This document shows, piece after piece, positions 1 through 64,000 of a stretch of DNA of 64,000 nt. This DNA is from Maridesulfovibrio salexigens DSM 2638 (lineage in GTDB: Bacteria; Desulfobacterota; Desulfovibrionia; Desulfovibrionales; Desulfovibrionaceae), in assembly GCF_000023445.1 (NCBI RefSeq), contig NC_012881.1:377501-441500 (forward strand), read 5' to 3'. The notes below the pieces were generated by a model that worked only from the letters and a program-made list of their open reading frames with translations, made no database searches and was not told the DNA's origin. Both the position numbers and the translations under genes were made by a program. The number at the start of each line of letters is the position of its first letter. Position 1 is the first letter of the stretch.

Positions 1-142
1 TAGGGGGAACATCGAAATTTACAGGTATTGCGATCTGAGTGTCGCCCGCTTCCGGCTCGGAAATCCATTCAAAATTTACCAGCCAGAGATGAACGATGAT
101 AGAGACTGCAATGCAGGAACATGTAAGCTGCTGTGAAGTCAT
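1..142 (-). CDS. TonB-family protein, N-terminus only
   Basis: Partial gene running off the left edge; 47 residues are visible. It begins MTSQQLTCSCIAVSIIVHLW, a short cytoplasmic start followed by one hydrophobic segment (about residues 8-20), then an acidic, Pro-rich stretch. This is the layout of TonB, which spans the periplasm to energise outer-membrane receptors. Its ATG overlaps the TGA of the ExbD gene (ATGA at 139-142), so translation is probably coupled. The call rests mainly on the ExbB-ExbD-TonB order, because the diagnostic C-terminal domain lies outside the window. Confidence 0.7.
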   Translation of the reverse strand, partial: MTSQQLTCSCIAVSIIVHLWLVNFEWISEPEAGDTQIAIPVNFDVPP

Positions 143-573
143 CTGGACTTCCTGCCGCTGTCTTCCTTTTTGTTCGCTGTGACGATTACCAGATTGCTGA
201 ATCCTTCGCTTCGAACAATGTCGACAATACGGATAAAGTTTTCCACCCGAGCCTGCGGAACGGATTTGAGCAGGATGTTTTCGGGCTGCATGGCAGATGG
301 TTTTCGTGCCACAGTGCGTAATTCATGAGCCAGTTCATGAAGAGTGACCGGCTGCATATTGCAGAGGATTCTCCCATTTTCTTTGAGTTCGATTTCCAAT
401 GATTTCCCGGAAACAGGTTTTGCTGTTTCAGCCGGGGGCAGGTCCATGTTCATGCCTTTGGCGGTATAAACAGTTGAGACCACGAAGAAGATCAAGAGGA
501 TAAAAACAACATCCAGCAGGGGAGTCAGGTCCGGACTGGCCGGTTTGAGGGTGGATTTGGTGAAAGAGATCAT
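139..573 (-). CDS. exbD: ExbD/TolR-type proton channel subunit
   Basis: A 144-residue protein of ExbD size. The N-terminus is polar, then a single transmembrane helix (about 17-38) carries the family aspartate in the context PDLTPLLDVVFILLIFF. The remainder is a small periplasmic domain. ExbD works with ExbB as a proton-driven motor for TonB. The gene follows exbB by 12 bases and overlaps the TonB gene by 4, so the three form one operon on the minus strand. TolR is the alternative; the neighbouring TonB start favours ExbD. Confidence 0.88.
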   Translation of the reverse strand: MISFTKSTLKPASPDLTPLLDVVFILLIFFVVSTVYTAKGMNMDLPPAETAKPVSGKSLEIELKENGRILCNMQPVTLHELAHELRTVARKPSAMQPENILLKSVPQARVENFIRIVDIVRSEGFSNLVIVTANKKEDSGRKSR

Positions 574-585
574 GGCAGCAATGCT

Positions 586-1176
586 CTAATCTTCTTGAAT
601 TTCCAGCAGCATGTTTGCGGTATGCTGCATAGCGTAGGCGGCTTTTTCGTGCTGACGGCAGAACCAGCGGTGGGCTATGAGCGCCGGAATAGCAACACTC
701 AACCCCGCGGCGGTGGTCAACAGGGCCTGCCATATCCCTCCTGCGAGCATGGTGATGTCCACGTTTCCAGAGGCTGAAAGTCGTGAAAAAGCTTGGATCA
801 TACCAAGGACGGTACCCAGAAGTCCGATCAGCGGTGCAGCAGTGGCTACAGTTGCCAGAAAATCCAGACGGCGGTTGAGTGAAAAGAGGATTTCCTCCCC
901 GGCCAACTGAACTTCATGTTTCTTCTCTCTGTTCGGGAGCTGGCTGAAAAGAGCATTGAAAATCTTCAGGTATAGGGGCGAAGTCTCTTCAACCAAGCTT
1001 AGTATTTTGTCGGTGTTATGCTGACGGGCCAGATTAACTATCTCGTTCAGCCGTTCAGCTTTGGGGAAACGGTTGGTGCTGAAAACAAAAAAACGTTCCC
1101 CCATGACCGCTAAGGAAGCAATTGAAAGAAGAAAGAGCGGCCACATAATGAGGCCGCCCTGTTGTAAAATATTCAT
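586..1176 (-). CDS. exbB: ExbB/MotA/TolQ-type proton channel
   Basis: A 196-residue protein with three predicted membrane helices (about residues 9-30, 110-130 and 145-168) and the conserved AAPLIGLLGTVLGMIQAF segment of the MotA/TolQ/ExbB family. With ExbD it forms the proton-driven motor that powers TonB-dependent uptake. The ATG overlaps the end of the upstream CobW-type GTPase gene (ATGA, 1173-1176). Such tight coupling of a metal-handling GTPase with a private TonB motor suggests that this TonB system serves metal uptake; that is an inference. Confidence 0.88.
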   Translation of the reverse strand: MNILQQGGLIMWPLFLLSIASLAVMGERFFVFSTNRFPKAERLNEIVNLARQHNTDKILSLVEETSPLYLKIFNALFSQLPNREKKHEVQLAGEEILFSLNRRLDFLATVATAAPLIGLLGTVLGMIQAFSRLSASGNVDITMLAGGIWQALLTTAAGLSVAIPALIAHRWFCRQHEKAAYAMQHTANMLLEIQED

Positions 1177-2999
1177 GAGTAATTCCGTTCTAGTTTTTCC
1201 AGAAGATCCAGTTCCATGTCTCTGCCGATGGCAACGAGGAATCCGTCATCATCAAATTCCCCGCTGAAGTTGGATAATTCATATCTTCCTGACACGTATT
1301 GAACTACTTCAGGGGCGTTGTTTCCGGAAACTTTCACAATTCCCTTGAGCCTGAAGACCTCTTTCGGGAGTGAGGTCATAAGGTCATTAAGATCTTCACG
1401 ACTCAAGGGTTTGTTGAAGGCAAAACGTCGGGAGGTGAACCCTTCCATAGCGTGCGTATGCTGAGGTGGTGTAAGGGGACAAAGCGAAATCCCGCCGAAG
1501 TGGTGTGTTCGGGGATCGGAATCATATATGGTTCCGGGATTAATCTCGCTGTTGATTGTGTTGACCAGCAAGGCACGTTTATTCAGTGTGGTGAGGAGTT
1601 TTGCCAGAGATTCTTTTTCTTCCTGTGAGACAAGGTCACATTTATTGAGAATGATGACATCTGCCGCCTTGACCTGATTACGGGCGATATCGCTGTCCGC
1701 GAGCAGTTGGGGGCCGTTTTCAGCATCCACCAGTGTTGTGACAGAATCCAACCGGACCAGCGGGCGCAGGGTTTCTATTTCATTGAGAATGTTGAAGGGG
1801 TTTGCCAGTCCGGTTGTCTCAAGAACAATTACTTTGGGATTGAAACGGGTCTTAAGCTGCTCAATGCCTTTGGATAGATTCCCGGCTAAAGTACAGCAGA
1901 CGCAGCCTTCATCCAATTCCACAATGGAATCATCGCCTTCCAGAAGTTTACCGTCCACCCCGGTCTGACCTATTTCATTCTGGATAATAGCAACAAGTTC
2001 ATTTCTTGAAGCATGGTATTCCAGCAGTTGATTCAAAAAGGTTGTCTTTCCGGCTCCAAGGAAGCCGCTGAGCACGATAAGGCTCGGGCGTTTGTCAAAG
2101 GCATAATTGTGGTTTCCTTCAACTTCAACGGCTGCGAGGTCGTTGGTTTTCCAAAAAAGAGCATCAGCAAGAGGGGTAGGCAGGTCTTTTCTTGTTTTCG
2201 CATCACCTTGGGCGCAGAAGTCGGGAAGTTGCGGGAACGCGAGGCTAGTGGCTGCCTCGCGTTCCCCCCAATTCAGGGCATCAGTGATGTGGGTGATTTC
2301 ATGGCTGCTCGGAAATTTATTGCCCATGGAATCGTAGATAGTGGCATGGCCCGGAGTTTCGGTCCTGTAAAATCCGCAGGGCGGGACTTCAAGGCTGTTA
2401 GATACCGCTGCTGCAAGTACAAGCAGGAAGTCCATAGCTATGGAATGTGCAGGAATACTCTCTTCAATTTCACCGGGATTGATGATCCACTGGCCGTCCT
2501 GAGTCGCAATCCCGTCCTGCGAAATGCTGACTTTGGCTTGGTCGGCAGAAAGTTTGAGCGTGAAACCGTTTTCTTCTCTATTCAGCCCGTTAATAACGGT
2601 TGCAATGCGAAAAGGAGCCGCCCAGTTTTCGTCTGATGAAAATCGGCGGATGGATTGAATGTAGTCCTTCTGCACTACTGCGATATTGGCTGCCAACGAC
2701 ATGGATTCCAGCAGTTCTTCATTTTCTTCAGGAAAGTAATACAGGCCCAAAGAGACAAAGAATCCTGAATCATTTGCATATTCATCTTCAGCGCAAAGTC
2801 CGAATACCCCCGGATGGGTGCGCAGTTTCATGGTCCATGCTTTTTTCCCTTTTGGACACACAGCCATGCCTTTCCAGCCCAGCAGCCGTTTAAATTCATC
2901 ATGTTGGCAGGCTACCAGCAGGCAGTTGACCAAAATATCCGGCATGTTGATCTGGTGGTTGCTGCTCCGGCGGGGAGGGAGTATTGCGGAAAGGTTCAT
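1173..2999 (-). CDS. CobW/COG0523 G3E-family GTPase with long N-terminal extension
   Basis: The C-terminal half is a G3E GTPase. Counting from the upstream GTG at 3008, Walker A GFLGAGKTTF is at about 315-324, the CxCC metal-binding motif EGCVCC at about 370, NKCD follows later, and a CobW C-terminal domain ends the protein. COG0523 proteins insert or traffic metals such as Zn or Co. The first ~300 residues are not part of the usual ~320-400-residue family; I do not recognise this Cys-containing region. An ATG at 2999 with AAGG 8 bases upstream is preferred to the GTG at 3008 (608 rather than 611 residues). It overlaps exbB by 4 bases, suggesting a metal-uptake operon with TonB-ExbBD. Confidence 0.85.
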   Translation of the reverse strand: MNLSAILPPRRSSNHQINMPDILVNCLLVACQHDEFKRLLGWKGMAVCPKGKKAWTMKLRTHPGVFGLCAEDEYANDSGFFVSLGLYYFPEENEELLESMSLAANIAVVQKDYIQSIRRFSSDENWAAPFRIATVINGLNREENGFTLKLSADQAKVSISQDGIATQDGQWIINPGEIEESIPAHSIAMDFLLVLAAAVSNSLEVPPCGFYRTETPGHATIYDSMGNKFPSSHEITHITDALNWGEREAATSLAFPQLPDFCAQGDAKTRKDLPTPLADALFWKTNDLAAVEVEGNHNYAFDKRPSLIVLSGFLGAGKTTFLNQLLEYHASRNELVAIIQNEIGQTGVDGKLLEGDDSIVELDEGCVCCTLAGNLSKGIEQLKTRFNPKVIVLETTGLANPFNILNEIETLRPLVRLDSVTTLVDAENGPQLLADSDIARNQVKAADVIILNKCDLVSQEEKESLAKLLTTLNKRALLVNTINSEINPGTIYDSDPRTHHFGGISLCPLTPPQHTHAMEGFTSRRFAFNKPLSREDLNDLMTSLPKEVFRLKGIVKVSGNNAPEVVQYVSGRYELSNFSGEFDDDGFLVAIGRDMELDLLEKLERNYS

Positions 3000-3016
3000 G
3001 GTAGGCACCTTTTATG

Positions 3017-3050
3017 AACTGCCCGGCCCGGAGGTCAGGGCCGGACAGTT
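3017..3050. terminator. Hairpin between MBL-fold gene and CobW gene
   Basis: Inverted repeat with a 7-bp GC core (CCGGCCC at 3023-3029, GGGCCGG at 3038-3044), one mismatch, then 5 more pairs outward. The loop is 8 bases. It lies between two minus-strand genes. The following minus-strand sequence has no strong U-run, so it could be a weak terminator or an intercistronic processing hairpin. Confidence 0.5.
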
Positions 3051-3070
3051 TGGATATGGTTGTTCAGGCT

Positions 3071-4240
3071 TTAACAGCCGAAGTTAATCTTATCGCCGTT
3101 GCCGAGATAATCCTTGGAAGCGGAGCGGAAGCGCGCTGTGCCACGGACAACCGGATAGCCGGCTTCAATGAATTTCTTGGCAGTGAGATGTCCGGTGCAG
3201 TGGTTGCAGCCGATACGCTCGAAGCCCCATTCGCCGAGGGAGATTACGAGGTCATCGTATTTGGGGTCCCAGTCCTCAAAGGGTGAGATGTGCAGGCCGC
3301 CGTAAATTCCGTAGAATTTGTCGTTGTCATATTTCAGGTTGGCATAGGCAAAGTCTGCAAACTTGAGGATTCCCTGATGGCAGCAGCCGGAGATCAGTAC
3401 CAGACCGTGGCCCTTTACGTTGAAGGCGAGGGAAGTCTCACCGAAGACACGGTTGATGATGGGCACATCAAACTTGAGCAAGGCCATTCCCGGAATAATG
3501 GGGGTGATGGGCTTGTCTGCGATTTTTAAATCGCCTTTGTATCCGCAGTCTTTTACATATTGCAGACCTTCTTCGTAGAAGCCGTCATGCAGGTAGAGGG
3601 GAATGCGGTTGTCATATTTAAGGGTTACAGGCAGGCCCCAGAAGTGGTCCCAGTGCTCATGGGAGATGAACAGGGCTTCGATCTGCTGTTCTTTCAGCAT
3701 CTTATCGATGCCTTCACGCTTGAAGCTGTCATTCATCCATTCGTAGGACCATCCGGTATCCAGCAGATATTTGTGCATGGTTCCGTCCAGTTCTTCCACT
3801 TCGATAAGGCAGGAGTATCCACCGGGGTTATCCGGGTGCAGGGACAGTTTTTTCTGGATTTCCCATGCCTTTTCCAGATCGTGGGGCAGCAGGTCCTTGA
3901 TGGAGTTGATTCCGTCTTTATAAGAACCTTGGGCGGAACCCTTTCCGTTTCCGAAAGGGGCCCAGTTCAGGGTGTACTGGTTAACCAGTAGTCCGCCCGC
4001 TTCGTGGATATCCCCGATGAGGTGGGAGTTGTTGAACCAGCTTGTTTCGGAGATGTTGGTTACGCGAACACTGCGGCAGGCACCGAAGTCGTTCAGTTTG
4101 CGCTGTGTTTTGGGAAGACGGTCATAAGCCATCGGGGTGTATGAATACATACCCATTCCGGCGATGGCACCGGCAACAAGCCCTGTTGCCGCGCCTTTGA
4201 CGAAATCACGTCTGCTTATATTCTTTTTCTCATTGCTCAT
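3071..4240 (-). CDS. Tat-exported metallo-beta-lactamase-fold hydrolase
   Basis: A 389-residue protein. A twin-arginine signal (SRRDF at 9-13, hydrophobic stretch to about 33) predicts export of a folded, metal-loaded enzyme to the periplasm. The metal-binding motif SHEHWDH (193-199) and later GCCHQG and HCTGH segments place it in the metallo-beta-lactamase superfamily, closest by eye to the COG1237-type group. The substrate is unknown. It is the last gene of the GntR-small protein-membrane protein set, with 24 bases to the membrane protein gene upstream, so it probably acts with that protein at the outer face of the inner membrane. Confidence 0.85.
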   Translation of the reverse strand: MSNEKKNISRRDFVKGAATGLVAGAIAGMGMYSYTPMAYDRLPKTQRKLNDFGACRSVRVTNISETSWFNNSHLIGDIHEAGGLLVNQYTLNWAPFGNGKGSAQGSYKDGINSIKDLLPHDLEKAWEIQKKLSLHPDNPGGYSCLIEVEELDGTMHKYLLDTGWSYEWMNDSFKREGIDKMLKEQQIEALFISHEHWDHFWGLPVTLKYDNRIPLYLHDGFYEEGLQYVKDCGYKGDLKIADKPITPIIPGMALLKFDVPIINRVFGETSLAFNVKGHGLVLISGCCHQGILKFADFAYANLKYDNDKFYGIYGGLHISPFEDWDPKYDDLVISLGEWGFERIGCNHCTGHLTAKKFIEAGYPVVRGTARFRSASKDYLGNGDKINFGC

Positions 4241-4264
4241 AATTTAGCTCCTTGTTCCGTGCGC

Positions 4265-5668
4265 TTACTTGATGATGGTAAAGTTTGCGCTTACCCAGGG
4301 CAGGATGTTGATGATTGCGAAGTAGAACAGCACCCCGGCAGCAAGACCGATGAAGAGCCCTTTAGCTACACCCGGAGTCCATTTAACATCACTCGCAACC
4401 ATTTCTTCCTTGACCTCTTCAAGCTCTGCCTCAGTTTTGGGCACAGCTTTCCAGCCCGGCCAGCCGTCCATGAACCAAACGTTGATCAGGAAGATGTTGA
4501 TCAGCCAGATCATGGGGATCATGGGGAACTGCTGGGGATGGGAGAATCCTTTCTGAGTTCCGAGGAAAAGGTGGGAGGTCTTGTAGTAGACCACGTAGAC
4601 CACAACAGCCATAACAGCGGTCAACAGGGTGCGGATGCACACGTTGACAGGACGGCTGAATTTAGTGGGCCAGTTTCCGCAGTAGAAGGTCAGGTACAAG
4701 CTGGGAACGAGCCAGAAAATAGCCATTTCACCAACGTGCAGCCAGCGCCAGTCAGGAGCCATGAGACGGCGGGTCCCGCGGATGGTTTCACCCCAGACAA
4801 GATCCTGCGCGTAGTACAGGAAGAAGCACAGGGCAAAGGCGATACCGATGATACCGAAGAATGATGCAGTGCGGCGCAGTACGTCATTTTTGATCAGGTT
4901 GAAGGGATAGCGTTCCCAGATACCTTCGTAGAGCCAGACAACAACGGTTCCGCACATGATCCATGCGATATGGAAGTTACCGGAAACTGTGTTGGCAAAC
5001 TCTTCCCAATAGGGCGGGCAGATGGCGGTGAATTTCTGCCAGGGGTAGAAGAGGATAGCCATGTGGGAATGCATGGTCAGGAAATAAACGATCATACTGA
5101 AGAAGAAGGTTACGAGCACAATGGTGATGCCTCGCGCCGGCTGCTTCAGTTTCTGCCACGGTGCATTTTCGCAGGCAACAACCCAGCTCGGGGAAAGCCA
5201 TGATGCGATTGCCGCGAACATCATGATTGCTTCTGCCGCATATTCGATTGCGTAGAAGTCGGTAAGCCCCATTGCCTCAAGGCGGGCAGGGTTGAAATAC
5301 GCAATCCCGAAGTTACCGAGGATTTCAATGAAGAAGCCCTTGATGAGCAGGATCATGGCCGCAACACTGACCAGAGTCAGGACGGAGCCTTTTACCAGCG
5401 GGTGCGTTTTCTGGAGCCATGAGCGTTTGAATGGCCAGAAATCGAAAATGTATGCAAGCCAGATAAATAGGATCAGCAACCAGCGGCAGACCATGTACCC
5501 GACATAAGGGGTGTACATGCGCATGATTCCGCGGGGGTCCTGAAAAATCCACCATGTTAAATAAAAGAAAGCAAAAATGATAATCGTGTTGACTAAGGCC
5601 GGAATCGGTCCATTCCAGCGTTTCACCAACTTCCGACTCTCAAGGTAGCTGACACTACTGTTGTCCAT
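4265..5668 (-). CDS. Polytopic inner-membrane protein of unknown function
   Basis: 467 residues with roughly ten to twelve hydrophobic helices spread over the whole length and a charged loop near residues 405-430 (EAELEEVKEEM). It is rich in Trp and Tyr and has scattered His residues inside or near helices (for example MHSHMAILFYPW). This resembles quinone- or heme-interacting membrane proteins, but no heme motif or transporter signature is recognisable. It lies between a small soluble protein and a Tat-exported MBL-fold enzyme in one minus-strand unit, so a membrane partner or electron/substrate conduit for that enzyme is possible. I do not assign a family. Confidence 0.75.
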   Translation of the reverse strand: MDNSSVSYLESRKLVKRWNGPIPALVNTIIIFAFFYLTWWIFQDPRGIMRMYTPYVGYMVCRWLLILFIWLAYIFDFWPFKRSWLQKTHPLVKGSVLTLVSVAAMILLIKGFFIEILGNFGIAYFNPARLEAMGLTDFYAIEYAAEAIMMFAAIASWLSPSWVVACENAPWQKLKQPARGITIVLVTFFFSMIVYFLTMHSHMAILFYPWQKFTAICPPYWEEFANTVSGNFHIAWIMCGTVVVWLYEGIWERYPFNLIKNDVLRRTASFFGIIGIAFALCFFLYYAQDLVWGETIRGTRRLMAPDWRWLHVGEMAIFWLVPSLYLTFYCGNWPTKFSRPVNVCIRTLLTAVMAVVVYVVYYKTSHLFLGTQKGFSHPQQFPMIPMIWLINIFLINVWFMDGWPGWKAVPKTEAELEEVKEEMVASDVKWTPGVAKGLFIGLAAGVLFYFAIINILPWVSANFTIIK

Positions 5669-5755
5669 GTGACTACTCCTTTGTGAGTACGCCGGGGGGA
5701 TGATCAGTCCCCGTATCCCAACTGTGCTCGTATAACGTCTGTTTACAGGTTTCCG

Positions 5756-5950
5756 TTAGGAAACCAGTTCCTCCAATTGCCCGGGCGTAACAGTAGCCGG
5801 ATCGATTCCCTGTGCCATTGCGCGCAGGAACAGTTCTTTTTCTGTCAGGGGAGTCTTCTTGGTTTTCTCCTGCTCTTGAACTGATTCCTTTTTTGCGTCG
5901 CCTTGGCGCTTTGGTGAGACGAAACGGCTGAAAAATTCTCTGCGGTTCAT
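5756..5950 (-). CDS. Small conserved-looking protein (64 aa)
   Basis: 64 residues starting MNRREFFSRFVSP, with an RR motif but no hydrophobic core behind it, so it is not a Tat signal by itself. A charged Lys/Glu/Gln linker follows, then a helical C-terminus with PATVTPGQLEELVS. An AGGGA ribosome-binding site lies 6 bases before the ATG. It is placed between the GntR regulator (19 bases upstream) and the large membrane protein. It could be a small accessory or assembly factor; no family is recognised. Confidence 0.65.
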   Translation of the reverse strand: MNRREFFSRFVSPKRQGDAKKESVQEQEKTKKTPLTEKELFLRAMAQGIDPATVTPGQLEELVS

Positions 5951-5969
5951 AGTTATTCCCTGCCTGTTT

Positions 5970-6647
5970 TTAGCTGTCCGGCAGAACCATCTGACTGAAA
6001 GTCTGAAGGCAGTATTTTGCCAGTTTTTCAGCCTGTTCCGGTTGTCCGGTTTTCAGGGCATTGAATAATTCAACGTGGTAAGCGAATAGTGAATCAATCT
6101 GCACCTCTGACAATCCTGTTCCGGCATGCTCCAGATTCTTGGCCGCAAGTTCCAGCTCTTTCAGCAGGAGAATCAGGTAGCCGTTGTTGGAGACCTCAGC
6201 CAGAGACCGGAAGAATGAGATGTAAACCCGGCTGATCATTGACAGGTCGAAGTTCACAATGGCTTCGCCCAGTCTTGATGTTGCGGTTTCCAGCTCGGTG
6301 ATATCCGCCGGGGAAAGGCGCAGTGTTTCGGTGCGCACAAGACCGGGAACAACCAGATAAAGGGTCTCGACCAGTTGGCGGCTTGCCTCGATGCTTTTGC
6401 GCTTGCGCAGCATTTCCCAGCTGATGCAGCCTTCCTTGTTTTTCAGGTAGCAGCCGCTTTTTTCACGGATTTCGAGATAGCCCATGCTTTCAAGGTTGCA
6501 GAGGGCTTCCCGTACCGTGTTGCGGCTGGTTTTGAACATTTCTGCCAGCCGTCTTTCACCGGGAAGTCGGTCCCCGATGGAGAAGGATTTGCCTTGCAGC
6601 ATTGCAGTAATTTTCTGACAAAGGATTGGTCGTTGTGTTGATGCCAT
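5970..6647 (-). CDS. GntR-family regulator, FadR subfamily
   Basis: A 225-residue regulator. The N-terminal winged helix-turn-helix has the GntR signature (GDRLPGERRLAEMF..SRNTVREAL..LESMGYLE, about 22-60). An all-helical FCD-type ligand-binding domain follows (about 85-220). FadR-subfamily proteins bind TGGT-N3-ACCA palindromes in response to organic acids or acyl-CoA. A perfect CTGGT-N3-ACCAG site lies 3 bases in front of its start codon, overlapping where the ribosome would bind, and another lies 108 bp upstream. Autoregulation and control of the downstream operon are therefore likely. The effector is unknown. Confidence 0.88.
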   Translation of the reverse strand: MASTQRPILCQKITAMLQGKSFSIGDRLPGERRLAEMFKTSRNTVREALCNLESMGYLEIREKSGCYLKNKEGCISWEMLRKRKSIEASRQLVETLYLVVPGLVRTETLRLSPADITELETATSRLGEAIVNFDLSMISRVYISFFRSLAEVSNNGYLILLLKELELAAKNLEHAGTGLSEVQIDSLFAYHVELFNALKTGQPEQAEKLAKYCLQTFSQMVLPDS

Positions 6648-6649
6648 AT

Positions 6650-6662
6650 CTGGTCCAACCAG
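6650..6662. promoter_or_regulatory. GntR/FadR-type operator 1
   Basis: CTGGTCCAACCAG: perfect 5+3+5 inverted repeat matching the TGGT-N3-ACCA consensus of FadR-subfamily GntR proteins. It ends 3 bases upstream of the gntR start codon on the minus strand, so a bound repressor would block expression at or just after initiation. Confidence 0.75.
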
Positions 6663-6754
6663 TTTGAGGGTTAATTGATCCGCTCTCCACTTGAAGAGGT
6701 TTTATGGTCCGTTTTTTTTGAGCACAAGATGCTTTGTGAAAATAAGCACTTAAA

Positions 6755-6767
6755 CTGGTCCAACCAG
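6755..6767. promoter_or_regulatory. GntR/FadR-type operator 2
   Basis: Second identical CTGGTCCAACCAG. On the minus strand it lies just after a TTGACT hexamer (about 6778-6783), a position where it could overlap the gntR promoter. Confidence 0.75.
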
Positions 6768-6869
6768 ATATGAAAGTCAAATAGGCTTAGTTTGATATTG
6801 TGTTCTATAAATGATTAAAATATTAGGATTTTATTTCGAGTGCGACCTTTTTGTTTTGGAAATAAAAAA

Positions 6870-6898
6870 AGCGCGATGAGAAATAGTCTCATCGCGCT
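6870..6898 (-). terminator. Rho-independent terminator after the PAS-protein gene
   Basis: Perfect 12-bp stem (AGCGCGATGAGA / TCTCATCGCGCT) with a 5-base loop, followed on the minus strand by a T-rich run (complement of AAATAAAAAAA at 6860-6870). It terminates the minus-strand gene ending at 6940. Confidence 0.85.
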
Positions 6899-6918
6899 GT
6901 GTGGCCGATTTTGCTTGT

Positions 6919-6931
6919 CTGGTTGGACCAG
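6919..6931. promoter_or_regulatory. GntR/FadR-type operator 3
   Basis: CTGGTTGGACCAG, the same palindrome read from the other strand. It lies between the stop codon of the PAS-protein gene and its terminator. This is an unusual place for an operator; it may act with sites 1 and 2 by looping. Confidence 0.65.
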
Positions 6932-6939
6932 ATATGCAG

Positions 6940-8217
6940 CTATTTATTGATGCATTGGCCTAAGGTTTCAATGAACTTATCGTGAAGTTCGTGAAGCGGG
7001 GGAGCTGCATCAGGGTCATAGCTGTGTGTTTTTGTTGAGCAGAATATCAACACATTGGTCAGGGTTTCGTTTTCGTAGAAAGGCTGGGCATAGTATGAAC
7101 GTATTCCGTGTGGAATGAACAGGGCCCAGTCGATAGGTTTGATGCTTTTGGATGTTTCCATCACCACATGATTCTTAAGATTGAAGCGGACGATGTTTTC
7201 GGCAATTGAACCTTCGTAGGGATGGGTGCGGTTTTCATCCAATCCGGCAAAAGGCTCTCCGGCAGCGGTAACTTCAACCTTGTTTTGGTCAATGAAAATT
7301 CGGGAAAGCATGATTGCATCCGTCGGGGAGCCGGAGGGCAGTGCTTGCAGTATGGTTTCCAGCAAACATTCAATGCTTTTGCATTTATTCATTTCCTTGA
7401 CTGTTGCCCCTGAGGGAACGGTTTCGTTGCCCCGGACCGGGATGCCTTTGCATGCCTGACAGTCATTACGGTGATCCATAGTGATCCAGAGAAGGTTCTC
7501 GCCGTTACGCGAAATACTCTGGATGCGGATTGAACATTCGTGGTTTTTACCCATGCTGTCCGTAACAGAGAGTTTTCCGTTCCAGCGGTCTGAAAAGATA
7601 AGGCCTTCATATAATTTATGCAGGTCAGTATCTGTGTTGTGGCGGAAGATATCCTGAAAGTTCATGGAGAGCAGTTCCTGCCGTTCATATTTCAGCAGAG
7701 CTCCGGCGGCATTGTTTGCTGCACATACGGATCGGTCGGAAAAACGAACGAACAGGACCGGATCATCTATAAGATCAATCTTGGTAGCGAGATTCGGCCT
7801 GCCTTCTGTGGTCAGGATTTCATCAACCTGTCCGGAAATATCCATCAGCATGCCGACGGAGCAGGTTTGATGCAGTGGATCGGGAATAGCTCCGAGCCTG
7901 AACCATCGGGTTGAGTTTTTGTTCAGGCGCATACGGAAAACGCAACTGGTCGGTATGCGGTTCCTTACCTGCTGCAGGCTGTTCTGGAATTTTTCCCAGT
8001 CTTCGCTCAGGATCATATCGCGGGCGAGTTGCGGGTTTTGGAGGACGGATCTTACTTTTTGATTGTCGGTCGGGATTATGTAGGAATTAAGAAAAGAGAT
8101 TTCATTTTCCACGATATCAATTCGCCAGACAATGGCGGGAAGTTGGTTTAAGTAGCTCGAGAAATGTTTTTCAAAGTCAGTGAATATTTTCTCGCATCCA
8201 TTGGTATGATTAGGCAT
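6940..8217 (-). CDS. PAS-GAF-type sensor protein without output domain
   Basis: 425 residues, no membrane segment. An N-terminal PAS-like region (about 20-130) is followed by a clear PAS domain (about 145-250, with VRFSDRSVCAANNAAGALLKYERQELLSMNFQDIF). A GAF-like region (about 275-420) ends the protein. A CQACKG pair and a nearby Cys in the linker could bind metal or be redox-active. No kinase, GGDEF, AAA+ or HTH domain is present, so it may act by protein-protein contact, for example on the sensor kinase encoded at 13244. GntR-type sites lie on both sides of the gene (sites 3 and 4). Confidence 0.75.
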   Translation of the reverse strand: MPNHTNGCEKIFTDFEKHFSSYLNQLPAIVWRIDIVENEISFLNSYIIPTDNQKVRSVLQNPQLARDMILSEDWEKFQNSLQQVRNRIPTSCVFRMRLNKNSTRWFRLGAIPDPLHQTCSVGMLMDISGQVDEILTTEGRPNLATKIDLIDDPVLFVRFSDRSVCAANNAAGALLKYERQELLSMNFQDIFRHNTDTDLHKLYEGLIFSDRWNGKLSVTDSMGKNHECSIRIQSISRNGENLLWITMDHRNDCQACKGIPVRGNETVPSGATVKEMNKCKSIECLLETILQALPSGSPTDAIMLSRIFIDQNKVEVTAAGEPFAGLDENRTHPYEGSIAENIVRFNLKNHVVMETSKSIKPIDWALFIPHGIRSYYAQPFYENETLTNVLIFCSTKTHSYDPDAAPPLHELHDKFIETLGQCINK

Positions 8218-8302
8218 TCTGATCCTTATTAATATTGGCTTCTATAGATAAAAAGATAGCCCGTTTATACCTTCAATTACTGTCTTGGCAAACATGTTTC
8301 TA

Positions 8303-8315
8303 TTGGTCCAGCCAG
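8303..8315. promoter_or_regulatory. Degenerate GntR/FadR-type operator 4
   Basis: TTGGTCCAGCCAG resembles the CTGGT-N3-ACCAG sites around gntR with one change in each arm. It lies about 90 bp upstream of the PAS-protein gene start and could extend the regulon to it or to the formate dehydrogenase operon. Confidence 0.45.
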
Positions 8316-8375
8316 ATTAACCGGGGGGTCCTGTTTAAGTATATTAATGAATTTATCTTGTCGGCTGCGCATGTG

Positions 8376-8406
8376 TTGCATGCAATTTTTGCATGATTGC
8401 ATGCAA
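8376..8406. promoter_or_regulatory. Tandem TTGCATGCAA palindromes
   Basis: Two exact copies of the 10-bp palindrome TTGCATGCAA start at 8376 and 8397, a 21-bp period (two helical turns), with an extra TTGCATGA half-like copy between them. They lie 120-150 bp upstream of fdhA. This is the geometry of an upstream activator site for a dimeric regulator, such as the sigma-54 activator encoded at 14362. Confidence 0.55.
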
Positions 8407-8527
8407 ATTAAGTGTGCAAAAATAGGATTTTTCGTGAGAAATTCCTTGTTATAGCGTGGAAAGGTTATTTTTCCAGTATGTTATGCTTTTTTGCCCCGAG
8501 ATTGGTTTATGGCATGTCTTATGCTAA

Positions 8528-10645
8528 ATGGGCCGCATGCAACGTACAACTACAACCTGTCCTTACTGCGGTGCCGGCTGCTCTCTTTCTTTGGAAGTAG
8601 AGAATGGGCGCATTGTCAGTGTTTCTCCCGGACCGGAACCATCAGTCAATCAAGGCGCTTTGTGCTCCAAGGGACGGTTCGGATTCGATTTTGTTCATCA
8701 TCGCGATCGGCTGACGACTCCGCTGATACGCAAGAACGGCAAGCTGGTTCCTGCTTCATGGGATGAGGCTTTGGGGCTTGTGGCAAGCCGCTTAAGTTCC
8801 ATTGTCTCAGAGCATGGTCCGCAGGCTGTTGGCGGTTTTAGCAGTGCCCGCTGTACCAATGAAGAGAACTACCTTTTCCAGAAAATTTTCCGTGCAGTGT
8901 TCGGCAGCAACAATGTCGATCATTGCGCACGACTCTGACACGCTCCAACTGTAGCCGGTCTGGCTACATCATTAGGAAGCGGTTCCATGACAAATTCCAT
9001 TCGCGAGCTCTGGGATATGGGAAGGGGAGACTGTGTTTGCGCCATCGGTACTAATACTACCGAATGTCATCCCATCATCGGTATCGGTATGATGGAGGCT
9101 AAACGCAACGGCGCCGGACTGGTGGTCATCGATCCCCGTGAGATCGACCTTGCACGTCAGGCCGATGTCTGGCTTAGACTCCGTCCGGGCACAGATACTC
9201 CGCTGCTTTCGTCCATTGCCAGGGTCCTTCTGGATGAAGGGTTGGCTGATATTGAATCTGTTGCCGCAGCGACTGAAGATTTTGCAGCTTTTCGGGAAGG
9301 GTTGCAGGCTTTTGATCCTGAAAGTGTTGCCGCCATCGCTGAAGTTTCTGCGGCTGATATACGCAAGGCCGCGCGGCTTATCGGAAAGTCTGCCAATGCC
9401 GCCTTCTACTACACAATGGGCGTGACCCAGCATACTACCGGAACCAATAACGTGCTTGCCGTTTCCAACCTTGCACTGGTCAGTGGAAATATAGGGCGGC
9501 CCAAGACTGGCGTGAACCCGTTGCGTGGTCAGAACAACGTACAGGGTTCATGTGATATGGGGGCCCTGCCTAATGTGCTGACCGGATATCGTTCGGTTAC
9601 TGATGATGCGGTGCGGGGAACATTTGAATCCGGCTGGGGAGTGAAGCTCCCTGCTGAACCGGGGCTGACCATTCCCAAGATGTTGCATGCTGTTGAAGAA
9701 GACTGTCTTAAAGGGCTTTTTGTTTTCGGCGAAAACCCCATGCGCAGCGACCCGGATATCAGTCACGTGGAACATTGCCTGCGTCATGTTGATTTTCTTG
9801 TTGTTCAGGACCTTTTTCTTACTGAAACAGCCGAGTTGGCCGATGTTGTCCTGCCCGGAGCCAGTTTTGCCGAGAAGAACGGAACTTTTACCAGCACAGA
9901 GCGGCGTGTGCAGCGTGTACGCAAGGCCGTAGATCCTATCGGGCAAAGCCGTCCGGACTGGGAAATTCTGGCTGAGTTGCTGGCTCGTCTGGGTCGTTCT
10001 GAGAGGTACGCAAGTGCTTCAGATGTTTTTGATGAAATGCGGGCTTTGACCCCGACCCATGCAGGCATAAGTTATGAACGTTTGGAGGCTGGCGGCATTC
10101 AATGGCCCTGTCCCGAGGAAAAACATCCGGGAACTCCCATTCTGCACGTAGGGGGCTGCATGCGCGGTCCCGGTAAATTTGTGCCTCTTGAACATCGTGA
10201 ACCTGCGGAACTGCCTGATGCGCAGTATCCGTTGACTCTGACCACCGGAAGGGTAGTTGCCCATTATCACACTGCCACCATGACCCGCCGCTGTTTCGGG
10301 CTGGAAGGTACCTGGCCGGAGGAACTGGTGGAGATTCATCCTGCTGATGCCGCAGCATACGGTGTAGAGGATGGCGAACTGGTGGAAATCAGCTCCCGCC
10401 GGGGAACAGTCAAGGCACGGGCATGGGTTACCAAACGTGTCCGGCGCGGACTGGTCTTTATGACTTTTCACTTTTCTGAAAGTCCGGCCAACCTGCTGAC
10501 TACTTCGGCAGCTGACCCGGTTACCGGAACTCCGCAGCTGAAAGTCTGCGCTGTTTCCATCCGTAAATTTAAGGAGCCTGAAAAGTCAGTAGACGCACAG
10601 GTTTCCGCATCCATAAAGGAAGAAATTTCATGTCATCACGTTTAA
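8528..10645 (+). CDS. fdhA: Selenocysteine formate dehydrogenase catalytic subunit
   Basis: Molybdenum/tungsten bis-MGD enzyme interconverting formate and CO2; 705 residues when the in-frame TGA at 8936-8938 is read as selenocysteine (Sec137). The context VDHCARL-U-HAPTVAGL matches the catalytic Sec site of FdhF-type enzymes, where U precedes H. An N-terminal [4Fe-4S] motif CPYCGAGC..ALCSKG is present. A SECIS hairpin follows the TGA. The size matches FDH-H (about 715), without the long N-terminal ferredoxin part of NAD-linked enzymes. The frame is closed by TAA immediately before ATG 8528; ATG 8537 is an alternative start. It overlaps the next ferredoxin gene by 16 bases, at the head of an HDCR-like operon. 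Confidence 0.93.
8950..8968 (+). promoter_or_regulatory. SECIS element of fdhA
   Basis: 7-bp stem TGTAGCC / GGCTACA with loop GGTCT, beginning 11 bases after the TGA codon; the loop lies 19 bases after it. The GGUCU loop is the same as in the well-studied E. coli fdhF element, which binds SelB. Confidence 0.88.
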
Positions 10646-11232
10646 GCCCTTTTGTCCTTGCCAATGCTGCAAAGTGCATCGGTTGCCGGGCCTGTGAACT
10701 GGCTTGTGCTGCTGCTCACTTGCAGGGCGGTATTTCTGTGGGAAGCTTGCAGGGCTCGCTTTCTCCCCGTCTTTACCTGATTCGCGCAGAAGAAGTCTGT
10801 GTTCCGGTGGGCTGTCGTCATTGCGAGGACGCACCCTGCGCCGCTGTCTGTCCCAATGGTGCTATCCAGCGCACTGATTCCGGTGTGCAGGTGGATGAGG
10901 ATCATTGCGTCGGCTGTAAGACCTGCCTTGCTGCCTGTCCTTTTGGCGCTATGGAAATGGCCCAGATCTGGAAAGATGGCCGTCCTGCCCTGCGCAGGGT
11001 AGTTGATCCGCAGAATCCCGATTCTTACATTGTTGAACCGGCACTTTTAGCCAGCAAGTGCGACCTCTGCCACGAACGTGAAGAAGGTCCGGCATGCGTG
11101 GAAGCCTGTCCCAAGGATGCTTTGACTTTGATTGATCCCATGAAAATTAAGAAACGCCGCAATATTGAAGCTGCATTGGCCCTTGCCGGAGTCGGAGCCA
11201 GATCAGATGTAAGATCCGGGGAGGAAATGTAA
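10630..11232 (+). CDS. hycB: HycB-like ferredoxin subunit with four [4Fe-4S] motifs
   Basis: A 200-residue electron-transfer subunit. Four Cys clusters are visible: CIGCRACELAC, CRHCEDAPCAAVC, CVGCKTCLAAC and CDLCHEREEGPACVEAC. This is the DMSO-reductase/HycB iron-sulfur fold. It would wire formate dehydrogenase to the hydrogenase in the cytoplasm. The C-terminal tail KIKKRRNIEAALALAG is predicted helical; in known HDCRs C-terminal helices of HycB-type subunits drive filament formation, so it deserves checking. The gene overlaps fdhA by 16 bases and is 2 bases from hydA. Confidence 0.9.
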   Translation: MSSRLSPFVLANAAKCIGCRACELACAAAHLQGGISVGSLQGSLSPRLYLIRAEEVCVPVGCRHCEDAPCAAVCPNGAIQRTDSGVQVDEDHCVGCKTCLAACPFGAMEMAQIWKDGRPALRRVVDPQNPDSYIVEPALLASKCDLCHEREEGPACVEACPKDALTLIDPMKIKKRRNIEAALALAGVGARSDVRSGEEM

Positions 11233-11234
11233 TT

Positions 11235-12620
11235 ATGAATCTTTCTCAAGTAGTGGCAATTGATCCCGCTGTCTGTACCGGTTGCCGCCGTTGCGCTGAA
11301 GTCTGCCCTGTAGACGCTATCGTCGGTGCTGAAGGCGAAGCTCAGACCATTGATACCTCTAAATGCGTTATCTGCGGTCAGTGCGTATTGACCTGTTCCG
11401 CATTTGTTTCTCCTTTTGATGATGCGGCGGATGAAATTCCGGCTATGCGTAGAGAACGCGGTCTTGCTGACAATGATACAGCACCTCTTTTCGCCGCTCA
11501 TTTTCGCAATGATACCAAAAGAGTTGCGGAACTGCTTGCTGATCCGGCTAATAAATCAATGGTTCAGTGTGCTCCGGCAGTACGTACTTCCATTGCTGAA
11601 GAATACGGTCTTGCTCCGGGAACCCTGACTCCGGGACAGCTTGCGGCTTCCCTGCGCCGTCTTGGTTTCGATGCTGTCTACGATACAATTTTCGCGGCGG
11701 ATGTGACCATTATGGAAGAGTCTTCAGAGCTGCTGGACCGGATTAAGTCCGGCGGAACGATGCCCATGTTCACTTCCTGTTGTCCCGGTTGGGTACGCTA
11801 CATGGAGACCGCATGGCCTGATCTGACCGATCATCTTTCCAGCTGTAAATCACCGCAGCAGATGGCTGGCGCGCTCTTCAAAACTTACGGGGCAGAAATC
11901 GCCGGAGTCGGTGCGGAGTCAATCGCCAGTGTTGCGGTCATGCCCTGCACAGCCAAAAAGCACGAGGCTGCCCGTCCTGAAATGCAGTCCAGCGGACAGC
12001 AGGACGTGGATGCAGTGCTTACCGTTACCGAACTTGCCGCCATGTTGAAGGCGAAAGGCATCAATCTTGCTGAAATGCCTGAAGAGGATTTTGACGTACC
12101 TATGGGCCTCTATTCCGGGGCCGGGGTTATCTTCGGAGCCACCGGGGGAGTCATGGAGGCTGCTTTGCGCACAGCAATTGCCGTTACCAGCGGTAAGGAT
12201 GTCTGTGAGAGCGGGGTCGTATTTTCTCCGGCAGGGGAGGGCATCCGCAGGGCAGCCATAGATGTTGCCGGGAAGACTGTCCGCGCAGTGATTGTTTCCG
12301 GTCTGGCTAATGCCGCACCTCTTCTTGAAGATATCCGTGCCGGAAAGGCAGATTTTGATTTCATGGAAGTCATGTGCTGCCACGGAGGTTGTGTTGCCGG
12401 AGGGGGCCAGCCGAAGCTTCTGCCCGGAATCGATCGTGACGAGGTGATTGCCAAGCGCCGTGGCGGTTTACATCGTCATGACAAGGAACTTCCGGTTCGT
12501 GCTTCGCATAAAAACGAGGCAGTTACAGCTTTGTATGATAAATATTTGGGTGAGCCTCTCGGACATAGATCTCATGAGCTTCTGCACACCCACTACGGAA
12601 CCGAGAGCGGGGGACATTAG
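11235..12620 (+). CDS. hydA: [FeFe] hydrogenase catalytic subunit
   Basis: 461 residues. Two N-terminal [4Fe-4S] motifs (CTGCRRCAEVC at 14-24, CVICGQCVLTC at 44-54) precede the H-cluster domain. All three H-cluster motifs are intact: L1 TSCCPGW (180-186, including the proton-transfer Cys182), L2 MPCTAKKHE (236-244) and L3 with Cys382/Cys386 in ExMxCxGGCxxGGGQP. No signal peptide is present, so it is cytoplasmic. Position between two HycB-like genes and after a Sec formate dehydrogenase matches HydA2 of hydrogen-dependent CO2 reductase rather than the periplasmic or NAD-bifurcating hydrogenases. Confidence 0.94.
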   Translation: MNLSQVVAIDPAVCTGCRRCAEVCPVDAIVGAEGEAQTIDTSKCVICGQCVLTCSAFVSPFDDAADEIPAMRRERGLADNDTAPLFAAHFRNDTKRVAELLADPANKSMVQCAPAVRTSIAEEYGLAPGTLTPGQLAASLRRLGFDAVYDTIFAADVTIMEESSELLDRIKSGGTMPMFTSCCPGWVRYMETAWPDLTDHLSSCKSPQQMAGALFKTYGAEIAGVGAESIASVAVMPCTAKKHEAARPEMQSSGQQDVDAVLTVTELAAMLKAKGINLAEMPEEDFDVPMGLYSGAGVIFGATGGVMEAALRTAIAVTSGKDVCESGVVFSPAGEGIRRAAIDVAGKTVRAVIVSGLANAAPLLEDIRAGKADFDFMEVMCCHGGCVAGGGQPKLLPGIDRDEVIAKRRGGLHRHDKELPVRASHKNEAVTALYDKYLGEPLGHRSHELLHTHYGTESGGH

Positions 12621-12622
12621 CC

Positions 12623-13135
12623 ATGAATGCTTTTGTGCTGGCTGTGCCTTCCCGTTGCATAGGTTGCCGTGCTTGCGAGATCGCCTGTGTTGACGCTCAT
12701 ATGGCAGCTGACATGGGGCAGGCCATGGAAAACGGCCTTCCTTTCAGTCCGCGTATTTCTGTTGTGCGCGAGTCCGGTGTTACCGCACCGATTCAGTGCC
12801 GGCAGTGCGAGGACGCACCTTGTGCCGCAGCCTGTCCGGTGGGAGCCATCGGGTACAACGGAAAGTCGGTGGTCATCGATGCTGAGCGTTGTTTCGGCTG
12901 CAAGGCTTGTCTGGCGGCTTGTCCTTTCGGAGCCATGCAGGTCGGTATAATCAATGCTGAATGTGAAGCTCCGGTAGCTCATAAGTGCGATCTTTGCGAA
13001 GGGCATCGCGATAACCCTGCATGCGTGTCAGTGTGTCCTGCCGGGGCGTTGAGTGTTTTTTCCAGCGAGTCTTTGAAAGAACTTTCAGCAAATAAGCGGC
13101 GGGAAAATGCGCGGCTCATGGCCTTTGTTGATTAA
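12623..13135 (+). CDS. hycB: Second HycB-like ferredoxin subunit
   Basis: 170 residues with four [4Fe-4S] motifs (CIGCRACEIAC, CRQCEDAPCAAAC, CFGCKACLAAC, CDLCEGHRDNPACVSVC). It is a shorter paralogue of the protein encoded at 10630. The C-terminal extension SLKELSANKRRENARLMAF looks helical. The gene begins 2 bases after hydA. Two HycB-type subunits plus FdhA and HydA reproduce the subunit set of HDCR complexes from acetogens. Confidence 0.9.
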   Translation: MNAFVLAVPSRCIGCRACEIACVDAHMAADMGQAMENGLPFSPRISVVRESGVTAPIQCRQCEDAPCAAACPVGAIGYNGKSVVIDAERCFGCKACLAACPFGAMQVGIINAECEAPVAHKCDLCEGHRDNPACVSVCPAGALSVFSSESLKELSANKRRENARLMAFVD

Positions 13136-13175
13136 AATCTCAGTTACCTCAAGGTAATTACAGTCAGGGATTCTA

Positions 13176-13193
13176 AAGGGGGGCTTCCCCCTT
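13176..13193. other. Intercistronic hairpin after the HDCR-like operon
   Basis: 7-bp stem AAGGGGG / CCCCCTT with a 4-base loop between the second hycB and the histidine kinase gene. There is no U-run, so it may be a partial terminator or an mRNA 3'-end stabiliser separating structural from regulatory genes. Confidence 0.45.
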
Positions 13194-13243
13194 GGTCCCG
13201 CTGAAGGTGAAATAAATTCGGTTAAAGCTCGGAGCACATCACT

Positions 13244-14356
13244 ATGACAGATTCCATATATCGAAGCGTGGTCGAGGACCAGACGGAGCTTATCCGGCGT
13301 TTCCGTCCAGACGGGAAGCTGACCTTTGTGAACAGTGCTTTCTGCCGTTTCTACGGCATGAGTGCAGAGGAGTTGCTTGCGTCTCATTTTCAGGAACTTT
13401 TACATCCTGATGAACGTGAGAGAATTGTTCGTATGCTCTATTCACTGACACCTGAGAACCCGGAAATTGTCACTGAACCCAGTTTCACTGATGCTGCCGG
13501 AGAGGTTCATCGTGTGCAGTATGTGACCCGCGCAATTTTCGATGAAGATGGGAATGTTGTTGAATATCAGTCGGTAGGGCGTGATGTTACGGCCCAGCGG
13601 CAGGCAGAGGCTACTTTGGAAGAAGCCCGTTCCGCCATGGCGCGGGCCAGCAGGGTTACCACATTTGCCGTTGTCGGCGGCGGCATTGCCCATGAAATCA
13701 ATCAGCCGCTGAATGCAATACGTTTGCTTTCCGCATCTGCTTTGTTGCTGGCGGACCGTTCCGAGAATCCGGATAAGAAAATTGTCCGTATTTTGCAGAA
13801 TATTGCAGGACAGGTGGACCGCATTGATTCCATCGTCAACCATCTGCGCGAGCACTTGCGGAATAACCAGACGGTGGCAGGTGAACTCTGCAATCTCGGA
13901 AAGGCGGTGGAGTCTGCACTATCCCTGATGAGAGCTCAGATGGTTGCCAGAGGCATTGGATTGGAGCTTACCGTAGATCCTGAAATCAAGCTTGTGGTCG
14001 GGACCTCAATCAGGTTTGAAGAGCTGGTCATGAACCTTGTTGCCAATGCGATGCAGGCTCTGGAAACCTGCGATACCTGCCAGAAAACAATTTCCATCCG
14101 TGTTGTATCTCAAGGTTCTGACTCCGTGGAGCTGAGTGTGGCTGATAACGGTCCCGGATTTGATCCGAAATTGGCGGATGAGCTTTTTGAACCGTTTTTT
14201 TCAACGAAATCTCCGGGCTCTTCCATGGGACTGGGTTTGTCTATCGTACGCACAATTGTGCAATCCGCAGGCGGTTCGGTCGTTGCGGAGAACCGTCCCG
14301 AAGGCGGGGCATTACTGCGGGTCATACTGCCCGCCGCAGAGTCGGGAGGAGCCTAA
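13244..14356 (+). CDS. PAS-domain sensor histidine kinase
   Basis: A 370-residue soluble kinase. One PAS domain (about 1-125, with VNSAFCRFYGMSAEELLASHFQEL) is followed by a HisKA segment with phospho-acceptor His in GGGIAHEINQPLNAI. A HATPase_c domain carries N (LVMNLVANAMQAL), G1 (DNGPGFD) and G2 (SMGLGLSIV) boxes. There is no membrane helix, so the signal is cytoplasmic, for example redox state or formate/H2 metabolism. The stop codon is 5 bases before the sigma-54 response regulator, its probable partner. Confidence 0.9.
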   Translation: MTDSIYRSVVEDQTELIRRFRPDGKLTFVNSAFCRFYGMSAEELLASHFQELLHPDERERIVRMLYSLTPENPEIVTEPSFTDAAGEVHRVQYVTRAIFDEDGNVVEYQSVGRDVTAQRQAEATLEEARSAMARASRVTTFAVVGGGIAHEINQPLNAIRLLSASALLLADRSENPDKKIVRILQNIAGQVDRIDSIVNHLREHLRNNQTVAGELCNLGKAVESALSLMRAQMVARGIGLELTVDPEIKLVVGTSIRFEELVMNLVANAMQALETCDTCQKTISIRVVSQGSDSVELSVADNGPGFDPKLADELFEPFFSTKSPGSSMGLGLSIVRTIVQSAGGSVVAENRPEGGALLRVILPAAESGGA

Positions 14357-14361
14357 AGATA

Positions 14362-15813
14362 ATGCGTATTTTACTCGTGGACGATGATGCTCCTACCCGT
14401 GATTCTCTTGCTGAATACCTGACTCTGCTCGGGCATGCCGTCACACCTAGTGCAGAGGCTGTTTCCGCTCTCAATATATGCCGCAACCATGATTTTGAAA
14501 TGGTCCTTTCAGATATCCAGATGCCGGGAAGAACCGGAATCGAGCTGGTGCGTGATATTAAAGGGCTTTCATTTACCACTGCGCCGGACGTTGTCCTTTA
14601 CACCGGGCATGCTGACCTTGAACTTGCCATTGGTGCTTTGCGGGCCGGGGCCTACGATTACCTTACCAAGCCCATTAATCTGGAAGAACTGGCTGCGGTG
14701 CTGGATCGAGTGGCTGAGCATCAATCCCTTCTGCGGGAGAATGAAAAGCTGACGGATCATTTTGAGGAGGTCGTTGCCGAGGCGACCAGTGGCGTGCGGG
14801 CTGAATTGTCGCAGTTGCGCCAGCAGTTTGCTCAGCAGGCCGGACTGGATAATATCGGTTTCTTTTCCGAGGCCATGTGGGAGGTGGTCAATCAGGCCCG
14901 TCTTTACCATGAAGATCGTGATCTGCCTGTGCTTATTCAGGGAGAGACCGGAGTCGGCAAGGATATTATAGCCAAACTGATCCATTACGGTGAGGATAGT
15001 TCCCGTTCGCCGCGACCGTTTGTGGATATTAACTGTGCCGCTCTTCCGGCTAATCTTTTTGAAAGCGAATTGTTCGGTTATGAGGCCGGGGCTTTTACCG
15101 GAAGTGCCACCCGCGGCGCACGGGGCAAGATTGATCTTGCCAAAGGCGGAACTCTTTTTTTGGATGAGATCGGTGAAATCCCGGTTGAATTGCAGGCTAA
15201 GCTTCTGCGGGTCATTGAGAATAAAAGTTTTTACCGTGTCGGCGGGCTGACCAAGGTCGAGACCGATATACGCATCATTGCCGCTACCAACCTCGACCTG
15301 ACTGAACGAATTGAAAAGGGGCTTTTCCGCAGCGATCTTTATTACCGCTTACGGGTCGGCAGTATAATCGTTCCTCCACTTCGTGAACGTACTGATGATA
15401 TTGTCCCCTTGGCTCTGTCGTTTTTGAGAGCTTTTGCCGCAAAACGGGGCAAGGCATTTACTGATATCAGCCCGGAGGCCGCCGCAGTCCTGTTGGAACA
15501 GCCGTGGTCGGGAAATGTGCGTGAGCTCAAGAATGCCATGGAGTGGATTTCGGTCATGCATGATGCGCAAGTGTTGCAACCACAACATTTAGCCGGCTTT
15601 TTCGGGGGTATGCAAAAGAGTTCTTCCGTAAAGGAAAGAACTTCCGCAACCCGGAAAGCAGACCAGTCTAAAAAATCAAGACCTACCGACCAAGATATAG
15701 ATGCTGCGCTGGTTGCAACTGGTGGCAACAAAACCAAGGCCGCCACGCGATTGGGGATTTCCATTCGTATGCTTTATTACCGGCTTGCGGCCAGAGAGCA
15801 AAACGAAGGCTAA
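14362..15813 (+). CDS. Sigma-54-dependent response regulator (NtrC type)
   Basis: 483 residues: receiver (about 1-120, acceptor Asp51 in LSDIQMPG, Lys in YLTKP), AAA+ ATPase (Walker A GETGVGKD at 194-201; sigma-54 contact loop GAFTGS at 243-248 in place of GAFTGA; DEIGEIP Walker B), and a Fis-type HTH (TKAATRLGISIRMLYYRL). It activates RNA polymerase-sigma-54. The Ala-to-Ser change at the end of the contact loop is seen in a minority of active family members. Position between the formate-hydrogen genes and hydGE suggests control of hydrogenase synthesis and maturation. Confidence 0.92.
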   Translation: MRILLVDDDAPTRDSLAEYLTLLGHAVTPSAEAVSALNICRNHDFEMVLSDIQMPGRTGIELVRDIKGLSFTTAPDVVLYTGHADLELAIGALRAGAYDYLTKPINLEELAAVLDRVAEHQSLLRENEKLTDHFEEVVAEATSGVRAELSQLRQQFAQQAGLDNIGFFSEAMWEVVNQARLYHEDRDLPVLIQGETGVGKDIIAKLIHYGEDSSRSPRPFVDINCAALPANLFESELFGYEAGAFTGSATRGARGKIDLAKGGTLFLDEIGEIPVELQAKLLRVIENKSFYRVGGLTKVETDIRIIAATNLDLTERIEKGLFRSDLYYRLRVGSIIVPPLRERTDDIVPLALSFLRAFAAKRGKAFTDISPEAAAVLLEQPWSGNVRELKNAMEWISVMHDAQVLQPQHLAGFFGGMQKSSSVKERTSATRKADQSKKSRPTDQDIDAALVATGGNKTKAATRLGISIRMLYYRLAAREQNEG

Positions 15814-15847
15814 AAAGCTTTCGTGATGATTAGATTACGGAGATTTC

Positions 15848-17257
15848 ATGAAGCCGGATAGTACAGGATTAATAGATTTTATTGACGGTGTAAAAATCTG
15901 GGAGACAGTGAATTCCACTACCCGGACCGATGCCGCTCAAGTTCACGATATTTTGGATAAAGCCGTTCAAGCCAAGGGGCTGTCACTTGAGGAGACCGCA
16001 AGACTTTTGCAGGTCGAAGACCCGGAGCTGAACGAAGCTATTTTTGAGACCGCACGTAAAGTAAAACAGGGCATTTACGGTAACCGGCTGGTTCTGTTTG
16101 CTCCGCTTTATGTAACCAATGAGTGCGGTAACCGCTGTGCCTACTGTGGGTTCAAAGACACGAATAAGGAACTTCTGCGCCGCACACTAAGTGCTGATGA
16201 AATCCGGCAGGAAGTAACCGTGCTGGAAAATCAGGGGCATAAACGTCTGCTTCTGGTTTACGGGGAACATCCCAGATTCGGAGCTGAGTGGATAGCTGAA
16301 ACAGTGCGCAATGTTTATGACACTGTGTCGGAAAAGAGCGGTGAAATCAGGCGGGTGAACATTAACTGCGCTCCGCTGGATGTTGAAGGATTCCGTAAAT
16401 TGCACGAGGTGGGGATCGGTACCTATCAGTGTTTTCAGGAAACTTACCACCGCGAAACCTACGCCGAACTTCATCCCACCGGATACAAGAAAGATTACCT
16501 CTGGCGTTTGCATGCCATGCATCGGGCTATGGAAGCCGGCATCGATGATGTTGGGATGGGGACGTTGCTGGGGCTTTATGACTACCGTTTTGATACCATT
16601 GCCTTGCTGTCCCATGCCGCAGAACTGGAAGCAAAGTACGGAGTGGGTCCGCACACCTTGTCGTTCCCCCGGTTGGAACCGGCTCTTAATTCCGATATCG
16701 CCTTTAATCCACCTTATCCTATTTCTGATGCGCAGTTCAAACGGCTGGTTGCAGTGCTGCGTCTTGCAGTTCCCTATACCGGACTCATTCTCAGTACCCG
16801 CGAGAATCGTGAAATGCGCCGTGAACTGCTCGACCTTGGAATTTCACAGCTCAGTGCCGGATCTAGAACTTATCCCGGTGCGTATAGCGACCCTGATTAT
16901 GACCGCCCGGATGTGCAGCAGTTCTGCATTGGCGATAACCGCAGCCTTGAAGAGGTAATCGGAGAGATTGTGGAGCATGGCTACGTACCTTCATGGTGTA
17001 CAGCCTGCTACCGAGCGGGCAGGACCGGAGAACATTTCATGGAGCTGGCAAAGAAAGGGTTCATTCAGAGATTCTGTCATCCCAATGCCTTGCTGACTTT
17101 TAAGGAATACCTGCTGGATTACGCTCAAGCGGAAACGCAGGAACAGGGCAATTCGCTGATCAGCCATGAGCTGGAAGGCCTTGCCGAGAAACGCAGGACT
17201 GCTGTTGCAGACAGGCTTAACCGTATCGAACACGGCGAGCGGGATTTGTATCTTTGA
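15848..17257 (+). CDS. hydG: [FeFe] hydrogenase maturase HydG
   Basis: A 469-residue radical-SAM tyrosine lyase that makes the CO and CN ligands for the H-cluster. The radical-SAM motif CGNRCAYC (Cys93, 97, 100) sits in the HydG/ThiH context NECGNRCAYCGF. The C-terminal auxiliary-cluster motif CTACYRAGRTG...FCHPN distinguishes HydG from ThiH. Length matches the family. It starts 34 bases after the regulator gene and is followed by hydE, so maturation is co-located with hydA. Confidence 0.94.
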   Translation: MKPDSTGLIDFIDGVKIWETVNSTTRTDAAQVHDILDKAVQAKGLSLEETARLLQVEDPELNEAIFETARKVKQGIYGNRLVLFAPLYVTNECGNRCAYCGFKDTNKELLRRTLSADEIRQEVTVLENQGHKRLLLVYGEHPRFGAEWIAETVRNVYDTVSEKSGEIRRVNINCAPLDVEGFRKLHEVGIGTYQCFQETYHRETYAELHPTGYKKDYLWRLHAMHRAMEAGIDDVGMGTLLGLYDYRFDTIALLSHAAELEAKYGVGPHTLSFPRLEPALNSDIAFNPPYPISDAQFKRLVAVLRLAVPYTGLILSTRENREMRRELLDLGISQLSAGSRTYPGAYSDPDYDRPDVQQFCIGDNRSLEEVIGEIVEHGYVPSWCTACYRAGRTGEHFMELAKKGFIQRFCHPNALLTFKEYLLDYAQAETQEQGNSLISHELEGLAEKRRTAVADRLNRIEHGERDLYL

Positions 17258-17293
17258 TTCACTCTCAGGCCGATTACCTCGACGATATCACTT

Positions 17294-18310
17294 ATGACCG
17301 TAAAAGAAATATTGCACGTCCTTAAGGCGGATAATTCCGAAGCCTTATTTGCACAGGCCCGAGAAATCCGTAATTCCGTGTTCGGTAATGAGGTCTTTCA
17401 GCGCGGGGTGGTTGAATTCTCCAACAGGTGCCGCAAGAATTGCCATTACTGCGGTCTTCGTTGCTGCAACGGGCAGGTGGAACGTTATTCCCTTGATGCG
17501 GATTCAATCCTTTCAGCAGCCCGCTGCGCCATTGATGCGGGCTTGGGAACTGTGGTCTTGCAGTCAGGTGATGATAAGAGTCTGGACCCTGGTTTTATTG
17601 GAAAGATAGTTCAATCCATCAAGGCTTATGCCGATGTATCGGTAACCCTGTGCCTTGGTGATCATGACAGGGATACATATAAATACTGGCGTGATTGCGG
17701 AGCAGACCGCTATCTCCTAAAAATGGAGACCTTCAACAGTGAACTGCACGCCAGACTTCGTCCCGGACAGAGTGTTTCTGAACGTCTAGCCCGTTTGGAA
17801 ACATTATGCAGCCTTGGCTATGAGGCGGGGTCCGGTCTGATTACAGGCTTACCCGGCATGACCCCGGAAATTCTGGCTGAGGACTTATGGCGGCTGAGTT
17901 TATTGCCGCTGGATATGATAGCGGTGGGGCCGTTTATTCCACATCCCGATACGCCCCTTGGACGTTTCTGGGCAGGCAGCCTCGAGGAAACTTTGCGGGC
18001 GACTTCGTTGGTGCGGATCATGAATTCGAAGGTCAATATCCCGGCAACCAGTGCTTTGGATGCTTTGGTTGCAAACGGTCGGGAGCAGGGCCTTGAGGCC
18101 GGAGCCAACGTGGTTATGCCTTCAGTTACCCCGGAGTCCGTTCGTTCAGAATACAGCATCTATCCCGGTAAGAACTCATCAGTCGATTCTGTTTTGAAAA
18201 ATGTTGTCCAGATGCAGCGGAGATTGAAAATAGCGGGTTTCCATCCCTCCTCCACTCGCGGTCAGTCTCCGCTGCGGACAACAAAGGACAAGGAATGTAC
18301 CCATGCGTGA
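17294..18310 (+). CDS. hydE: [FeFe] hydrogenase maturase HydE
   Basis: 338-residue radical-SAM enzyme acting in assembly of the H-cluster diiron subsite. The motif CRKNCHYC (Cys46, 50, 53) is followed by GLRCCNG. The C-terminal part has the HydE/BioB-like layout with PFIPHPDTPLG and NVVMPSVTPESVRSEYSIYPGK. It follows hydG by 36 bases. HydF, the scaffold GTPase, is not in the window and must be encoded elsewhere. Confidence 0.93.
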   Translation: MTVKEILHVLKADNSEALFAQAREIRNSVFGNEVFQRGVVEFSNRCRKNCHYCGLRCCNGQVERYSLDADSILSAARCAIDAGLGTVVLQSGDDKSLDPGFIGKIVQSIKAYADVSVTLCLGDHDRDTYKYWRDCGADRYLLKMETFNSELHARLRPGQSVSERLARLETLCSLGYEAGSGLITGLPGMTPEILAEDLWRLSLLPLDMIAVGPFIPHPDTPLGRFWAGSLEETLRATSLVRIMNSKVNIPATSALDALVANGREQGLEAGANVVMPSVTPESVRSEYSIYPGKNSSVDSVLKNVVQMQRRLKIAGFHPSSTRGQSPLRTTKDKECTHA

Positions 18311-18342
18311 CAAAGCCTCAAGAGGCGAGCATGGATATTCAA

Positions 18343-19389
18343 TTAAAGATTGTACAAACTCATGTTCGGAGTCGGGCTTAACTGCATGTCCGGCTTGATG
18401 TGTTCCATTGCTAAACGGCGGACATCGTCCATAGTCTTTGCCGTGGCGAATTTGGCTTGCAGGCTGTGTCCAAATCGGAAATTAGCTGCAAAGTAGGCCA
18501 TGAAAAGCTTGAATCTTTTTATACCTCTGATGGGATCGAATTCCTGTTCCAAGGCTGTAGCAAGGCGTAGGATGTAGTCCTGAAAAATATTGTCGTCCGG
18601 TGTGAATCCGGTTGTCCATTGGGCAAAAATCCAAGGGCGGGCCACAGCCATGCGGCCTATGGATATTCCATCACAACCAGTTCTCTCCAGCATATTCTGA
18701 CAGTGCTGCGGTGTTGTCACATCACCATTGCCGAAGACAGGGATGGAGACCGCTTTCTTGATGTAACGTATGTGATCAATGTAGGGCGGGCGGGTTCGTT
18801 TGTCCGGGGCCACTCGCGGGTGGAAAACAAGGCAATCTGCTCCAGCAGCTTCAAGGTCTTTAGCCAGAGCCACTGCCGGTCCTATTTCCTTGGACCAGCC
18901 GGTGCGAAATTTGACAAACACCGGAATGGACACAGCTTTACGCACTGCTTCCACGATGGCAACCGCCTTTTCCGGTGTCTTAAGCAACGCTGCTCCTGCC
19001 TCGCGTTTTATCATTCCCCGTGCTGAGCAGCCCATGTTGATATCCACGCCAAAGAATCCTTCGCGCTCTACACGTTCTGCTGCAATCACCATTTCTTCCG
19101 GTTCCGCTCCCACTATTTGACATACAAGGCTGGGAAGCTCCCATTCGTGCCAACTGAAAACAGGAGAAATTCTGGGGTTTTCTGTTGGTACAGCTCTTGC
19201 GCTGCACATTTCGGTAAAGGCCAGTCCGCAGGAACCATAGTGTGCCAGCACTTGACGAAAGGCACTGTGGGTCAGTCCGGCCATAGGAGCCAGCCACAAC
19301 CTGTTGGCAATGGATTTTCCGCCAATGGTAATGGTAGTGCCGAGTTGGTCCGCCAGTTTAGGCAAGTGGGTAGTAATTGATTCGGTCAT
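18343..19389 (-). CDS. dus: tRNA-dihydrouridine synthase
   Basis: A 348-residue FMN-dependent flavoenzyme of the Dus family that reduces uridine to dihydrouridine in tRNA. Visible hallmarks are LAPMAGLTHSAFR near the start, the DINMGCSARGMIKREAGAALL catalytic loop with the conserved Cys, and GNGDVTTPQHCQNML / CDGISIGRMAVARPWIF in the phosphate-binding region of the TIM barrel. It is convergent with hydE and unrelated to the neighbouring operons. Confidence 0.92.
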   Translation of the reverse strand: MTESITTHLPKLADQLGTTITIGGKSIANRLWLAPMAGLTHSAFRQVLAHYGSCGLAFTEMCSARAVPTENPRISPVFSWHEWELPSLVCQIVGAEPEEMVIAAERVEREGFFGVDINMGCSARGMIKREAGAALLKTPEKAVAIVEAVRKAVSIPVFVKFRTGWSKEIGPAVALAKDLEAAGADCLVFHPRVAPDKRTRPPYIDHIRYIKKAVSIPVFGNGDVTTPQHCQNMLERTGCDGISIGRMAVARPWIFAQWTTGFTPDDNIFQDYILRLATALEQEFDPIRGIKRFKLFMAYFAANFRFGHSLQAKFATAKTMDDVRRLAMEHIKPDMQLSPTPNMSLYNL

Positions 19390-19526
19390 GAAATCTGTAA
19401 GACTGTTTTATAGGTGTCACGGGATGCTGACTTCCGTATCCTGTTGTTGAATATCGGGCAAGTCTTGAGCGAGTGAAAAAAATCTGTCTTCGGTGAATTC
19501 GCACACTGCTGTCAGTAGAGAATAAA

Positions 19527-19564
19527 AGAGGCCTAACAATGTGTTGAACCATTGTTAGGCCTCT
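19527..19564. terminator. Bidirectional Rho-independent terminator
   Basis: Perfect 15-bp stem AGAGGCCTAACAATG / CATTGTTAGGCCTCT with an 8-base loop, followed by TTTT on the plus strand and preceded by AAAA (U-run on the minus strand). No plus-strand gene ends just upstream, so it may insulate the dus promoter region or terminate a short unannotated RNA. Confidence 0.8.
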
Positions 19565-19609
19565 TTTTGTCCGGAAAATTTGTGTTTGTGGCCGTATAAT
19601 GACTTTTTG

Positions 19610-19638
19610 TTGACACCTATACCCCGTATGGGTATATT
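19610..19638 (+). promoter_or_regulatory. Sigma-70 promoter with CstR/CsoR-type operator in the spacer
   Basis: TTGACA (19610-19615), a 17-base spacer, then TATATT (19633-19638): a near-consensus promoter. The spacer and -10 carry a perfect 7+5+7 inverted repeat, TATACCC-CGTAT-GGGTATA (19618-19636). This fits the ATACCC-N-GGGTAT sites described for the persulfide sensor CstR and related DUF156 repressors. A bound repressor would occlude RNA polymerase. A matching regulator is encoded at 26776. Confidence 0.8.
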
Positions 19639-19729
19639 AGCGTCGAAGAGTTGGATAAAAATGTCTCTTTGCTTTCAGAAAAGGTGGGGAGATGTTATGG
19701 GTTAAGAAAATAATTTTTGGAGGTTTGTA

Positions 19730-20053
19730 ATGAATCGCAAGGTAATAGGCACTTTGATGTGTGTTCTTATGGTTCTGTCCATGGCCAGCATGGCTGCTGC
19801 TTTCGGTGACGGTAATGCGCGCAAGGGTAAATTTCTGTATCGTAAACACTGCCGCTCATGTCACGGCGCAACTGCATCCGATTTAAGTCCCAGCACCAAG
19901 ACACAGGCTGAGTGGACTGCCATGTTCTCTGATACTTCCAAGATCCCTTGTTCCTCTGATTGGAGCAAAGTCAAAGAAAAAGACATCAACGATATTTTTA
20001 CCTACCTGCATGATTATGCCAAGGATTCCCCGTCCCCGGCAAAGTGCAGCTAG
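19730..20053 (+). CDS. Periplasmic monoheme c-type cytochrome
   Basis: 107 residues. A signal peptide (about 1-24, cleaved after AAA) precedes a single heme-binding CRSCH motif. Two further Cys residues (PCSSDW, AKCS) may form a disulfide. The distal Met ligand is not certain. It is the first gene after the CstR-type promoter, with a GGAGG site before the ATG. It probably carries electrons to or from the molybdoenzyme complex downstream or acts as a sulfur-compound redox partner. Confidence 0.85.
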   Translation: MNRKVIGTLMCVLMVLSMASMAAAFGDGNARKGKFLYRKHCRSCHGATASDLSPSTKTQAEWTAMFSDTSKIPCSSDWSKVKEKDINDIFTYLHDYAKDSPSPAKCS

Positions 20054-20077
20054 TGTCTAGTTAACAGTAATATTTAT

Positions 20078-20106
20078 GTGCGGCGGAAGACCTGATTCCG
20101 CCGCAC
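20078..20106 (+). other. Intercistronic hairpin
   Basis: Perfect 11-bp stem GTGCGGCGGAA / TTCCGCCGCAC with a 7-base loop, 25 bases after the cytochrome stop codon and with no U-run. It could stabilise the cytochrome mRNA and give it higher expression than the downstream molybdoenzyme. Confidence 0.6.
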
Positions 20107-20147
20107 TAATCTAAACTCCTTTCCACTTGATCAACATGGAGGTGGAA

Positions 20148-22346
20148 GTGGCTAAAGACAAGACCAGGCTTTCCCGCCGTGACTTTTTTAAGGCCTCCGG
20201 GATGCTGGCCGCTGCCGCAGCCGGGAGTGTCCCCGCACTGGGCGGACTCGAAGCGGCGTCCGCACAGACAACTAATTCATCGGGTAAATGGGAATCGGCC
20301 TTTTCGGCCTGTGACATGTGCTTCAACAAGTGCGGCTGCATCGCCCGTGTTCAGGACGGTGTGGTCAAGAAACTTGATCCCAACCCTAAATTTTTAAAAT
20401 CCAGAGGCATGCTCTGCGCACGCGGTAATGCCGGTGTCGCACAAATGTATGCTCCTGACCGTCTCAAGTATCCCCTTCTCAGAAAGGGCGAGCGCGGTGA
20501 GGGCAAATGGCAACGCATTCCGTGGGATGAAGCCATCGATATGATGGCGGAAAAGATGCAGGACATCCGTCAGAAGTATACCCCCTGTGGGCATCTCTTT
20601 ACTGCCGGAGCCGATCTGCAATCCAAGTTTGTAGGCCGTTTTGCAGAAGTGTACGGATCATACAACGTGACTTCCCACGAATCCCTCTGCCTGCTCAGCG
20701 GGAGCCGTGCCTTTCTTGATACTTTTGGCGAAGTTCCTTTCGCTGACGTTCTCAACAGTAAGTATATCATCATGGCCGGGGCCAACCGCTTTGAAGCTCT
20801 TGTTACCCCTGATTCCATAGACCTGATGACCGCCATGCAGAAGGGCTCCAAGCTTGTGGTGCTCGACCCGCGCTATACCAAGACCGCAGCATTGGCGAAC
20901 GAATGGTATCCCATCCAGCCCGGTACGGATATGGCCTTCATGCTCGCACTGGCGCACGTCATCATTAATGAAGAGCTTTATGACAGGAAGTGGATCGCCG
21001 AGAAGACCTACGGCATTGATCAGCTTCGCGAACATGTGCAGAAATATGATCCCCGTTTTGCTGCTGAAGAGTGCGGCATTCCTGCGCAGGACATCGCACG
21101 CATAGCCCGTGAACTGGCTGCTGCCGCTCCTGCTTCCATGATTTATCCCGGTCGCCGTACTTCCGATTACAAGAATTCCACGCAGGTTCGCCGCAGCTTT
21201 GCCATTGTGAACGGTCTGCTTGGAAACTGGGACCAGCCCGGAGGGCTGCTGGCCGCACGTGAAGTGGGACTTAAAGGCGTTCCTTACGATGCTCCCTGGT
21301 ATGACGATAATCCGGATGACCGCATTGATGCCCACAAGGTGCCCATGCTGTTTGAGCATGACGGATCGTTCGTCCTTACCCGTGATGCCATACTCGAAGG
21401 TAAGCCGTATCCCATCAAAGGCTGGTTCGTATACAAGACCAATCCCATGGGAACAGCACCCAACCGTGCTAAGACCATTGAGATGTGCAACTCCATGGAA
21501 TTCATGATTGTTGTGGATATTGCCATGAGTGATACCGCATGGATGGCTGATCTCGTACTGCCGGCCCCAAGCTATCTTGAGCGGCAGGATCCGGCGTCAG
21601 GTCTTCAGGGCTCTGTTGCCTGTGCTTGTGTTGTACAGCGAGATCCGGTGGTTCCGGCTCTATATGAGTCCCGCCCGGTTTTCGATGTGCTTAAGGATGT
21701 GGCAGGAAAGCTGGAACTTGGCGAATACTTTGATTTTACCATTGAAGAGTACCGTAAGCAGCAGTTGCGCGACCTGCCCGGAGCCGCAGAAGCCTTCAGG
21801 AAAGACGGGGTCTATTACAACCCCAGTAAGGTTTACGGTATTTATGAAGACCGTGTTTACAAAACACTGAGTAAAAAGGTTGAACTTTACAACCAGCGTT
21901 ACGAAAAAATGGGCGTGGACCCAATGCCGGTTTACACTCCGCCTGCCAAGCCGCCTAAAAACAGGTTTCGCATGGTTGTGGGCCGCAGTGCATCGGTAAC
22001 CCAGACCTCATCCCAGAACAACACGGTTCTGCATCAGCTTACCGGACCGAACACTCTCTGGCTGAATACCAAGGCTGCCGACAAGCTGGGTATCAAGCCC
22101 GGAGATCTGGTCGAAGTAGCCAGTTCTGTCGGCAAGGGTGAACTCAAGGTGGAAATCACTGACGGCATTCTTGAGGATACCGTGTATATGCTTTCCGGTT
22201 TCGGCGCGTTGTCTCCGCAACTGAGCCTCATCTTCGGTGAAGGAGCCAGCATGGCTGCCGTATTGCAGGAAGGATATGATGAAATCTGCGGTAACGCGGC
22301 CCTGCATGAAACATTTGTTTCCGTAACAAGGAAGGTGGCCTCATGA
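20148..22346 (+). CDS. Phs/Psr-type molybdopterin oxidoreductase catalytic subunit
   Basis: A 732-residue bis-MGD enzyme. A GTG at 20148 is chosen because GGAGG lies 5 bases upstream; the frame is open back to a TTG at 20127. A Tat signal (LSRRDFFKASG, then Ala-rich) exports it. An N-terminal [4Fe-4S] motif CDMCFNKCGC..MLCARG is present, and SHESLCLLSGS gives a Cys Mo-ligand, as in thiosulfate (PhsA), polysulfide (PsrA) and related reductases. Downstream genes supply an iron-sulfur subunit and a cytochrome b, the PhsABC arrangement. Rhodanese neighbours support a sulfur substrate; thiosulfate, polysulfide or tetrathionate cannot be separated by eye. Confidence 0.9.
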   Translation: MAKDKTRLSRRDFFKASGMLAAAAAGSVPALGGLEAASAQTTNSSGKWESAFSACDMCFNKCGCIARVQDGVVKKLDPNPKFLKSRGMLCARGNAGVAQMYAPDRLKYPLLRKGERGEGKWQRIPWDEAIDMMAEKMQDIRQKYTPCGHLFTAGADLQSKFVGRFAEVYGSYNVTSHESLCLLSGSRAFLDTFGEVPFADVLNSKYIIMAGANRFEALVTPDSIDLMTAMQKGSKLVVLDPRYTKTAALANEWYPIQPGTDMAFMLALAHVIINEELYDRKWIAEKTYGIDQLREHVQKYDPRFAAEECGIPAQDIARIARELAAAAPASMIYPGRRTSDYKNSTQVRRSFAIVNGLLGNWDQPGGLLAAREVGLKGVPYDAPWYDDNPDDRIDAHKVPMLFEHDGSFVLTRDAILEGKPYPIKGWFVYKTNPMGTAPNRAKTIEMCNSMEFMIVVDIAMSDTAWMADLVLPAPSYLERQDPASGLQGSVACACVVQRDPVVPALYESRPVFDVLKDVAGKLELGEYFDFTIEEYRKQQLRDLPGAAEAFRKDGVYYNPSKVYGIYEDRVYKTLSKKVELYNQRYEKMGVDPMPVYTPPAKPPKNRFRMVVGRSASVTQTSSQNNTVLHQLTGPNTLWLNTKAADKLGIKPGDLVEVASSVGKGELKVEITDGILEDTVYMLSGFGALSPQLSLIFGEGASMAAVLQEGYDEICGNAALHETFVSVTRKVAS

Positions 22347-23098
22347 GTAAGACAGTACAACTCGCAATGGTCATCGATTCGTCAAAGTGCATAGATTGCA
22401 AGGGCTGCATGGCTTCCTGCAAGGTCGCCAACGATGTGCCGGACGGTCAGTGGCGTAACTGGATCAAGGCTTCCGTGCCGGACTTTGCTTCCGGCAAACC
22501 GAAGACTCATTTCCAGCCCGGCGGCTGCATGCATTGCGACAATCCCACCTGTGTTCAGGCCTGTCCCACCGGGGCGACTTTCAAAGACAAAACAGACGGC
22601 ACTGTACGCATCGACACATCACTGTGCATCGGTTGCGGCAACTGTATGCCCGCTTGTCCCTATGATGCGCGTTTCCGTAATGAAATTACCCGCAAAGCCG
22701 ATAAGTGCGATTTCTGTGCTGATCGCCGTGCGCAGGGATTGCTCCCCGCATGTGTGGACACTTGTCCCACCAAGGCCCGGGTTTTCGGTGACATAAACGA
22801 TCCCGACTCTGAAGCTTACAGACTGCTTCAGGAAAACAAGGGCAAGCTGGTCCGTGTGATCAATGCCAAGTCGGATACCAAGCCGAACATGATCTATCTC
22901 GGCGAAACCGCTCCGCTGGAATGGCCAGTGGAAGCGAGAATGCCTACTGCAATGGATGTACTGACCACCATGGTCAACCCTGTGGTTAAGACCGTGGTCG
23001 GCCTTTCAGGACTCGGAGTGGCGGTTATGCTGGGCCGTCAGCTTCTGGTCGGGTCCGATGAACATGACGACTCCCGGAGCAAGGGAGGTGATGCCTAA
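22343..23098 (+). CDS. Four-cluster ferredoxin subunit (PhsB/PsrB type)
   Basis: 251 residues with four [4Fe-4S] motifs: CIDCKGCMASC, CMHCDNPTCVQAC, CIGCGNCMPAC and CDFCADRRAQGLLPACVDTC. A C-terminal hydrophobic segment (about 212-232) follows, which probably anchors it next to the cytochrome subunit. The ATG overlaps the stop of the catalytic subunit by 4 bases and its own stop overlaps the next start by 1, so the three subunits are translationally coupled. Confidence 0.9.
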   Translation: MSKTVQLAMVIDSSKCIDCKGCMASCKVANDVPDGQWRNWIKASVPDFASGKPKTHFQPGGCMHCDNPTCVQACPTGATFKDKTDGTVRIDTSLCIGCGNCMPACPYDARFRNEITRKADKCDFCADRRAQGLLPACVDTCPTKARVFGDINDPDSEAYRLLQENKGKLVRVINAKSDTKPNMIYLGETAPLEWPVEARMPTAMDVLTTMVNPVVKTVVGLSGLGVAVMLGRQLLVGSDEHDDSRSKGGDA

Positions 23099-23817
23099 TG
23101 AGTCAGAGACAATACAAGCGGCATGACCGCTCGGACATCTTTATCCACTGGTTCAACGCAGTCTGCTGGTTCCTTTTGCTGGTAACCGGACTGGGACTTT
23201 TCGGTAACCCGGAAATTGATCCGCTTGGCTCAGGTTATCCGGCCTTTATGCGTTCATTGGTTGGCGGAGGAGGGAACCTGCTGATCATCCATGTCACCCT
23301 CGGCCTCATCTGGGCTGGTGGTCTGCTTTTGTACATGCTGATCAATTTTAAGGGAGCTGTCTTCTTTTTGAAGGAAATCTTCATGGTTGATCCGGCTCGG
23401 GACATAACCTGGATGATCCGCAAGATGATCCTTATGACCGCCGGACCTAAATTGCTGGGCAAGAATTCCGAATTGCCCGATCAGGGGTATTACAACATGG
23501 GCCAGAAGGCTTTTGCTCAGGCTTCTGTTGTGGGTGGTGTCGTGATCGTTGTGACCGGGATCATCATGTTCCTGTCCGACCAAACCTTAGGTGCGGAACA
23601 TATGGCCTTGGTCAGTTGGTCCATCACCCTGCATTACCTTGCCGTAGGTCTGGTCTTCGCAGGTCTGCTGGTACACATCTACATGGCGGCCATATCACCG
23701 GAAGAAAAGCCCGGATTCCGTTCTATGTTTACCGGACATGTTCCCGAGGATTACGCCAAGCATCACCATAAACTCTGGTACGAGCGGGTAAAAGATAACC
23801 CTTCGTCTGAAGTTTAG
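23098..23817 (+). CDS. Cytochrome b subunit (FdnI/PhsC type)
   Basis: A 239-residue membrane protein with four main helices and the paired His residues expected for b-heme ligation (DIFIHWFNAV near the start; IHVTLGLIW; LHYLAVGLVF..LVHIYMAA near the end). It belongs to the formate-dehydrogenase gamma/PhsC cytochrome b family, not the NrfD/PsrC type. It would link the menaquinone pool to the periplasmic molybdoenzyme. It starts at the last base of the ferredoxin stop codon. Confidence 0.88.
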   Translation: MSQRQYKRHDRSDIFIHWFNAVCWFLLLVTGLGLFGNPEIDPLGSGYPAFMRSLVGGGGNLLIIHVTLGLIWAGGLLLYMLINFKGAVFFLKEIFMVDPARDITWMIRKMILMTAGPKLLGKNSELPDQGYYNMGQKAFAQASVVGGVVIVVTGIIMFLSDQTLGAEHMALVSWSITLHYLAVGLVFAGLLVHIYMAAISPEEKPGFRSMFTGHVPEDYAKHHHKLWYERVKDNPSSEV

Positions 23818-23866
23818 CGCAAAAATCAAACACACAAAGCGGCGAAGCCATACTAAAAGGGGTTAA

Positions 23867-23883
23867 GGTCCCCGGCAGGGACC
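23867..23883 (+). other. Small intercistronic hairpin
   Basis: 6-bp stem GGTCCC / GGGACC with a 5-base loop in the 110-base gap between the cytochrome b and rhodanese genes. There is no U-run and read-through is expected. The rest of the gap shows only a GGGAG ribosome-binding site before 23928. Confidence 0.4.
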
Positions 23884-23927
23884 GCCGGTAGGCCGCATCA
23901 CAATAAAAAGAGCAAAGGGAGAATTAC

Positions 23928-25040
23928 ATGAGGAAAATGCAGTTTTTCAAGGTAGTGGTACTGGCACTGTGTCTGGCGTTCATAGCTGCACCGGCCATGG
24001 CTAAGGAAGTTGTCCCCAAGAGTAAGATGCAGGACTGGATGTACAAGGACATGGTTGATACCGACTTTGTTGCCAAGTACGCCAAAATGCCCAAACCTGA
24101 AGGCGTGATGATCATTGATTCCCGTCCTTACAAGGGCAAGTATATCCTTGGATATATTCCTACTGCTGTCTCCATTCCGGATTCAAAATTTGACGAGATG
24201 ACCGACAAGCTGCCTAAAGACAAAAACACCCTGCTCATTTTTTATTGTCAGGGCCTTAAATGCAAATTGAGCCACAAGTCAGCTAAGAAAGCTGTAAAGC
24301 TTGGCTATAAAAACGTAAAAGTATACCCCTATGGGTACCCCGGCTGGATGAAATCCGGTCGCTATGGCGGTATCGGCCTTGAAACTGTTGCCGAGATGAT
24401 GGCTAACGGCGACCCTTACATGCTGATCGATGCCCGTCCGACCAAGAAGTTTCTGGCAGGTTCCATTCCGTCAGCTATCTCCATTCCCGATTCCAAATGG
24501 GCTAAGCGCACCGGCCTGCTGCCCGCAGATAAGAAAAACACCAAGCTTATCTACTTCTGCGGTGGTTATAAGTGCAAGCTGAGTCATAAGTCTGCCATCC
24601 GTGCAATGGGCATCGGCTATAAAAACGTGCATGTTGCCGAAGCAGGATATCCTGGTTGGAAGAAAATGTTCGGTGCATCCGGTGCTGTTGAAGTTAAGTC
24701 CGGCGGCGAAGAAGGCAGCATCGATATTGAGCAGTTCAAGAAGATTGTTGCTGAAAATCCGAACTCAATCATGTTGATCGATGTTCGTGATGCTGATGAA
24801 TACGCGCAGGGCCATATTCCCAGTGCTGTGAATATGTCAGTGGACATGCTTGAGAAGAAGATAAAGACACTCCCCGCTGACAAGCCCATCGTGTTTGTAT
24901 GTACAACCGGAGCACGCAGCGGCGAAGCTTACTACATGACCTTGGACATGCGTCCTGATATTAAGAAAGTATATTACCTTGAAGCTGAAACCGATTTCCA
25001 TAAGGACGGTTCCTTCACAATTCATACCCCCAAAAAATAG
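23928..25040 (+). CDS. Periplasmic three-domain rhodanese
   Basis: 370 residues. A signal peptide (about 1-25) is followed by three rhodanese domains. Domains 1 and 2 are recent duplicates with active-site loops YCQGLKCKLSHKSA (Cys107, Cys112) and FCGGYKCKLSHKSA (Cys211, Cys216), a CxxxxC pattern. Domain 3 has a classical CTTGARSG loop. The enzyme would transfer sulfane sulfur in the periplasm next to the Phs/Psr-type reductase. The paired-Cys loop suggests a persulfide/disulfide relay and is the direct template for the selenocysteine version in the next gene. Confidence 0.88.
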   Translation: MRKMQFFKVVVLALCLAFIAAPAMAKEVVPKSKMQDWMYKDMVDTDFVAKYAKMPKPEGVMIIDSRPYKGKYILGYIPTAVSIPDSKFDEMTDKLPKDKNTLLIFYCQGLKCKLSHKSAKKAVKLGYKNVKVYPYGYPGWMKSGRYGGIGLETVAEMMANGDPYMLIDARPTKKFLAGSIPSAISIPDSKWAKRTGLLPADKKNTKLIYFCGGYKCKLSHKSAIRAMGIGYKNVHVAEAGYPGWKKMFGASGAVEVKSGGEEGSIDIEQFKKIVAENPNSIMLIDVRDADEYAQGHIPSAVNMSVDMLEKKIKTLPADKPIVFVCTTGARSGEAYYMTLDMRPDIKKVYYLEAETDFHKDGSFTIHTPKK

Positions 25041-25042
25041 TC

Positions 25043-25082
25043 AGTAGTCTGGGCCGGGACTTAGGTCCCGGCCCAGACTACT
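25043..25082 (+). other. 18-bp perfect hairpin between rhodanese genes
   Basis: Perfect 18-bp inverted repeat (25043-25060 / 25065-25082) with a TTAG loop, starting 2 bases after the stop codon of the three-domain rhodanese and lying 12 bases before the next start codon. No U-run follows. Such a stable structure should stall 3' exonucleases or attenuate transcription into the downstream rhodanese gene. Confidence 0.7.
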
Positions 25083-25094
25083 TCGGGAGTAGCA

Positions 25095-26087
25095 ATGATC
25101 CGGATGCGGATTTCCATCACAACGTTCTTTTTGTTCCTGATAATGTTCTCGGCCGTACAGGTTCGGGCTGAACAAGAGCGTCCAATCTGGTGGAATGATG
25201 TGCAGAAGGAAGCTGACCGTTACGGCTATAAGCTGTTGGACGGACCGGGAGTTGAAGAGAAATTAAAAGAAGTTCCCGGAATTATGCTGCTGGATGTGCG
25301 GGCCGGATACGAATTTGAAGGAGGGCATATTCCCGGTGCCCGGAACATGGAATTTGAACTTGGCGAAGACCAGTACTTCTCCAAGGAAAGAGAAAAGCAG
25401 TTGCGGGAGTTGCTTGGGCCGGATCTTAACCGTCCGGTGATTATCTACTGCCGCAGCTTCAGGTGACTGCGCAGTTCCATTGCGGCTCGCCGTGCAGCGC
25501 GCCTCGGTTATACGAACATTTACCGCTATGCTGCGGGATGGTTCGGCTGGGTGGAGACTCATCTGCCGGAAAAACAGACGGTAGAACTGAAGATCATTCC
25601 GGATATGAATTTTGCATTCTCCGGCAACGCTGAAGAGCGCTCTTATCTTGGGTTAGACAAAGGGAAAAGCGACCTGAATCTGTCCTCACTCGATGCGAAA
25701 TATTTCCTGCTACTGCTGGTGGAAGAAGGTCATGCTGAAAACGCACAGGCGGTTCTTAGTGTTGATGCTGCGCGCAGGGAACTTGAATGCTGTACCCCGG
25801 ACATGCTGTTCATAACTGTCGGGTTCGGCATGAATCGTCGCGAAGCCATACGTTTCCACAAGATCAACAATGCCGGGATTCCCATGCTTGCTGATCCCGT
25901 GGAACACAGTGGGGCTTTAAGAGAAGGGGAGCAACTTCCTGTCGTATTCATGTTGAAAAAGGAAGAGGATGCTTTTGCGGTAATGTTTGTCTGCAATGAT
26001 CTGGTTTCCGGACCGGCACCGCTGGTTATAAGAATCAACGATGCCCTTAGCGGAAAACCCGGACGAAAATGTATTAGGAGGAAGTAA
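25095..26087 (+). CDS. Probable selenocysteine rhodanese fused to a thioredoxin-like domain
   Basis: One 330-residue frame if the TGA at 25464-25466 is read through. A signal peptide (about 1-24) precedes a rhodanese domain (LLDVRAGYEFEGGHIPGARN). The active-site loop is IIYCRSFR-U-LRSS, then AARRAARLGYTNIYRYAAGW continues the fold in the same frame. The TGA falls exactly on the second Cys of the CxxxxC loop of the neighbouring rhodanese (Cys112/Cys216), giving Cys119 and Sec124. The organism reads UGA as Sec in fdhA. The C-terminal part (about 170-325) resembles a TlpA/peroxiredoxin fold with its CxxC lost (EEGHAENAQ). A pseudogene with a nonsense mutation is the alternative. Confidence 0.75.
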
Positions 26088-26724
26088 CTTCTTCCAGCAT
26101 GGCAATCAGCAGTTCAGATGCTGCAATGTAAAATTTAATGGCATCGCTGTCAGCCAGCTTTTCATTGAATTTGCGGACCCAGACCATTTTTTGTGCTGCA
26201 AATGCTCTGGCCTGCTTGAGGGAATCCTCATCGTTTCCACCCCAGCCGTTGGCCAGCAGCACGTAGAGGTATTCCAGCTCAATGCAGAGATGGTCCATAG
26301 GTTCGGAAGCCTGTTCCCCGGTGGGGGCAAGCCCGGCTTCTTCAAGAAGTTTGCTCATGGTAACATGGGATTCGCCCATAACTCTGCCGGAGCCCGGTTC
26401 GTAGCATGATTCATAAAGCGGGGCGACAATCCCGTCACGGCTGTTGATGAACAACCTTACGTATTCGGACTCAAGCTCGGCACAGAAAGTGTCGGTGACA
26501 TCCGGGTAGGATGTTTGGAGATCTTTCAGTGGTCCTGAAAGGGATTGCAGCGATTCCGTTGAAAGTGTAGCCAGTTCGGGCAGACCTTCGTCCAGAAGTG
26601 CGGCACATTCTTCGGGGTTTATCCCTCTGAAAATAATGGCACACAGCTCAATACAGTTGAGCAGGCAAACCTGATCAAGGTTTTCTTCTTCGGACGTTGG
26701 TGTGTTGGTATTTTTATCAGTCAT
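26074..26724 (-). CDS. TorD/DmsD-family molybdoenzyme chaperone
   Basis: A 216-residue, mostly helical protein. It carries the family features EYVRLFINSRDGIVAPLYESCYE and EPMDHLCIELEYLYVL (E-PxDH-type motif), as in TorD, DmsD and NarJ relatives. These chaperones bind the Tat signal of molybdoenzymes and help insert the cofactor. The likely client is the Tat-dependent enzyme at 20148. The gene is on the opposite strand, overlapping the end of the Sec-rhodanese gene by 14 bases and divergent from the CstR-like regulator. Confidence 0.88.
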   Translation of the reverse strand: MTDKNTNTPTSEEENLDQVCLLNCIELCAIIFRGINPEECAALLDEGLPELATLSTESLQSLSGPLKDLQTSYPDVTDTFCAELESEYVRLFINSRDGIVAPLYESCYEPGSGRVMGESHVTMSKLLEEAGLAPTGEQASEPMDHLCIELEYLYVLLANGWGGNDEDSLKQARAFAAQKMVWVRKFNEKLADSDAIKFYIAASELLIAMLEEVTSS

Positions 26725-26775
26725 CAGGGGACTCTACTTAATCTCTCATGCACATACAAGATCAAGGAGCACGTT

Positions 26776-27063
26776 ATGCCCGAATCCGCAGCAGAACAGG
26801 AAAAAATCAAAATTGATGTCCTTAAGCGCATGAAGCGTATCGAAGGACAGATCAGAGGAATTCAGGGAATGATTGAAAGTGGCAAGGAATGCAGCGATAT
26901 CTTAACGCAGGTAAAAGCTGCGCGTTCCGCCCTTAAATCTTCAACTAAACTTATTATGAAACGTTACATGCTTAAGTGCTATGCCGAGGCCATCGAAAGC
27001 GGTGAAGACCCGGTTGAGGCAATGGATAAGTTCGTAACTGTCATGACCAATTATATGGAGTAG
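26776..27063 (+). CDS. CsoR/CstR-family (DUF156) repressor, persulfide-sensor type
   Basis: A 95-residue all-helical repressor of the DUF156 family (KRMKRIEGQIRGIQGMIESGKECSDILTQVKAARSAL). The two family Cys residues are present (Cys39, Cys68). The His that completes the copper site of CsoR, four residues before the second Cys, is Tyr64 here. This favours a CstR-like sensor that forms a di- or persulfide link between the two Cys over a copper sensor. The operator in the promoter at 19610 and the rhodanese/sulfur reductase genes fit this role. Confidence 0.85.
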   Translation: MPESAAEQEKIKIDVLKRMKRIEGQIRGIQGMIESGKECSDILTQVKAARSALKSSTKLIMKRYMLKCYAEAIESGEDPVEAMDKFVTVMTNYME

Positions 27064-27071
27064 GTATTGTA

Positions 27072-27332
27072 ATGGGAAGATCGGTTTTTGTTGTAATTCT
27101 GTTTTTGGGGCTTGCCGCCAACGCTATTGCTGGCAGTAATTTGAATCGTTGCTTTTACAGTATGGACAGTAACGGTGATGAAATGGTTACCGTTGACGAA
27201 TTTAAGGCTGCTCTTCCTGATTCAGCCGATGTTTTCGAAGAAGCCGATGCTGACAAAAGCGGAGCACTGGATCATGACGAATGGGAATCTTTCAAAAGCT
27301 CCAAAGGAATTGAAGAGCAGCATAACAGCTGA
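27072..27332 (+). CDS. Exported EF-hand calcium-binding protein
   Basis: 86 residues: a signal peptide (about 1-20) and two EF-hand loops, residues 32-43 (DSNGDEMVTVDE) and 59-70 (DADKSGALDHDE), both with acidic residues at the ligand positions. It should bind Ca2+ in the periplasm. It begins 8 bases after the repressor gene. Its role in the sulfur island is unknown; a structural or stabilising partner of an exported protein is possible. Confidence 0.85.
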   Translation: MGRSVFVVILFLGLAANAIAGSNLNRCFYSMDSNGDEMVTVDEFKAALPDSADVFEEADADKSGALDHDEWESFKSSKGIEEQHNS

Positions 27333-27403
27333 TTTCAAAGAAAGTAGAATTTAAGGGCGTACTTAATCAACACACACCCTAATTTATAAGGACATCCAGA
27401 TCT

Positions 27404-29023
27404 ATGAACATCGGACCGTATACTTTTGAAGAGTTCAAGGAAGTTGCCCGTAAATTTCACGGATATCCCGCTCCCGGATTGCTTATCGGCGGGTATATGG
27501 TGGAGGAAGCCAAGAAACATCTTCCCGCAGACACTCTTTTTGATGCTGTGGTGGAAACCGGGAAATGTCTGCCTGATGCTGTTCAGATCCTCACCCTTTG
27601 CTCATATGGAAACGGCTGGATGAAAGTAATCAAGCTTGGACGTTACGCTCTTTCTCTTTACGATAAGTATACAGGGAAAGGTGTGCGTATCCATATTGAT
27701 ACTGAAAAGCTGGAAAACTGGCCGGAAATCAAGGCCTGGTTTTTGAAACTGAAGCCGAAAAAGGAACAGGATACCGATAAACTTTTCGCTGAAATATGTG
27801 AGGCCGGACCGTCACTTTGTTCCATCACCCCTGTTCAGATTGCGCCCGATTTTATGGGGCATAAGCATATGCGTGATATCGGTATCTGTCCGTCTTGCAA
27901 TGAAGCTTATCCGCTCAGTGACGGGGCAATATGCCGTGGTTGTCAGGGAGAAGTGCCTTATGTGGGCGGCTCTCGCGATGTTGTTCGCGAAGATTGCGTT
28001 GTGGCTGTGGAAGTTGAGGACGCAGTAGGCAGAACCGCTTTGCATGACATGACCCGTATTGAACCCGGAGTTTACAAGGGGCCGGAGTTCAAGGCCGGGC
28101 AGGAAATCACTGCCGGGGATGTCTGTCGCTTGCAGCAGATGGGTCGTAACCGGGTTTATGTTCAGGATGAAAGTTCTGCGGATGGAATGGTTCATGAGAA
28201 TGAAGCCGCACAAGCCTTTGCAGACCGAATGGCCGGGGAAGGAATTGTGTTCAAGGCTCCCCCGGAAGAAGGTAAAATCAGTTTCTGTGCAGCTTACAAA
28301 GGACTGTTTTCCATCAACCGTGATATTCTTGAGCGGTTCAACATGCTGCCCGATGTGATGTGTACTTCCAGACAGGGCGATATCCTTGTGGATGAAGGAA
28401 AGCCTGTTGCCGGAACAAGGGCTATCCCTCTGCATATTTCCGAAACCGTTTTCCGTAATGCCTTATCCGTGCTTGATGAAGATCCGCTCTTTTCCGTCAT
28501 TCCATTGAGAAAGGCCAAAGTAGGAATTCTGGTTACCGGAACTGAAGTCTTTCAAGGTCTGATAGAAGATAAATTTGTTCCGATCATCAGTGGAAAGGTG
28601 GAACGTCTGGGGTGTGAAGTTGCTGCAAGCGTGATTGTTCCTGATGATAAGGATGCTATTTCAAATGGCGTGAATGAACTTTTGAAGCAGGGTGCTGATC
28701 TGATTGTAACCACGGCAGGTCTTTCCGTAGACCCTGATGATGCTACCCGCGCCGGTCTGGTTGATGCCGGGCTGAAGGATGCTTTATTCGGAGTCCCCGC
28801 GTTGCCCGGAACCATGCTTTTGCTCGGGAAGATTCAGCATGCTGATGTTATCGGCGTTCCGGCCTGTGCTTTATTCTACAAGATTACCAGTTTTGATTTG
28901 GTGCTGCCGCGTATTCTTGCGGGGCAGGCCATCACGCGCAAAGAGCTTACTCGCTTAGCCGAGGGCGGACTTTGTCTTAACTGTCGTTCTTGTACTTTTC
29001 CGAAGTGTCCGTTTGGAAAGTAG
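27404..29023 (+). CDS. FmdE-MoeA-like fusion protein
   Basis: 539 residues. The N-terminal ~200 residues match FmdE (formylmethanofuran dehydrogenase subunit E-like: FHGYPAPGLLIGGYMVEEA, GNGWMKVIKLGRYALSLYD) and end in a four-Cys zinc ribbon (CPSC..CRGC). The C-terminal half is MoeA-like (VGILVTGTEVFQGLI..PDDKDAISNGVNELLKQGADLIVTTAGLSVDPDD). The extreme C-terminus has CLNCRSCTFPKCPFGK. MoeA inserts Mo or W into molybdopterin. The fusion probably delivers cofactor to the molybdoenzyme of this island or to the formate dehydrogenase. Confidence 0.85.
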   Translation: MNIGPYTFEEFKEVARKFHGYPAPGLLIGGYMVEEAKKHLPADTLFDAVVETGKCLPDAVQILTLCSYGNGWMKVIKLGRYALSLYDKYTGKGVRIHIDTEKLENWPEIKAWFLKLKPKKEQDTDKLFAEICEAGPSLCSITPVQIAPDFMGHKHMRDIGICPSCNEAYPLSDGAICRGCQGEVPYVGGSRDVVREDCVVAVEVEDAVGRTALHDMTRIEPGVYKGPEFKAGQEITAGDVCRLQQMGRNRVYVQDESSADGMVHENEAAQAFADRMAGEGIVFKAPPEEGKISFCAAYKGLFSINRDILERFNMLPDVMCTSRQGDILVDEGKPVAGTRAIPLHISETVFRNALSVLDEDPLFSVIPLRKAKVGILVTGTEVFQGLIEDKFVPIISGKVERLGCEVAASVIVPDDKDAISNGVNELLKQGADLIVTTAGLSVDPDDATRAGLVDAGLKDALFGVPALPGTMLLLGKIQHADVIGVPACALFYKITSFDLVLPRILAGQAITRKELTRLAEGGLCLNCRSCTFPKCPFGK

Positions 29024-29043
29024 AATAGCTGGGTATGTTTTCG

Positions 29044-29093
29044 TTCCCCCTTCTTTCCCCGGCAGTGGAGAGTCTGCCGGAGAAAAAGGGGTG
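29044..29093. terminator. Hairpin between FmdE-MoeA and nhaB
   Basis: An imperfect long inverted repeat centred on CCGGCAG / CTGCCGG (29059-29065, 29074-29080), with outer CCCCTT / AAGGGG pairing. It separates two convergent genes and can serve both strands. Confidence 0.6.
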
Positions 29094-29116
29094 CCGCTTA
29101 AATGCGGCGCGGCAGT

Positions 29117-30739
29117 TTACAGGAAGTAATTAACTGCCGCTAGGCCGGTCAGGGACATTGTGATGGTGTATGGTAATGCCAGCATTACCATCCGGCCGTA
29201 TGAGAGGCGTATCACCGGTGCAAGAGCTGATGTCAGGAGAAAGAGGAATGCAGCCTGACCGTTGGGGGTCGCCACACTGGGGATGTTGGTCCCGGTGTTA
29301 ATGGCAACGGCCAGCTTGTCGAAGTGGTGCATGATCTCAAGAACTTTTGTAGCGGTAGCCTGAGGCATGCCTGCGACAACATCGATCCTCGCCAGATGAG
29401 GATCGGTAAGCTTTTCCATCAGAGCCTGAGCGCTCATACCGATGTCAGGGAGAGTCCCCAGCAGGTTGATAAAGTGAAGTTTTGTTTCTGATATATAAAC
29501 AGTAGCCACAAATACGTTGTCAGAAATTGCAGAGAGCAATCCGTTGGCAATGTAGTATGCGGCAAGCTGAGTATGTCCCTGCATGCTGAGAACGAACTCA
29601 ATGATCGGGTGGAATATTTCCTGATCATGGATCACAGCCACGATAGAGAAGAAGACCACCAGCAGAGCGGTAAAAGGAAGTGCTTCTTCAAAAGCCTTAC
29701 CAAGCTGGTGCTCTTCGATATAGCCGTTCATGGAAGTCAGGAAGATGATTACAGAAAGTCCGATGATCCCCACTGCAGCAAGGTGAAAAGCAAGAGCCAC
29801 GACCAGCCAGACCCCGGTCAGGGATTGGATGATCAGTCTGGTTTTGCCTGCCTGACCTTGTTTTTCTTCCATTTTTACCGCTGTTTCGAGCAGGTGTGAA
29901 CGTATGTTTCCGGGCAGTTTTGCGCCGTATCCGAAAAGATGAAATTTTTCCACAGTCATACAGGTCAGCAAGCCCACTGCAAGCACAGGCAGGGATACGG
30001 GCATTACTTCCAGAAAGAATTCCACAAAATGCCAGCCCATTTCACCGCCGATAAGCAGGTTCTGGGGTTCACCAACAAGCGTACATACTCCGCCCAATGC
30101 AGTACCGACAGCACCGTGCATCATCAGGTTGCGCAGGAAGGCCCGGAATTCTTTAAGGTCTGAGCGGTTCTTTTCAATTACCGCCTGATCGCTGCAAAGG
30201 TCGTGCTCGCAATGCAGTGTCTTGCCGGAAGCAAACCTGTGGTAGATATTGTAGAAACTGTAGGCCACGGCAATGATGACCGCAGTAACGGTAAGGGCAT
30301 CCAGAAAAGCGGACAGAAATGCTCCGGCAAAGCAGAACATTAATGAAATGGCGACCTTGGAATGAACCCGGACCAGAATGCGGGTAAAGGTGAATTGCAG
30401 GAATTCTTTCATGAAGTAGATACCGGCGACCATGAAGATCAGCAGCAGTATAACCTCAAAGTTATTCAGTGCTTCGTGGTAGATGGTTTCTGTTGAAGTC
30501 AGGCCCATGAACACTGCTTCGATGGCCAGCAGTCCGCCTGCTGGAAGGGGGTAGCACTTCAGTGCCATTGCCAGCGTGAAAATGAATTCACCGATTAATG
30601 CCCAGCCTGCAACCTGTGGTCCGGCTGTGAGCATGAGTACGGGGTTGATGACCAGAAAGGCCAGAATAACTTGCTTGTACCATTTGGGAGCATGGCCGAG
30701 GAAGTTGTTTCCGAGTGATTGCAGGAATGTCTGCTGCAT
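29117..30739 (-). CDS. nhaB: Na+/H+ antiporter NhaB
   Basis: A 540-residue membrane protein with about twelve helices and NhaB signatures: [15 protein letters not shown] near the start, [19 protein letters not shown], and [20 protein letters not shown]. It exports sodium in exchange for protons. Length matches E. coli NhaB (513 residues) with a small extension. Its presence suits a marine or brackish habitat. It is transcribed alone or with the SLC13 gene located upstream on the same strand. Confidence 0.93.
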
Positions 30740-30836
30740 CAGAATCTCCTTTTATAATTCATGCCGGATATCGCGCGGCAGTATCCGTTTGTCGTGCTCT
30801 TTTCCGGTATAGTTTGCGTTTCTATTTATGGCAGGT

Positions 30837-30875
30837 GGAGGAATATCCGCGAAATTGCTGGGCGGATATTCCTCC
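30837..30875. terminator. Hairpin downstream of the SLC13/TrkA-C gene
   Basis: Perfect 14-bp inverted repeat GGAGGAATATCCGC / GCGGATATTCCTCC with an 11-base loop, 42 bases after the stop of the minus-strand gene ending at 30917. No clear U-run follows, so Rho-independent termination is uncertain. Confidence 0.55.
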
Positions 30876-30916
30876 GGGGGAGTGCTAGCGTAAGGTCCTT
30901 GAAATAAGGTTTGGTG

Positions 30917-32716
30917 CTAATAAAGTATCATCAGAGCGGAGATCATGACGGCCATATACAAGATGGTCATACCGGTCCCGGCACGGACGTAGTCGACTGT
31001 TTTGTATCCTCCGGGGCGCATAATCAGGGCGTTAACCTGATGGGTTGGCAGAACGAAGGTGTTCGAAGCTGCGACCGCCACAGTCAGGGCTGCGATGCGC
31101 GGATCGACTCCGGCATTGAGGGCCATGTTCATGGACAGGGGCACCAGTAGGACTGTTGCGCCTACATTTGAGGCCACCAGAGTGAAGAACGAGGTCAGCG
31201 CACCGATTACAGTCAATAGAATCAGGGCCGAGGGGTGTCCCAATGCGGCCATGATGGTGTCTGCAATATATTTTGCTGCCCCGGTGTTCTCAAAAGCCAT
31301 GCCCAGCGGGATAAGACCGCCGAGTAGGAATACGGTCATCCAGTCTACGGACTGGTATGCTTCATCAATGCTCAGGACTTTGGTCAGAACCATTCCCAGT
31401 GCGCCGGTCAGCAGTGCGATGGAGAGCTGAATGTGCAGGCCGAGGATCATGAACAGGGAAACCGCCAGCCACATGAGGGCCAGTTTTGCCTTTTCAGTGC
31501 GCAGGATTTCGCCTTTTACTTCTTCGGTAAATACAAAGTCCGGACGGTCTTTGAGCATGTGGAACATTTCCCAGCGACCATGCAGCAGAAGGGCATCACC
31601 GGATTCTAAGCGCAGGTCGGTCAACCCGCTGATGAACAGTTTCTCGCCCCTGAAGATTGCCACCGGGGAAACCTGAAAGCGGTTACGGATGCCCAGAGTA
31701 CGCAGTGTTTCGCCTACAAGTTCTGAGCGTGGGGTGATGATACCTTCCATGAGTCCGGCATTGTTGGGAGAAAGTTCTTCGGCAAAGGTTTCAAGGTCGT
31801 CCTTGAGAGCCCAGCCGTAGTCCGCAGCCATGCGCTGCACAGATTCGATCGGGCCGACCACTGCAAGATGGTCTCCGGGCAGGATTACTTCCTGTGCATC
31901 CGGGGCGATCTTATGGTTTTTGCCGCGTTCGCGCGCAATTGCGACAATGGTTGAAAAATAAATGGGGCGTAGCTCAAGGTTCATGAGATCATGGTCGCAG
32001 CTCCATGTTTCAGGAACATGCATCTCATATAGGGAGCCGATGCCGCCGTATGTGTTGGCGAGCAATTCGGACATGGGGCCCGAAGTTTCGCCTACGTTTT
32101 TGCTGGGCAGGATGAAACGGCCCAGAATAATGAAATAGATGAGTGCGGCAACAAGAAGACAGATGCCTATAGGTGTTACCCCGAACATTCCGAAGGGTTC
32201 GTAATGTTTACCGCCTACGATCATAAGGTCGTTAAGCAGGATCAGAGGACTGGAGCCTACAAGGGTCAGGCAGCCGCCGATAATGGCGCAGAATCCCATG
32301 GGCATAAGCAGTCTGCCAACAGGAACTCCGGTCTGGTTGCCGATGCGTTTGGCTGCGGGCAGGAACAGGGCTGCGGCCCCGATATTCTGCATAAATCCTG
32401 AAATTATGGCGACAGTTCCGGCTATGAGTGACATGATCCTGGTTTCGCTTTTTCCTGCGAATTTAAGGATAACCCGTGCCAGGGAGTTCATTACGCCGGT
32501 CTTGTCCAGTCCGGCTCCGATGATGATAACAGCAATGATGGAGACGACAGCGTTACTGCTTAAACCGCTGATGGCCTGTTTTGGAGTAACAAGCCCGAGC
32601 AGGGGCAGTAAAACCATCATGATGATGCCGACTACGTCGACCCTCACCCATTCGAATATGAAAAGCAGCACCGCGAAGGCCAGTACTGCCATTACGAGAA
32701 GAATTTCTGGAGTCAT
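30917..32716 (-). CDS. SLC13/DASS-family carrier with two TrkA-C domains
   Basis: A 599-residue membrane protein. Two blocks of helices flank a central cytosolic region (about 210-400) containing two TrkA-C/RCK-C repeats (DHLAVVGPIESVQRMA and GDALLLHGRWEMFHML). The carrier part has SLC13 hallmarks (IGGCLTLVGSSPLILLND, SNVGATVLLVPLS, PTHQVNALIMRPGGYK). Such proteins move sulfate or dicarboxylates with Na+. In a sulfate reducer sulfate is plausible but not proven. A Usp-like gene lies 41 bases upstream in the same orientation. Confidence 0.87.
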   Translation of the reverse strand: MTPEILLVMAVLAFAVLLFIFEWVRVDVVGIIMMVLLPLLGLVTPKQAISGLSSNAVVSIIAVIIIGAGLDKTGVMNSLARVILKFAGKSETRIMSLIAGTVAIISGFMQNIGAAALFLPAAKRIGNQTGVPVGRLLMPMGFCAIIGGCLTLVGSSPLILLNDLMIVGGKHYEPFGMFGVTPIGICLLVAALIYFIILGRFILPSKNVGETSGPMSELLANTYGGIGSLYEMHVPETWSCDHDLMNLELRPIYFSTIVAIARERGKNHKIAPDAQEVILPGDHLAVVGPIESVQRMAADYGWALKDDLETFAEELSPNNAGLMEGIITPRSELVGETLRTLGIRNRFQVSPVAIFRGEKLFISGLTDLRLESGDALLLHGRWEMFHMLKDRPDFVFTEEVKGEILRTEKAKLALMWLAVSLFMILGLHIQLSIALLTGALGMVLTKVLSIDEAYQSVDWMTVFLLGGLIPLGMAFENTGAAKYIADTIMAALGHPSALILLTVIGALTSFFTLVASNVGATVLLVPLSMNMALNAGVDPRIAALTVAVAASNTFVLPTHQVNALIMRPGGYKTVDYVRAGTGMTILYMAVMISALMILY

Positions 32717-32757
32717 AAGTATCCCTTTAGTATTTGAAACAGCAAGAAAACCCGGGA

Positions 32758-33369
32758 TTACCCGACTCTAAGTGTCGCTCGTGTGTACACCGGAATAGTT
32801 GTTCCGGCATTTTGGGTACGGATAACATCTTCCATAACGTAACGTAGTTCTTCGTCCTGATTATGGAGTTCGGCCACAACAGAATCTTCAGCACCTTGTT
32901 TTACAACGTGCGCGAAGCAGAGACCTGCTTCCTTCGCCTTTGTGGAGAAATGAGAGATATTTTTTTCGGATTGGGAACAGAAATCGGTGAAATTAGAGCC
33001 CCGTTCATCCAGATTTAGTGCGATCAAGCTACTTTTGGTTCTGGCAGCCATTTCAACTGCATAGCTTACTACTTTGCCGGAAAAAGCGGCTCCCTTGCTT
33101 ACCACAAGGATTTTGCCGCCTGAGCAGGTACATTCAGAAAGGCCGTTTACCAGCTCGTTATTATCCTTTTGGACAACTTCTTTCTTAGTGTTGCCGGATA
33201 AAAATCGGTTGAATAAAGTTATCAAGAAAACCTCCCTCTCTGTGGGGTCGACTAAAGCCTGATCCCGGTTGATGGCCCACGCTCCGACATTACAGGTGTT
33301 GCTTCGATTTGCTGCCTTTGATGCATAATAGCGTTCCAAAAGACCGAAAAATCCTTGTTCTGTGGCCAT
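32758..33369 (-). CDS. Universal-stress-protein-like cytosolic protein
   Basis: 203 residues from the ATG at 33369, chosen because AGGAGG lies 4 bases upstream (the frame extends 21 codons further without a ribosome site). The N-terminus (FFGLLERYYASKAANRSNTCNVGAWAINRD) is not typical. The C-terminal part (about 85-190) has a Usp-like alpha/beta fold: ILVVSKGAAFSGKVVSYAVEMAARTKSSLIALNLDE. No clear ATP-binding G-2x-G-9x-G motif is seen. Coupling to an SLC13 carrier suggests a regulator of the transporter. Confidence 0.7.
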   Translation of the reverse strand: MATEQGFFGLLERYYASKAANRSNTCNVGAWAINRDQALVDPTEREVFLITLFNRFLSGNTKKEVVQKDNNELVNGLSECTCSGGKILVVSKGAAFSGKVVSYAVEMAARTKSSLIALNLDERGSNFTDFCSQSEKNISHFSTKAKEAGLCFAHVVKQGAEDSVVAELHNQDEELRYVMEDVIRTQNAGTTIPVYTRATLRVG

Positions 33370-33504
33370 GGTGCCTCCTGATTGTTGTTTCCTTCCTTGA
33401 ACTTGCCCCTCATAAATCAATATCCATGCCAAGGCTTATTTTTTATAAAAAGTCTTTAGAAACAATAGTTTATGGAAAAAGGCGTTTGGGTGGGTTTTTA
33501 TTGG

Positions 33505-33521
33505 TGTTGCTATCTGCAACA
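33505..33521. promoter_or_regulatory. TGTTGC-N5-GCAACA operator-like palindrome 1
   Basis: TGTTGCTATCTGCAACA: a perfect 6+5+6 inverted repeat, about 350 bp upstream of the receiver-Lon start. It is one of three related sites. Confidence 0.65.
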
Positions 33522-33581
33522 TTTTTTAAGGAAGGCGCTTTGGGTTTTACTGAAAGCTTACTGAATCCCTGCAAAACAGTG

Positions 33582-33598
33582 TGTTGCTTTTTGCAACG
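33582..33598. promoter_or_regulatory. TGTTGC-N5-GCAACA operator-like palindrome 2
   Basis: TGTTGCTTTTTGCAACG: a perfect 5-bp-arm inverted repeat (GTTGC/GCAAC), 77 bp from copy 1, on a similar face of the helix. Confidence 0.65.
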
Positions 33599-33748
33599 AT
33601 TTAAGAGTTGTTTTTTGATCGTGGTGCAGTGGAATATTAATTTTTATGAGTTAGGTTGGTGTTTTTGAAAGCTGTCAGAGTGCGCAGTTTGGTTGTTTGG
33701 TGTGTTTTTTGTAAGGCTTGTGCAAAAAAGTACAGAGTGACGGGGTGC

Positions 33749-33765
33749 TGTTTCAACATGCAACA
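33749..33765. promoter_or_regulatory. TGTTGC-N5-GCAACA operator-like palindrome 3
   Basis: TGTTTCAACATGCAACA: the same motif with one mismatch in the left arm. It is just upstream of the AT-rich block that may hold the promoter of the receiver-Lon gene. Confidence 0.55.
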
Positions 33766-33871
33766 TTAACAGGGTTATATATTAATGATATTAAGTAGAT
33801 AATATTAAGTGGATGTCTTGTGCATGGAGTCAGTTTTATCTGGTTTTGGCAAATATTATCCGGAGGATATT

Positions 33872-35920
33872 ATGAAATGGTTTGGCAGGAAGAGTGCTGA
33901 GAACACGCGCTCTGAAGAGAATATAAATGATACCCATGCCGGGCTGGAGAACGTAACTGAAAGTATGGCTGATGATATCTGCAAGCGAGTGGATTCAGCC
34001 GACCTTCCTGCTAATATTATGAACACTGTCCGTGAGGAATGTGAACGTCTTCTCAAGCTGGATAATACTTCTCCGGAATTTCACATTGTTCACAGCTATT
34101 TGGAATTTATCCTTTCCCTACCATGGAATGAAACGACCAAGGACGACTTGGATATTCAAAAGGCAAAGGGAGTTTTGGATGCCCGACATTACGGCTTGAA
34201 CAGTGTAAAAGAGCGCATTCTTGAATTTCTTGCTGTAAAAAATCTGCGCAGCCGGATCAGTCCGAACCTGATTATTGCCGATGATGAAGTTATTGCCCGG
34301 GAAAACCTATCCATAATTTTTGAGCACGAGGGCTTTGCTGTAAGAACTGTGGGCAACGGCTTGGAAGCTGTTGCAGCTATGGAAGAAGAGCCTGCGGACA
34401 TCGTGATTACCGACTTGAAGATGGATGGAATGGACGGCCTTGAGCTGCTGGAAGTTTTACGAAACCGTTGGCCTGATACCGGAGTGATCATGCTTACCGG
34501 TTACGCCACAGTGAAGACGGCAGTTGAAGCCATGAAAAACGGGGCTGATCAATATCTCGGAAAGCCGGTTAATCTGACCCGTTTACGTGAGCATGTGCAG
34601 GATCTATTAAGTCGTAACCGTCGCATTCAGGGGTTGCAGGGACCGGTCCTTTGCTTCAGCGGTCCTCCCGGAACCGGTAAGACGTCTATAGGTTGCGCCA
34701 TAGCAGAATCGTTAGGGCGTGAGTTTATTTGCATGTCGTTGGCCGGACTGCGGGATGAATCCGAATTGCGAGGGCATCGCCGTACTTATGTGGGAGCTAT
34801 GGCCGGAAGAATTCTGCAAAATATACAAAAAACAGGCGTTCGCAATCCGGTAATAATGCTGGATGAAATGGATAAGATTATTCAGAATTTTCAAGGAGAC
34901 GCAACTTCCGTACTTCTGGAAATATTGGATCCGCAGCAAAACTCTGCTTTTGTGGATAATTATCTGGGACTCCCTTTTGATCTTTCCGGCGTGCTGTTTA
35001 TTGCTACAGCCAATATGGTGGAGCGGATACCGGAGCCCTTGATGGATCGTATGGAGATGATCGAATTTTCGAGCTACACCCCCGGCGAAAAATTGCAGAT
35101 TACGCAGAATTACATGTTGCCTAATCAATTGTTGAAACATGGTTTCTCTGTGAATGAGCTGGAAGTTGCTCCGGACGCATTGAACACAATCATTGCAGAC
35201 TATACCCGCGAAGCCGGATTGCGCGGTCTTGATAAACAGATTGCCTCGCTTTGCCGCAAACTGGCCCGGCGTAGGTTGTCAGGTCAGGAAGAAGCTCTTC
35301 CGATCAAACTTGCTGCGGCGGAGATCCACGGAATCATGGGGCCTCCACCACATTTCAGTGCCACAGTCACTAAAATGCTGAAGACAGGAGTAGCTACCGG
35401 TCTTGTCTGGTCGGAAAATGGAGGCGAGATAATTTTTGTTGAGGCGGTTAGGATGCATGGAAGTAAGAATCTGTTGCTGACCGGATCGCTTGGAGAAGTG
35501 CTCAGGGAATCCGCTCAGACAGCGTTGAGTTTTTTGCGGGCTAATGCCGGAAAGTTCGGGCTTTCAGATGATTTTTTCGAGACCTCGGATATCCATATTC
35601 ATATACCAGCCGGGGCGGTGACCAAGGAAGGTCCTTCTGCCGGGGTGACTATTGCGGTGGCAATGCTTTCGCAGTTAACCGGACGCATGGTGCGCGAGGA
35701 TATGGCTTTCAGCGGTGAAATCACATTGCACGGGGACGTGCTGCCTGTAGGCGGGGTGCGTGAAAAGGTAATGGCGGCTGTCAGGGCCAGGATCAGCACT
35801 ATAGTCCTTCCTGCAAAATGCGCTCAGGCCGTTGAACAGCTTGAAGATGAAGTCTTGGGAGGTCTGGAGGTCAGGTTGGTTTCCAGACTTGAAGATGCAC
35901 TGGAAGCTGCTCTGAATTAA
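33872..35920 (+). CDS. Lon-type protease with inserted response-regulator receiver domain
   Basis: 682 residues from the ATG at 33872 (GGAGG 5 bases upstream; the frame is open to 33809). Residues about 35-126 match the helical Lon segment just before the AAA+ core (SYLEFILSLPWNE; HYGLNSVKERILEFLAVKNLR). A complete receiver domain follows (about 132-246: DDE start, acceptor Asp181 in ITDLKMDG, Lys231 in LGKP). The Lon AAA+ module then resumes with Walker A GPPGTGKT (264-271) and Walker B MLDEMD. The protease domain has the Ser589 (EGPSAG) / Lys632 (REKVMA) dyad. The large N-terminal substrate-binding domain of Lon is missing. Phosphorylation probably gates unfolding or proteolysis. Confidence 0.92.
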   Translation: MKWFGRKSAENTRSEENINDTHAGLENVTESMADDICKRVDSADLPANIMNTVREECERLLKLDNTSPEFHIVHSYLEFILSLPWNETTKDDLDIQKAKGVLDARHYGLNSVKERILEFLAVKNLRSRISPNLIIADDEVIARENLSIIFEHEGFAVRTVGNGLEAVAAMEEEPADIVITDLKMDGMDGLELLEVLRNRWPDTGVIMLTGYATVKTAVEAMKNGADQYLGKPVNLTRLREHVQDLLSRNRRIQGLQGPVLCFSGPPGTGKTSIGCAIAESLGREFICMSLAGLRDESELRGHRRTYVGAMAGRILQNIQKTGVRNPVIMLDEMDKIIQNFQGDATSVLLEILDPQQNSAFVDNYLGLPFDLSGVLFIATANMVERIPEPLMDRMEMIEFSSYTPGEKLQITQNYMLPNQLLKHGFSVNELEVAPDALNTIIADYTREAGLRGLDKQIASLCRKLARRRLSGQEEALPIKLAAAEIHGIMGPPPHFSATVTKMLKTGVATGLVWSENGGEIIFVEAVRMHGSKNLLLTGSLGEVLRESAQTALSFLRANAGKFGLSDDFFETSDIHIHIPAGAVTKEGPSAGVTIAVAMLSQLTGRMVREDMAFSGEITLHGDVLPVGGVREKVMAAVRARISTIVLPAKCAQAVEQLEDEVLGGLEVRLVSRLEDALEAALN

Positions 35921-37260
35921 TTGTCTTTTTCCAGTCCGAGCCGTTTCATCTTGCGCCACAGTGATACGCGGTCAATGCCGAGTATCTTGGCTGCTTGAGT
36001 CTTGTTTCCATTGGTTGCCAGCATGACTTTTTCAATATGGTCGCGCTCAACTTCCTCAAGGGTTCGCAGCGGTTTATTGCGGTCAATATTGCGGATTTCC
36101 TCGGGCAGCAGGTCCGGGGAAAATACAGTTCCCCGTGCCAGAGCCAGTGCCCGCTGGGAAATATTCTCAAGTTCACGGACATTTCCGGGGAAGGAATAGT
36201 TCATCAGGATATCCAGCGTTTCCTGTGAAATGGTGTCGATGGATTGGGTTTCGGTGCGATGCTTTTCCAGAAAGTGGCCGATCAGGACCGGAATATCCTC
36301 ACGGTGGTCTCGAAGCGGTGGTGCCGAGAGGGTGACCACATTCAAACGGTAGAAAAGGTCCTGCCTGAAGGTTCCATTTTTAACTTCTTCCTTCAGATCG
36401 CAGTTGGTTGCGGAAACGACCCGGATATCCACTGGAATTTCCTGCGTTCCGCCGACCCTTAGAAAATTTCTTTCTTGCAGCACCCGTAGAAGCTTTACCT
36501 GCATGTTCAGGGGTAGTTCGCTCATCTCATCGAAGAATACCGTGCCGCCGTTGGCAACTTCCAATATTCCTTTTTGTCCGCGCTGTGCTCCGGTAAATGC
36601 TTCGCGCTCGTGTCCGAAGAGTTCTTTGTCCATGAGTTCGGCTGTGAATGTCCCGCAGTTGATAGCCATAAACCGTTCCTGTGAACGGGGGCTGAGCATG
36701 TGAATTCCGCGGGCGATGAGCTCCTTGCCTGTTCCGGTTTCACCTTGGATAAGGACGTTGCAGTCCATGTGCGCTAGTTGTTCGATAGTTTTTTTCAGCT
36801 TAATGATCTGGTCACTTTGGCCCACCAAAGGAAAATCCTGTTTCCCTTCTTCAAGTACCTGCCGCAAGCGCAGAACTTCAACAGAGAGAGCCTGCCGTTC
36901 AAGGGCATTAAAAACCTGTGCTCGAAGTTCATCCAGATTGAGCGGTTTGGCTATGTAGGAGTGTGCTCCTTTCTGCATGGCTATAACCGCAGTATCAACT
37001 GAGGCATGTCCGGTTATGACAATTACTTGAGTGGACGGCTGGATTTCCTTTATGTGTTCCAGCAGTTCGATACCGTTCATGCCCGGAAGCATAAGGTCGG
37101 TCAGTACCAGTTCGAATTCCTGCTTTCCGATTTTTTGCAATGCTTCAGTGCCTGAGCTTACGGCAACGACCATATGTCCTGCCTCAGTCATAACATGGGT
37201 CAGGTTGTCCCTTGCAATGGCTTCGTCTTCTACAATGAGGATGTTGGCGTGGCTGATCAT
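35917..37260 (-). CDS. Sigma-54-dependent response regulator
   Basis: 447 residues: receiver (Asp55 in LTDLMLPG, Lys in YIAKP), AAA+ domain (GETGTGKE, DEMSELP) and Fis-type HTH (KTQAAKILGIDRVSLWRKM). The sigma-54 contact loop reads EAFTGA, with Glu in place of the first Gly of GAFTGA. The receiver strongly resembles the one inside the convergent Lon protein (EDEAIARDNL against DDEVIARENL). Its stop codon overlaps the Lon stop by 4 bases, and its start overlaps the upstream kinase gene by 4 bases. It likely regulates the Lon gene and others. Confidence 0.91.
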   Translation of the reverse strand: MISHANILIVEDEAIARDNLTHVMTEAGHMVVAVSSGTEALQKIGKQEFELVLTDLMLPGMNGIELLEHIKEIQPSTQVIVITGHASVDTAVIAMQKGAHSYIAKPLNLDELRAQVFNALERQALSVEVLRLRQVLEEGKQDFPLVGQSDQIIKLKKTIEQLAHMDCNVLIQGETGTGKELIARGIHMLSPRSQERFMAINCGTFTAELMDKELFGHEREAFTGAQRGQKGILEVANGGTVFFDEMSELPLNMQVKLLRVLQERNFLRVGGTQEIPVDIRVVSATNCDLKEEVKNGTFRQDLFYRLNVVTLSAPPLRDHREDIPVLIGHFLEKHRTETQSIDTISQETLDILMNYSFPGNVRELENISQRALALARGTVFSPDLLPEEIRNIDRNKPLRTLEEVERDHIEKVMLATNGNKTQAAKILGIDRVSLWRKMKRLGLEKDN

Positions 37261-38672
37261 ATTGTGTGTTCCTTATCGAGCGGCAGGGTAATGTAAAAAC
37301 TAGTACCTTCGCCCGGACTGCTTTCCGTTCTGATGCTGCCCTGATGCTTTTCTATGATTCCGTAGACGATGTACAGCCCCAATCCTGTTCCCTGTCCGAC
37401 TTCCTTGGTGGAAAAGAAGGGATCAAATATGCGTTCCATAATTTCCGGGGACATGCCTTGTCCTGTGTCATTGACTTTGATGACTGTGTTTTCCTGATCC
37501 ATAAAGGCGGTGACAGTGATTGAACCGGGGTTGCCTTCGATGGCCTGCACTGCATTGATGAGCAGATTGATAAATGCTTCCTGCAACTTGCGGCGGTCAG
37601 CGTGAACAATGATGTGTTCAGGAATTTCCATGGAAAGGCTGATATTTGACGGGACCTGACTGGAGACAAGGTCCATTGCTGATTTCATGACCATGTTGAT
37701 TTCAACCGGTCCCGGTGAATATTCGCTTTCACGCGAGAATTCCAGCAAACCTTTGACTATATCCCGCGCGCGCAGGGTTTCCTGCATAATGTTATTCATC
37801 ATCCGGTCAGAAAGTTCGTCCTGACCTTTTTGCCGCTCCTCAAGGATCTGGCAGGAGGTAGAAATGTTGTTCAGGGGGTTATTCAACTGGTGTGCAATAC
37901 CTGAAGAGAGCGTGCCGATGGATGAAAGCTTTTGGGCCTGCACCAACTGTCGGCGACGTTTGGCCAGCTGTTCGACCATGGAATTCAAGGCGGCAAAGAC
38001 CTGTTGAATTTCATCATGTGAATTCTTAATCGGCAGGGGGTTGAATTTTCCTTCCGAGATTCGGCGGGTTGCTTCCTGCACTTCGCGAAGCGGTTTGAGA
38101 ATGTTTGAGCTGAAAAAGAGAACAAGGGCCATGATGACTATGGCTATGCCGATCATGGACAGGGTGAGGTTGGAACGCAGTTCGCGGTTGATACTGAGGA
38201 TATATTTACGTTCGAAATTGGAGATGGCTTTGGAAAGGCCTACCATAGCTTGTCCGGTTTCACGGAGATGGTTGTTCAGATCTTTGTCCTCAGTTGAAGC
38301 CTCTTTCGGGGTAAATTTAAGCTGTAGCAACAGTTCCCGGTAATTGTTCAGGTTTGATTTCAGTTTTTTACCGGTTTGTTTTTTTTCGGGCTTCTTGAAT
38401 TCACCCATAAGATCTTCTAGAAGGGTGTCGGCCCGTTTAAGGTAGTCCAGTCCGAGGGTGAACAAGGCAGGGTCATGATATAGAAGGTAGTTTTTTTCAA
38501 TGCGGCGGACTTCAAGAATCAGACTGCTTAAATCGTCACTGCGTTCAATAAGCAGAACTTCGTCTTCAAGCTGTAGGGTATTCACAAAAGACAGCAGCCC
38601 CAGACAGCCGAAGCAGATTGAAAAAATGATGATCCCGATGATGATTTTCTGGCGAATATTCAATTTAAGCAC
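37257..38672 (-). CDS. Membrane sensor histidine kinase
   Basis: 471 residues from the GTG at 38672, preferred because GAGGGG lies 8 bases upstream; the frame is open to 38729. A membrane helix near the start and a second at about 180-200 bound a helical periplasmic sensor region rich in Lys/Glu. HAMP (SSNILKPLREVQEATRRISEGKF), HisKA (SSGIAHQLNNPLNNI) and HATPase (DTGQGMSP, GTGLGLYIV) follow. The sensed signal is unknown. It is co-transcribed with the sigma-54 regulator, and it is a candidate phosphodonor for the Lon receiver as well. Confidence 0.9.
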   Translation of the reverse strand: MLKLNIRQKIIIGIIIFSICFGCLGLLSFVNTLQLEDEVLLIERSDDLSSLILEVRRIEKNYLLYHDPALFTLGLDYLKRADTLLEDLMGEFKKPEKKQTGKKLKSNLNNYRELLLQLKFTPKEASTEDKDLNNHLRETGQAMVGLSKAISNFERKYILSINRELRSNLTLSMIGIAIVIMALVLFFSSNILKPLREVQEATRRISEGKFNPLPIKNSHDEIQQVFAALNSMVEQLAKRRRQLVQAQKLSSIGTLSSGIAHQLNNPLNNISTSCQILEERQKGQDELSDRMMNNIMQETLRARDIVKGLLEFSRESEYSPGPVEINMVMKSAMDLVSSQVPSNISLSMEIPEHIIVHADRRKLQEAFINLLINAVQAIEGNPGSITVTAFMDQENTVIKVNDTGQGMSPEIMERIFDPFFSTKEVGQGTGLGLYIVYGIIEKHQGSIRTESSPGEGTSFYITLPLDKEHTI

Positions 38673-38905
38673 ATTAATACCCCTCGTTAAACTCTGCAGA
38701 GGTTGTAAACCTACGACTACTGGACTCAAATGGCAATTGTGAGTTGATATTGTGGACAGACGGTAATGTAGTTCTCAGGTTCCTATAGTTTTTTGTGATG
38801 TAATCATCGAAATCTCCGGTCCTATCATATACAATGCCTGAAAAAGACATTGACAGCTGAGTGCCATATTAAGCCTGAGCTACAGATTATTATATGGAGA
38901 AAATT

Positions 38906-39295
38906 ATGGATATTAATACACATGAGCAGATTGACAGGGTATTATGCGGCGAACCCGTTTCAGTATTTGAGGGCGGTAGTGAAGTTCGTATGGAATGCAC
39001 CGCTAATATGGCCGCCGATACCAGTGGACTTGTCCATGGTGGATTTATCTTCGGCATGGCAGATTACGCGGCAATGCTGACAGTCAATCACCCCAATGTT
39101 GTTCTGGCTGGCGCAGAAAGCCGTTTTCTGAAGCCTTCAAAGGTCGGTGATGTCCTTATTGCTAAAGCCAGTGAACAGGAAAAGGATGGACGCAAGCATA
39201 TCGTTAAAGTGGATGTGTCCTGTAATGAAGAAGTTGTTTTCAGCGGTACTTTTACCTGTTTTGTGACCAAGGAACATGTTCTGGCTGGAGCGTAA
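38906..39295 (+). CDS. Hotdog-fold thioesterase
   Basis: 129 residues from the ATG at 38906 (GGAG 7 bases upstream; an ATG at 38894 lacks a site). The hotdog signature GLVHGGFIFGMADYAAML is typical of PaaI-type acyl-CoA thioesterases, with Asp/Ala around the catalytic helix. The end segment VVFSGTFTCFVTKEHVL forms the last strands. It is a single gene between divergent and convergent neighbours. The acyl substrate is unknown. Confidence 0.85.
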   Translation: MDINTHEQIDRVLCGEPVSVFEGGSEVRMECTANMAADTSGLVHGGFIFGMADYAAMLTVNHPNVVLAGAESRFLKPSKVGDVLIAKASEQEKDGRKHIVKVDVSCNEEVVFSGTFTCFVTKEHVLAGA

Positions 39296-39354
39296 CTGAT
39301 AATTAGTAATTCTAATGATTCCGGTTTACCGCCGGGTATTGCTCCAAAAAATAA

Positions 39355-39386
39355 GGCCCCACGGCGAGTTAATTCGTTGTGGGGCC
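39355..39386 (-). terminator. Rho-independent terminator of the thaumatin-like gene
   Basis: Stem GGCCCCAC plus further pairs inside (13 bp including two G-U) with a 6-base loop. On the minus strand it is followed by TTATTTTTT. It lies 7 bases after the stop codon of the gene ending at 39393. Confidence 0.85.
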
Positions 39387-39392
39387 ATTGTT

Positions 39393-41339
39393 CTATTGAG
39401 TTTTGCTCGGTGTTGTTTGTTGCGTATTAGGCGGTGTTTTCCCTGTCTGCTGGCAGTATTGGGAATTGTTCTTCATGCAGACAGCGTAGGGCACGCCTTG
39501 CCCTTTGGGTACCGGCTTGCAGTAGTTGAGCTGTGCGGTGGTGGCTGCTCCGGTCTTGGCGTTCAGCTTTTTCACCTCTTCCTTCTGGCAACTGTAGTCG
39601 AAGTTAGCCTGCATACAGGCAAGCAGGGTGGGGTAGGAGCCGGCGTTTGAATCAGGCAGGCATTTATTATCGGAGAATGCCCACGTTTGATTTCTGTAAG
39701 GCTGCTGTTCAGGGGGGCCGGGACAAAGGGTAACTTTCACAGTCGCTCCTGCCTTCTGGCAGATGGCGGTTGATGCGTCATCGTTAAACTGCCACGCATA
39801 GGCATCCGAACCGATTGCCTTCAAGTATTTCACATAGTTGGTGTAGGGTTTGCCCTTACCCTTTGAAAGGGAAACCATGTCATAAACTCCGGGTGTTCCG
39901 AGAGGGCCGACCGCACATTGCGGGCCGCCGCATCCGGGAGTGAGGCAGGTTTCCGGGTCTTTGTCTGCTCCCTGTGCTTTCATGACGTTACAGGCATACC
40001 AGTCAGATATATTGGGTGTGTCAGTGGTTATCCCGGGACTTGCAGCCTGAGTATCGGTGTTTTTGTATGGATCCTGACCTCCTGGAGGTTCGAGCCATTG
40101 TTCCGGAGCCATGCATCCGGCGCGTCCTCTGCTTTTATCATTTGATACCACAAGGCTTATTCCAGCGTTGAGTTGTGTGTTGGTGTACAGGGTGGAGTTG
40201 GCGGCGATAGTCGTCTGGTCTTCCTTGGGGCAGTCGTAGAGGTCTGCCACTGCGGACATTTCCGTGAAGTTGCAGTCGTTTCCATTGTCGGTGATTGTCA
40301 TGGACATGGGAACGTTGAAGCCGGAAACCATGCTCAGGTCAAAGTAGTCTGTTGCGCCCATGCATGTGCCGTCGGAGGGGTTAACGGTACATTTGTTTCT
40401 GTCAGCACCTGTATATGTGCAACCGGCTGAATATTCGAATACGGTTCCTACGCCGGAACTAGCCATCCCCGGTATCCCGCCAATAACACATTCACCGGGC
40501 CAGTCTCCTTCGGATGGAGGCTGTTCGCAGCCGAGCAGTACTCCGAAGTTTGCCGAGGCGATTCCGCCGTCAGGCACTGAGATATCCATGCTTTCACCGA
40601 AGGTGATTTTTTTACGGAACAACAGGGCTGAGGTTTTGTTCTGGGGGTTGGCATACATTTCATCCATCTCGGCCAGTTCTGCTGTTTTGTTCCAGAGCTT
40701 GGCGTTGTAGAAGTGCTGTTTGTCTGCAGCAGTGGGAGGAGTAAGCACGATGTATGCGTCATCCATGCAGTTATTGTAAATGGATATCCGTTTCTGCCAT
40801 GCGGTTGTTGTGGTGTTGTCCCCGCATTGCCCGCCTGATGGGGTCGGATCGGGCGGGGTGTATTTGGTCATCTGGCAACCCGGGCTGAGGTTCGTTCCGG
40901 GAGTGGGGAAGAGCATGGCCGCTTCACAACCGGGATTAAGGGAAGTTTTGTTGCATCCGTTTGCAAACTCCCAGCCGGAGGGGGTGATTTTGATATAGGT
41001 GCTTAATTTCTGATCAAAGTGGTCGTTCTCTATATCCACTTTCCAAAGCACGTTTTGTTTCATGTATTTTGTCACCGCTCCCGCATTGGGATTTTTATTG
41101 TCCACAGAAAATACTTCTGTAGTGGAATTTCCGTTCACTGCGGAATAGGTGACCGTGCTGATCCAGTTTTGTGTACCGCATGGCCCCAGTGCCATTGTTA
41201 TCCCGGTGCAACTGCTGTCACTGGAATCAGTGCAAAGATACTGGCTGTTGTCGGCCCAAGACGTGCTGTAAAGGCAGGAAAGAATCAAAAGACAGGCTGT
41301 TAGGATTAATTTCTTGTTTTTTATTTCGTTGGCTTTCAT
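39393..41339 (-). CDS. Secreted thaumatin-like protein
   Basis: 648 residues from the ATG at 41339 (GAGGGGGGA 4 bases upstream; the frame is open to 41354). A signal peptide (about 1-30) is followed by a Cys-rich exported protein. Thaumatin-family features are YFDLSMVSGFNVPMSMT, ADLYDCP, CMAPEQ and a terminal DAYAWQFNDDAS..VKVTLCPG. A long N-terminal part and several insertions make it about three times the size of plant thaumatins. The C-terminus is a Gln/Thr/Pro tail. Relatives bind or cut beta-1,3-glucan. It is divergent from a type II secretion operon and is its likely substrate. Confidence 0.8.
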   Translation of the reverse strand: MKANEIKNKKLILTACLLILSCLYSTSWADNSQYLCTDSSDSSCTGITMALGPCGTQNWISTVTYSAVNGNSTTEVFSVDNKNPNAGAVTKYMKQNVLWKVDIENDHFDQKLSTYIKITPSGWEFANGCNKTSLNPGCEAAMLFPTPGTNLSPGCQMTKYTPPDPTPSGGQCGDNTTTTAWQKRISIYNNCMDDAYIVLTPPTAADKQHFYNAKLWNKTAELAEMDEMYANPQNKTSALLFRKKITFGESMDISVPDGGIASANFGVLLGCEQPPSEGDWPGECVIGGIPGMASSGVGTVFEYSAGCTYTGADRNKCTVNPSDGTCMGATDYFDLSMVSGFNVPMSMTITDNGNDCNFTEMSAVADLYDCPKEDQTTIAANSTLYTNTQLNAGISLVVSNDKSRGRAGCMAPEQWLEPPGGQDPYKNTDTQAASPGITTDTPNISDWYACNVMKAQGADKDPETCLTPGCGGPQCAVGPLGTPGVYDMVSLSKGKGKPYTNYVKYLKAIGSDAYAWQFNDDASTAICQKAGATVKVTLCPGPPEQQPYRNQTWAFSDNKCLPDSNAGSYPTLLACMQANFDYSCQKEEVKKLNAKTGAATTAQLNYCKPVPKGQGVPYAVCMKNNSQYCQQTGKTPPNTQQTTPSKTQ

Positions 41340-41516
41340 ACGGTCCCCCCTCATCTTGATTTTGGTAAGACAGAAAAAACAGAAATCTATCGTGGAACTA
41401 TACCACTATATTTGGAGCAAGGCACAGAGAAATTTGCAATCTGTCTTGCGTTTAATTGGGGATCAGAGGTGAACACGATTAATGCTGTGAAGTAATCTGT
41501 TAAATTTAGATGTCTG

Positions 41517-41545
41517 TGGACAAATTATGTTTAACCCCCTATAAA
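41517..41545 (+). promoter_or_regulatory. Sigma-70 promoter of the type II secretion operon
   Basis: TGGACA (41517-41522), a 17-base spacer, TATAAA (41540-41545). Each hexamer has one mismatch to consensus. It lies about 20 bases before the first gene of the operon at 41565. Confidence 0.65.
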
Positions 41546-41564
41546 ATAAGGTAGGACTCTAAAA

Positions 41565-41963
41565 ATGGGGGTAGCAGTGGAATGTGAACGTGGATTCAAG
41601 TCCAATTTTCTTTTTTCTGTTTTTACGGCCGGCCTGTTTGTCGTTATCCTGTTTTGTCTGAGTGGACAGTGTCTGGCTCAGTCCTCCGAACCCGCTTCCG
41701 GCAGTGGTGATAATGTCAGTGTTCTGCTTGCTCCCTTGCAAGCTTTACATGATGACCTTGCCAGAATTGAGGCCAAACTTGATGCCTTCGCAAATGCAAA
41801 GTGGGAATACAAGATTCTGGTTCCCAATGTTCTCGAAAAATCCGGATTTGATCCGTACAAGCCCAACCTCGCCCCATTAGGGCAGCAGGGCTGGGAACTT
41901 GTCACCTATTCACCCGATGTCGGATATGTTCTGAAACGTAGAGTTGCTCCTGATTCCCAATAA
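41565..41963 (+). CDS. Exported DUF4177-like small protein
   Basis: 132 residues. A signal or anchor segment (about 13-38) precedes a short helical region (LLAPLQALHDDLARIEAKLDAF) and a C-terminal DUF4177-like fold (KWEYKILV..LAPLGQQGWELVTYSPDVGYVLKRR). A GTG at 41577 is an alternative start. It is the first gene of the secretion operon, 14 bases before the gspH-like gene. Its function is unknown; it may be a periplasmic accessory of the secretion machine. Confidence 0.7.
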   Translation: MGVAVECERGFKSNFLFSVFTAGLFVVILFCLSGQCLAQSSEPASGSGDNVSVLLAPLQALHDDLARIEAKLDAFANAKWEYKILVPNVLEKSGFDPYKPNLAPLGQQGWELVTYSPDVGYVLKRRVAPDSQ

Positions 41964-41977
41964 ACCGGGGAGCTCGT

Positions 41978-42466
41978 ATGGATTTTCAGCCTCGTAAAAA
42001 TATGAAGCATGAACCTGTTCGAAACGGGTTTACCCTGCTGGAGCTCATTGTGGTCATGGTCATCATGTCCATAGTCATGGCTGTTCTCCTGCCGCGTTTA
42101 AGTGGTCAGCTTACAGGCAATTCCTTGCGTGCTGCTGTTGCCGATCTCGGAGCCATTGCCACTTCTTCCCGTTTCAGGGCTGCTGATACCGGTAAGCAGC
42201 ATATCCTGATCATCAATCGAAATACAAAAGACCTTAAGCTTTTGAGTGCTGATAAGAGAGAGGTTCTGAGTAGGACCGCACTGCCTGTAAGGGTGGATGT
42301 GAAGGATATGGAACTTCTGGGAAAATCTGTTTCCGGTCATGAAATGCGAATCATTTTTTTTCCTAGGGGAACAGCGACTCCAGCACGTCTTAAGTTGGTT
42401 TCCGAGAAGCAGGAAAGCCTGCAATTGATTGTCGCCGGGGCTGATGGAGGCGTGTATGTACGCTAA
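41978..42466 (+). CDS. gspH: Minor pseudopilin (GspH-like)
   Basis: 162 residues with a type IV prepilin N-terminus: a short basic leader, cleavage before F in G-FTLLELIVVMVIMSIVMAVLLP, Glu at +5, then a hydrophobic helix. The globular part is small. In type II secretion GspH is a minor pseudopilin near the pilus tip. The assignment to H rests on gene order (before I, G, J, K) and size. GGGGAG lies 6 bases before the ATG. Confidence 0.8.
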   Translation: MDFQPRKNMKHEPVRNGFTLLELIVVMVIMSIVMAVLLPRLSGQLTGNSLRAAVADLGAIATSSRFRAADTGKQHILIINRNTKDLKLLSADKREVLSRTALPVRVDVKDMELLGKSVSGHEMRIIFFPRGTATPARLKLVSEKQESLQLIVAGADGGVYVR

Positions 42467-42872
42467 ATCATGTAACTCCGGTTTTACCCTGCTGGAAGTC
42501 ATGGTTGCCATGGCTATCCTGTCTATCGGGCTGGTCGCTGTGGCTGGTGTTTATTCACAGGCAACTGCTGCTTTGTCGCAGGTGGAGGGGTACGAACGGG
42601 CCGGTCTGGAAGCTGAAATGCGACTGGCTTCTTTTCTTAATCAGGGAAATATCAAGCCGGGAACAACTTCCGGTAAATGCGAAACACTGCCGCACGGAAG
42701 ATGGAAGATCGTCAGTAAAAAAGAGGATGATTATTCCGGTGTAATCAGGGTTAGGATTACTGTACTTTTCTTCACCGAAGGCAGGGAACATGAATATGTT
42801 CTGGAAACTGCACAGGTCGATCAAATCCTTCCGGCTCAGAGTAAAACCCAGACCAAGGACAAGAAAAAATGA
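42456..42872 (+). CDS. gspI: Minor pseudopilin (GspI-like)
   Basis: 138 residues from the ATG at 42456 (GGAGG 5 bases upstream), overlapping gspH by 11 bases. Prepilin motif SG-FTLLEVMVAMAILSIGLVAVAGVY with Glu at +5 is characteristic of GspI. A short globular domain and a Lys-rich tail (KTQTKDKKK) follow. It would form the tip complex with GspJ and GspK. Confidence 0.82.
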   Translation: MYAKSCNSGFTLLEVMVAMAILSIGLVAVAGVYSQATAALSQVEGYERAGLEAEMRLASFLNQGNIKPGTTSGKCETLPHGRWKIVSKKEDDYSGVIRVRITVLFFTEGREHEYVLETAQVDQILPAQSKTQTKDKKK

Positions 42873-43351
42873 AATCAGCACTACGTTTGCAAATGAATTT
42901 TTCCAGAATCCTGCTTTTGTTGCTTTCAGGCATGTTTTTGGCTGGCTGTCAGCTCAAGTCGGACCCTATTGATATCGGCTACCAGCCCATGCCCCGTCCG
43001 TTAATGGGACTCAGGCTCAAGGTTATCCAGAAGGAGTTGCACGTTGTAGAAGAGGAAGGGAAGGAGAAGACCAGCAAGGAACAGGATCGAGCCCTGCTGG
43101 TGATGGATTGCAAACCGGATAGTCCGGCACAGAAGGGCGGCGTTCTGCCCGGAGATATTCTTTTGGAAATAGATGGTGTCCCGGTGCAGGGTATGCGGGA
43201 TTCAACATTTATCATGCAACGTAAGCGTCCGGGCGGTAATGTAGCCCTGACCCTTTTCAGAAACGGCAAGATCGTCAAACTCGGAATTCATCTGCCTGTT
43301 GACGTCCCGGTCACCAAGGCAGTCAAAACTACAGGTGGGGAGGCTTCTTGA
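42869..43351 (+). CDS. PDZ-domain lipoprotein in the secretion operon
   Basis: 160 residues. A lipoprotein signal ends in FLAGC (Cys about 27). A PDZ domain covers about 70-150 (LLVMDCKPDSPAQKGGVLPGDILLEIDGVPVQGM). GspC also ends in a PDZ domain, but this protein lacks its membrane anchor and homology region, and a separate GspC-like protein is encoded at 48291. It may be an accessory substrate-recruitment or secretin-piloting lipoprotein. Its start overlaps gspI and its stop abuts gspG. Confidence 0.78.
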   Translation: MKSALRLQMNFSRILLLLLSGMFLAGCQLKSDPIDIGYQPMPRPLMGLRLKVIQKELHVVEEEGKEKTSKEQDRALLVMDCKPDSPAQKGGVLPGDILLEIDGVPVQGMRDSTFIMQRKRPGGNVALTLFRNGKIVKLGIHLPVDVPVTKAVKTTGGEAS

Positions 43352-43776
43352 TGCATAAAGGAAGACGCGGTTTCACACTTATTGAGATGCTGGTGGTTAT
43401 TGTGATCATCGGGGTTCTGGCGGCTATCGTGGCCCCAAGGTTTTTCGGAAAGACTGATGAAGCCAAGGTCGCGGCGGCCAAAGCCCAGATCGAGGATTTT
43501 TCCATGGCCCTGCAAAGTTACCAGCTGGATACCGGGGATTTTCCCACTACCCAGCAGGGACTCAATGCCTTGGTGGTAAAACCGACCACTCCGCCTGTCC
43601 CTGAGAACTGGCATGGCCCGTACATGAGTAAAAATACTATTCCCAAGGATCCGTGGAACAATCCATACGTGTACACTGCTCCCGGCAAGCACAGCCCGGA
43701 TTTTGATCTGCTCAGTTACGGCAAGGACGGCAAGCCCGGAGGAACAGGTGATAACGCGGACATCACCAACTACTGA
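43351..43776 (+). CDS. gspG: Major pseudopilin GspG
   Basis: 141 residues with the prepilin motif RG-FTLIEMLVVIVIIGVLAAIVAPRFFG and the GspG C-terminal signature (TGDFPTTQQGLNALVVKP..WHGPYM..IPKDPWNNPYVY..DFDLLSYGKDGKPGGTGDNADI), including the Asp/Gly-rich Ca2+-binding loop. It forms the pseudopilus shaft that pushes substrate through the secretin. ATG 43351 is chosen (GGAGG 7 bases upstream) over an adjacent TTG. Confidence 0.95.
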   Translation: MHKGRRGFTLIEMLVVIVIIGVLAAIVAPRFFGKTDEAKVAAAKAQIEDFSMALQSYQLDTGDFPTTQQGLNALVVKPTTPPVPENWHGPYMSKNTIPKDPWNNPYVYTAPGKHSPDFDLLSYGKDGKPGGTGDNADITNY

Positions 43777-44359
43777 TCCAATTACTGAGCAAGGCGGGTT
43801 TACCCTTCTTGAACTGTTGGTGGCGATTACGATCGGTTCGGTTGTCCTTACTGCTGTTTATTCGATTTTCGTCACTGCCACGCGGGTGGAAAGGGGGGCA
43901 CAGGCTGTTCTTTCACCCATGCGTTCAGCCGCTTATGCGTTCAGCATGCTAGGCAGGGATGTCCGCAATCTGGACCCGCTCTGCTCGGCTTCGGATATCA
44001 GCTGTCAGGATAGTAAATGCCAGTTCCCTGTTCTGGATGAAAAAGGAAATCGGATTTGGGTTCGTTATGTTCTTAAAGAAAGCACCCTCTGGCGGGAAGA
44101 GCGCAAGGATAAGAAAGGCAAGCCGGAGAAAGGTAAGCCGATTTCAAAGATGGAGCTTTGTTCCGGGGTGGTTGAAACCCGTTTCAAGCTTACTGCAAGA
44201 GGGCATGGGGGGAGTGCCGCCGTAGCGGGTGCAACAACAGCTGTAAGCGGACCGGGAATGATTGGATTGGTTTTGGATTTCAAGGAAGGAGCATCACAAA
44301 GGAGTGTTTTTCGCTCACAGGTTTTATTGGAAGTAACACCGCAACAGAAGGCTGGCTGA
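43748..44359 (+). CDS. gspJ: Minor pseudopilin (GspJ-like)
   Basis: 203 residues from a GTG at 43748, chosen because GGAGG lies 5 bases upstream; the frame is open to 43703. It overlaps the end of gspG by 29 bases. Prepilin motif QGG-FTLLELLVAITIGSVVLTAVYSIF, then a GspJ-like domain (RSAAYAFSMLGRDVRNL). It is part of the pseudopilus tip. Confidence 0.82.
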   Translation: MITRTSPTTDPITEQGGFTLLELLVAITIGSVVLTAVYSIFVTATRVERGAQAVLSPMRSAAYAFSMLGRDVRNLDPLCSASDISCQDSKCQFPVLDEKGNRIWVRYVLKESTLWREERKDKKGKPEKGKPISKMELCSGVVETRFKLTARGHGGSAAVAGATTAVSGPGMIGLVLDFKEGASQRSVFRSQVLLEVTPQQKAG

Positions 44360-44363
44360 AAGA

Positions 44364-45383
44364 ATGCTTAAGAATGTTACCGGACATACTAATGTTTCCG
44401 CAGAGCAGGGATTTGCTCTGGTGGTTACACTGTGGGTCATGGCCATTCTGGGTATTATGGCGGCTTCGTTTTCATATGAGGCTGTATGCGAGACAAAGGT
44501 TGAAAGTTGGAGCAGTCAGGATCGTAGGGCTTACAATCTGGCGCGCGGCGGTGTTCACAGGGCGGCAGGCATCATCAGGGAACATGCCCGCGACCCCGTG
44601 CACAGCATCACGGATAAGTGGTTTTCCGGGGAGACTCTATACAAGGATATCAAGTTCGGGCCGGGTTATTACTCCATTATTCGTCCTGAGTCGGGATCTG
44701 CGAAAAGGAAAAAATCAGGCAAGGATTCCAAGGCCGCTAAGGATGCTGGAGTCTTTAACTATGGCTTTATTGATGAGGAATCGCGTCTGAACATCAATGT
44801 TGCCACCATGTCCCAATTGCAGGGCTTCCCTAATATTTCCAACGTGCTGGCCTCTAATATCATTCTGTACCGGACCAAGAAACAAGGCAAGAAGGGCAAG
44901 GATGTTCCTCCGTCCGTGGCAATGGCTAAGGGGTTGGTTGACGGGCCGATCCGCAGTCTGGATGAATTGCTGCAAGTAAAGGGAATGACGCGGGATATAC
45001 TCTATGGTTCTTCCGGCGCAGAAGGGATTGCCGGTCATCTGACCTGCTTTTCCTCGGGAAAGGTGAATATCAACACTGCCGGGAAGGAAGTACTTCACGC
45101 CGTGGGTTTTACCACAGGACAGGTTCAGAATCTGCTGGCCTACCGTCTTACCGGATGGAAGGGTTTTGCCTCGGTGCAGGCGGCGCTGAGTACCTTGGCA
45201 GCGGCTTCGCAGAGTACACATGTGGAACCGTTTCTGACTGTGCAGTCCAAGAATTTCAGCATGACCTGTCTGGCTGGGTTTGTTCCGGGCAGGCATGTCG
45301 AGCGTATTACGGCCAGAGTCAGTGTGGATAAGGATCAATTACGTTTTACCCGCTGGGAATCCGAATCTCTGCCGAGAATATGA
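44364..45383 (+). CDS. gspK: Minor pseudopilin GspK
   Basis: 339 residues, the usual large size of GspK. The prepilin-like N-terminus QG-FALVVTLWVMAILGIMAASF lacks the +5 Glu, which is the GspK hallmark. The extended domain contains helix-hairpin-helix-like repeats (GSINTAGKEVL-type stretch VNINTAGKEVLHAVGF). It caps the pseudopilus with GspI and GspJ. It follows gspJ by 4 bases. Confidence 0.88.
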   Translation: MLKNVTGHTNVSAEQGFALVVTLWVMAILGIMAASFSYEAVCETKVESWSSQDRRAYNLARGGVHRAAGIIREHARDPVHSITDKWFSGETLYKDIKFGPGYYSIIRPESGSAKRKKSGKDSKAAKDAGVFNYGFIDEESRLNINVATMSQLQGFPNISNVLASNIILYRTKKQGKKGKDVPPSVAMAKGLVDGPIRSLDELLQVKGMTRDILYGSSGAEGIAGHLTCFSSGKVNINTAGKEVLHAVGFTTGQVQNLLAYRLTGWKGFASVQAALSTLAAASQSTHVEPFLTVQSKNFSMTCLAGFVPGRHVERITARVSVDKDQLRFTRWESESLPRI

Positions 45384-45396
45384 ACGAGGTTGTTCT

Positions 45397-46743
45397 ATGA
45401 ATTTAAAGAAGTTGTGCAAAATGATTCCTCTCCCCTGCCCCTTGGGGAAGAACGCTCGGATAGCCTTGCTGTTTGACGTGAAGGGCAGTTGCGCATCTTC
45501 GCTTGAATATTCTTCTAAAGAGCGGTTGTGGCAACCTCTGGCCCAATTGCCGGAAACGGATAATCCCAGCCCATGCGTATTGGTTTTGCCCTCGTCTATG
45601 GTGGCTTTGTGCCGTATCCCTAATCCGGTCAAAGAGCAGAAGGACGCAGTGGCTGATCTTGAAACGGAAGCCGGGCAGCGTTTATTCCGTTCCCTTGAGA
45701 CCGGGGGGCGGGAAATGCGTTTTTACAGCGGTAATAAAGGTTTGAACGCAACCCTCGGCTGGATATCCAATGAGTATCTTCATGGATGTCTTGATAAAGC
45801 AAAGGATATGGGATTTCAGGTTACGTCCATTGTACTACCTGAGTTCGACCTGAAGGTTTCCGGTCCGACCCTGTTAGTGTCCCGTGAACACGGGGAAACC
45901 CGTCTATGCTGTATTTACAGGAAAGTCCCGGTGATCTGGGAGGTTGTACCGGATGGAGGCCCGTCCTTGGAAAGTGCACTGAGGGTGGTTCTTGCCCAGC
46001 TTGAGGCGGAAGAGAAGCCGATGCCGGAAAAGGTAATGTTCTGGGGTGCTCCCGGCGAAGCAGGTGAACCTGAGGGTTTTGCAGAGCTGATTGCAAAGGT
46101 ACTGCCGGATGTTCCGCTGGAACAAATCCGGTCTTATGAAGACTTTTTGCCCCTGCTGCGTATGAACCGTACCAAAGGTTCGTTTCATGAAAGTCTGGAA
46201 GAGTGGGAGCGTATTCCTCTTGCTCCGAAGGACTATGTGCGTTCGGGGCTGGCTCTTGCGGGGGCAGTTGCGGGCTGCCTGCTGCTTTTCTTTGCTGTGA
46301 TCCATATGAATACTCAGGATGCCAATGTTCTTAAGCAGGAAGCACATAAGATTCTATTTCTGGCCAAGCGTACTGATCTGGTGACAATGGAAATTCGGGA
46401 ATATGTACGCCGTAACAATGATATTTTAAGATATACGGTGAAGAAGCCTTTTGTTTCGCATGTGTTCCGCGATCTTGGTGATTCTGTTCCGGCTCAGGTG
46501 AAATTGGACACCATGCGCCTTGATCAATCCGGCAAGATAACCCTGCAAGGGGAGGCAAAAAGTGAAATCAGCCTCATGGCTTTGCTGGAAAATATAAGTA
46601 GTACAGAGATATTTTCCAATGCAGTGCTTGCTTCCATGAGTAAGCTGGAGCAAGGGCAGGGATTTCGTTTTGTAGTGGAACTTGATTTTCCCGCTTGGCA
46701 ACAATTCTTCAAGCCCAAGAAGAAGCAGGAGGCAGCGCAATGA
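45397..46743 (+). CDS. gspL: Secretion inner-membrane platform protein (GspL-like)
   Basis: 448 residues from the ATG at 45397 (GAGG 7 bases upstream). A cytoplasmic actin-like region (about 1-300) is followed by one membrane helix (about 307-327, ALAGAVAGCLLLFFAVI) and a periplasmic ferredoxin-like domain. This is the GspL/PilM-PilN layout that docks the GspE ATPase. Its stop overlaps the next start (ATGA). Sequence similarity to canonical GspL is not obvious by eye; topology and position support it. Confidence 0.78.
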   Translation: MNLKKLCKMIPLPCPLGKNARIALLFDVKGSCASSLEYSSKERLWQPLAQLPETDNPSPCVLVLPSSMVALCRIPNPVKEQKDAVADLETEAGQRLFRSLETGGREMRFYSGNKGLNATLGWISNEYLHGCLDKAKDMGFQVTSIVLPEFDLKVSGPTLLVSREHGETRLCCIYRKVPVIWEVVPDGGPSLESALRVVLAQLEAEEKPMPEKVMFWGAPGEAGEPEGFAELIAKVLPDVPLEQIRSYEDFLPLLRMNRTKGSFHESLEEWERIPLAPKDYVRSGLALAGAVAGCLLLFFAVIHMNTQDANVLKQEAHKILFLAKRTDLVTMEIREYVRRNNDILRYTVKKPFVSHVFRDLGDSVPAQVKLDTMRLDQSGKITLQGEAKSEISLMALLENISSTEIFSNAVLASMSKLEQGQGFRFVVELDFPAWQQFFKPKKKQEAAQ

Positions 46744-48287
46744 ACATTCTGCTTGCCTCTTGGAACAAACTCGATCCGCGAGATCGCCGAGCTTTAGGCA
46801 TATGTCTAATTTTTCTGTTCTCTGTGGTGCTTTATATGGGTGTTTTGGCTCCGCTCGGCAATATGTATGAAGCCACAGTTCAGGAACAGGTGGAGTTGAA
46901 GCAGGAAATTCAGCTTAACACACCCAAAGCCATGGTCCTGCCTGACCGTGAAGCCAAGTTGCGTCAGGTTAAGAATGAATATGAATCCCTTAAGCGGCAA
47001 CTTGATCTAGTGGATCGCAGGGATTGGAGTTCTTCGGATATTTATAATGAAATCAGGGACTATGCGACCATCACCGGGGTTGTCATCAAAGAAATGCGTC
47101 CTCTATCGCAAAAACCGAATGGTTTCCTGAGCAGTCAGCCTATGGATGTGACTTTCAGTGGTTCTTTCACAGCCATTGAGAAATTTATTTATTATCTGGA
47201 AACCTCTCCGCAGGTCTTTGTAGTTTCGGAAATCTCACTGACGGGCAAGAGTGGTGCTATGCAGGGCGGGCTGGTTGTCAGCAAGTATTCTATTCCAGCC
47301 AAGGCAGATTCCAAGATGCCGGAGCATGCTGTAAGTCTCGTGCTCTCCATGCCGCCTTGGATCGGGTATGCTCCTTTTGAAATCGCCCGTCACAATGGAT
47401 GGCTCAATTCGAACGGTACGCGCATCGAGTGCTATTTCTCCGAGCATGAAAAAACAAATTTTGAAAAATTATATGCCGGAGAAATAGATGGTACTGCCAC
47501 TCATGCTCTGGAGCTTGTCCAGCTCCTGACCAGAGGGGTGGACTTGCGTATAGTGGCACCCTTGGCACAGTTCAAAACCGGGGATGTCCTTATGGTTGCC
47601 GGAAATTCGAATATCAAAACCGTGCAGGATCTGCGCGGTAAAACCGTTTTCCTGCAAACAGGCGGAACAGCCCATTATTTCCTGTATGAAGTCCTCAAGC
47701 AGAACGGCATGTCACTTTCGGATGTTACGGTGAGTGATATGTCCCGCGAAATTGTGGCCCAAAGTTTGAGAGCGGGACTTATTGAAGCCGGGGTAACTTT
47801 TGAACCGTTTGTCAGCAGATTGCAGAAAATGCGTATTGCCAGACCTGTGGCTGGACCGGCCGAGGTGGATAACTGGAGTCTTCAGTTTCTGGTCCTGCGC
47901 GAAGATGCTCTGCCCGGCAACGGTAAGGCGGTTGAAACCCTCATCAGCGGTTTTTCCCGTGCAGTGCGCTGGTGGCAGGAAAATCCGGACGAGGCCGTAC
48001 AGTTCCTGAGCGCCAATAATCCGCAAGGAGTTTCGCAGAATACCATTAAGGAGGTCATGAAGAGTGTCCGGTTCCTAACTTCCGAAAAGGCGCGGGCTTA
48101 TTTCTGCACCGAGCCGGAAGTGGACAATTCCATGGATGAGTATTTCAGGAAATATGAGAACTTTTTTAAACAGGAACTCGGTTATGAAGTAATCGTTCCC
48201 AAGGCTGATGTCCTTGATTGGAGATATGCCCGCAAGGTGTTCAATTGTACTGCGCATGCAAATGCAACGCACGGGGCAGGGGGCTGA
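46740..48287 (+). CDS. GspM/PilO-like protein fused to an NMT1/SsuA-type substrate-binding domain
   Basis: A continuous 515-residue frame. Residues 1-190 are GspM/PilO-like: a short cytoplasmic tip, one membrane helix (about 18-38), a coiled coil (ATVQEQVELKQEIQ to SLKRQLDLV) and a ferredoxin-like domain (MDVTFSGSFTAIEKFIYYLETSPQVFVVSEISL). Residues about 197-505 are a periplasmic ligand-binding domain of the NMT1/THI5/SsuA class (SMPPWIGYAPFEIARHNGWL, GEIDGTATHALELVQLL, VQDLRGKTVFLQTGGTAHYFL). The start overlaps the gspL stop (ATGA). Canonical GspM is about 160 residues without such a domain. A ligand-sensing or substrate-recognition role is inferred. Confidence 0.85.
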   Translation: MNILLASWNKLDPRDRRALGICLIFLFSVVLYMGVLAPLGNMYEATVQEQVELKQEIQLNTPKAMVLPDREAKLRQVKNEYESLKRQLDLVDRRDWSSSDIYNEIRDYATITGVVIKEMRPLSQKPNGFLSSQPMDVTFSGSFTAIEKFIYYLETSPQVFVVSEISLTGKSGAMQGGLVVSKYSIPAKADSKMPEHAVSLVLSMPPWIGYAPFEIARHNGWLNSNGTRIECYFSEHEKTNFEKLYAGEIDGTATHALELVQLLTRGVDLRIVAPLAQFKTGDVLMVAGNSNIKTVQDLRGKTVFLQTGGTAHYFLYEVLKQNGMSLSDVTVSDMSREIVAQSLRAGLIEAGVTFEPFVSRLQKMRIARPVAGPAEVDNWSLQFLVLREDALPGNGKAVETLISGFSRAVRWWQENPDEAVQFLSANNPQGVSQNTIKEVMKSVRFLTSEKARAYFCTEPEVDNSMDEYFRKYENFFKQELGYEVIVPKADVLDWRYARKVFNCTAHANATHGAGG

Positions 48288-48290
48288 TTT

Positions 48291-49169
48291 ATGGGCATGG
48301 AAAAATACTTACATAAAGCTGCTGCGGATGCATTTTTCAGGTTGGCGCTCATTATTGCAAGCCTGACCCTGCTAGGTGCGCTGATCATTCTTTCCTTGCC
48401 CGAGCCGAAGCCCAGAGCGTTTAATTATGTGGATGCCATGCGCGATCTTCCTCCTCCTGACCCGCTGACCTATCCGTATTATTCCTTTTTCACTACCAAG
48501 CGCCGGCATATCTTTCAGTATGGCCAGCTTAATCTGGTTCAGCGCTCTTATAGACGCGCGGCTCCGGCCTTGCCCCCCGGACCGGATGTCTCCGGCCTAT
48601 CGCTTATGGCGACCATGCCGGGGGAAGGTAAATCCTATGCTATCATCAGCGGAATTAACGGAGGGGCAAGCACTTTAGTGACCCTCGGTCAGATGGTCAG
48701 GGAAAGCGTTCTTGTGGAAATTGCTTCCAACCATGTGACCTTGGCCCGCAATGATCAGAATGTCACACTGCCCATGAATACCGTTTGGGATGAGCAGGCG
48801 GAAAGTTTGTTGAGCGAGTCCGGAGTTACTAAAAAAGCCGGTGTTTCATATAAGCTTACTGTTCCTGCGGAAGCTGAGGGTAAGGGCGGTTCAGTAGATA
48901 TTAAGGGATTGGGTGTGAATCTTATCCCGCTCACAGTGGTTGAGCGTAAAGATATGGGGATTCCATCCGGTCGTGGATTGAAAGTGGCTCGCGTATTGCG
49001 CAAGGATACAGGTTTATTGCCGGAGGATTTGCTTTTGGCTGTTTCCGGCAGGCCCGTTGGTTCAATCGCGCAGGTCAGTGATATATTGAAAAGTAAAATC
49101 GGCAAGGAAGTGTTTCTGACAATAATTCGTAAAGGAAAACCCATGAATGTGAACATGACTGTTCCCTGA
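48291..49169 (+). CDS. gspC: GspC-like inner-membrane protein with PDZ domain
   Basis: 292 residues: a cytoplasmic N-terminus, one membrane helix (about 17-38), a Pro-rich linker, a small homology region-like domain (about 95-165, LMATMPGEGKSYAIISG..TLGQMVRESVLVEIASNHVTLARND) and a C-terminal PDZ domain (GRGLKVARVLRKDTGLLPEDLLLAVSGRPVGSI). This matches GspC, which links the inner-membrane platform to the secretin GspD, encoded next. It starts 3 bases after the fusion gene. Confidence 0.85.
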   Translation: MGMEKYLHKAAADAFFRLALIIASLTLLGALIILSLPEPKPRAFNYVDAMRDLPPPDPLTYPYYSFFTTKRRHIFQYGQLNLVQRSYRRAAPALPPGPDVSGLSLMATMPGEGKSYAIISGINGGASTLVTLGQMVRESVLVEIASNHVTLARNDQNVTLPMNTVWDEQAESLLSESGVTKKAGVSYKLTVPAEAEGKGGSVDIKGLGVNLIPLTVVERKDMGIPSGRGLKVARVLRKDTGLLPEDLLLAVSGRPVGSIAQVSDILKSKIGKEVFLTIIRKGKPMNVNMTVP

Positions 49170-49222
49170 TGTGCAGGAAATTGAATTGATTCGCATTCAA
49201 GAAAGATAAGACGAGAGAATTC

Positions 49223-50827
49223 ATGATGAGACTTGCCCGCAAAATACGATGGTTTTTCATTCTGGTAATGCTTTGTTCCCTTGTTGGGACGGGGGTAGGA
49301 GCTGGAGTTGCCCAAGCTGCGCCGAAAGGAAAAAATCTGATTGAGATAAATTTCCGGCAGACGGACATCATGGCTGTGCTGGAATTCTATTCGCATCTCA
49401 TGGGCAAGACATTCATTCCCAACCCTGAATTGAAAGGACCGGTTACGGTTATCTCGCCGAAACCCGTAACCAGATTTGAAGCCCTGCGCTTGCTGTATTC
49501 CGTGTTGGATATGAAAGGTTATACCTTAGTACAGCAGAGCGGTTATTATAAGATTGTCTCCAAAAGCATGGCTGTGCACGAAGGGCTGAATGTTGATTCC
49601 ATAACTGTGGGCGGCGACCAGATGGTTACGGAAGTCATTATGCTTAAGTACCTGAAAGCAGCAGACGTGATAGCAGACTTTAGGCAGATTCTGTCTCCTG
49701 AAGGCTCAATTTTTTCTGGTAAATCTAATAATTATATCGTCTTCACGGATACTGCCGCCAATGTGAACAAGATCAAGGAATTGATCAGCCACATTGATAT
49801 GCCCGGTTCCCTGCCGGTCTCCAAGACTTATTCCCTGCAGTATATTGAGGCCAAGACTGTGGCTCCTATGTTGACCAAGCTTTATACTGAAAAGGTAGGA
49901 AAGGTTACCCAGAGTACTGTTCAGATCCTTTCCATGGATGAAACCAATTCTTTGATCGTGTTGGCTCCGGAAAGTGTGCATGACGATATCACTTCAATTA
50001 TATCCAAGCTTGATGTCCGCACTATGCAGGTATCCATAAAGGCCTATCTTGTTGAGGTTACCCTGACAGATGAAACCAAACTCGGTTTTGAGTGGATGTT
50101 TTCCACCAATGCTGATGGCACAGACCTTAAAGGAGCATTGGATTTCGGGCATATTTTCGATCCTACCGGAATAGCCAACACTGCGCAGGAGGCTTTGAAG
50201 TTTTCCATTATCAATTCGGATAATTTTAAGATGATGATGAACTTTTTTGCCTCTGACGACAGCTCCCGCGTGGTGTCTGCGCCGCATATAGTGGCTTTGG
50301 ATAACCAGAAAGCGAGTATTGCCGTGGGTACGGAAATACCTATTCTCAAGCTGACCCAGACTTCGGTGACTTCCCAGCAGAATGTAATCAAGACCTATGA
50401 TCATCGTAAATTCGGCATGCAGCTTAATATCACGCCCACCATCGCGGAAAACCGGGATGTAACTCTCAAGATAGACCAGACCCTGTCCAGCCTGCTTGCT
50501 GACGACACTGATCCTGATAAGTGGCAGTCCACGGACCGTGCGGCTTCCACAACCGTGCTGGTCAAGGATGCCCAGACCCTCGTTATCGGTGGCCTCATGA
50601 CAGTTAACAGCGCCCTTGACAAGAAAGGGGCTCCTTATCTGCGGAATATGCCCGTGCTCGGTCCTTTGTTCGGTTCCCAGGATGACTCTATGACCAAGTC
50701 GGAATTGTTGTTGTTCCTTACTCCATATGTAATCGCCACGCCTGATGAGGCTGATGCGATGAGTGGCCTGCGTAAGGCTCAGAGTCCTATGGCGGTGGAC
50801 GAATTCGGTTTGATTTTCGACCTTTAG
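49223..50827 (+). CDS. gspD: Type II secretin GspD
   Basis: A 534-residue secretin. A signal peptide (about 1-33) precedes the N0 domain (INFRQTDIMAVLEFYSHLMGKTF), N1 and N2 repeats (YSLQYIEAKTVAPML), and the conserved secretin barrel with SSRVVSAPHIVALDNQKASI, VGTEIPI and VLVKDAQTLVIGGLM..LPVLGPLF-type segments. It forms the outer-membrane pore. It is shorter than E. coli GspD (about 650), consistent with fewer N domains. Confidence 0.93.
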   Translation: MMRLARKIRWFFILVMLCSLVGTGVGAGVAQAAPKGKNLIEINFRQTDIMAVLEFYSHLMGKTFIPNPELKGPVTVISPKPVTRFEALRLLYSVLDMKGYTLVQQSGYYKIVSKSMAVHEGLNVDSITVGGDQMVTEVIMLKYLKAADVIADFRQILSPEGSIFSGKSNNYIVFTDTAANVNKIKELISHIDMPGSLPVSKTYSLQYIEAKTVAPMLTKLYTEKVGKVTQSTVQILSMDETNSLIVLAPESVHDDITSIISKLDVRTMQVSIKAYLVEVTLTDETKLGFEWMFSTNADGTDLKGALDFGHIFDPTGIANTAQEALKFSIINSDNFKMMMNFFASDDSSRVVSAPHIVALDNQKASIAVGTEIPILKLTQTSVTSQQNVIKTYDHRKFGMQLNITPTIAENRDVTLKIDQTLSSLLADDTDPDKWQSTDRAASTTVLVKDAQTLVIGGLMTVNSALDKKGAPYLRNMPVLGPLFGSQDDSMTKSELLLFLTPYVIATPDEADAMSGLRKAQSPMAVDEFGLIFDL

Positions 50828-50841
50828 CCCCGGAAAGAACT

Positions 50842-52434
50842 ATGCAGGAAAACGAAATCAAACTTCTTCCGCCAACCTTCTATGACCTCTCCTCGCCCGA
50901 CAGGATCAGAGGATGGTGGCAAAGGGTCCGGCAGGCCGGGGAGTCAGAACAGGATGCGCTGAAAAGTACTGCGGAGTTGCTTGGTCTGGAGTGGATGGAG
51001 CTTGATAAAACTTATCTTGCCGAGCCGGGAGTTGTGCAGCTTGTACCGGAAAATTTCGCAAAGAACCATCTTCTGTTGCCCTTGGCAAAGGAGCAGGACG
51101 GAGTTGTGCGGGTTGCCGTTGCCACACCTTTTCTGGGTACTTCCGTTTCTGAAATGGAGCAGGCTCTGGATATGACCGTGCACATGGTGCTGGCTCCGGC
51201 GGACAATCTTGTGGATGCCCTTGAGCGGGCTTATTCCGGTGAAGGAATGGAGGGCGTTTTTACCAGTCTGGATGAAGACCTTGATTCTTTGGATGATGTT
51301 GAGGACCTGCGTGATATGGCACAGGCCGCACCTGTGATCCGACTGGTTAACAATACTTTCCGCGATGCCATTGCTCAGGGGGCATCGGATATTCATATCT
51401 CGCCTTATGAAGACGGTCTGGAAATCCGTTTTCGGGTGGATGGCATCCTGCATGTGGTTAATACTGTGCCTAGAAAATATCAGGCCGCAATCATTTCCAG
51501 AATCAAGATCATGTCCAATCTGGACATTGCCGAGCGCAGGATTCCGCAGGACGGTCGTATTCGTTTGAAGATGGAGCAGTCCGATTATGATATCCGTGTG
51601 GCCTCCACGCCGACCGTGTTCGGGGAAGGTGTGGTTATGCGTATTCTGGATAAATCTTCAATTAAGGTCGATATTTCAGACGTAGGCTTTGAGCCGGATA
51701 TGCTCGAAACATGGAAGTCACTCGTTCATCGTCCTCATGGAGCGATCTTGGTTACCGGACCGACCGGTTCCGGTAAGACTACCACGCTCTACGCTTCGCT
51801 GAATTACATCAAGTCTCCGGAACTTAAGATCATTACCACTGAAGATCCGGTTGAATACCAGTTGCGCGGCATAGATCAGATTCAAGTTAATCCCAAGGTC
51901 GGATTGACCTTTGCCGCTGCCCTCAGAAGCATTCTGCGTCAGGACCCTGATGTAATCATGGTCGGGGAAATCCGCGATTTCGAAACCGCAGAAATTGCCA
52001 TTCAGTCTTCCCTGACCGGACACCTCGTGCTTTCCACCCTGCATACCAATGATGCGCCCACAGCTATTACCCGTCTGGTGGAGATGGGCATTGCCCCTTA
52101 CCTTGCCGCACCCACTCTTGCCGGAGCAATGGCTCAGCGGCTTTTGCGCAGGCTGTGCAGCAATTGCAAGAAACAAGGGGCTGATGGCAAGTGGCAGGCT
52201 GTGGGCTGTGAGGTTTGTGACGGTTCCGGTTACAAGGGCAGGCTCGGAATATTCGAGTTGCTGATTAATACTCCGGCAATCCAGACGCTTATCCAGAACG
52301 GAGCCAGTGCCGCGGATATTGGAGCGCAGGCGCAGAAAGAAGGTATGCGCACTCTGCTTCAGGATGGACTTGCCAAGGCTGCCAAGGGACTGACCACGGA
52401 AGAGGAAGTGTATCGAATGGCTCAGGATAACTAA
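50842..52434 (+). CDS. gspE: Type II secretion ATPase GspE
   Basis: 530-residue cytoplasmic hexameric ATPase. An N-terminal MshEN/GspE-N domain (about 20-160) precedes the ATPase core with Walker A GPTGSGKTTT, Asp box (TTEDPVEYQL), Walker B (ILRQDPDVIMVGEIRD) and His box (GHLVLSTLHTND). The zinc-binding motif CSNC..CEVC near the C-terminus is intact. It powers pseudopilus assembly. Confidence 0.96.
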   Translation: MQENEIKLLPPTFYDLSSPDRIRGWWQRVRQAGESEQDALKSTAELLGLEWMELDKTYLAEPGVVQLVPENFAKNHLLLPLAKEQDGVVRVAVATPFLGTSVSEMEQALDMTVHMVLAPADNLVDALERAYSGEGMEGVFTSLDEDLDSLDDVEDLRDMAQAAPVIRLVNNTFRDAIAQGASDIHISPYEDGLEIRFRVDGILHVVNTVPRKYQAAIISRIKIMSNLDIAERRIPQDGRIRLKMEQSDYDIRVASTPTVFGEGVVMRILDKSSIKVDISDVGFEPDMLETWKSLVHRPHGAILVTGPTGSGKTTTLYASLNYIKSPELKIITTEDPVEYQLRGIDQIQVNPKVGLTFAAALRSILRQDPDVIMVGEIRDFETAEIAIQSSLTGHLVLSTLHTNDAPTAITRLVEMGIAPYLAAPTLAGAMAQRLLRRLCSNCKKQGADGKWQAVGCEVCDGSGYKGRLGIFELLINTPAIQTLIQNGASAADIGAQAQKEGMRTLLQDGLAKAAKGLTTEEEVYRMAQDN

Positions 52435-52449
52435 GTAATTGGAAGTTTT

Positions 52450-53676
52450 ATGGCAAAGTTTATGTACACGGCAATCAAAGACGGACAGCAGCTTTCAGGA
52501 GAGATGGAAGCTGCTGATGCCGCCGCTGTGCAACGTGAACTTTCTGGTCAGGGAGCCAGAGTGCTGCGTGTCGAGCGCAAGGACGGCGGTCCGGGGGAAG
52601 ATCCGAAAGCAAAGGCGAAGAGCCAGTCTCTTTTCGGTAAACGAATCAGCTATAAGCAGATAACCTCTTTTACCCGTCAGTTCGCAACCTTGCTGGGTTC
52701 CAGTCTTCCTTTGGTGCGGGCGCTTTCATTTCTGCGAGACCAGAATGAAGGCACTTTGCTGGGCGAGGTCATCGGGACCATCAATTCACGGGTGCGTGAG
52801 GGTATGCCCTTGTCGCGGGCTTTGGCTGAATATCCCAAATATTTTGATATACTATATGTTTCTTTGGTGGCAGCAGGAGAAACCGGAGGAATGCTTGATC
52901 AGGCTATGGACCGTCTGGCTTTCATGCGCGAGGCACAGGAGGACCTGCGTTCCAAGGTTTCTGGGGCCATGATCTACCCGGCGATTATGTTTATTGCCAT
53001 GGTCGGGGCGATCATCACCATGATGCTGCTTGTTGTCCCAAGGTTTGCCCAGATGTTCTCAAGCATGGGCCAGAAATTGCCCATTGCCACCCGTTTGCTC
53101 ATTGATATTTCAGACACTCTGCAACAGACTTGGTGGCTGCTGCCCCTGTTTCTGCTTATCGCCATTCCGTCATGGAAGAAGATCGGTTCCACCCCCGGCG
53201 GACGTATGCAGATTGATAGTACCAAATTAAAGATTCCGGCTTTGGGGCCGATCGTCATACAGGTCAGCATGGCCCGCTGGTGCCGAACTCTGGGAACCTT
53301 GATTGGTTCCGGTGTTCCGCTTTTGACAGCACTTCAATCCAGTGCGGGAGTTACCGGAAATGTGGCGGTTTCAAAAGTAGTGGAAAAGGCCACGGCTGAG
53401 GTTCGTGAGGGCAGTAAGCTGGCGACCCCGCTCAAGGAAAGCGGCATTATCCCCCCATACGTTACTGAAATGATTTCCATGGGTGAAGAGTCCGGTTCTT
53501 TGGACTCCATGCTCGAAAAAATAGCTGAACATTATGAACGTGAAGTGGATCAGTTGGTTAAAAACCTCACCTCGCTTCTTGAGCCGGTCATGATTCTGGT
53601 CATGGGCGCGGTGGTCGGATTTATTGTTATGGCAATCCTGCTGCCGGTTTTCCAGATGCAGCTGATGGCGGGGTAA
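52450..53676 (+). CDS. gspF: Type II secretion platform protein GspF
   Basis: 408 residues with two GspF repeats (FTRQFATLLGSSLPLVRALSFL and ARWCRTLGTLIGSGVPLLTALQ), each followed by helices, and three membrane segments (about 180-200, 225-245, 378-400). Length and repeat order match GspF. It is the inner-membrane rotor/platform that works with GspE. Confidence 0.96.
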   Translation: MAKFMYTAIKDGQQLSGEMEAADAAAVQRELSGQGARVLRVERKDGGPGEDPKAKAKSQSLFGKRISYKQITSFTRQFATLLGSSLPLVRALSFLRDQNEGTLLGEVIGTINSRVREGMPLSRALAEYPKYFDILYVSLVAAGETGGMLDQAMDRLAFMREAQEDLRSKVSGAMIYPAIMFIAMVGAIITMMLLVVPRFAQMFSSMGQKLPIATRLLIDISDTLQQTWWLLPLFLLIAIPSWKKIGSTPGGRMQIDSTKLKIPALGPIVIQVSMARWCRTLGTLIGSGVPLLTALQSSAGVTGNVAVSKVVEKATAEVREGSKLATPLKESGIIPPYVTEMISMGEESGSLDSMLEKIAEHYEREVDQLVKNLTSLLEPVMILVMGAVVGFIVMAILLPVFQMQLMAG

Positions 53677-53733
53677 AATTTATATGTTGTTTGTTATATT
53701 GTAGGCATCTCTCAAAATGGAAGGAGGTATTCC

Positions 53734-54558
53734 GTGTTGAAGCTAATTCTGTTGATTCTGTCGGTTGCTGTTCTGATTTCCGGTTGCTTTAATAAACAGA
53801 TGCTTAAGGAGCAGCTTGCTGAGGCGATCCGTGAAAATCCCGAGATTGTGCTTGATGCCATGCGTGAAAGAAAAATGGATATGCTGGTGATTCTTGAGCA
53901 GGGCATAAGCGAGCGAGAGAAGTTGAAGCGCGAAGCAAGGCTGGAAGCGGAAATAAAGAATCCATTAAAACCTCAAATTAGGGCTGAGAGAATTATGCTC
54001 GGCAATGCTGATGCCCCGGTAACTATCGTGGAGTATTCAGATTTTCTGTGTCCTTATTGCAGTAAGGGAGCAAGCGTGGTCAGCAAGCTGGCTCAAGATC
54101 AGCCGGATAAATACAGGGTAATTTTTAAGCATCTGCCCATGCATGCAAAGTCGCGGGAGTTGTCCCTCAACTTTGAAGCAATAGCTCTTTTTGATAAGGC
54201 AAAGGCTTATCAGTTTCATAATCTCGTCTTTGAGCGCCAGAAGGAACTTTATGATGATAATTCCGGTGTTGTACTGAGCAACATACTCGGTGAAGTAGGC
54301 GTTGATCCTGAACAGGTCAGGAAAATAGCCAATTCCGCTCAAGTGCAGCAATATCTGTTGGATGACGGAAAGGAAGCCGGAGAATTCAAGATCAATGCAA
54401 CTCCCACCTTCCTTATCAATGGCGTAGTTGTGCGAGGCTACCTTCCTGTGGATATGTTTGAAAATAAGGTAAACCTGATTCTTGAAAAGTCGACTCAGAA
54501 TGCAGCAGATGCAACGCAAGAAGGCGAACTCTGCGAAGACTGCCTGAACCAGATGTGA
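53734..54558 (+). CDS. DsbA/DsbG-like thioredoxin-fold lipoprotein
   Basis: 274 residues from a GTG start with AAGGAGGT 5 bases upstream. A lipobox LISGC (Cys18) precedes a charged helical region (about 20-80) and then a DsbA-type domain (VTIVEYSDFLCPYCSKGASVVSKL, active site Cys106-Pro-Tyr-Cys109; cis-Pro in NATPTFLINGVVVRG). It belongs to the Com1/DsbA-like group. As the last gene of the secretion cluster, it may form or isomerise disulfides in the Cys-rich thaumatin-like substrate. Confidence 0.88.
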   Translation: MLKLILLILSVAVLISGCFNKQMLKEQLAEAIRENPEIVLDAMRERKMDMLVILEQGISEREKLKREARLEAEIKNPLKPQIRAERIMLGNADAPVTIVEYSDFLCPYCSKGASVVSKLAQDQPDKYRVIFKHLPMHAKSRELSLNFEAIALFDKAKAYQFHNLVFERQKELYDDNSGVVLSNILGEVGVDPEQVRKIANSAQVQQYLLDDGKEAGEFKINATPTFLINGVVVRGYLPVDMFENKVNLILEKSTQNAADATQEGELCEDCLNQM

Positions 54559-54572
54559 TTGGTTCAGGGCAG
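54540..54572 (+). terminator. Hairpin at the end of the secretion operon
   Basis: Stem CTGCC-TGAACCA / TGGTTCA-G-GGCAG (12 bp, one bulge) with an 8-base loop. It includes the stop codon of the DsbA-like gene. A weak TTTAAG follows, and TTTTTT at 54595-54599 lies further on. It sits between convergent genes. Confidence 0.55.
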
Positions 54573-54597
54573 GTTTAAGAATGACGATGCAAGTTTT

Positions 54598-56748
54598 TTA
54601 AAAGTCTGCTTTTAAAGAAGCTTCAATAAGAGCCGCGAACTCTTCTAAAGGTACAGGGGGACTGTAATAATATCCCTGCATAACCTCGCAGCCTAGCTCG
54701 CGCATGTAGTTGTATTGTTCCGGTGTTTCAATCCCTTCAGCAACTGTTGAAAGATCGAAACTTCTAGCCAGAGACATTATAGCTTTAACCAGTTTCTGGT
54801 CTGATTTGTTGTGGGGCAGTCCTGCAACAAATGACTGATCTATCTTCAAAGTATGCATGGGCATGTTTTTCAGATGTGATAGTGAAGAGTAACCAGTACC
54901 AAAGTCATCAATGGATAAGGTTATGCCAAGTTTATCCATCTTTTCCAGAATTGTCTTGGTTTGTTCAATATCATCCATAACTGTTGATTCGGTTATTTCC
55001 AGCTCAAGACAACTGGGGCATATTGCTGTCATGGCAATAATGTCCATAATGTTTTTCATCAGCTGCTCTTGCTTAAACTGGCGTAAGGATAAATTAACCG
55101 AAACTTTTAAATTGGTACCGAATCTTTGGTTAAGTTCTACAGTATCTAAACAGGCTGCTTCAAGTACCTGCTCTCCGATAGGTACGATCAAGCCGGTCTC
55201 TTCAGCCAGTGGAATGAATTCTGCGGGAGAAATAATAGTTCCATCCGGTTGTATCCATCGTATAAGAGCTTCCATGCCGACAATTGTATTGTCATGCAAA
55301 TTCACCTTTGGTTGGTAGTACACGGTAAAACCGTTGTCGCTGGCTGTCTGCCTTAGCTGGTTCTCCATTGAGATCCTGCGGAGTGCTGACTCAGTAAGGC
55401 CCGGCGTAAAAAGATGATATCTGTTTCGTCCTTCTTGTTTGGCTTTGTTCATGGCTGTGTCAGCATTTCTCACCAAAGAATAAGGGGTCTTCCCATCCTC
55501 AGGATATAGGGCGATGCCGATAGAGGGGGTGATGGTGAATTGATGGGATTCAACAGTTAAAGCTTGTGCAAATAAGTTGATAATTGTGTCTGCCATTACC
55601 GCAGCGTCATGCTTGTCCTGTAGGTCCTTGAGCATGATAACAAATTCGTCTCCTCCTATACGGGAAACGGTATCTTTTTCATCTATAAATTCTCTGATTC
55701 TAGCTGCAGCTTGTTGCAAAACTGAGTCGCCGATGACATAGCCAAGAGAATCATTAATGTTTTTAAAATTATCTAGGTCTATAAATAGCAGGGCGATACA
55801 GCTCTTTCTGTCATTTGACGACGCTATAGCCTTACGTATGCGGTCAATGAGCAATGTCCGGTTGGGAAGTCCGGTAAGGGCATCATGATATGCCTGATGT
55901 TGTATTTTTCTTTGGCTGGCTTTTGCTTCAGATATATCTCGAAATACGGCAATATAATTAACCACTTCTCCTTTGACGTCGGTGATGGCTTTTATTGAAA
56001 TCCATTCAGGAAAAACTTCACCGTTTTTCCTACGGTTCCAGATTTCACCTTCCCACATCCCATTTGTTTTAATAGATTTCCATACTCCTTTATAAAACGA
56101 AGGCTTATGGCGGTTCGATTTAAGGATGCTGGGATTCTGCCCTATCACTTCCTCTTCAGAATAACCTGTGATGTGAGTGAAGGCGTCGTTGATGTATCTA
56201 ATATTGTTGTTGCTGTCAGTTATCGTCACTCCTTCTGAGGAATGTTTGAATACTGCAGTTGCAAGTTTAAGCTGTTCTGTCTGTTGATCGACTGTAATTT
56301 TTAGTTGGTCTTTAGCCTTACGAAGTTCTTCTTCGGTTTCTTTATGAGAAGTAATATCTCTACCGATACAGTTGAACCATAGAATTTTCTGTTCAGAGTC
56401 TTTGACGGCAGTTATTGTCCACAACATATAGTAAAAACTACCGTTTAGGTGCATTTGTCTATTGATATATGAAAAGTTTGTGCTTGGATCTTTCTGCCAT
56501 TTATTAAAGTCTTGAGCAGTTGTTTCTTTGTCTTCAGGGTGAATAAAATCAAATATTGAAAGTCCGACACATTTTTCAGGGGGAAGACCAAAATATTTTT
56601 GCGCAGAAGGATTAACGTATAAGAAACGACCGTCAGTATCCACTTGCGTAAAGAGGTCGTCAGTATTCTCAATGAAGTCCTTAAATGCGAATCCTTCTTC
56701 AGAGAAAAGTGGACTGATTTTTTTCGAGTTGTTTGATTTCATAATCAT
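54598..56748 (-). CDS. PAS-PAS-GGDEF-EAL cyclic-di-GMP protein
   Basis: 716 residues, soluble. Two PAS domains (about 20-135 and 155-275, the second with RNRRKNGEVFPEWIS) precede a GGDEF domain (RIGGDEFVIML, intact active site) and an EAL domain (GMEALIRW, LEITES, SIDDFGTGYSSLSHLK, AEGIETPEQ). Both catalytic signatures are complete, so it could make or degrade c-di-GMP, or use GGDEF to regulate EAL. No partner gene is adjacent. Confidence 0.93.
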   Translation of the reverse strand: MIMKSNNSKKISPLFSEEGFAFKDFIENTDDLFTQVDTDGRFLYVNPSAQKYFGLPPEKCVGLSIFDFIHPEDKETTAQDFNKWQKDPSTNFSYINRQMHLNGSFYYMLWTITAVKDSEQKILWFNCIGRDITSHKETEEELRKAKDQLKITVDQQTEQLKLATAVFKHSSEGVTITDSNNNIRYINDAFTHITGYSEEEVIGQNPSILKSNRHKPSFYKGVWKSIKTNGMWEGEIWNRRKNGEVFPEWISIKAITDVKGEVVNYIAVFRDISEAKASQRKIQHQAYHDALTGLPNRTLLIDRIRKAIASSNDRKSCIALLFIDLDNFKNINDSLGYVIGDSVLQQAAARIREFIDEKDTVSRIGGDEFVIMLKDLQDKHDAAVMADTIINLFAQALTVESHQFTITPSIGIALYPEDGKTPYSLVRNADTAMNKAKQEGRNRYHLFTPGLTESALRRISMENQLRQTASDNGFTVYYQPKVNLHDNTIVGMEALIRWIQPDGTIISPAEFIPLAEETGLIVPIGEQVLEAACLDTVELNQRFGTNLKVSVNLSLRQFKQEQLMKNIMDIIAMTAICPSCLELEITESTVMDDIEQTKTILEKMDKLGITLSIDDFGTGYSSLSHLKNMPMHTLKIDQSFVAGLPHNKSDQKLVKAIMSLARSFDLSTVAEGIETPEQYNYMRELGCEVMQGYYYSPPVPLEEFAALIEASLKADF

Positions 56749-56979
56749 AAATTACAAATGCTAGTGGTGTTTTTTGTCCTGATTTCTAGGATGTATGAAC
56801 TAAACTCCGCAGAAATTATGTGGTTCGATTCATGCTTGTGTCAAGGATGGATTGGGATAATCAATACTAGCGCAAAGAGGTGAATGTTTTGCAGGATAAA
56901 TGCGGGGTGAGGATGTGTTAAGGGTCTAAAATAATGTGTATTTTACGGCTTCTGGTGAGAGGGGGGTATTCGCTGTCAA

Positions 56980-57786
56980 CTACAGGTTAATGGCGACAGC
57001 TGCGATATCATCGTGGGTTTTGAAGCGGGGGTAAGTGCAGCAGTTGAGATCGGTGGTCTCAATGCTGCGGATATGGTCTCGGAGCCCCTTAAGTCCGGAC
57101 TGACGGAACAGGTCAACCTGTTCGCTGTATGCGCGCTCTTCCCATGGTTTTTCGTTGGGCATGAGTAGGCCGTCTGTAAACAGAAGAATGTTACTTACAT
57201 TAGTCAGGTCATGGTTTCCGGTTTTGAGAAAATTTATTGCTTCAGGTTCGCCGTTGAAAACGCCGTAATCAAGATTCATGCGGCAGCGGACTTTTGCAAT
57301 TTGGTCATGCAGGGCCACTCCGATGGGTTCCTCTGTGGACGGGCCTACTTCCTTCCACATGCTCAAGGTTTCCATATCCTGATCCGCGCACTGGCAGAGG
57401 AATTCAAAATCACCGTTTTCGTAGATGCAAACTATCCGGCAATCTCCTATCTGAGCCCATTCCAGCATGTTGCCCTTGACGCGGACAACCGCTGCGCTGG
57501 TACTCCAGAGGTTTTTTTTGCTGGATAGATTGACCTCACGCTGAACCATTTCCTGTCTGATTACCCGATTGGCCCTTTCCGCAAGTTCCTGCATGGTTCC
57601 GTGATTCTTGCGGAATTCTTCTCCGGCAAGGTTGGAAGCCAGAAAGCCGCCTGTGTGACCATTTTCGTAAGTCTCGGAGGTCAGGCTGGTGGCACCGTCA
57701 AACACACCGAAAAGATTGTCCTCCATGACGAGGCAATCTTCGTTAATGGCGCCGGTGCCGTGCTCTATAAGTGACTCTACCTGCAT
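56980..57786 (-). CDS. PP2C-family protein phosphatase-like protein
   Basis: 268 residues from the ATG at 57786 (GGGA upstream; the frame is open to 57822). PP2C motifs are visible: an NED segment near residue 15, VFDGATSL for the metal-binding DG, WAQIGDCRIV for the GD motif, LLFTDGL and THDDIAAVAI at the end. It dephosphorylates Ser/Thr or acts as a signalling switch. The gene is divergent from the glycosyltransferase gene. The substrate is unknown. Confidence 0.85.
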   Translation of the reverse strand: MQVESLIEHGTGAINEDCLVMEDNLFGVFDGATSLTSETYENGHTGGFLASNLAGEEFRKNHGTMQELAERANRVIRQEMVQREVNLSSKKNLWSTSAAVVRVKGNMLEWAQIGDCRIVCIYENGDFEFLCQCADQDMETLSMWKEVGPSTEEPIGVALHDQIAKVRCRMNLDYGVFNGEPEAINFLKTGNHDLTNVSNILLFTDGLLMPNEKPWEERAYSEQVDLFRQSGLKGLRDHIRSIETTDLNCCTYPRFKTHDDIAAVAINL

Positions 57787-57890
57787 CTTTGTCCCATAGC
57801 AGGAATTCAAAAACCATATCAAATAGCTAAGTTCTATTGCTTTAGCTTGTATCTATCGAGGTGTTCGATATTAATGCAGGGCTGTAGTCA

Positions 57891-59180
57891 ATGATGAGAA
57901 GGGATATTGACCGGATCATGAAACATGCCTATGCCTTGGATATGAGAATCCTTCATCTTTTAAGCCAGATTCCCGATGCAACCGGGAGCGGTAAATATGT
58001 GCAGGAAATGATCCTGCAAAGCCTGAATAACGGGTATGAGCCATTTCTTGTGGCAGGAGTGCCCAAGGGTTTCAAACTTGAAGATACGCCGCTTGCCGGA
58101 GTGATCGCCCCGGACCGTTGCCTGTTTGTACGTTTTGAAGACCGGGATCTGGACTTTAAGGTGGTCGGTATGAGCGATGTCATGCCTTATCCCAGCAAAG
58201 TCTGTTCAGAACTGGGACCGGAGGAAGTCGCTGCATATCAAAAGGTATTCGGAAAGGTTGTAGCCAAGGCAGTTAAATCGTTTTCACCGGACCTGATCCA
58301 TTCAAACCATTTGTGGATGGCTACCGCCGCAGCCAGACGTGTCGCGGCGGACATTCCTCTGGTCACAACCTGCCACGGCACATGTTTGCGACAGCACATC
58401 TTATGCCCTGATCTGGGACGTTCCCTGCTGTCTGATCTGGCAGGCATTGATCGAATAATTGCTTTGTTTGAACAGCAGAAGCAGGAAATTTTAGAGCTGT
58501 TAAATCTTCCTGAGGAACGGGTGGCAACTATCAGCGGAGGATTCAATCAGCAGTGCTTTTATACATGCTCTGATGAATCGGGTCAGGGAACAGTGCAAAT
58601 CCTTTACGCAGGCAAGCTCAATCGGGCCAAAGGAGTTCCTTGGCTGCTTCGTTGTCTGGCTGAACTCGATGACCTGCCGTTCCATCTGCATTTGGTGGGC
58701 GGGGGTAGCGGCCCAGAAAAGCAGCAATGCTTGGAACTTGCCGCTCAACTGGGTGACCGCGTTACAGTGCATGGTATTCTTTCGCATCAGGAGCTTGGAA
58801 ACCTGATGCGTTGCGCTAATATTTTTGTCCTGCCCTCATTTTTCGAAGGACTCCCGCTGGTCCTGCTGGAGGCATTGGCCTGCGGCTGTCGCATAGTGAC
58901 CACGGATTTACCCGGAGTTAAGGAATTGTTCTCCGGGCAATCACAGCAGATGGTTCGTATGGTTCACCTTCCACCATTACAGACAATTGATTCCCCCCGT
59001 CCTGAAGATGAACCTTTGCTGGATAAGCTGCTTCAAGAAACTCTCGCGGCCAGCATCAGCGAAGTGCAGGAAAACGCAGAACCTGACTTTACCGCAATTA
59101 CAAATCTTACAGCCCCTTACACATGGACTAATATTTTTCAGCGGATTGCGGCTGTCTATGATCAGGCTCTTGCGCGATAA
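57891..59180 (+). CDS. Family GT4-like glycosyltransferase
   Basis: 429 residues. The N-terminal GT-B domain begins at MRILHLLSQIPDATGSGKYVQEM, so ATG 57942 is a possible alternative start. The C-terminal nucleotide-sugar domain has ILYAGKLNRAKGVPWLLRCL and FVLPSFFEGLPLVLLEALACGCRIVTTDLPG, the E-x7-E motif of GT4 enzymes. It would transfer a sugar from an activated donor in glycan or cell-envelope synthesis. It is a single gene, convergent with the EamA gene with no gap between the stop codons. Confidence 0.9.
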   Translation: MMRRDIDRIMKHAYALDMRILHLLSQIPDATGSGKYVQEMILQSLNNGYEPFLVAGVPKGFKLEDTPLAGVIAPDRCLFVRFEDRDLDFKVVGMSDVMPYPSKVCSELGPEEVAAYQKVFGKVVAKAVKSFSPDLIHSNHLWMATAAARRVAADIPLVTTCHGTCLRQHILCPDLGRSLLSDLAGIDRIIALFEQQKQEILELLNLPEERVATISGGFNQQCFYTCSDESGQGTVQILYAGKLNRAKGVPWLLRCLAELDDLPFHLHLVGGGSGPEKQQCLELAAQLGDRVTVHGILSHQELGNLMRCANIFVLPSFFEGLPLVLLEALACGCRIVTTDLPGVKELFSGQSQQMVRMVHLPPLQTIDSPRPEDEPLLDKLLQETLAASISEVQENAEPDFTAITNLTAPYTWTNIFQRIAAVYDQALAR

Positions 59181-60053
59181 TTATTCTACAGAATCCGGTG
59201 ATCCGGCCAGAAACATCCCGCCAAGTACCAGTGCTGCTCCTCCGTATTGAATCGGAGTGAGTGTCTCGCCGAGAATCAGGAACGCAAGGGCGAGGGTTGC
59301 CACCGGAATAAGGTTGGAGAAAAGGATCACGTGTGCGGCCTTGATCCGGGTCAGTGCATAGTTGATTACGAAGTAGACCAGAAAGGTGATTCCCAGTCCC
59401 AGATAGACCAGTGCTCCGAATGCCTGCCAGTTCAGATTTTCCGGCATGGGGGACATTAGTGCCCCGGGCAGGAAAAGTATGGTGGCACCGAAGACCTGAA
59501 TGGCCGATAGATACATGAAATGGTAGCGGGCTGCGAGGTGCTTTACGGTCAAGGCGTAGCAGGTGGCTGAAAGTACGGCGCAGAAGATAAAGAAGTTACC
59601 CAGCAGCGGATTGCTGCCGTGTTCATTGGCTTCCCCGAAAGCTGAAACTATGCCCACCCCGGCAACCGCGAACAAAATGCCCGCCATGCAGCGGCGGCTG
59701 ATCTTTTCCTTGTAAACAAGGTAAGCACCGATTGCCACGGTCATGGGGGTGCAGGCTACAATCATTCCCCCCTGTGAAGCAGAGGTGTACTGCAGTCCCA
59801 AGGTCTCAAAGGTGAAGAGCAGGAAAGGCTCACACAGGGCGAGGAGCAGGAGCATTTTCCAGTCGCCTTTCTGGTACGAAGGCTTGGGAATACGCGACCA
59901 GAGTATGAGATAAAGCAGGGAAGCAAAGAGAACGCGGCCCAGTAGAATCTGTTCAATGGTGAAGAATTCCTGCGCCATTTTGAGGACGATGAATCCGCCG
60001 CCCCATAGAATGTGGACTACGGCAAGGGCTACAAGAAGTAGGGATTTAGACAT
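59181..60053 (-). CDS. EamA/DMT-family transporter
   Basis: 290 residues with ten hydrophobic helices in two EamA repeats (VHILWGGGFIVLKMAQEFFTIEQILLGRV and GNFFIFCAVLSATCYALTVKHLAA). Family members export amino acids or metabolites. The ending LGETLTPIQYGGAALVLGGMFLAG is typical. The stop codon is directly adjacent to that of the glycosyltransferase gene. The substrate cannot be told from sequence. Confidence 0.9.
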   Translation of the reverse strand: MSKSLLLVALAVVHILWGGGFIVLKMAQEFFTIEQILLGRVLFASLLYLILWSRIPKPSYQKGDWKMLLLLALCEPFLLFTFETLGLQYTSASQGGMIVACTPMTVAIGAYLVYKEKISRRCMAGILFAVAGVGIVSAFGEANEHGSNPLLGNFFIFCAVLSATCYALTVKHLAARYHFMYLSAIQVFGATILFLPGALMSPMPENLNWQAFGALVYLGLGITFLVYFVINYALTRIKAAHVILFSNLIPVATLALAFLILGETLTPIQYGGAALVLGGMFLAGSPDSVE

Positions 60054-60120
60054 GAGAAATCTCCTGAGCGGCTACGGTCGCCTTCAGTCGTTAAAAATGT
60101 GGATATGAAAATTTGATAAG

Positions 60121-60144
60121 GCGGACCGCAGAACTGCGGTCCGC
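60121..60144. terminator. Terminator hairpin between SLC13 and EamA genes
   Basis: 10-bp stem GCGGACCGCA / TGCGGTCCGC with a 4-base loop, followed on the plus strand by TTTTTT. It lies 19 bases after the minus-strand SLC13 stop; the minus-strand side is only moderately T-rich. Confidence 0.7.
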
Positions 60145-60162
60145 TTTTTTATGGAGATGTGA

Positions 60163-61545
60163 TTAGAAAATCCACTGCCAGTAGGTGGAGGCTACGATCC
60201 AGACCGCTACGGCTCCGCAGAGCATTCTGATCGCCATGATCAGCATCAGGTAGCGCATGCGCACGTATCCGGTAGCAAACATGATCAGAGCAGCGGCCAG
60301 TTCGTACGGGAAGAGGAACTGGTCCAGTCCGTAGAAGAAGCTGTAGAGCAGCGGTTTGATGTCCATGCCGAGAGTGGTGGCGATCTCAGCCAGCGGGATA
60401 CTCAGCGAGGTCGCAGCAGCCACCGGGGTCAGGGCAAAGTTGGCGAGAATCCCGGTGCAGTATGCTAGCAGGGAGGAACCTGCCAGACTCTGGACATTCT
60501 CAAGGTAAGGCACAATTTTGCCAGCCATCCATGCCGGGATACCGAGGCTTCCGGCGACAATACCGATAGCCATGCAGCCGACAATGAAGAAGAGGATGGA
60601 GAACTGGACCTGAGCCACATCATCTTTCTTGAGCAGGTTGAAAAGCGGAGTAAAGCCCAGCAGGACAACGGCGCAGAAGGCATAGTAACCGGGGATACCG
60701 TGCAGGGTTTCAGTGGCGAATGCAGCAAGTGCCAGAGTGGTCAGTGCCAGAGTTTTCTTTTCGTCACGGGTGATGGAGCCCATGGCGGTGAGGTTTTCAC
60801 TGGCATGCTCAAGGCACTGGTCCATGTATTTACCCAGTTCCTTGGAACCGAAGAAGTGCAGGATACCCACACAGGCAACGCCTACCAGAAGGGCAAAAGC
60901 GATGTTCTCGATAAAGAAACTCAGCCATTGAATGGGTACGCCCATATCCTTGACCATGAGCAGGCCTACGATACCGACGTTGTTGGGCAGGTAGTTGGTA
61001 GCCGGGACAGTGGCACCGAAGAAAGCAGCCATGATCAGGGTTGTGGCAGCCTTTGAGCCTTTATCCAGCTTCATTGCCGAGCACATGCCGGAAGCGATAG
61101 CCATGAACAGGATGGTTACGGTGATGACATCCGGGATGATGGCACCCACGGCGTAACCGGCAACAATCATGGCAATGTACAACCGCAGGGGAGTACGCCC
61201 GATGCGAGTGATTGCCAGCAGGGCGATGCGGTCGGAAAGCCGGGTCTTTTCCATGAGTACGCCGATGAGCATACCGCACATGACAACCCAGGGGATCGGG
61301 GTGGTCCAGCCGACAAAGGCAAGGTCCGGGGTCGCGACTCCGGTAACAATATAGGACATGAGCAGTAATACCGCTGTGGCGAACAGGGGCATGATTTCAA
61401 AGGCGAAACCGGCGATGGCAAAAATGGTTTCAAACCAGTAGAGAGCGATCTTGGGGTTGCCCGGATCGTTCATGATGTAAGCCCCGGTGGCGGCGATTGC
61501 AGCGACCATAGCCCATTTTTTTATTGTGTGCATTGCGTTGGTCAT
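60163..61545 (-). CDS. SLC13/DASS-family anion carrier
   Basis: 460 residues with about twelve helices. DASS features are ATVPATNYLPNNVGIVGLLM and NFALTPVAAATSLSIPLAEIATTLGM, the paired hairpin/SNT-like loops, here diverged. There are no TrkA-C domains, unlike the carrier at 30917. It is 8 bases downstream of a thioredoxin reductase gene and near a sulfatase gene, so transport of sulfate or an organosulfonate/organosulfate is possible but unproven. Confidence 0.85.
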   Translation of the reverse strand: MTNAMHTIKKWAMVAAIAATGAYIMNDPGNPKIALYWFETIFAIAGFAFEIMPLFATAVLLLMSYIVTGVATPDLAFVGWTTPIPWVVMCGMLIGVLMEKTRLSDRIALLAITRIGRTPLRLYIAMIVAGYAVGAIIPDVITVTILFMAIASGMCSAMKLDKGSKAATTLIMAAFFGATVPATNYLPNNVGIVGLLMVKDMGVPIQWLSFFIENIAFALLVGVACVGILHFFGSKELGKYMDQCLEHASENLTAMGSITRDEKKTLALTTLALAAFATETLHGIPGYYAFCAVVLLGFTPLFNLLKKDDVAQVQFSILFFIVGCMAIGIVAGSLGIPAWMAGKIVPYLENVQSLAGSSLLAYCTGILANFALTPVAAATSLSIPLAEIATTLGMDIKPLLYSFFYGLDQFLFPYELAAALIMFATGYVRMRYLMLIMAIRMLCGAVAVWIVASTYWQWIF

Positions 61546-61553
61546 GGTTGTTC

Positions 61554-62471
61554 CTATGTACGAATATATCTTTCAGCAGCCAAAGCCGCAATTGTTCCGT
61601 CGGACATGGCTGTAGTTATCTGACGGTAGGCTTTATCGTTGATATCGCCTGCGGAAAAAACACCGGGTATGCTGGTTGCCATGTGTTCGTCAGTGATGAC
61701 GTAGCCGTTTTTGGACAGCTTGATTTTTTCGGCAAAAAGTTCGTTGTTGGGATTCTGGCCCAGAAATACGAATGCGCCGTCTACAGGCACGGTTTCCTGC
61801 TCACCAGTAGATACATTTTCCAGTACTGCGGCCTTGAGTTCATCATTTTCAACAACGAGATCGATAACTTTGGTTTCAGTGCGGGCATTAACTTTTCCGG
61901 TGCCCAGCAGCTGATCCTGTGTCCCCTGTGCGGCAAAGAAACGGTCCATTACCTCAATAAGAGTGATGTGTTTAATGCCGAGGGTGATCATGTATAAGCT
62001 TTCGTCAAAAGCACTGTTTCCGCCGCCAACGACCAGAACGCGCTTGCCCTTGTATGGGCCGCCGTCGCAAATAGCGCAGTGGTGGACCTGATCGCATTCG
62101 GTGGGAACATCAAGGGGAATGGGCTTGCGTCCGGTGCAGATGATGACTGTTTTGGCTTTGAGTGTGCCTTCGTCTGTTTCCACGGTCTTCAGCTCACCTT
62201 CAAGGTCCATGCTTTCGATTTCGCAGACTTCTTCAACCTCAACTTCAAGGCTGTCCACATGGGCGCGCATCTTTTTCATCAAATCCATGCCGTGGATTGT
62301 GGGGTAGGATGGAAAGTTTTCTACAGTGTAAGTAGAGTTTACCAGTCCTCCGGTGATGTTTTCTTCGAGGATTACTGCTTTCAGTCCGGCGCGTGCAGCG
62401 TAAATTCCTGCGGTCATCCCTGCGGGACCGCCGCCGACAATCACCATATCGTATATTGTGCTTTCACTCAT
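61554..62471 (-). CDS. Thioredoxin reductase-like flavoprotein, atypical nucleotide site
   Basis: 305 residues with the FAD motif GGGPAGMTAGIYAARAG, the redox-active Cys pair in HHCAICDGG, a second Rossmann motif GGGNSAFDESLYM and the C-terminal FAD motif GVFSAGDIND. The HRRxxxR segment that binds the NADPH 2'-phosphate in typical TrxB is replaced by IEVMDRFFAAQ. The electron donor may therefore not be NADPH. Its partner thioredoxin is encoded 27 bases upstream. Confidence 0.9.
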   Translation of the reverse strand: MSESTIYDMVIVGGGPAGMTAGIYAARAGLKAVILEENITGGLVNSTYTVENFPSYPTIHGMDLMKKMRAHVDSLEVEVEEVCEIESMDLEGELKTVETDEGTLKAKTVIICTGRKPIPLDVPTECDQVHHCAICDGGPYKGKRVLVVGGGNSAFDESLYMITLGIKHITLIEVMDRFFAAQGTQDQLLGTGKVNARTETKVIDLVVENDELKAAVLENVSTGEQETVPVDGAFVFLGQNPNNELFAEKIKLSKNGYVITDEHMATSIPGVFSAGDINDKAYRQITTAMSDGTIAALAAERYIRT

Positions 62472-62498
62472 GATCTCTCCCGTTGCTCGAAATTGCTT

Positions 62499-62807
62499 TT
62501 AAGCAGAAGCGAAGAACGCTTTCATTTCTTTGGGGTTCATCAGGCCGCCTTTGCGGGCAACCATTGTTCCGCCCTTGATGACGAAGATGGTCGGTGCGCG
62601 TTCGGAATCAAGCTCAGCCAGTGCTTCAGGATTGGCTTCGCTGTCCAGTTTGAACAGGCTTACATCGGGATTTTTCTTGCTGAATTTTTCCAGCACCTTT
62701 TCCATATTTTTGCAGTGGGGGCACTGTTGCTTGTAGCAGATAAGCACACCGGATTCGGTGTCTGCCATGGTCTGGGCGTAGTTTGCATCGGTAAGTTCGG
62801 TAAACAT
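62499..62807 (-). CDS. Thioredoxin-like protein with CPHC active site
   Basis: 102 residues with a thioredoxin fold: ESGVLICYKQQCPHCKNMEKVLEKF (active site Cys-Pro-His-Cys), the cis-Pro in RAPTIFVIKGG, and a C-terminal helix. CPHC, as in DsbA, gives a more oxidising redox potential than the CGPC of canonical thioredoxin. It is cytoplasmic (no signal). It is paired with the atypical reductase encoded next. Confidence 0.9.
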   Translation of the reverse strand: MFTELTDANYAQTMADTESGVLICYKQQCPHCKNMEKVLEKFSKKNPDVSLFKLDSEANPEALAELDSERAPTIFVIKGGTMVARKGGLMNPKEMKAFFASA

Positions 62808-62832
62808 GATTTCTCCAGTGAAATATTCTTAT

Positions 62833-62858
62833 GGGCGGTCCTGATCAGCGGACCGCCC
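62833..62858. terminator. Hairpin between sulfatase and thioredoxin genes
   Basis: Perfect 9-bp stem GGGCGGTCC / GGACCGCCC with an 8-base loop containing TGATCA, between the sulfatase stop and the thioredoxin start on the minus strand. No strong U-run follows; it may be a weak terminator. Confidence 0.6.
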
Positions 62859-62871
62859 TTGAAGTTATTAA

Positions 62872-64000
62872 TTAGGAAGTGCGCAGTTCGCCGATGACGA
62901 GTTTGAGCTTCTGGAGCAACTCTTCGGCTTTTTCGGGATTCTCTTCGGCAATGTTGTTCAGCTGGAAGGGGTCCTTGCGGCGGTCGTAAAGTTCGTTGTG
63001 CTGGGGCACTTCAATCTTTGCTCCGGCAGTGCAGGTCCACATGTCTTCAGACATTACCTTGTCCGCACCTTCCACGCAGTCGGCATTGTTCTTTTCATCT
63101 TCGCTGACCAGCCAATGTACGTAGCTGTAATCATCAGTGATGATGGACCATGACATGCCGTAGTAACCGGCAATGGCGTAATCGCGGATTTTGTCCACTT
63201 CGCCCTGCATCATGGGCAGCAGGCTTTCGCCCTGATAATCTTCTGCACCGAAGGTTTTCATGCCGTGATCGCTGACACCGTCTTCGGTATCAATCAGGCC
63301 GAGTACGTCCATGATGGTGGCGGTTACGTCCACGTTCTGTACAAAAGAGGAAATGCGCTGGCCGCCTTCAACTCCGGGAATGTGCATCATGAGAGGTACG
63401 TGAACCAGCTCTTCGTAAGGCCAGGGGCGGGATTTACGCATGATGCCGTGCCCGTGCTCGCCTTCGCCCATGGGCTGTCCGTGGTCGGACATGACTACTA
63501 CCATGGTTTCGTCCATGAGACCCTGCTCGCGAAGGGAATCCAGAGTACGGCCTACCCAGCGGTCAACATCGGTGATTTTTTCCATGTACAGTGCGCGGAT
63601 GTGTTCGCACTCGCGCTCAGTAATACGGCCTTCCACAGGAACCCAAGGAGCGAGCATGATGGGGTTGCCTTCGTACTCGGGGTCGTAGGGGCAGGGCTCA
63701 CCTTTCCATACGGACGGCGGATCCCAAGGCTCGTGGGGATCAAATGAGTCGATCCAGAGGAAGAACGGGCGGTTCTTATCGCGGCGTTCTTTGAGCCAGT
63801 GGTCGGTACGGTTCATGACCTTGGCAACGTAGCTGTCTGCTTCGGTGCGGCGGTGCTGCTGCTGGCGCAGGAAGCAGCCGATTTCGTCCAGAAGCTGCGG
63901 GCTTTCGTCATCAATGTATTCGCCGTTTTCATCCCAGACCATGGTGGCGGAGGTGAAATCTTCGGGCTTGAGGGCCGGATCGAGAGGCTCGTTTTCAAAA
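62872..64000 (-). CDS. Sulfatase/alkaline-phosphatase-superfamily hydrolase, C-terminal part
   Basis: A partial gene whose 5' end is outside the window; 375 residues are visible. The frame is open upstream of the internal Met at 63942. Sulfatase features are FFLWIDSFDPHEPWDPP, VVMSDHGQPMGEGEHGHGIMRKSRPWPYEELVHVPLMMHIPG (metal-binding Asp-His and basic residues) and the C-terminal ELYDRRKDPFQLNNIAEENPEKAEELLQKLK. The formylglycine-forming Cys/Ser motif would lie in the missing N-terminus, so hydrolysis of sulfate esters cannot be confirmed. A phosphodiesterase role is possible. Confidence 0.85.
   Translation of the reverse strand, partial: FENEPLDPALKPEDFTSATMVWDENGEYIDDESPQLLDEIGCFLRQQQHRRTEADSYVAKVMNRTDHWLKERRDKNRPFFLWIDSFDPHEPWDPPSVWKGEPCPYDPEYEGNPIMLAPWVPVEGRITERECEHIRALYMEKITDVDRWVGRTLDSLREQGLMDETMVVVMSDHGQPMGEGEHGHGIMRKSRPWPYEELVHVPLMMHIPGVEGGQRISSFVQNVDVTATIMDVLGLIDTEDGVSDHGMKTFGAEDYQGESLLPMMQGEVDKIRDYAIAGYYGMSWSIITDDYSYVHWLVSEDEKNNADCVEGADKVMSEDMWTCTAGAKIEVPQHNELYDRRKDPFQLNNIAEENPEKAEELLQKLKLVIGELRTS

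Follow-up and report, generated by a model that had tools for sequence, protein, structure and literature searches.

The window analysed here is the 64,000-nucleotide stretch of Maridesulfovibrio salexigens DSM 2638 at positions 377,501 to 441,500 of contig NC_012881.1. It carries a gene for a Lon-family protease with an inserted response-regulator receiver domain (REC), hereafter REC-Lon. A sigma-54 response regulator gene and a histidine kinase gene lie beyond its 3' end on the opposite strand, and genes for a small protein, a DASS/CitMHS transporter and NhaB are located upstream of it and divergent from it. The features are as follows, with positions counted from the first letter of the window.

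29117..30739, minus strand: NhaB sodium/proton antiporter
30917..32716, minus strand: CitMHS/DASS-type anion transporter
32758..33369, minus strand: small protein with a weak Usp match below the cut-off (13.9 bits, cut-off 24); its start is an ATG preceded by AGGAGG
33416..33431, minus strand: sigma-54-like element TGGCATGGATATTGAT before the divergent operon; its -12 element is GA, not GC
33505..33521, no strand: exact palindrome TGTTGC-N5-GCAACA, candidate regulator binding site
33582..33598, no strand: palindrome with one mismatch, 77 bp from the exact one
33749..33765, no strand: palindrome with one mismatch, upstream of REC-Lon
33872..35920, plus strand: REC-Lon protease gene, 682 aa, one unbroken frame
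33872..33892, plus strand: N-terminal peptide MKWFGRK, the local form of an MxFF[KR]K-like start
33932..34255, plus strand: helical segment, residues 21-128, which in ordinary Lon stands before the AAA+ core
34262..34621, plus strand: inserted receiver, residues 131-250
34412..34414, plus strand: codon of D181, the predicted phosphoryl acceptor, invariant in 59 of 59 REC-Lons
34646..35290, plus strand: AAA+ ATPase and lid, residues 259-473, with Walker A K270 and Walker B D331/E332
35315..35914, plus strand: Lon proteolytic domain, residues 482-681, with S589/K632
35917..37260, minus strand: sigma-54 (NtrC-type) response regulator, tail-to-tail with REC-Lon with a 4-bp overlap
37257..38729, minus strand: histidine kinase (HAMP, HisKA, HATPase_c), with a 4-bp overlap with the regulator gene

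Elsewhere in the window, ORFs at 20127-25040 resemble, as judged from their translations, a molybdopterin oxidoreductase, an iron-sulfur protein and a cytochrome b, followed by a triple rhodanese-like protein.

Architecture of REC-Lon

REC-Lon shares with LonA (TIGR00763; E. coli and B. subtilis Lon) the helical segment, the AAA+ core, the lid and the Ser-Lys protease domain, but it has a receiver at about residue 343 of E. coli Lon and no LON_substr_bdg domain. The first-pass annotation had described a Lon with a complete receiver (Asp181, Lys231) spliced in before Walker A, an intact Ser589/Lys632 dyad and no substrate-binding N-domain, and all of this was borne out. Alignment with Lon sequences fixed the insertion at E. 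coli residue ~343, where no Lon residues are lost. When the whole protein was searched with profiles, PF00072 matched with an E-value of 4.2e-29 (101.4 bits, cut-off 30.2) and Lon_C with one of 4e-67, and Pfam AAA also matched. D137, D181, K231, K270, D331, E332, S589 and K632 are invariant in all 59 aligned REC-Lons, that is, the window's and 58 of 68 REC-Lon ORFs (copies of the window's gene, L003, L086 and L130, were omitted, as were L006, L009, L087, L091, L101, L113 and L160). D138 and T209 are each kept in 58 of the 59, the one exception at T209 being an S. Against TIGR00763, the NCBIfam equivalog of ordinary lon, REC-Lon scores 659.9 bits and exceeds the cut-off of 608.05 bits, so automatic naming can hide the receiver.

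PF02190, the LON substrate-binding domain, gave no match in the window's REC-Lon at E <= 1, whereas it matched in all five ordinary Lons scanned. In a profile scan of the 59 REC-Lons it was absent from the 25 of 27 families listed, which means that no more than one of these proteins could match it at E <= 0.01. Because the N-terminal LON domain is missing, the window's protein is, by its sequence, a Lon-derived variant and not a standard LonA. In the place of the N-domain, REC-Lons have a short N-terminal peptide of hydrophobic and basic character, followed by a linker that varies; the peptide is MKWFGRK in the window and MIFFRK, MFFKK or MGLFSR elsewhere. A strict MxFF[KR]K-like pattern was found in 64 of 79 REC-Lon ORFs vs 8 of 2660 shuffles, in a count from which identical ORFs were removed and in which near relatives were counted and the window's gene stood in more than one cut. 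A looser pattern matched 77 of the 79, a figure that has no shuffle control and includes some apparently accidental matches. It is a speculation that this tip is a docking element or a pseudo-substrate.

In a single-chain predicted model of the whole protein, the strands and helices of REC alternate as in a receiver, and its last helix (residues 235-254) leads straight into the strand before Walker A (residues 259-263). NtrC-type sigma-54 regulators likewise have a receiver beside an AAA+ ATPase and presumed control by phosphorylation; unlike theirs, the output of REC-Lon is a protease, and its receiver is internal, not N-terminal. No REC-Lon chain was present among 37 PDB sequences and a further 50 matches listed, all of which were Lons.

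Distribution and origin of REC-Lon

A sequencing or assembly error that joined a receiver gene with a lon gene would be the simplest objection to this architecture. It can be ruled out, its probability being negligible, because the search for the same layout elsewhere, which the first-pass annotation had proposed, found it in many independent genomes, and the REC-spanning matches listed carry no internal stops. Of 149 genomes sampled from the same family, at least 63 have a match covering the receiver and Lon, a lower bound tallied by hand from the matches listed; all nine sampled genomes of the same genus are among them. At E <= 1e-150, REC-Lon was found in 34 of 297 sampled genomes of the phylum, plus one in which it is split over two frames; one contig scan used patterns from a single sequence and hence reaches close relatives. 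Its occurrence outside the phylum rests on the accessible part of Rajeev et al. (PMC3333781).

Some sequences depart from the common form. The REC-Lon at L250:1277-3308 has its receiver and Lon parts in different frames, by a frameshift or an assembly error. The REC-Lons of genus g38 (L257, L258 and L259) may contain additional insertions, since their Lon matches are interrupted close to the lid and within the protease domain. Four genomes of the phylum gave a high match that starts near residue 253. Three of them (G149, G351 and G331) turned out to have ordinary full-length Lons, and the fourth (G153) has a REC-Lon with its receiver and Lon parts in different frames.

When a tree was built from the AAA+-protease core, a single branch (SH-aLRT 100) separated 39 REC-Lons from 25 ordinary Lons. 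This tree kept 64 of 103 rows, after removal of matches below 250 bits, fragments shorter than 380 residues and REC-Lons more than 75% alike to a kept one, and the REC label was given by hand to L250, whose receiver lies in a different frame. A single insertion therefore suffices, and several independent insertions or losses are needless for the rows compared. The nearest ordinary relatives among those found are three full-length Lons, of which the two scanned (L247 and L249) both have the substrate-binding domain. These two observations suggest that REC-Lon probably arose from a normal Lon through one gain of a receiver and loss of the N-domain.

Neighbouring genes, related receivers and palindromes

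The first-pass annotation had also called for the neighbours of this architecture to be searched, and a sigma-54 regulator (>= 400 bits) and a histidine kinase (>= 290 bits) were both found in 53 of 68 REC-Lon loci, the window included. The regulator is present in 58 of the 68, and in 47 of the 53 loci with both genes it is on the strand opposite to REC-Lon. Under a stricter rule (regulator and kinase at most 400 bp apart on one strand) 46 of the 68 remain, 35 of which have the pair within 400 bp of REC-Lon. A similar transporter (>= 700 bits) occurs in 24 of the 68, some of the other loci stopping at contig ends. The NhaB gene lies directly downstream of the transporter gene (29117-32716), and both are retained in closer related loci. 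Some loci, such as L212, L217 and L232, have no kinase/regulator pair near REC-Lon; in these three genomes the regulator is present elsewhere. In 18 hand-picked genomes, the best regulator match scored 439-973 bits in 11 of 11 with REC-Lon vs 324-365 bits in 7 of 7 without it, even in genomes that have regulator and protease at distant places.

Such a gene set has been described. According to the accessible parts of Rajeev et al. 2011 (PMC3333781), DVU3303 of D. vulgaris Hildenborough is a Lon-containing response regulator that forms a 'three-component system' with the histidine kinase DVU3304 and the sigma-54 regulator DVU3305. They proposed that its protease activity depends on phosphorylation. 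DVU3305 regulates DVU3303-3305 and DVU3302-3298 (PMC3333781), and what was available of a sigma-54 study from 2015 gives the same targets (PMC4641369). The window matches this set in its REC-Lon, histidine kinase and sigma-54 regulator genes (35917-38729 for the latter two), a likeness drawn from the published descriptions and the gene neighbours. A further likeness is the target operon upstream, which in D. vulgaris encodes UspA-type domains and DVU3299, a putative anion transporter (PMC3333781, PMC10102598). The three D. vulgaris genes are treated as one operon, whereas the protease gene of the window is convergent with the regulator-kinase pair. In the part of a 2023 fitness study that could be consulted, the three genes were detrimental during growth on chlorate with all pairwise cofitness values > 0.9, and DVU3299, one of the targets, was important for that growth (PMC10102598). 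Given that the three are assigned to a single operon, part of this cofitness could be polarity. The central idea of a Lon controlled by phosphorylation has thus been in print since 2011, and the window holds a member of a described kind. The insertion point, the single-branch origin, the receiver kinship, the co-occurrence, the palindrome spacing and the N-terminal tip were not found in the accessible parts of the published accounts.

The receivers of REC-Lon and of the neighbouring regulator are related. Among 99 other matches to the Lon receiver in its own genome, the regulator's was the best (94.0 bits, next 75.4; E 2.6e-26 with 44% identity, next 1.5e-20 with 37%). In a tree of 185 rows, the Lon and partner receivers were set apart from 33 own-genome receivers with a support of 96, with two further neighbourhood receivers inside their group. 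In a random subset of 76 rows (22 each of the 78 Lon and 61 partner receivers), they were set apart from 32 with a support of 98. The 33 or 32 background receivers are a part of the 131 matches in the own genome, from the loci of the better ones; thirteen other neighbourhood receivers were in the larger tree and none in the smaller one or in the own-genome alpha-1 comparison. With 58 other sigma-54-type receivers added, Lon and partner receivers were not one clean side of a branch (three label changes, not one).

The alpha-1 helix is the main kinase-recognition helix in two-component systems. Over 40 same-locus pairs, helix identity was highest in alpha-4 (0.64) and alpha-1 (0.58), vs 0.44 and 0.23, respectively, to the 58 sigma-54-type receivers, many of which were fetched for their likeness to the Lon receiver and so form a harsh and uneven control. 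Of the 40 pairs, 27 had the cognate partner above all background receivers overall, and only 13 had it there on alpha-1. Between the Lon and partner receivers of the window, the alpha-1 identity is 0.44, a value that two unrelated receivers of the genome match. In view of the likeness between the receivers of Lon and of the neighbouring regulator, we consider it quite probable, from sequence comparison, that one kinase serves both.

In a rival reading, the Lon receiver would be a docking platform whose alpha4 face captures the partner regulator, or some other protein with a receiver, for degradation, which would make REC-Lon a negative feedback device and not an allosteric switch. The kinship of the two receivers and their shared alpha-1 and alpha-4 helices, with 0.64 identity in alpha-4 vs 0.44 to other sigma-54-type receivers, fit this idea. 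A protease that removes the regulator should, however, differ from it in fitness, whereas losses of the D. vulgaris protease, kinase and regulator have very similar effects in the consulted part of the fitness study (PMC10102598), unless polarity accounts for this. We regard such docking as unlikely.

All three palindromes lie within the 0.5-kb intergenic region upstream of REC-Lon. The 4.29-Mb genome has a single copy of the exact form. When one mismatch is tolerated the palindrome is found at 23 places, of which only three are here, vs 2 for the reversed control. With at most two mismatches, 55 of 68 loci had the palindrome in the 600 bp that surround the start of the REC-Lon frame, close relatives being counted singly. 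The controls gave far fewer loci: 4 for the reversed sequence, 11 for swapped halves, 1 and 0 for two other palindromes, 1, 3 and 1 for spacers of 4, 6 and 7 bases, 1 inside the gene and 0-3 for five shuffles. Among 45 spacings of 21-159 bp (820 bp searched, each distance once per locus), 16 were at 76-79 bp and 12 at 86-89 bp, two preferred values that differ by about one helical turn. This spacing is a mark of what are predicted to be paired regulator sites. Because of their position, and because DVU3305 is reported to regulate the matching D. vulgaris operons, the palindromes may be assigned to the neighbouring regulator as candidate sites.

The conserved site before the divergent operon alone stood out among sigma-54-like sites. 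It was the best minus-strand site at that place (once tied) in 16 of 18 related loci and the second-best in one; in the remaining locus, where the contig ends nearby, it was not found. Its score in a single locus is weak evidence, 0-10 of 100 shuffles reaching it in those 16 loci. No clear sigma-54 promoter was found before REC-Lon, the best plus-strand site falling inside its coding sequence, and the generic sigma-54 pattern showed no excess in the 64-kb window (33 found vs 43.2 expected).

Putative phosphorylation control of REC-Lon

The first-pass annotation had taken REC-Lon for a two-component system that acts through proteolysis instead of transcription. Control of Lon by a phosphorylatable receiver remains the best reading, as proposed for DVU3303 in the accessible text of 2011 (PMC3333781), but the restriction to proteolysis is too narrow. 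Three observations make two outputs most likely: the sigma-54 regulator and the kinase are tail-to-tail with REC-Lon, the receivers of Lon and of the regulator are akin to each other, and the protease gene is preceded by a conserved palindrome. We therefore favour, as reasonably likely, a branched two-component pathway that leads to both transcription and proteolysis, with REC-Lon as a Lon under the control of phosphorylation.

In such a pathway, the neighbouring histidine kinase would phosphorylate two related receivers, that of the sigma-54 regulator and that of Lon. From the paired palindromes, the regulator would drive the divergent stress/anion-transporter operon and probably REC-Lon as well. 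Phosphorylation of D181 would alter the alpha4-beta5-alpha5 face of the Lon receiver. This change may pass to the ATPase ring, since helix 235-254 of the receiver leads straight into strand 259-263 ahead of Walker A, and degradation of dedicated substrates would be turned up or down. The flexible tail with its conserved hydrophobic-basic tip may stand in for the lost substrate-binding N-domain. The phosphotransfer, the direction of the switch, the substrates and the role of the palindrome as the regulator's site are all inferred.

A passive receiver would be phosphorylated too, so that the domain might be structural or might buffer the kinase as a phosphate sink, leaving Lon activity independent of it; consistent with this, no biochemical test of phosphorylation control of the REC-Lon ATPase or proteolysis was found in the open-access literature. 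A sink, however, would not have to be fused to the base of the Walker A strand, and the receiver and protease residues are retained together across the sampled clade, so that we hold this explanation to be improbable.

An extension of the branched pathway with two outputs is tentative and rather doubtful as a whole. In it, the receiver at the root of the Walker A strand would be a phospho-lever on the AAA+ protease ring, the MxFF[KR]K-like tip would be a tethered pseudo-substrate or docking hook released by the switch, and one kinase would fire the transcriptional and proteolytic arms together, the whole having arisen once and spread through the phylum.

In conclusion, REC-Lon is real, well conserved and mechanistically attractive. 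The conserved residues, the partner kinase, the upstream palindromes and the N-terminal tip provide handles for cheap and concrete tests. If the favoured reading is true, phosphorylation-gated proteolysis in one protein would be a direct route from a signal to protein removal, and REC-Lon would be a usable design for switchable degradation.
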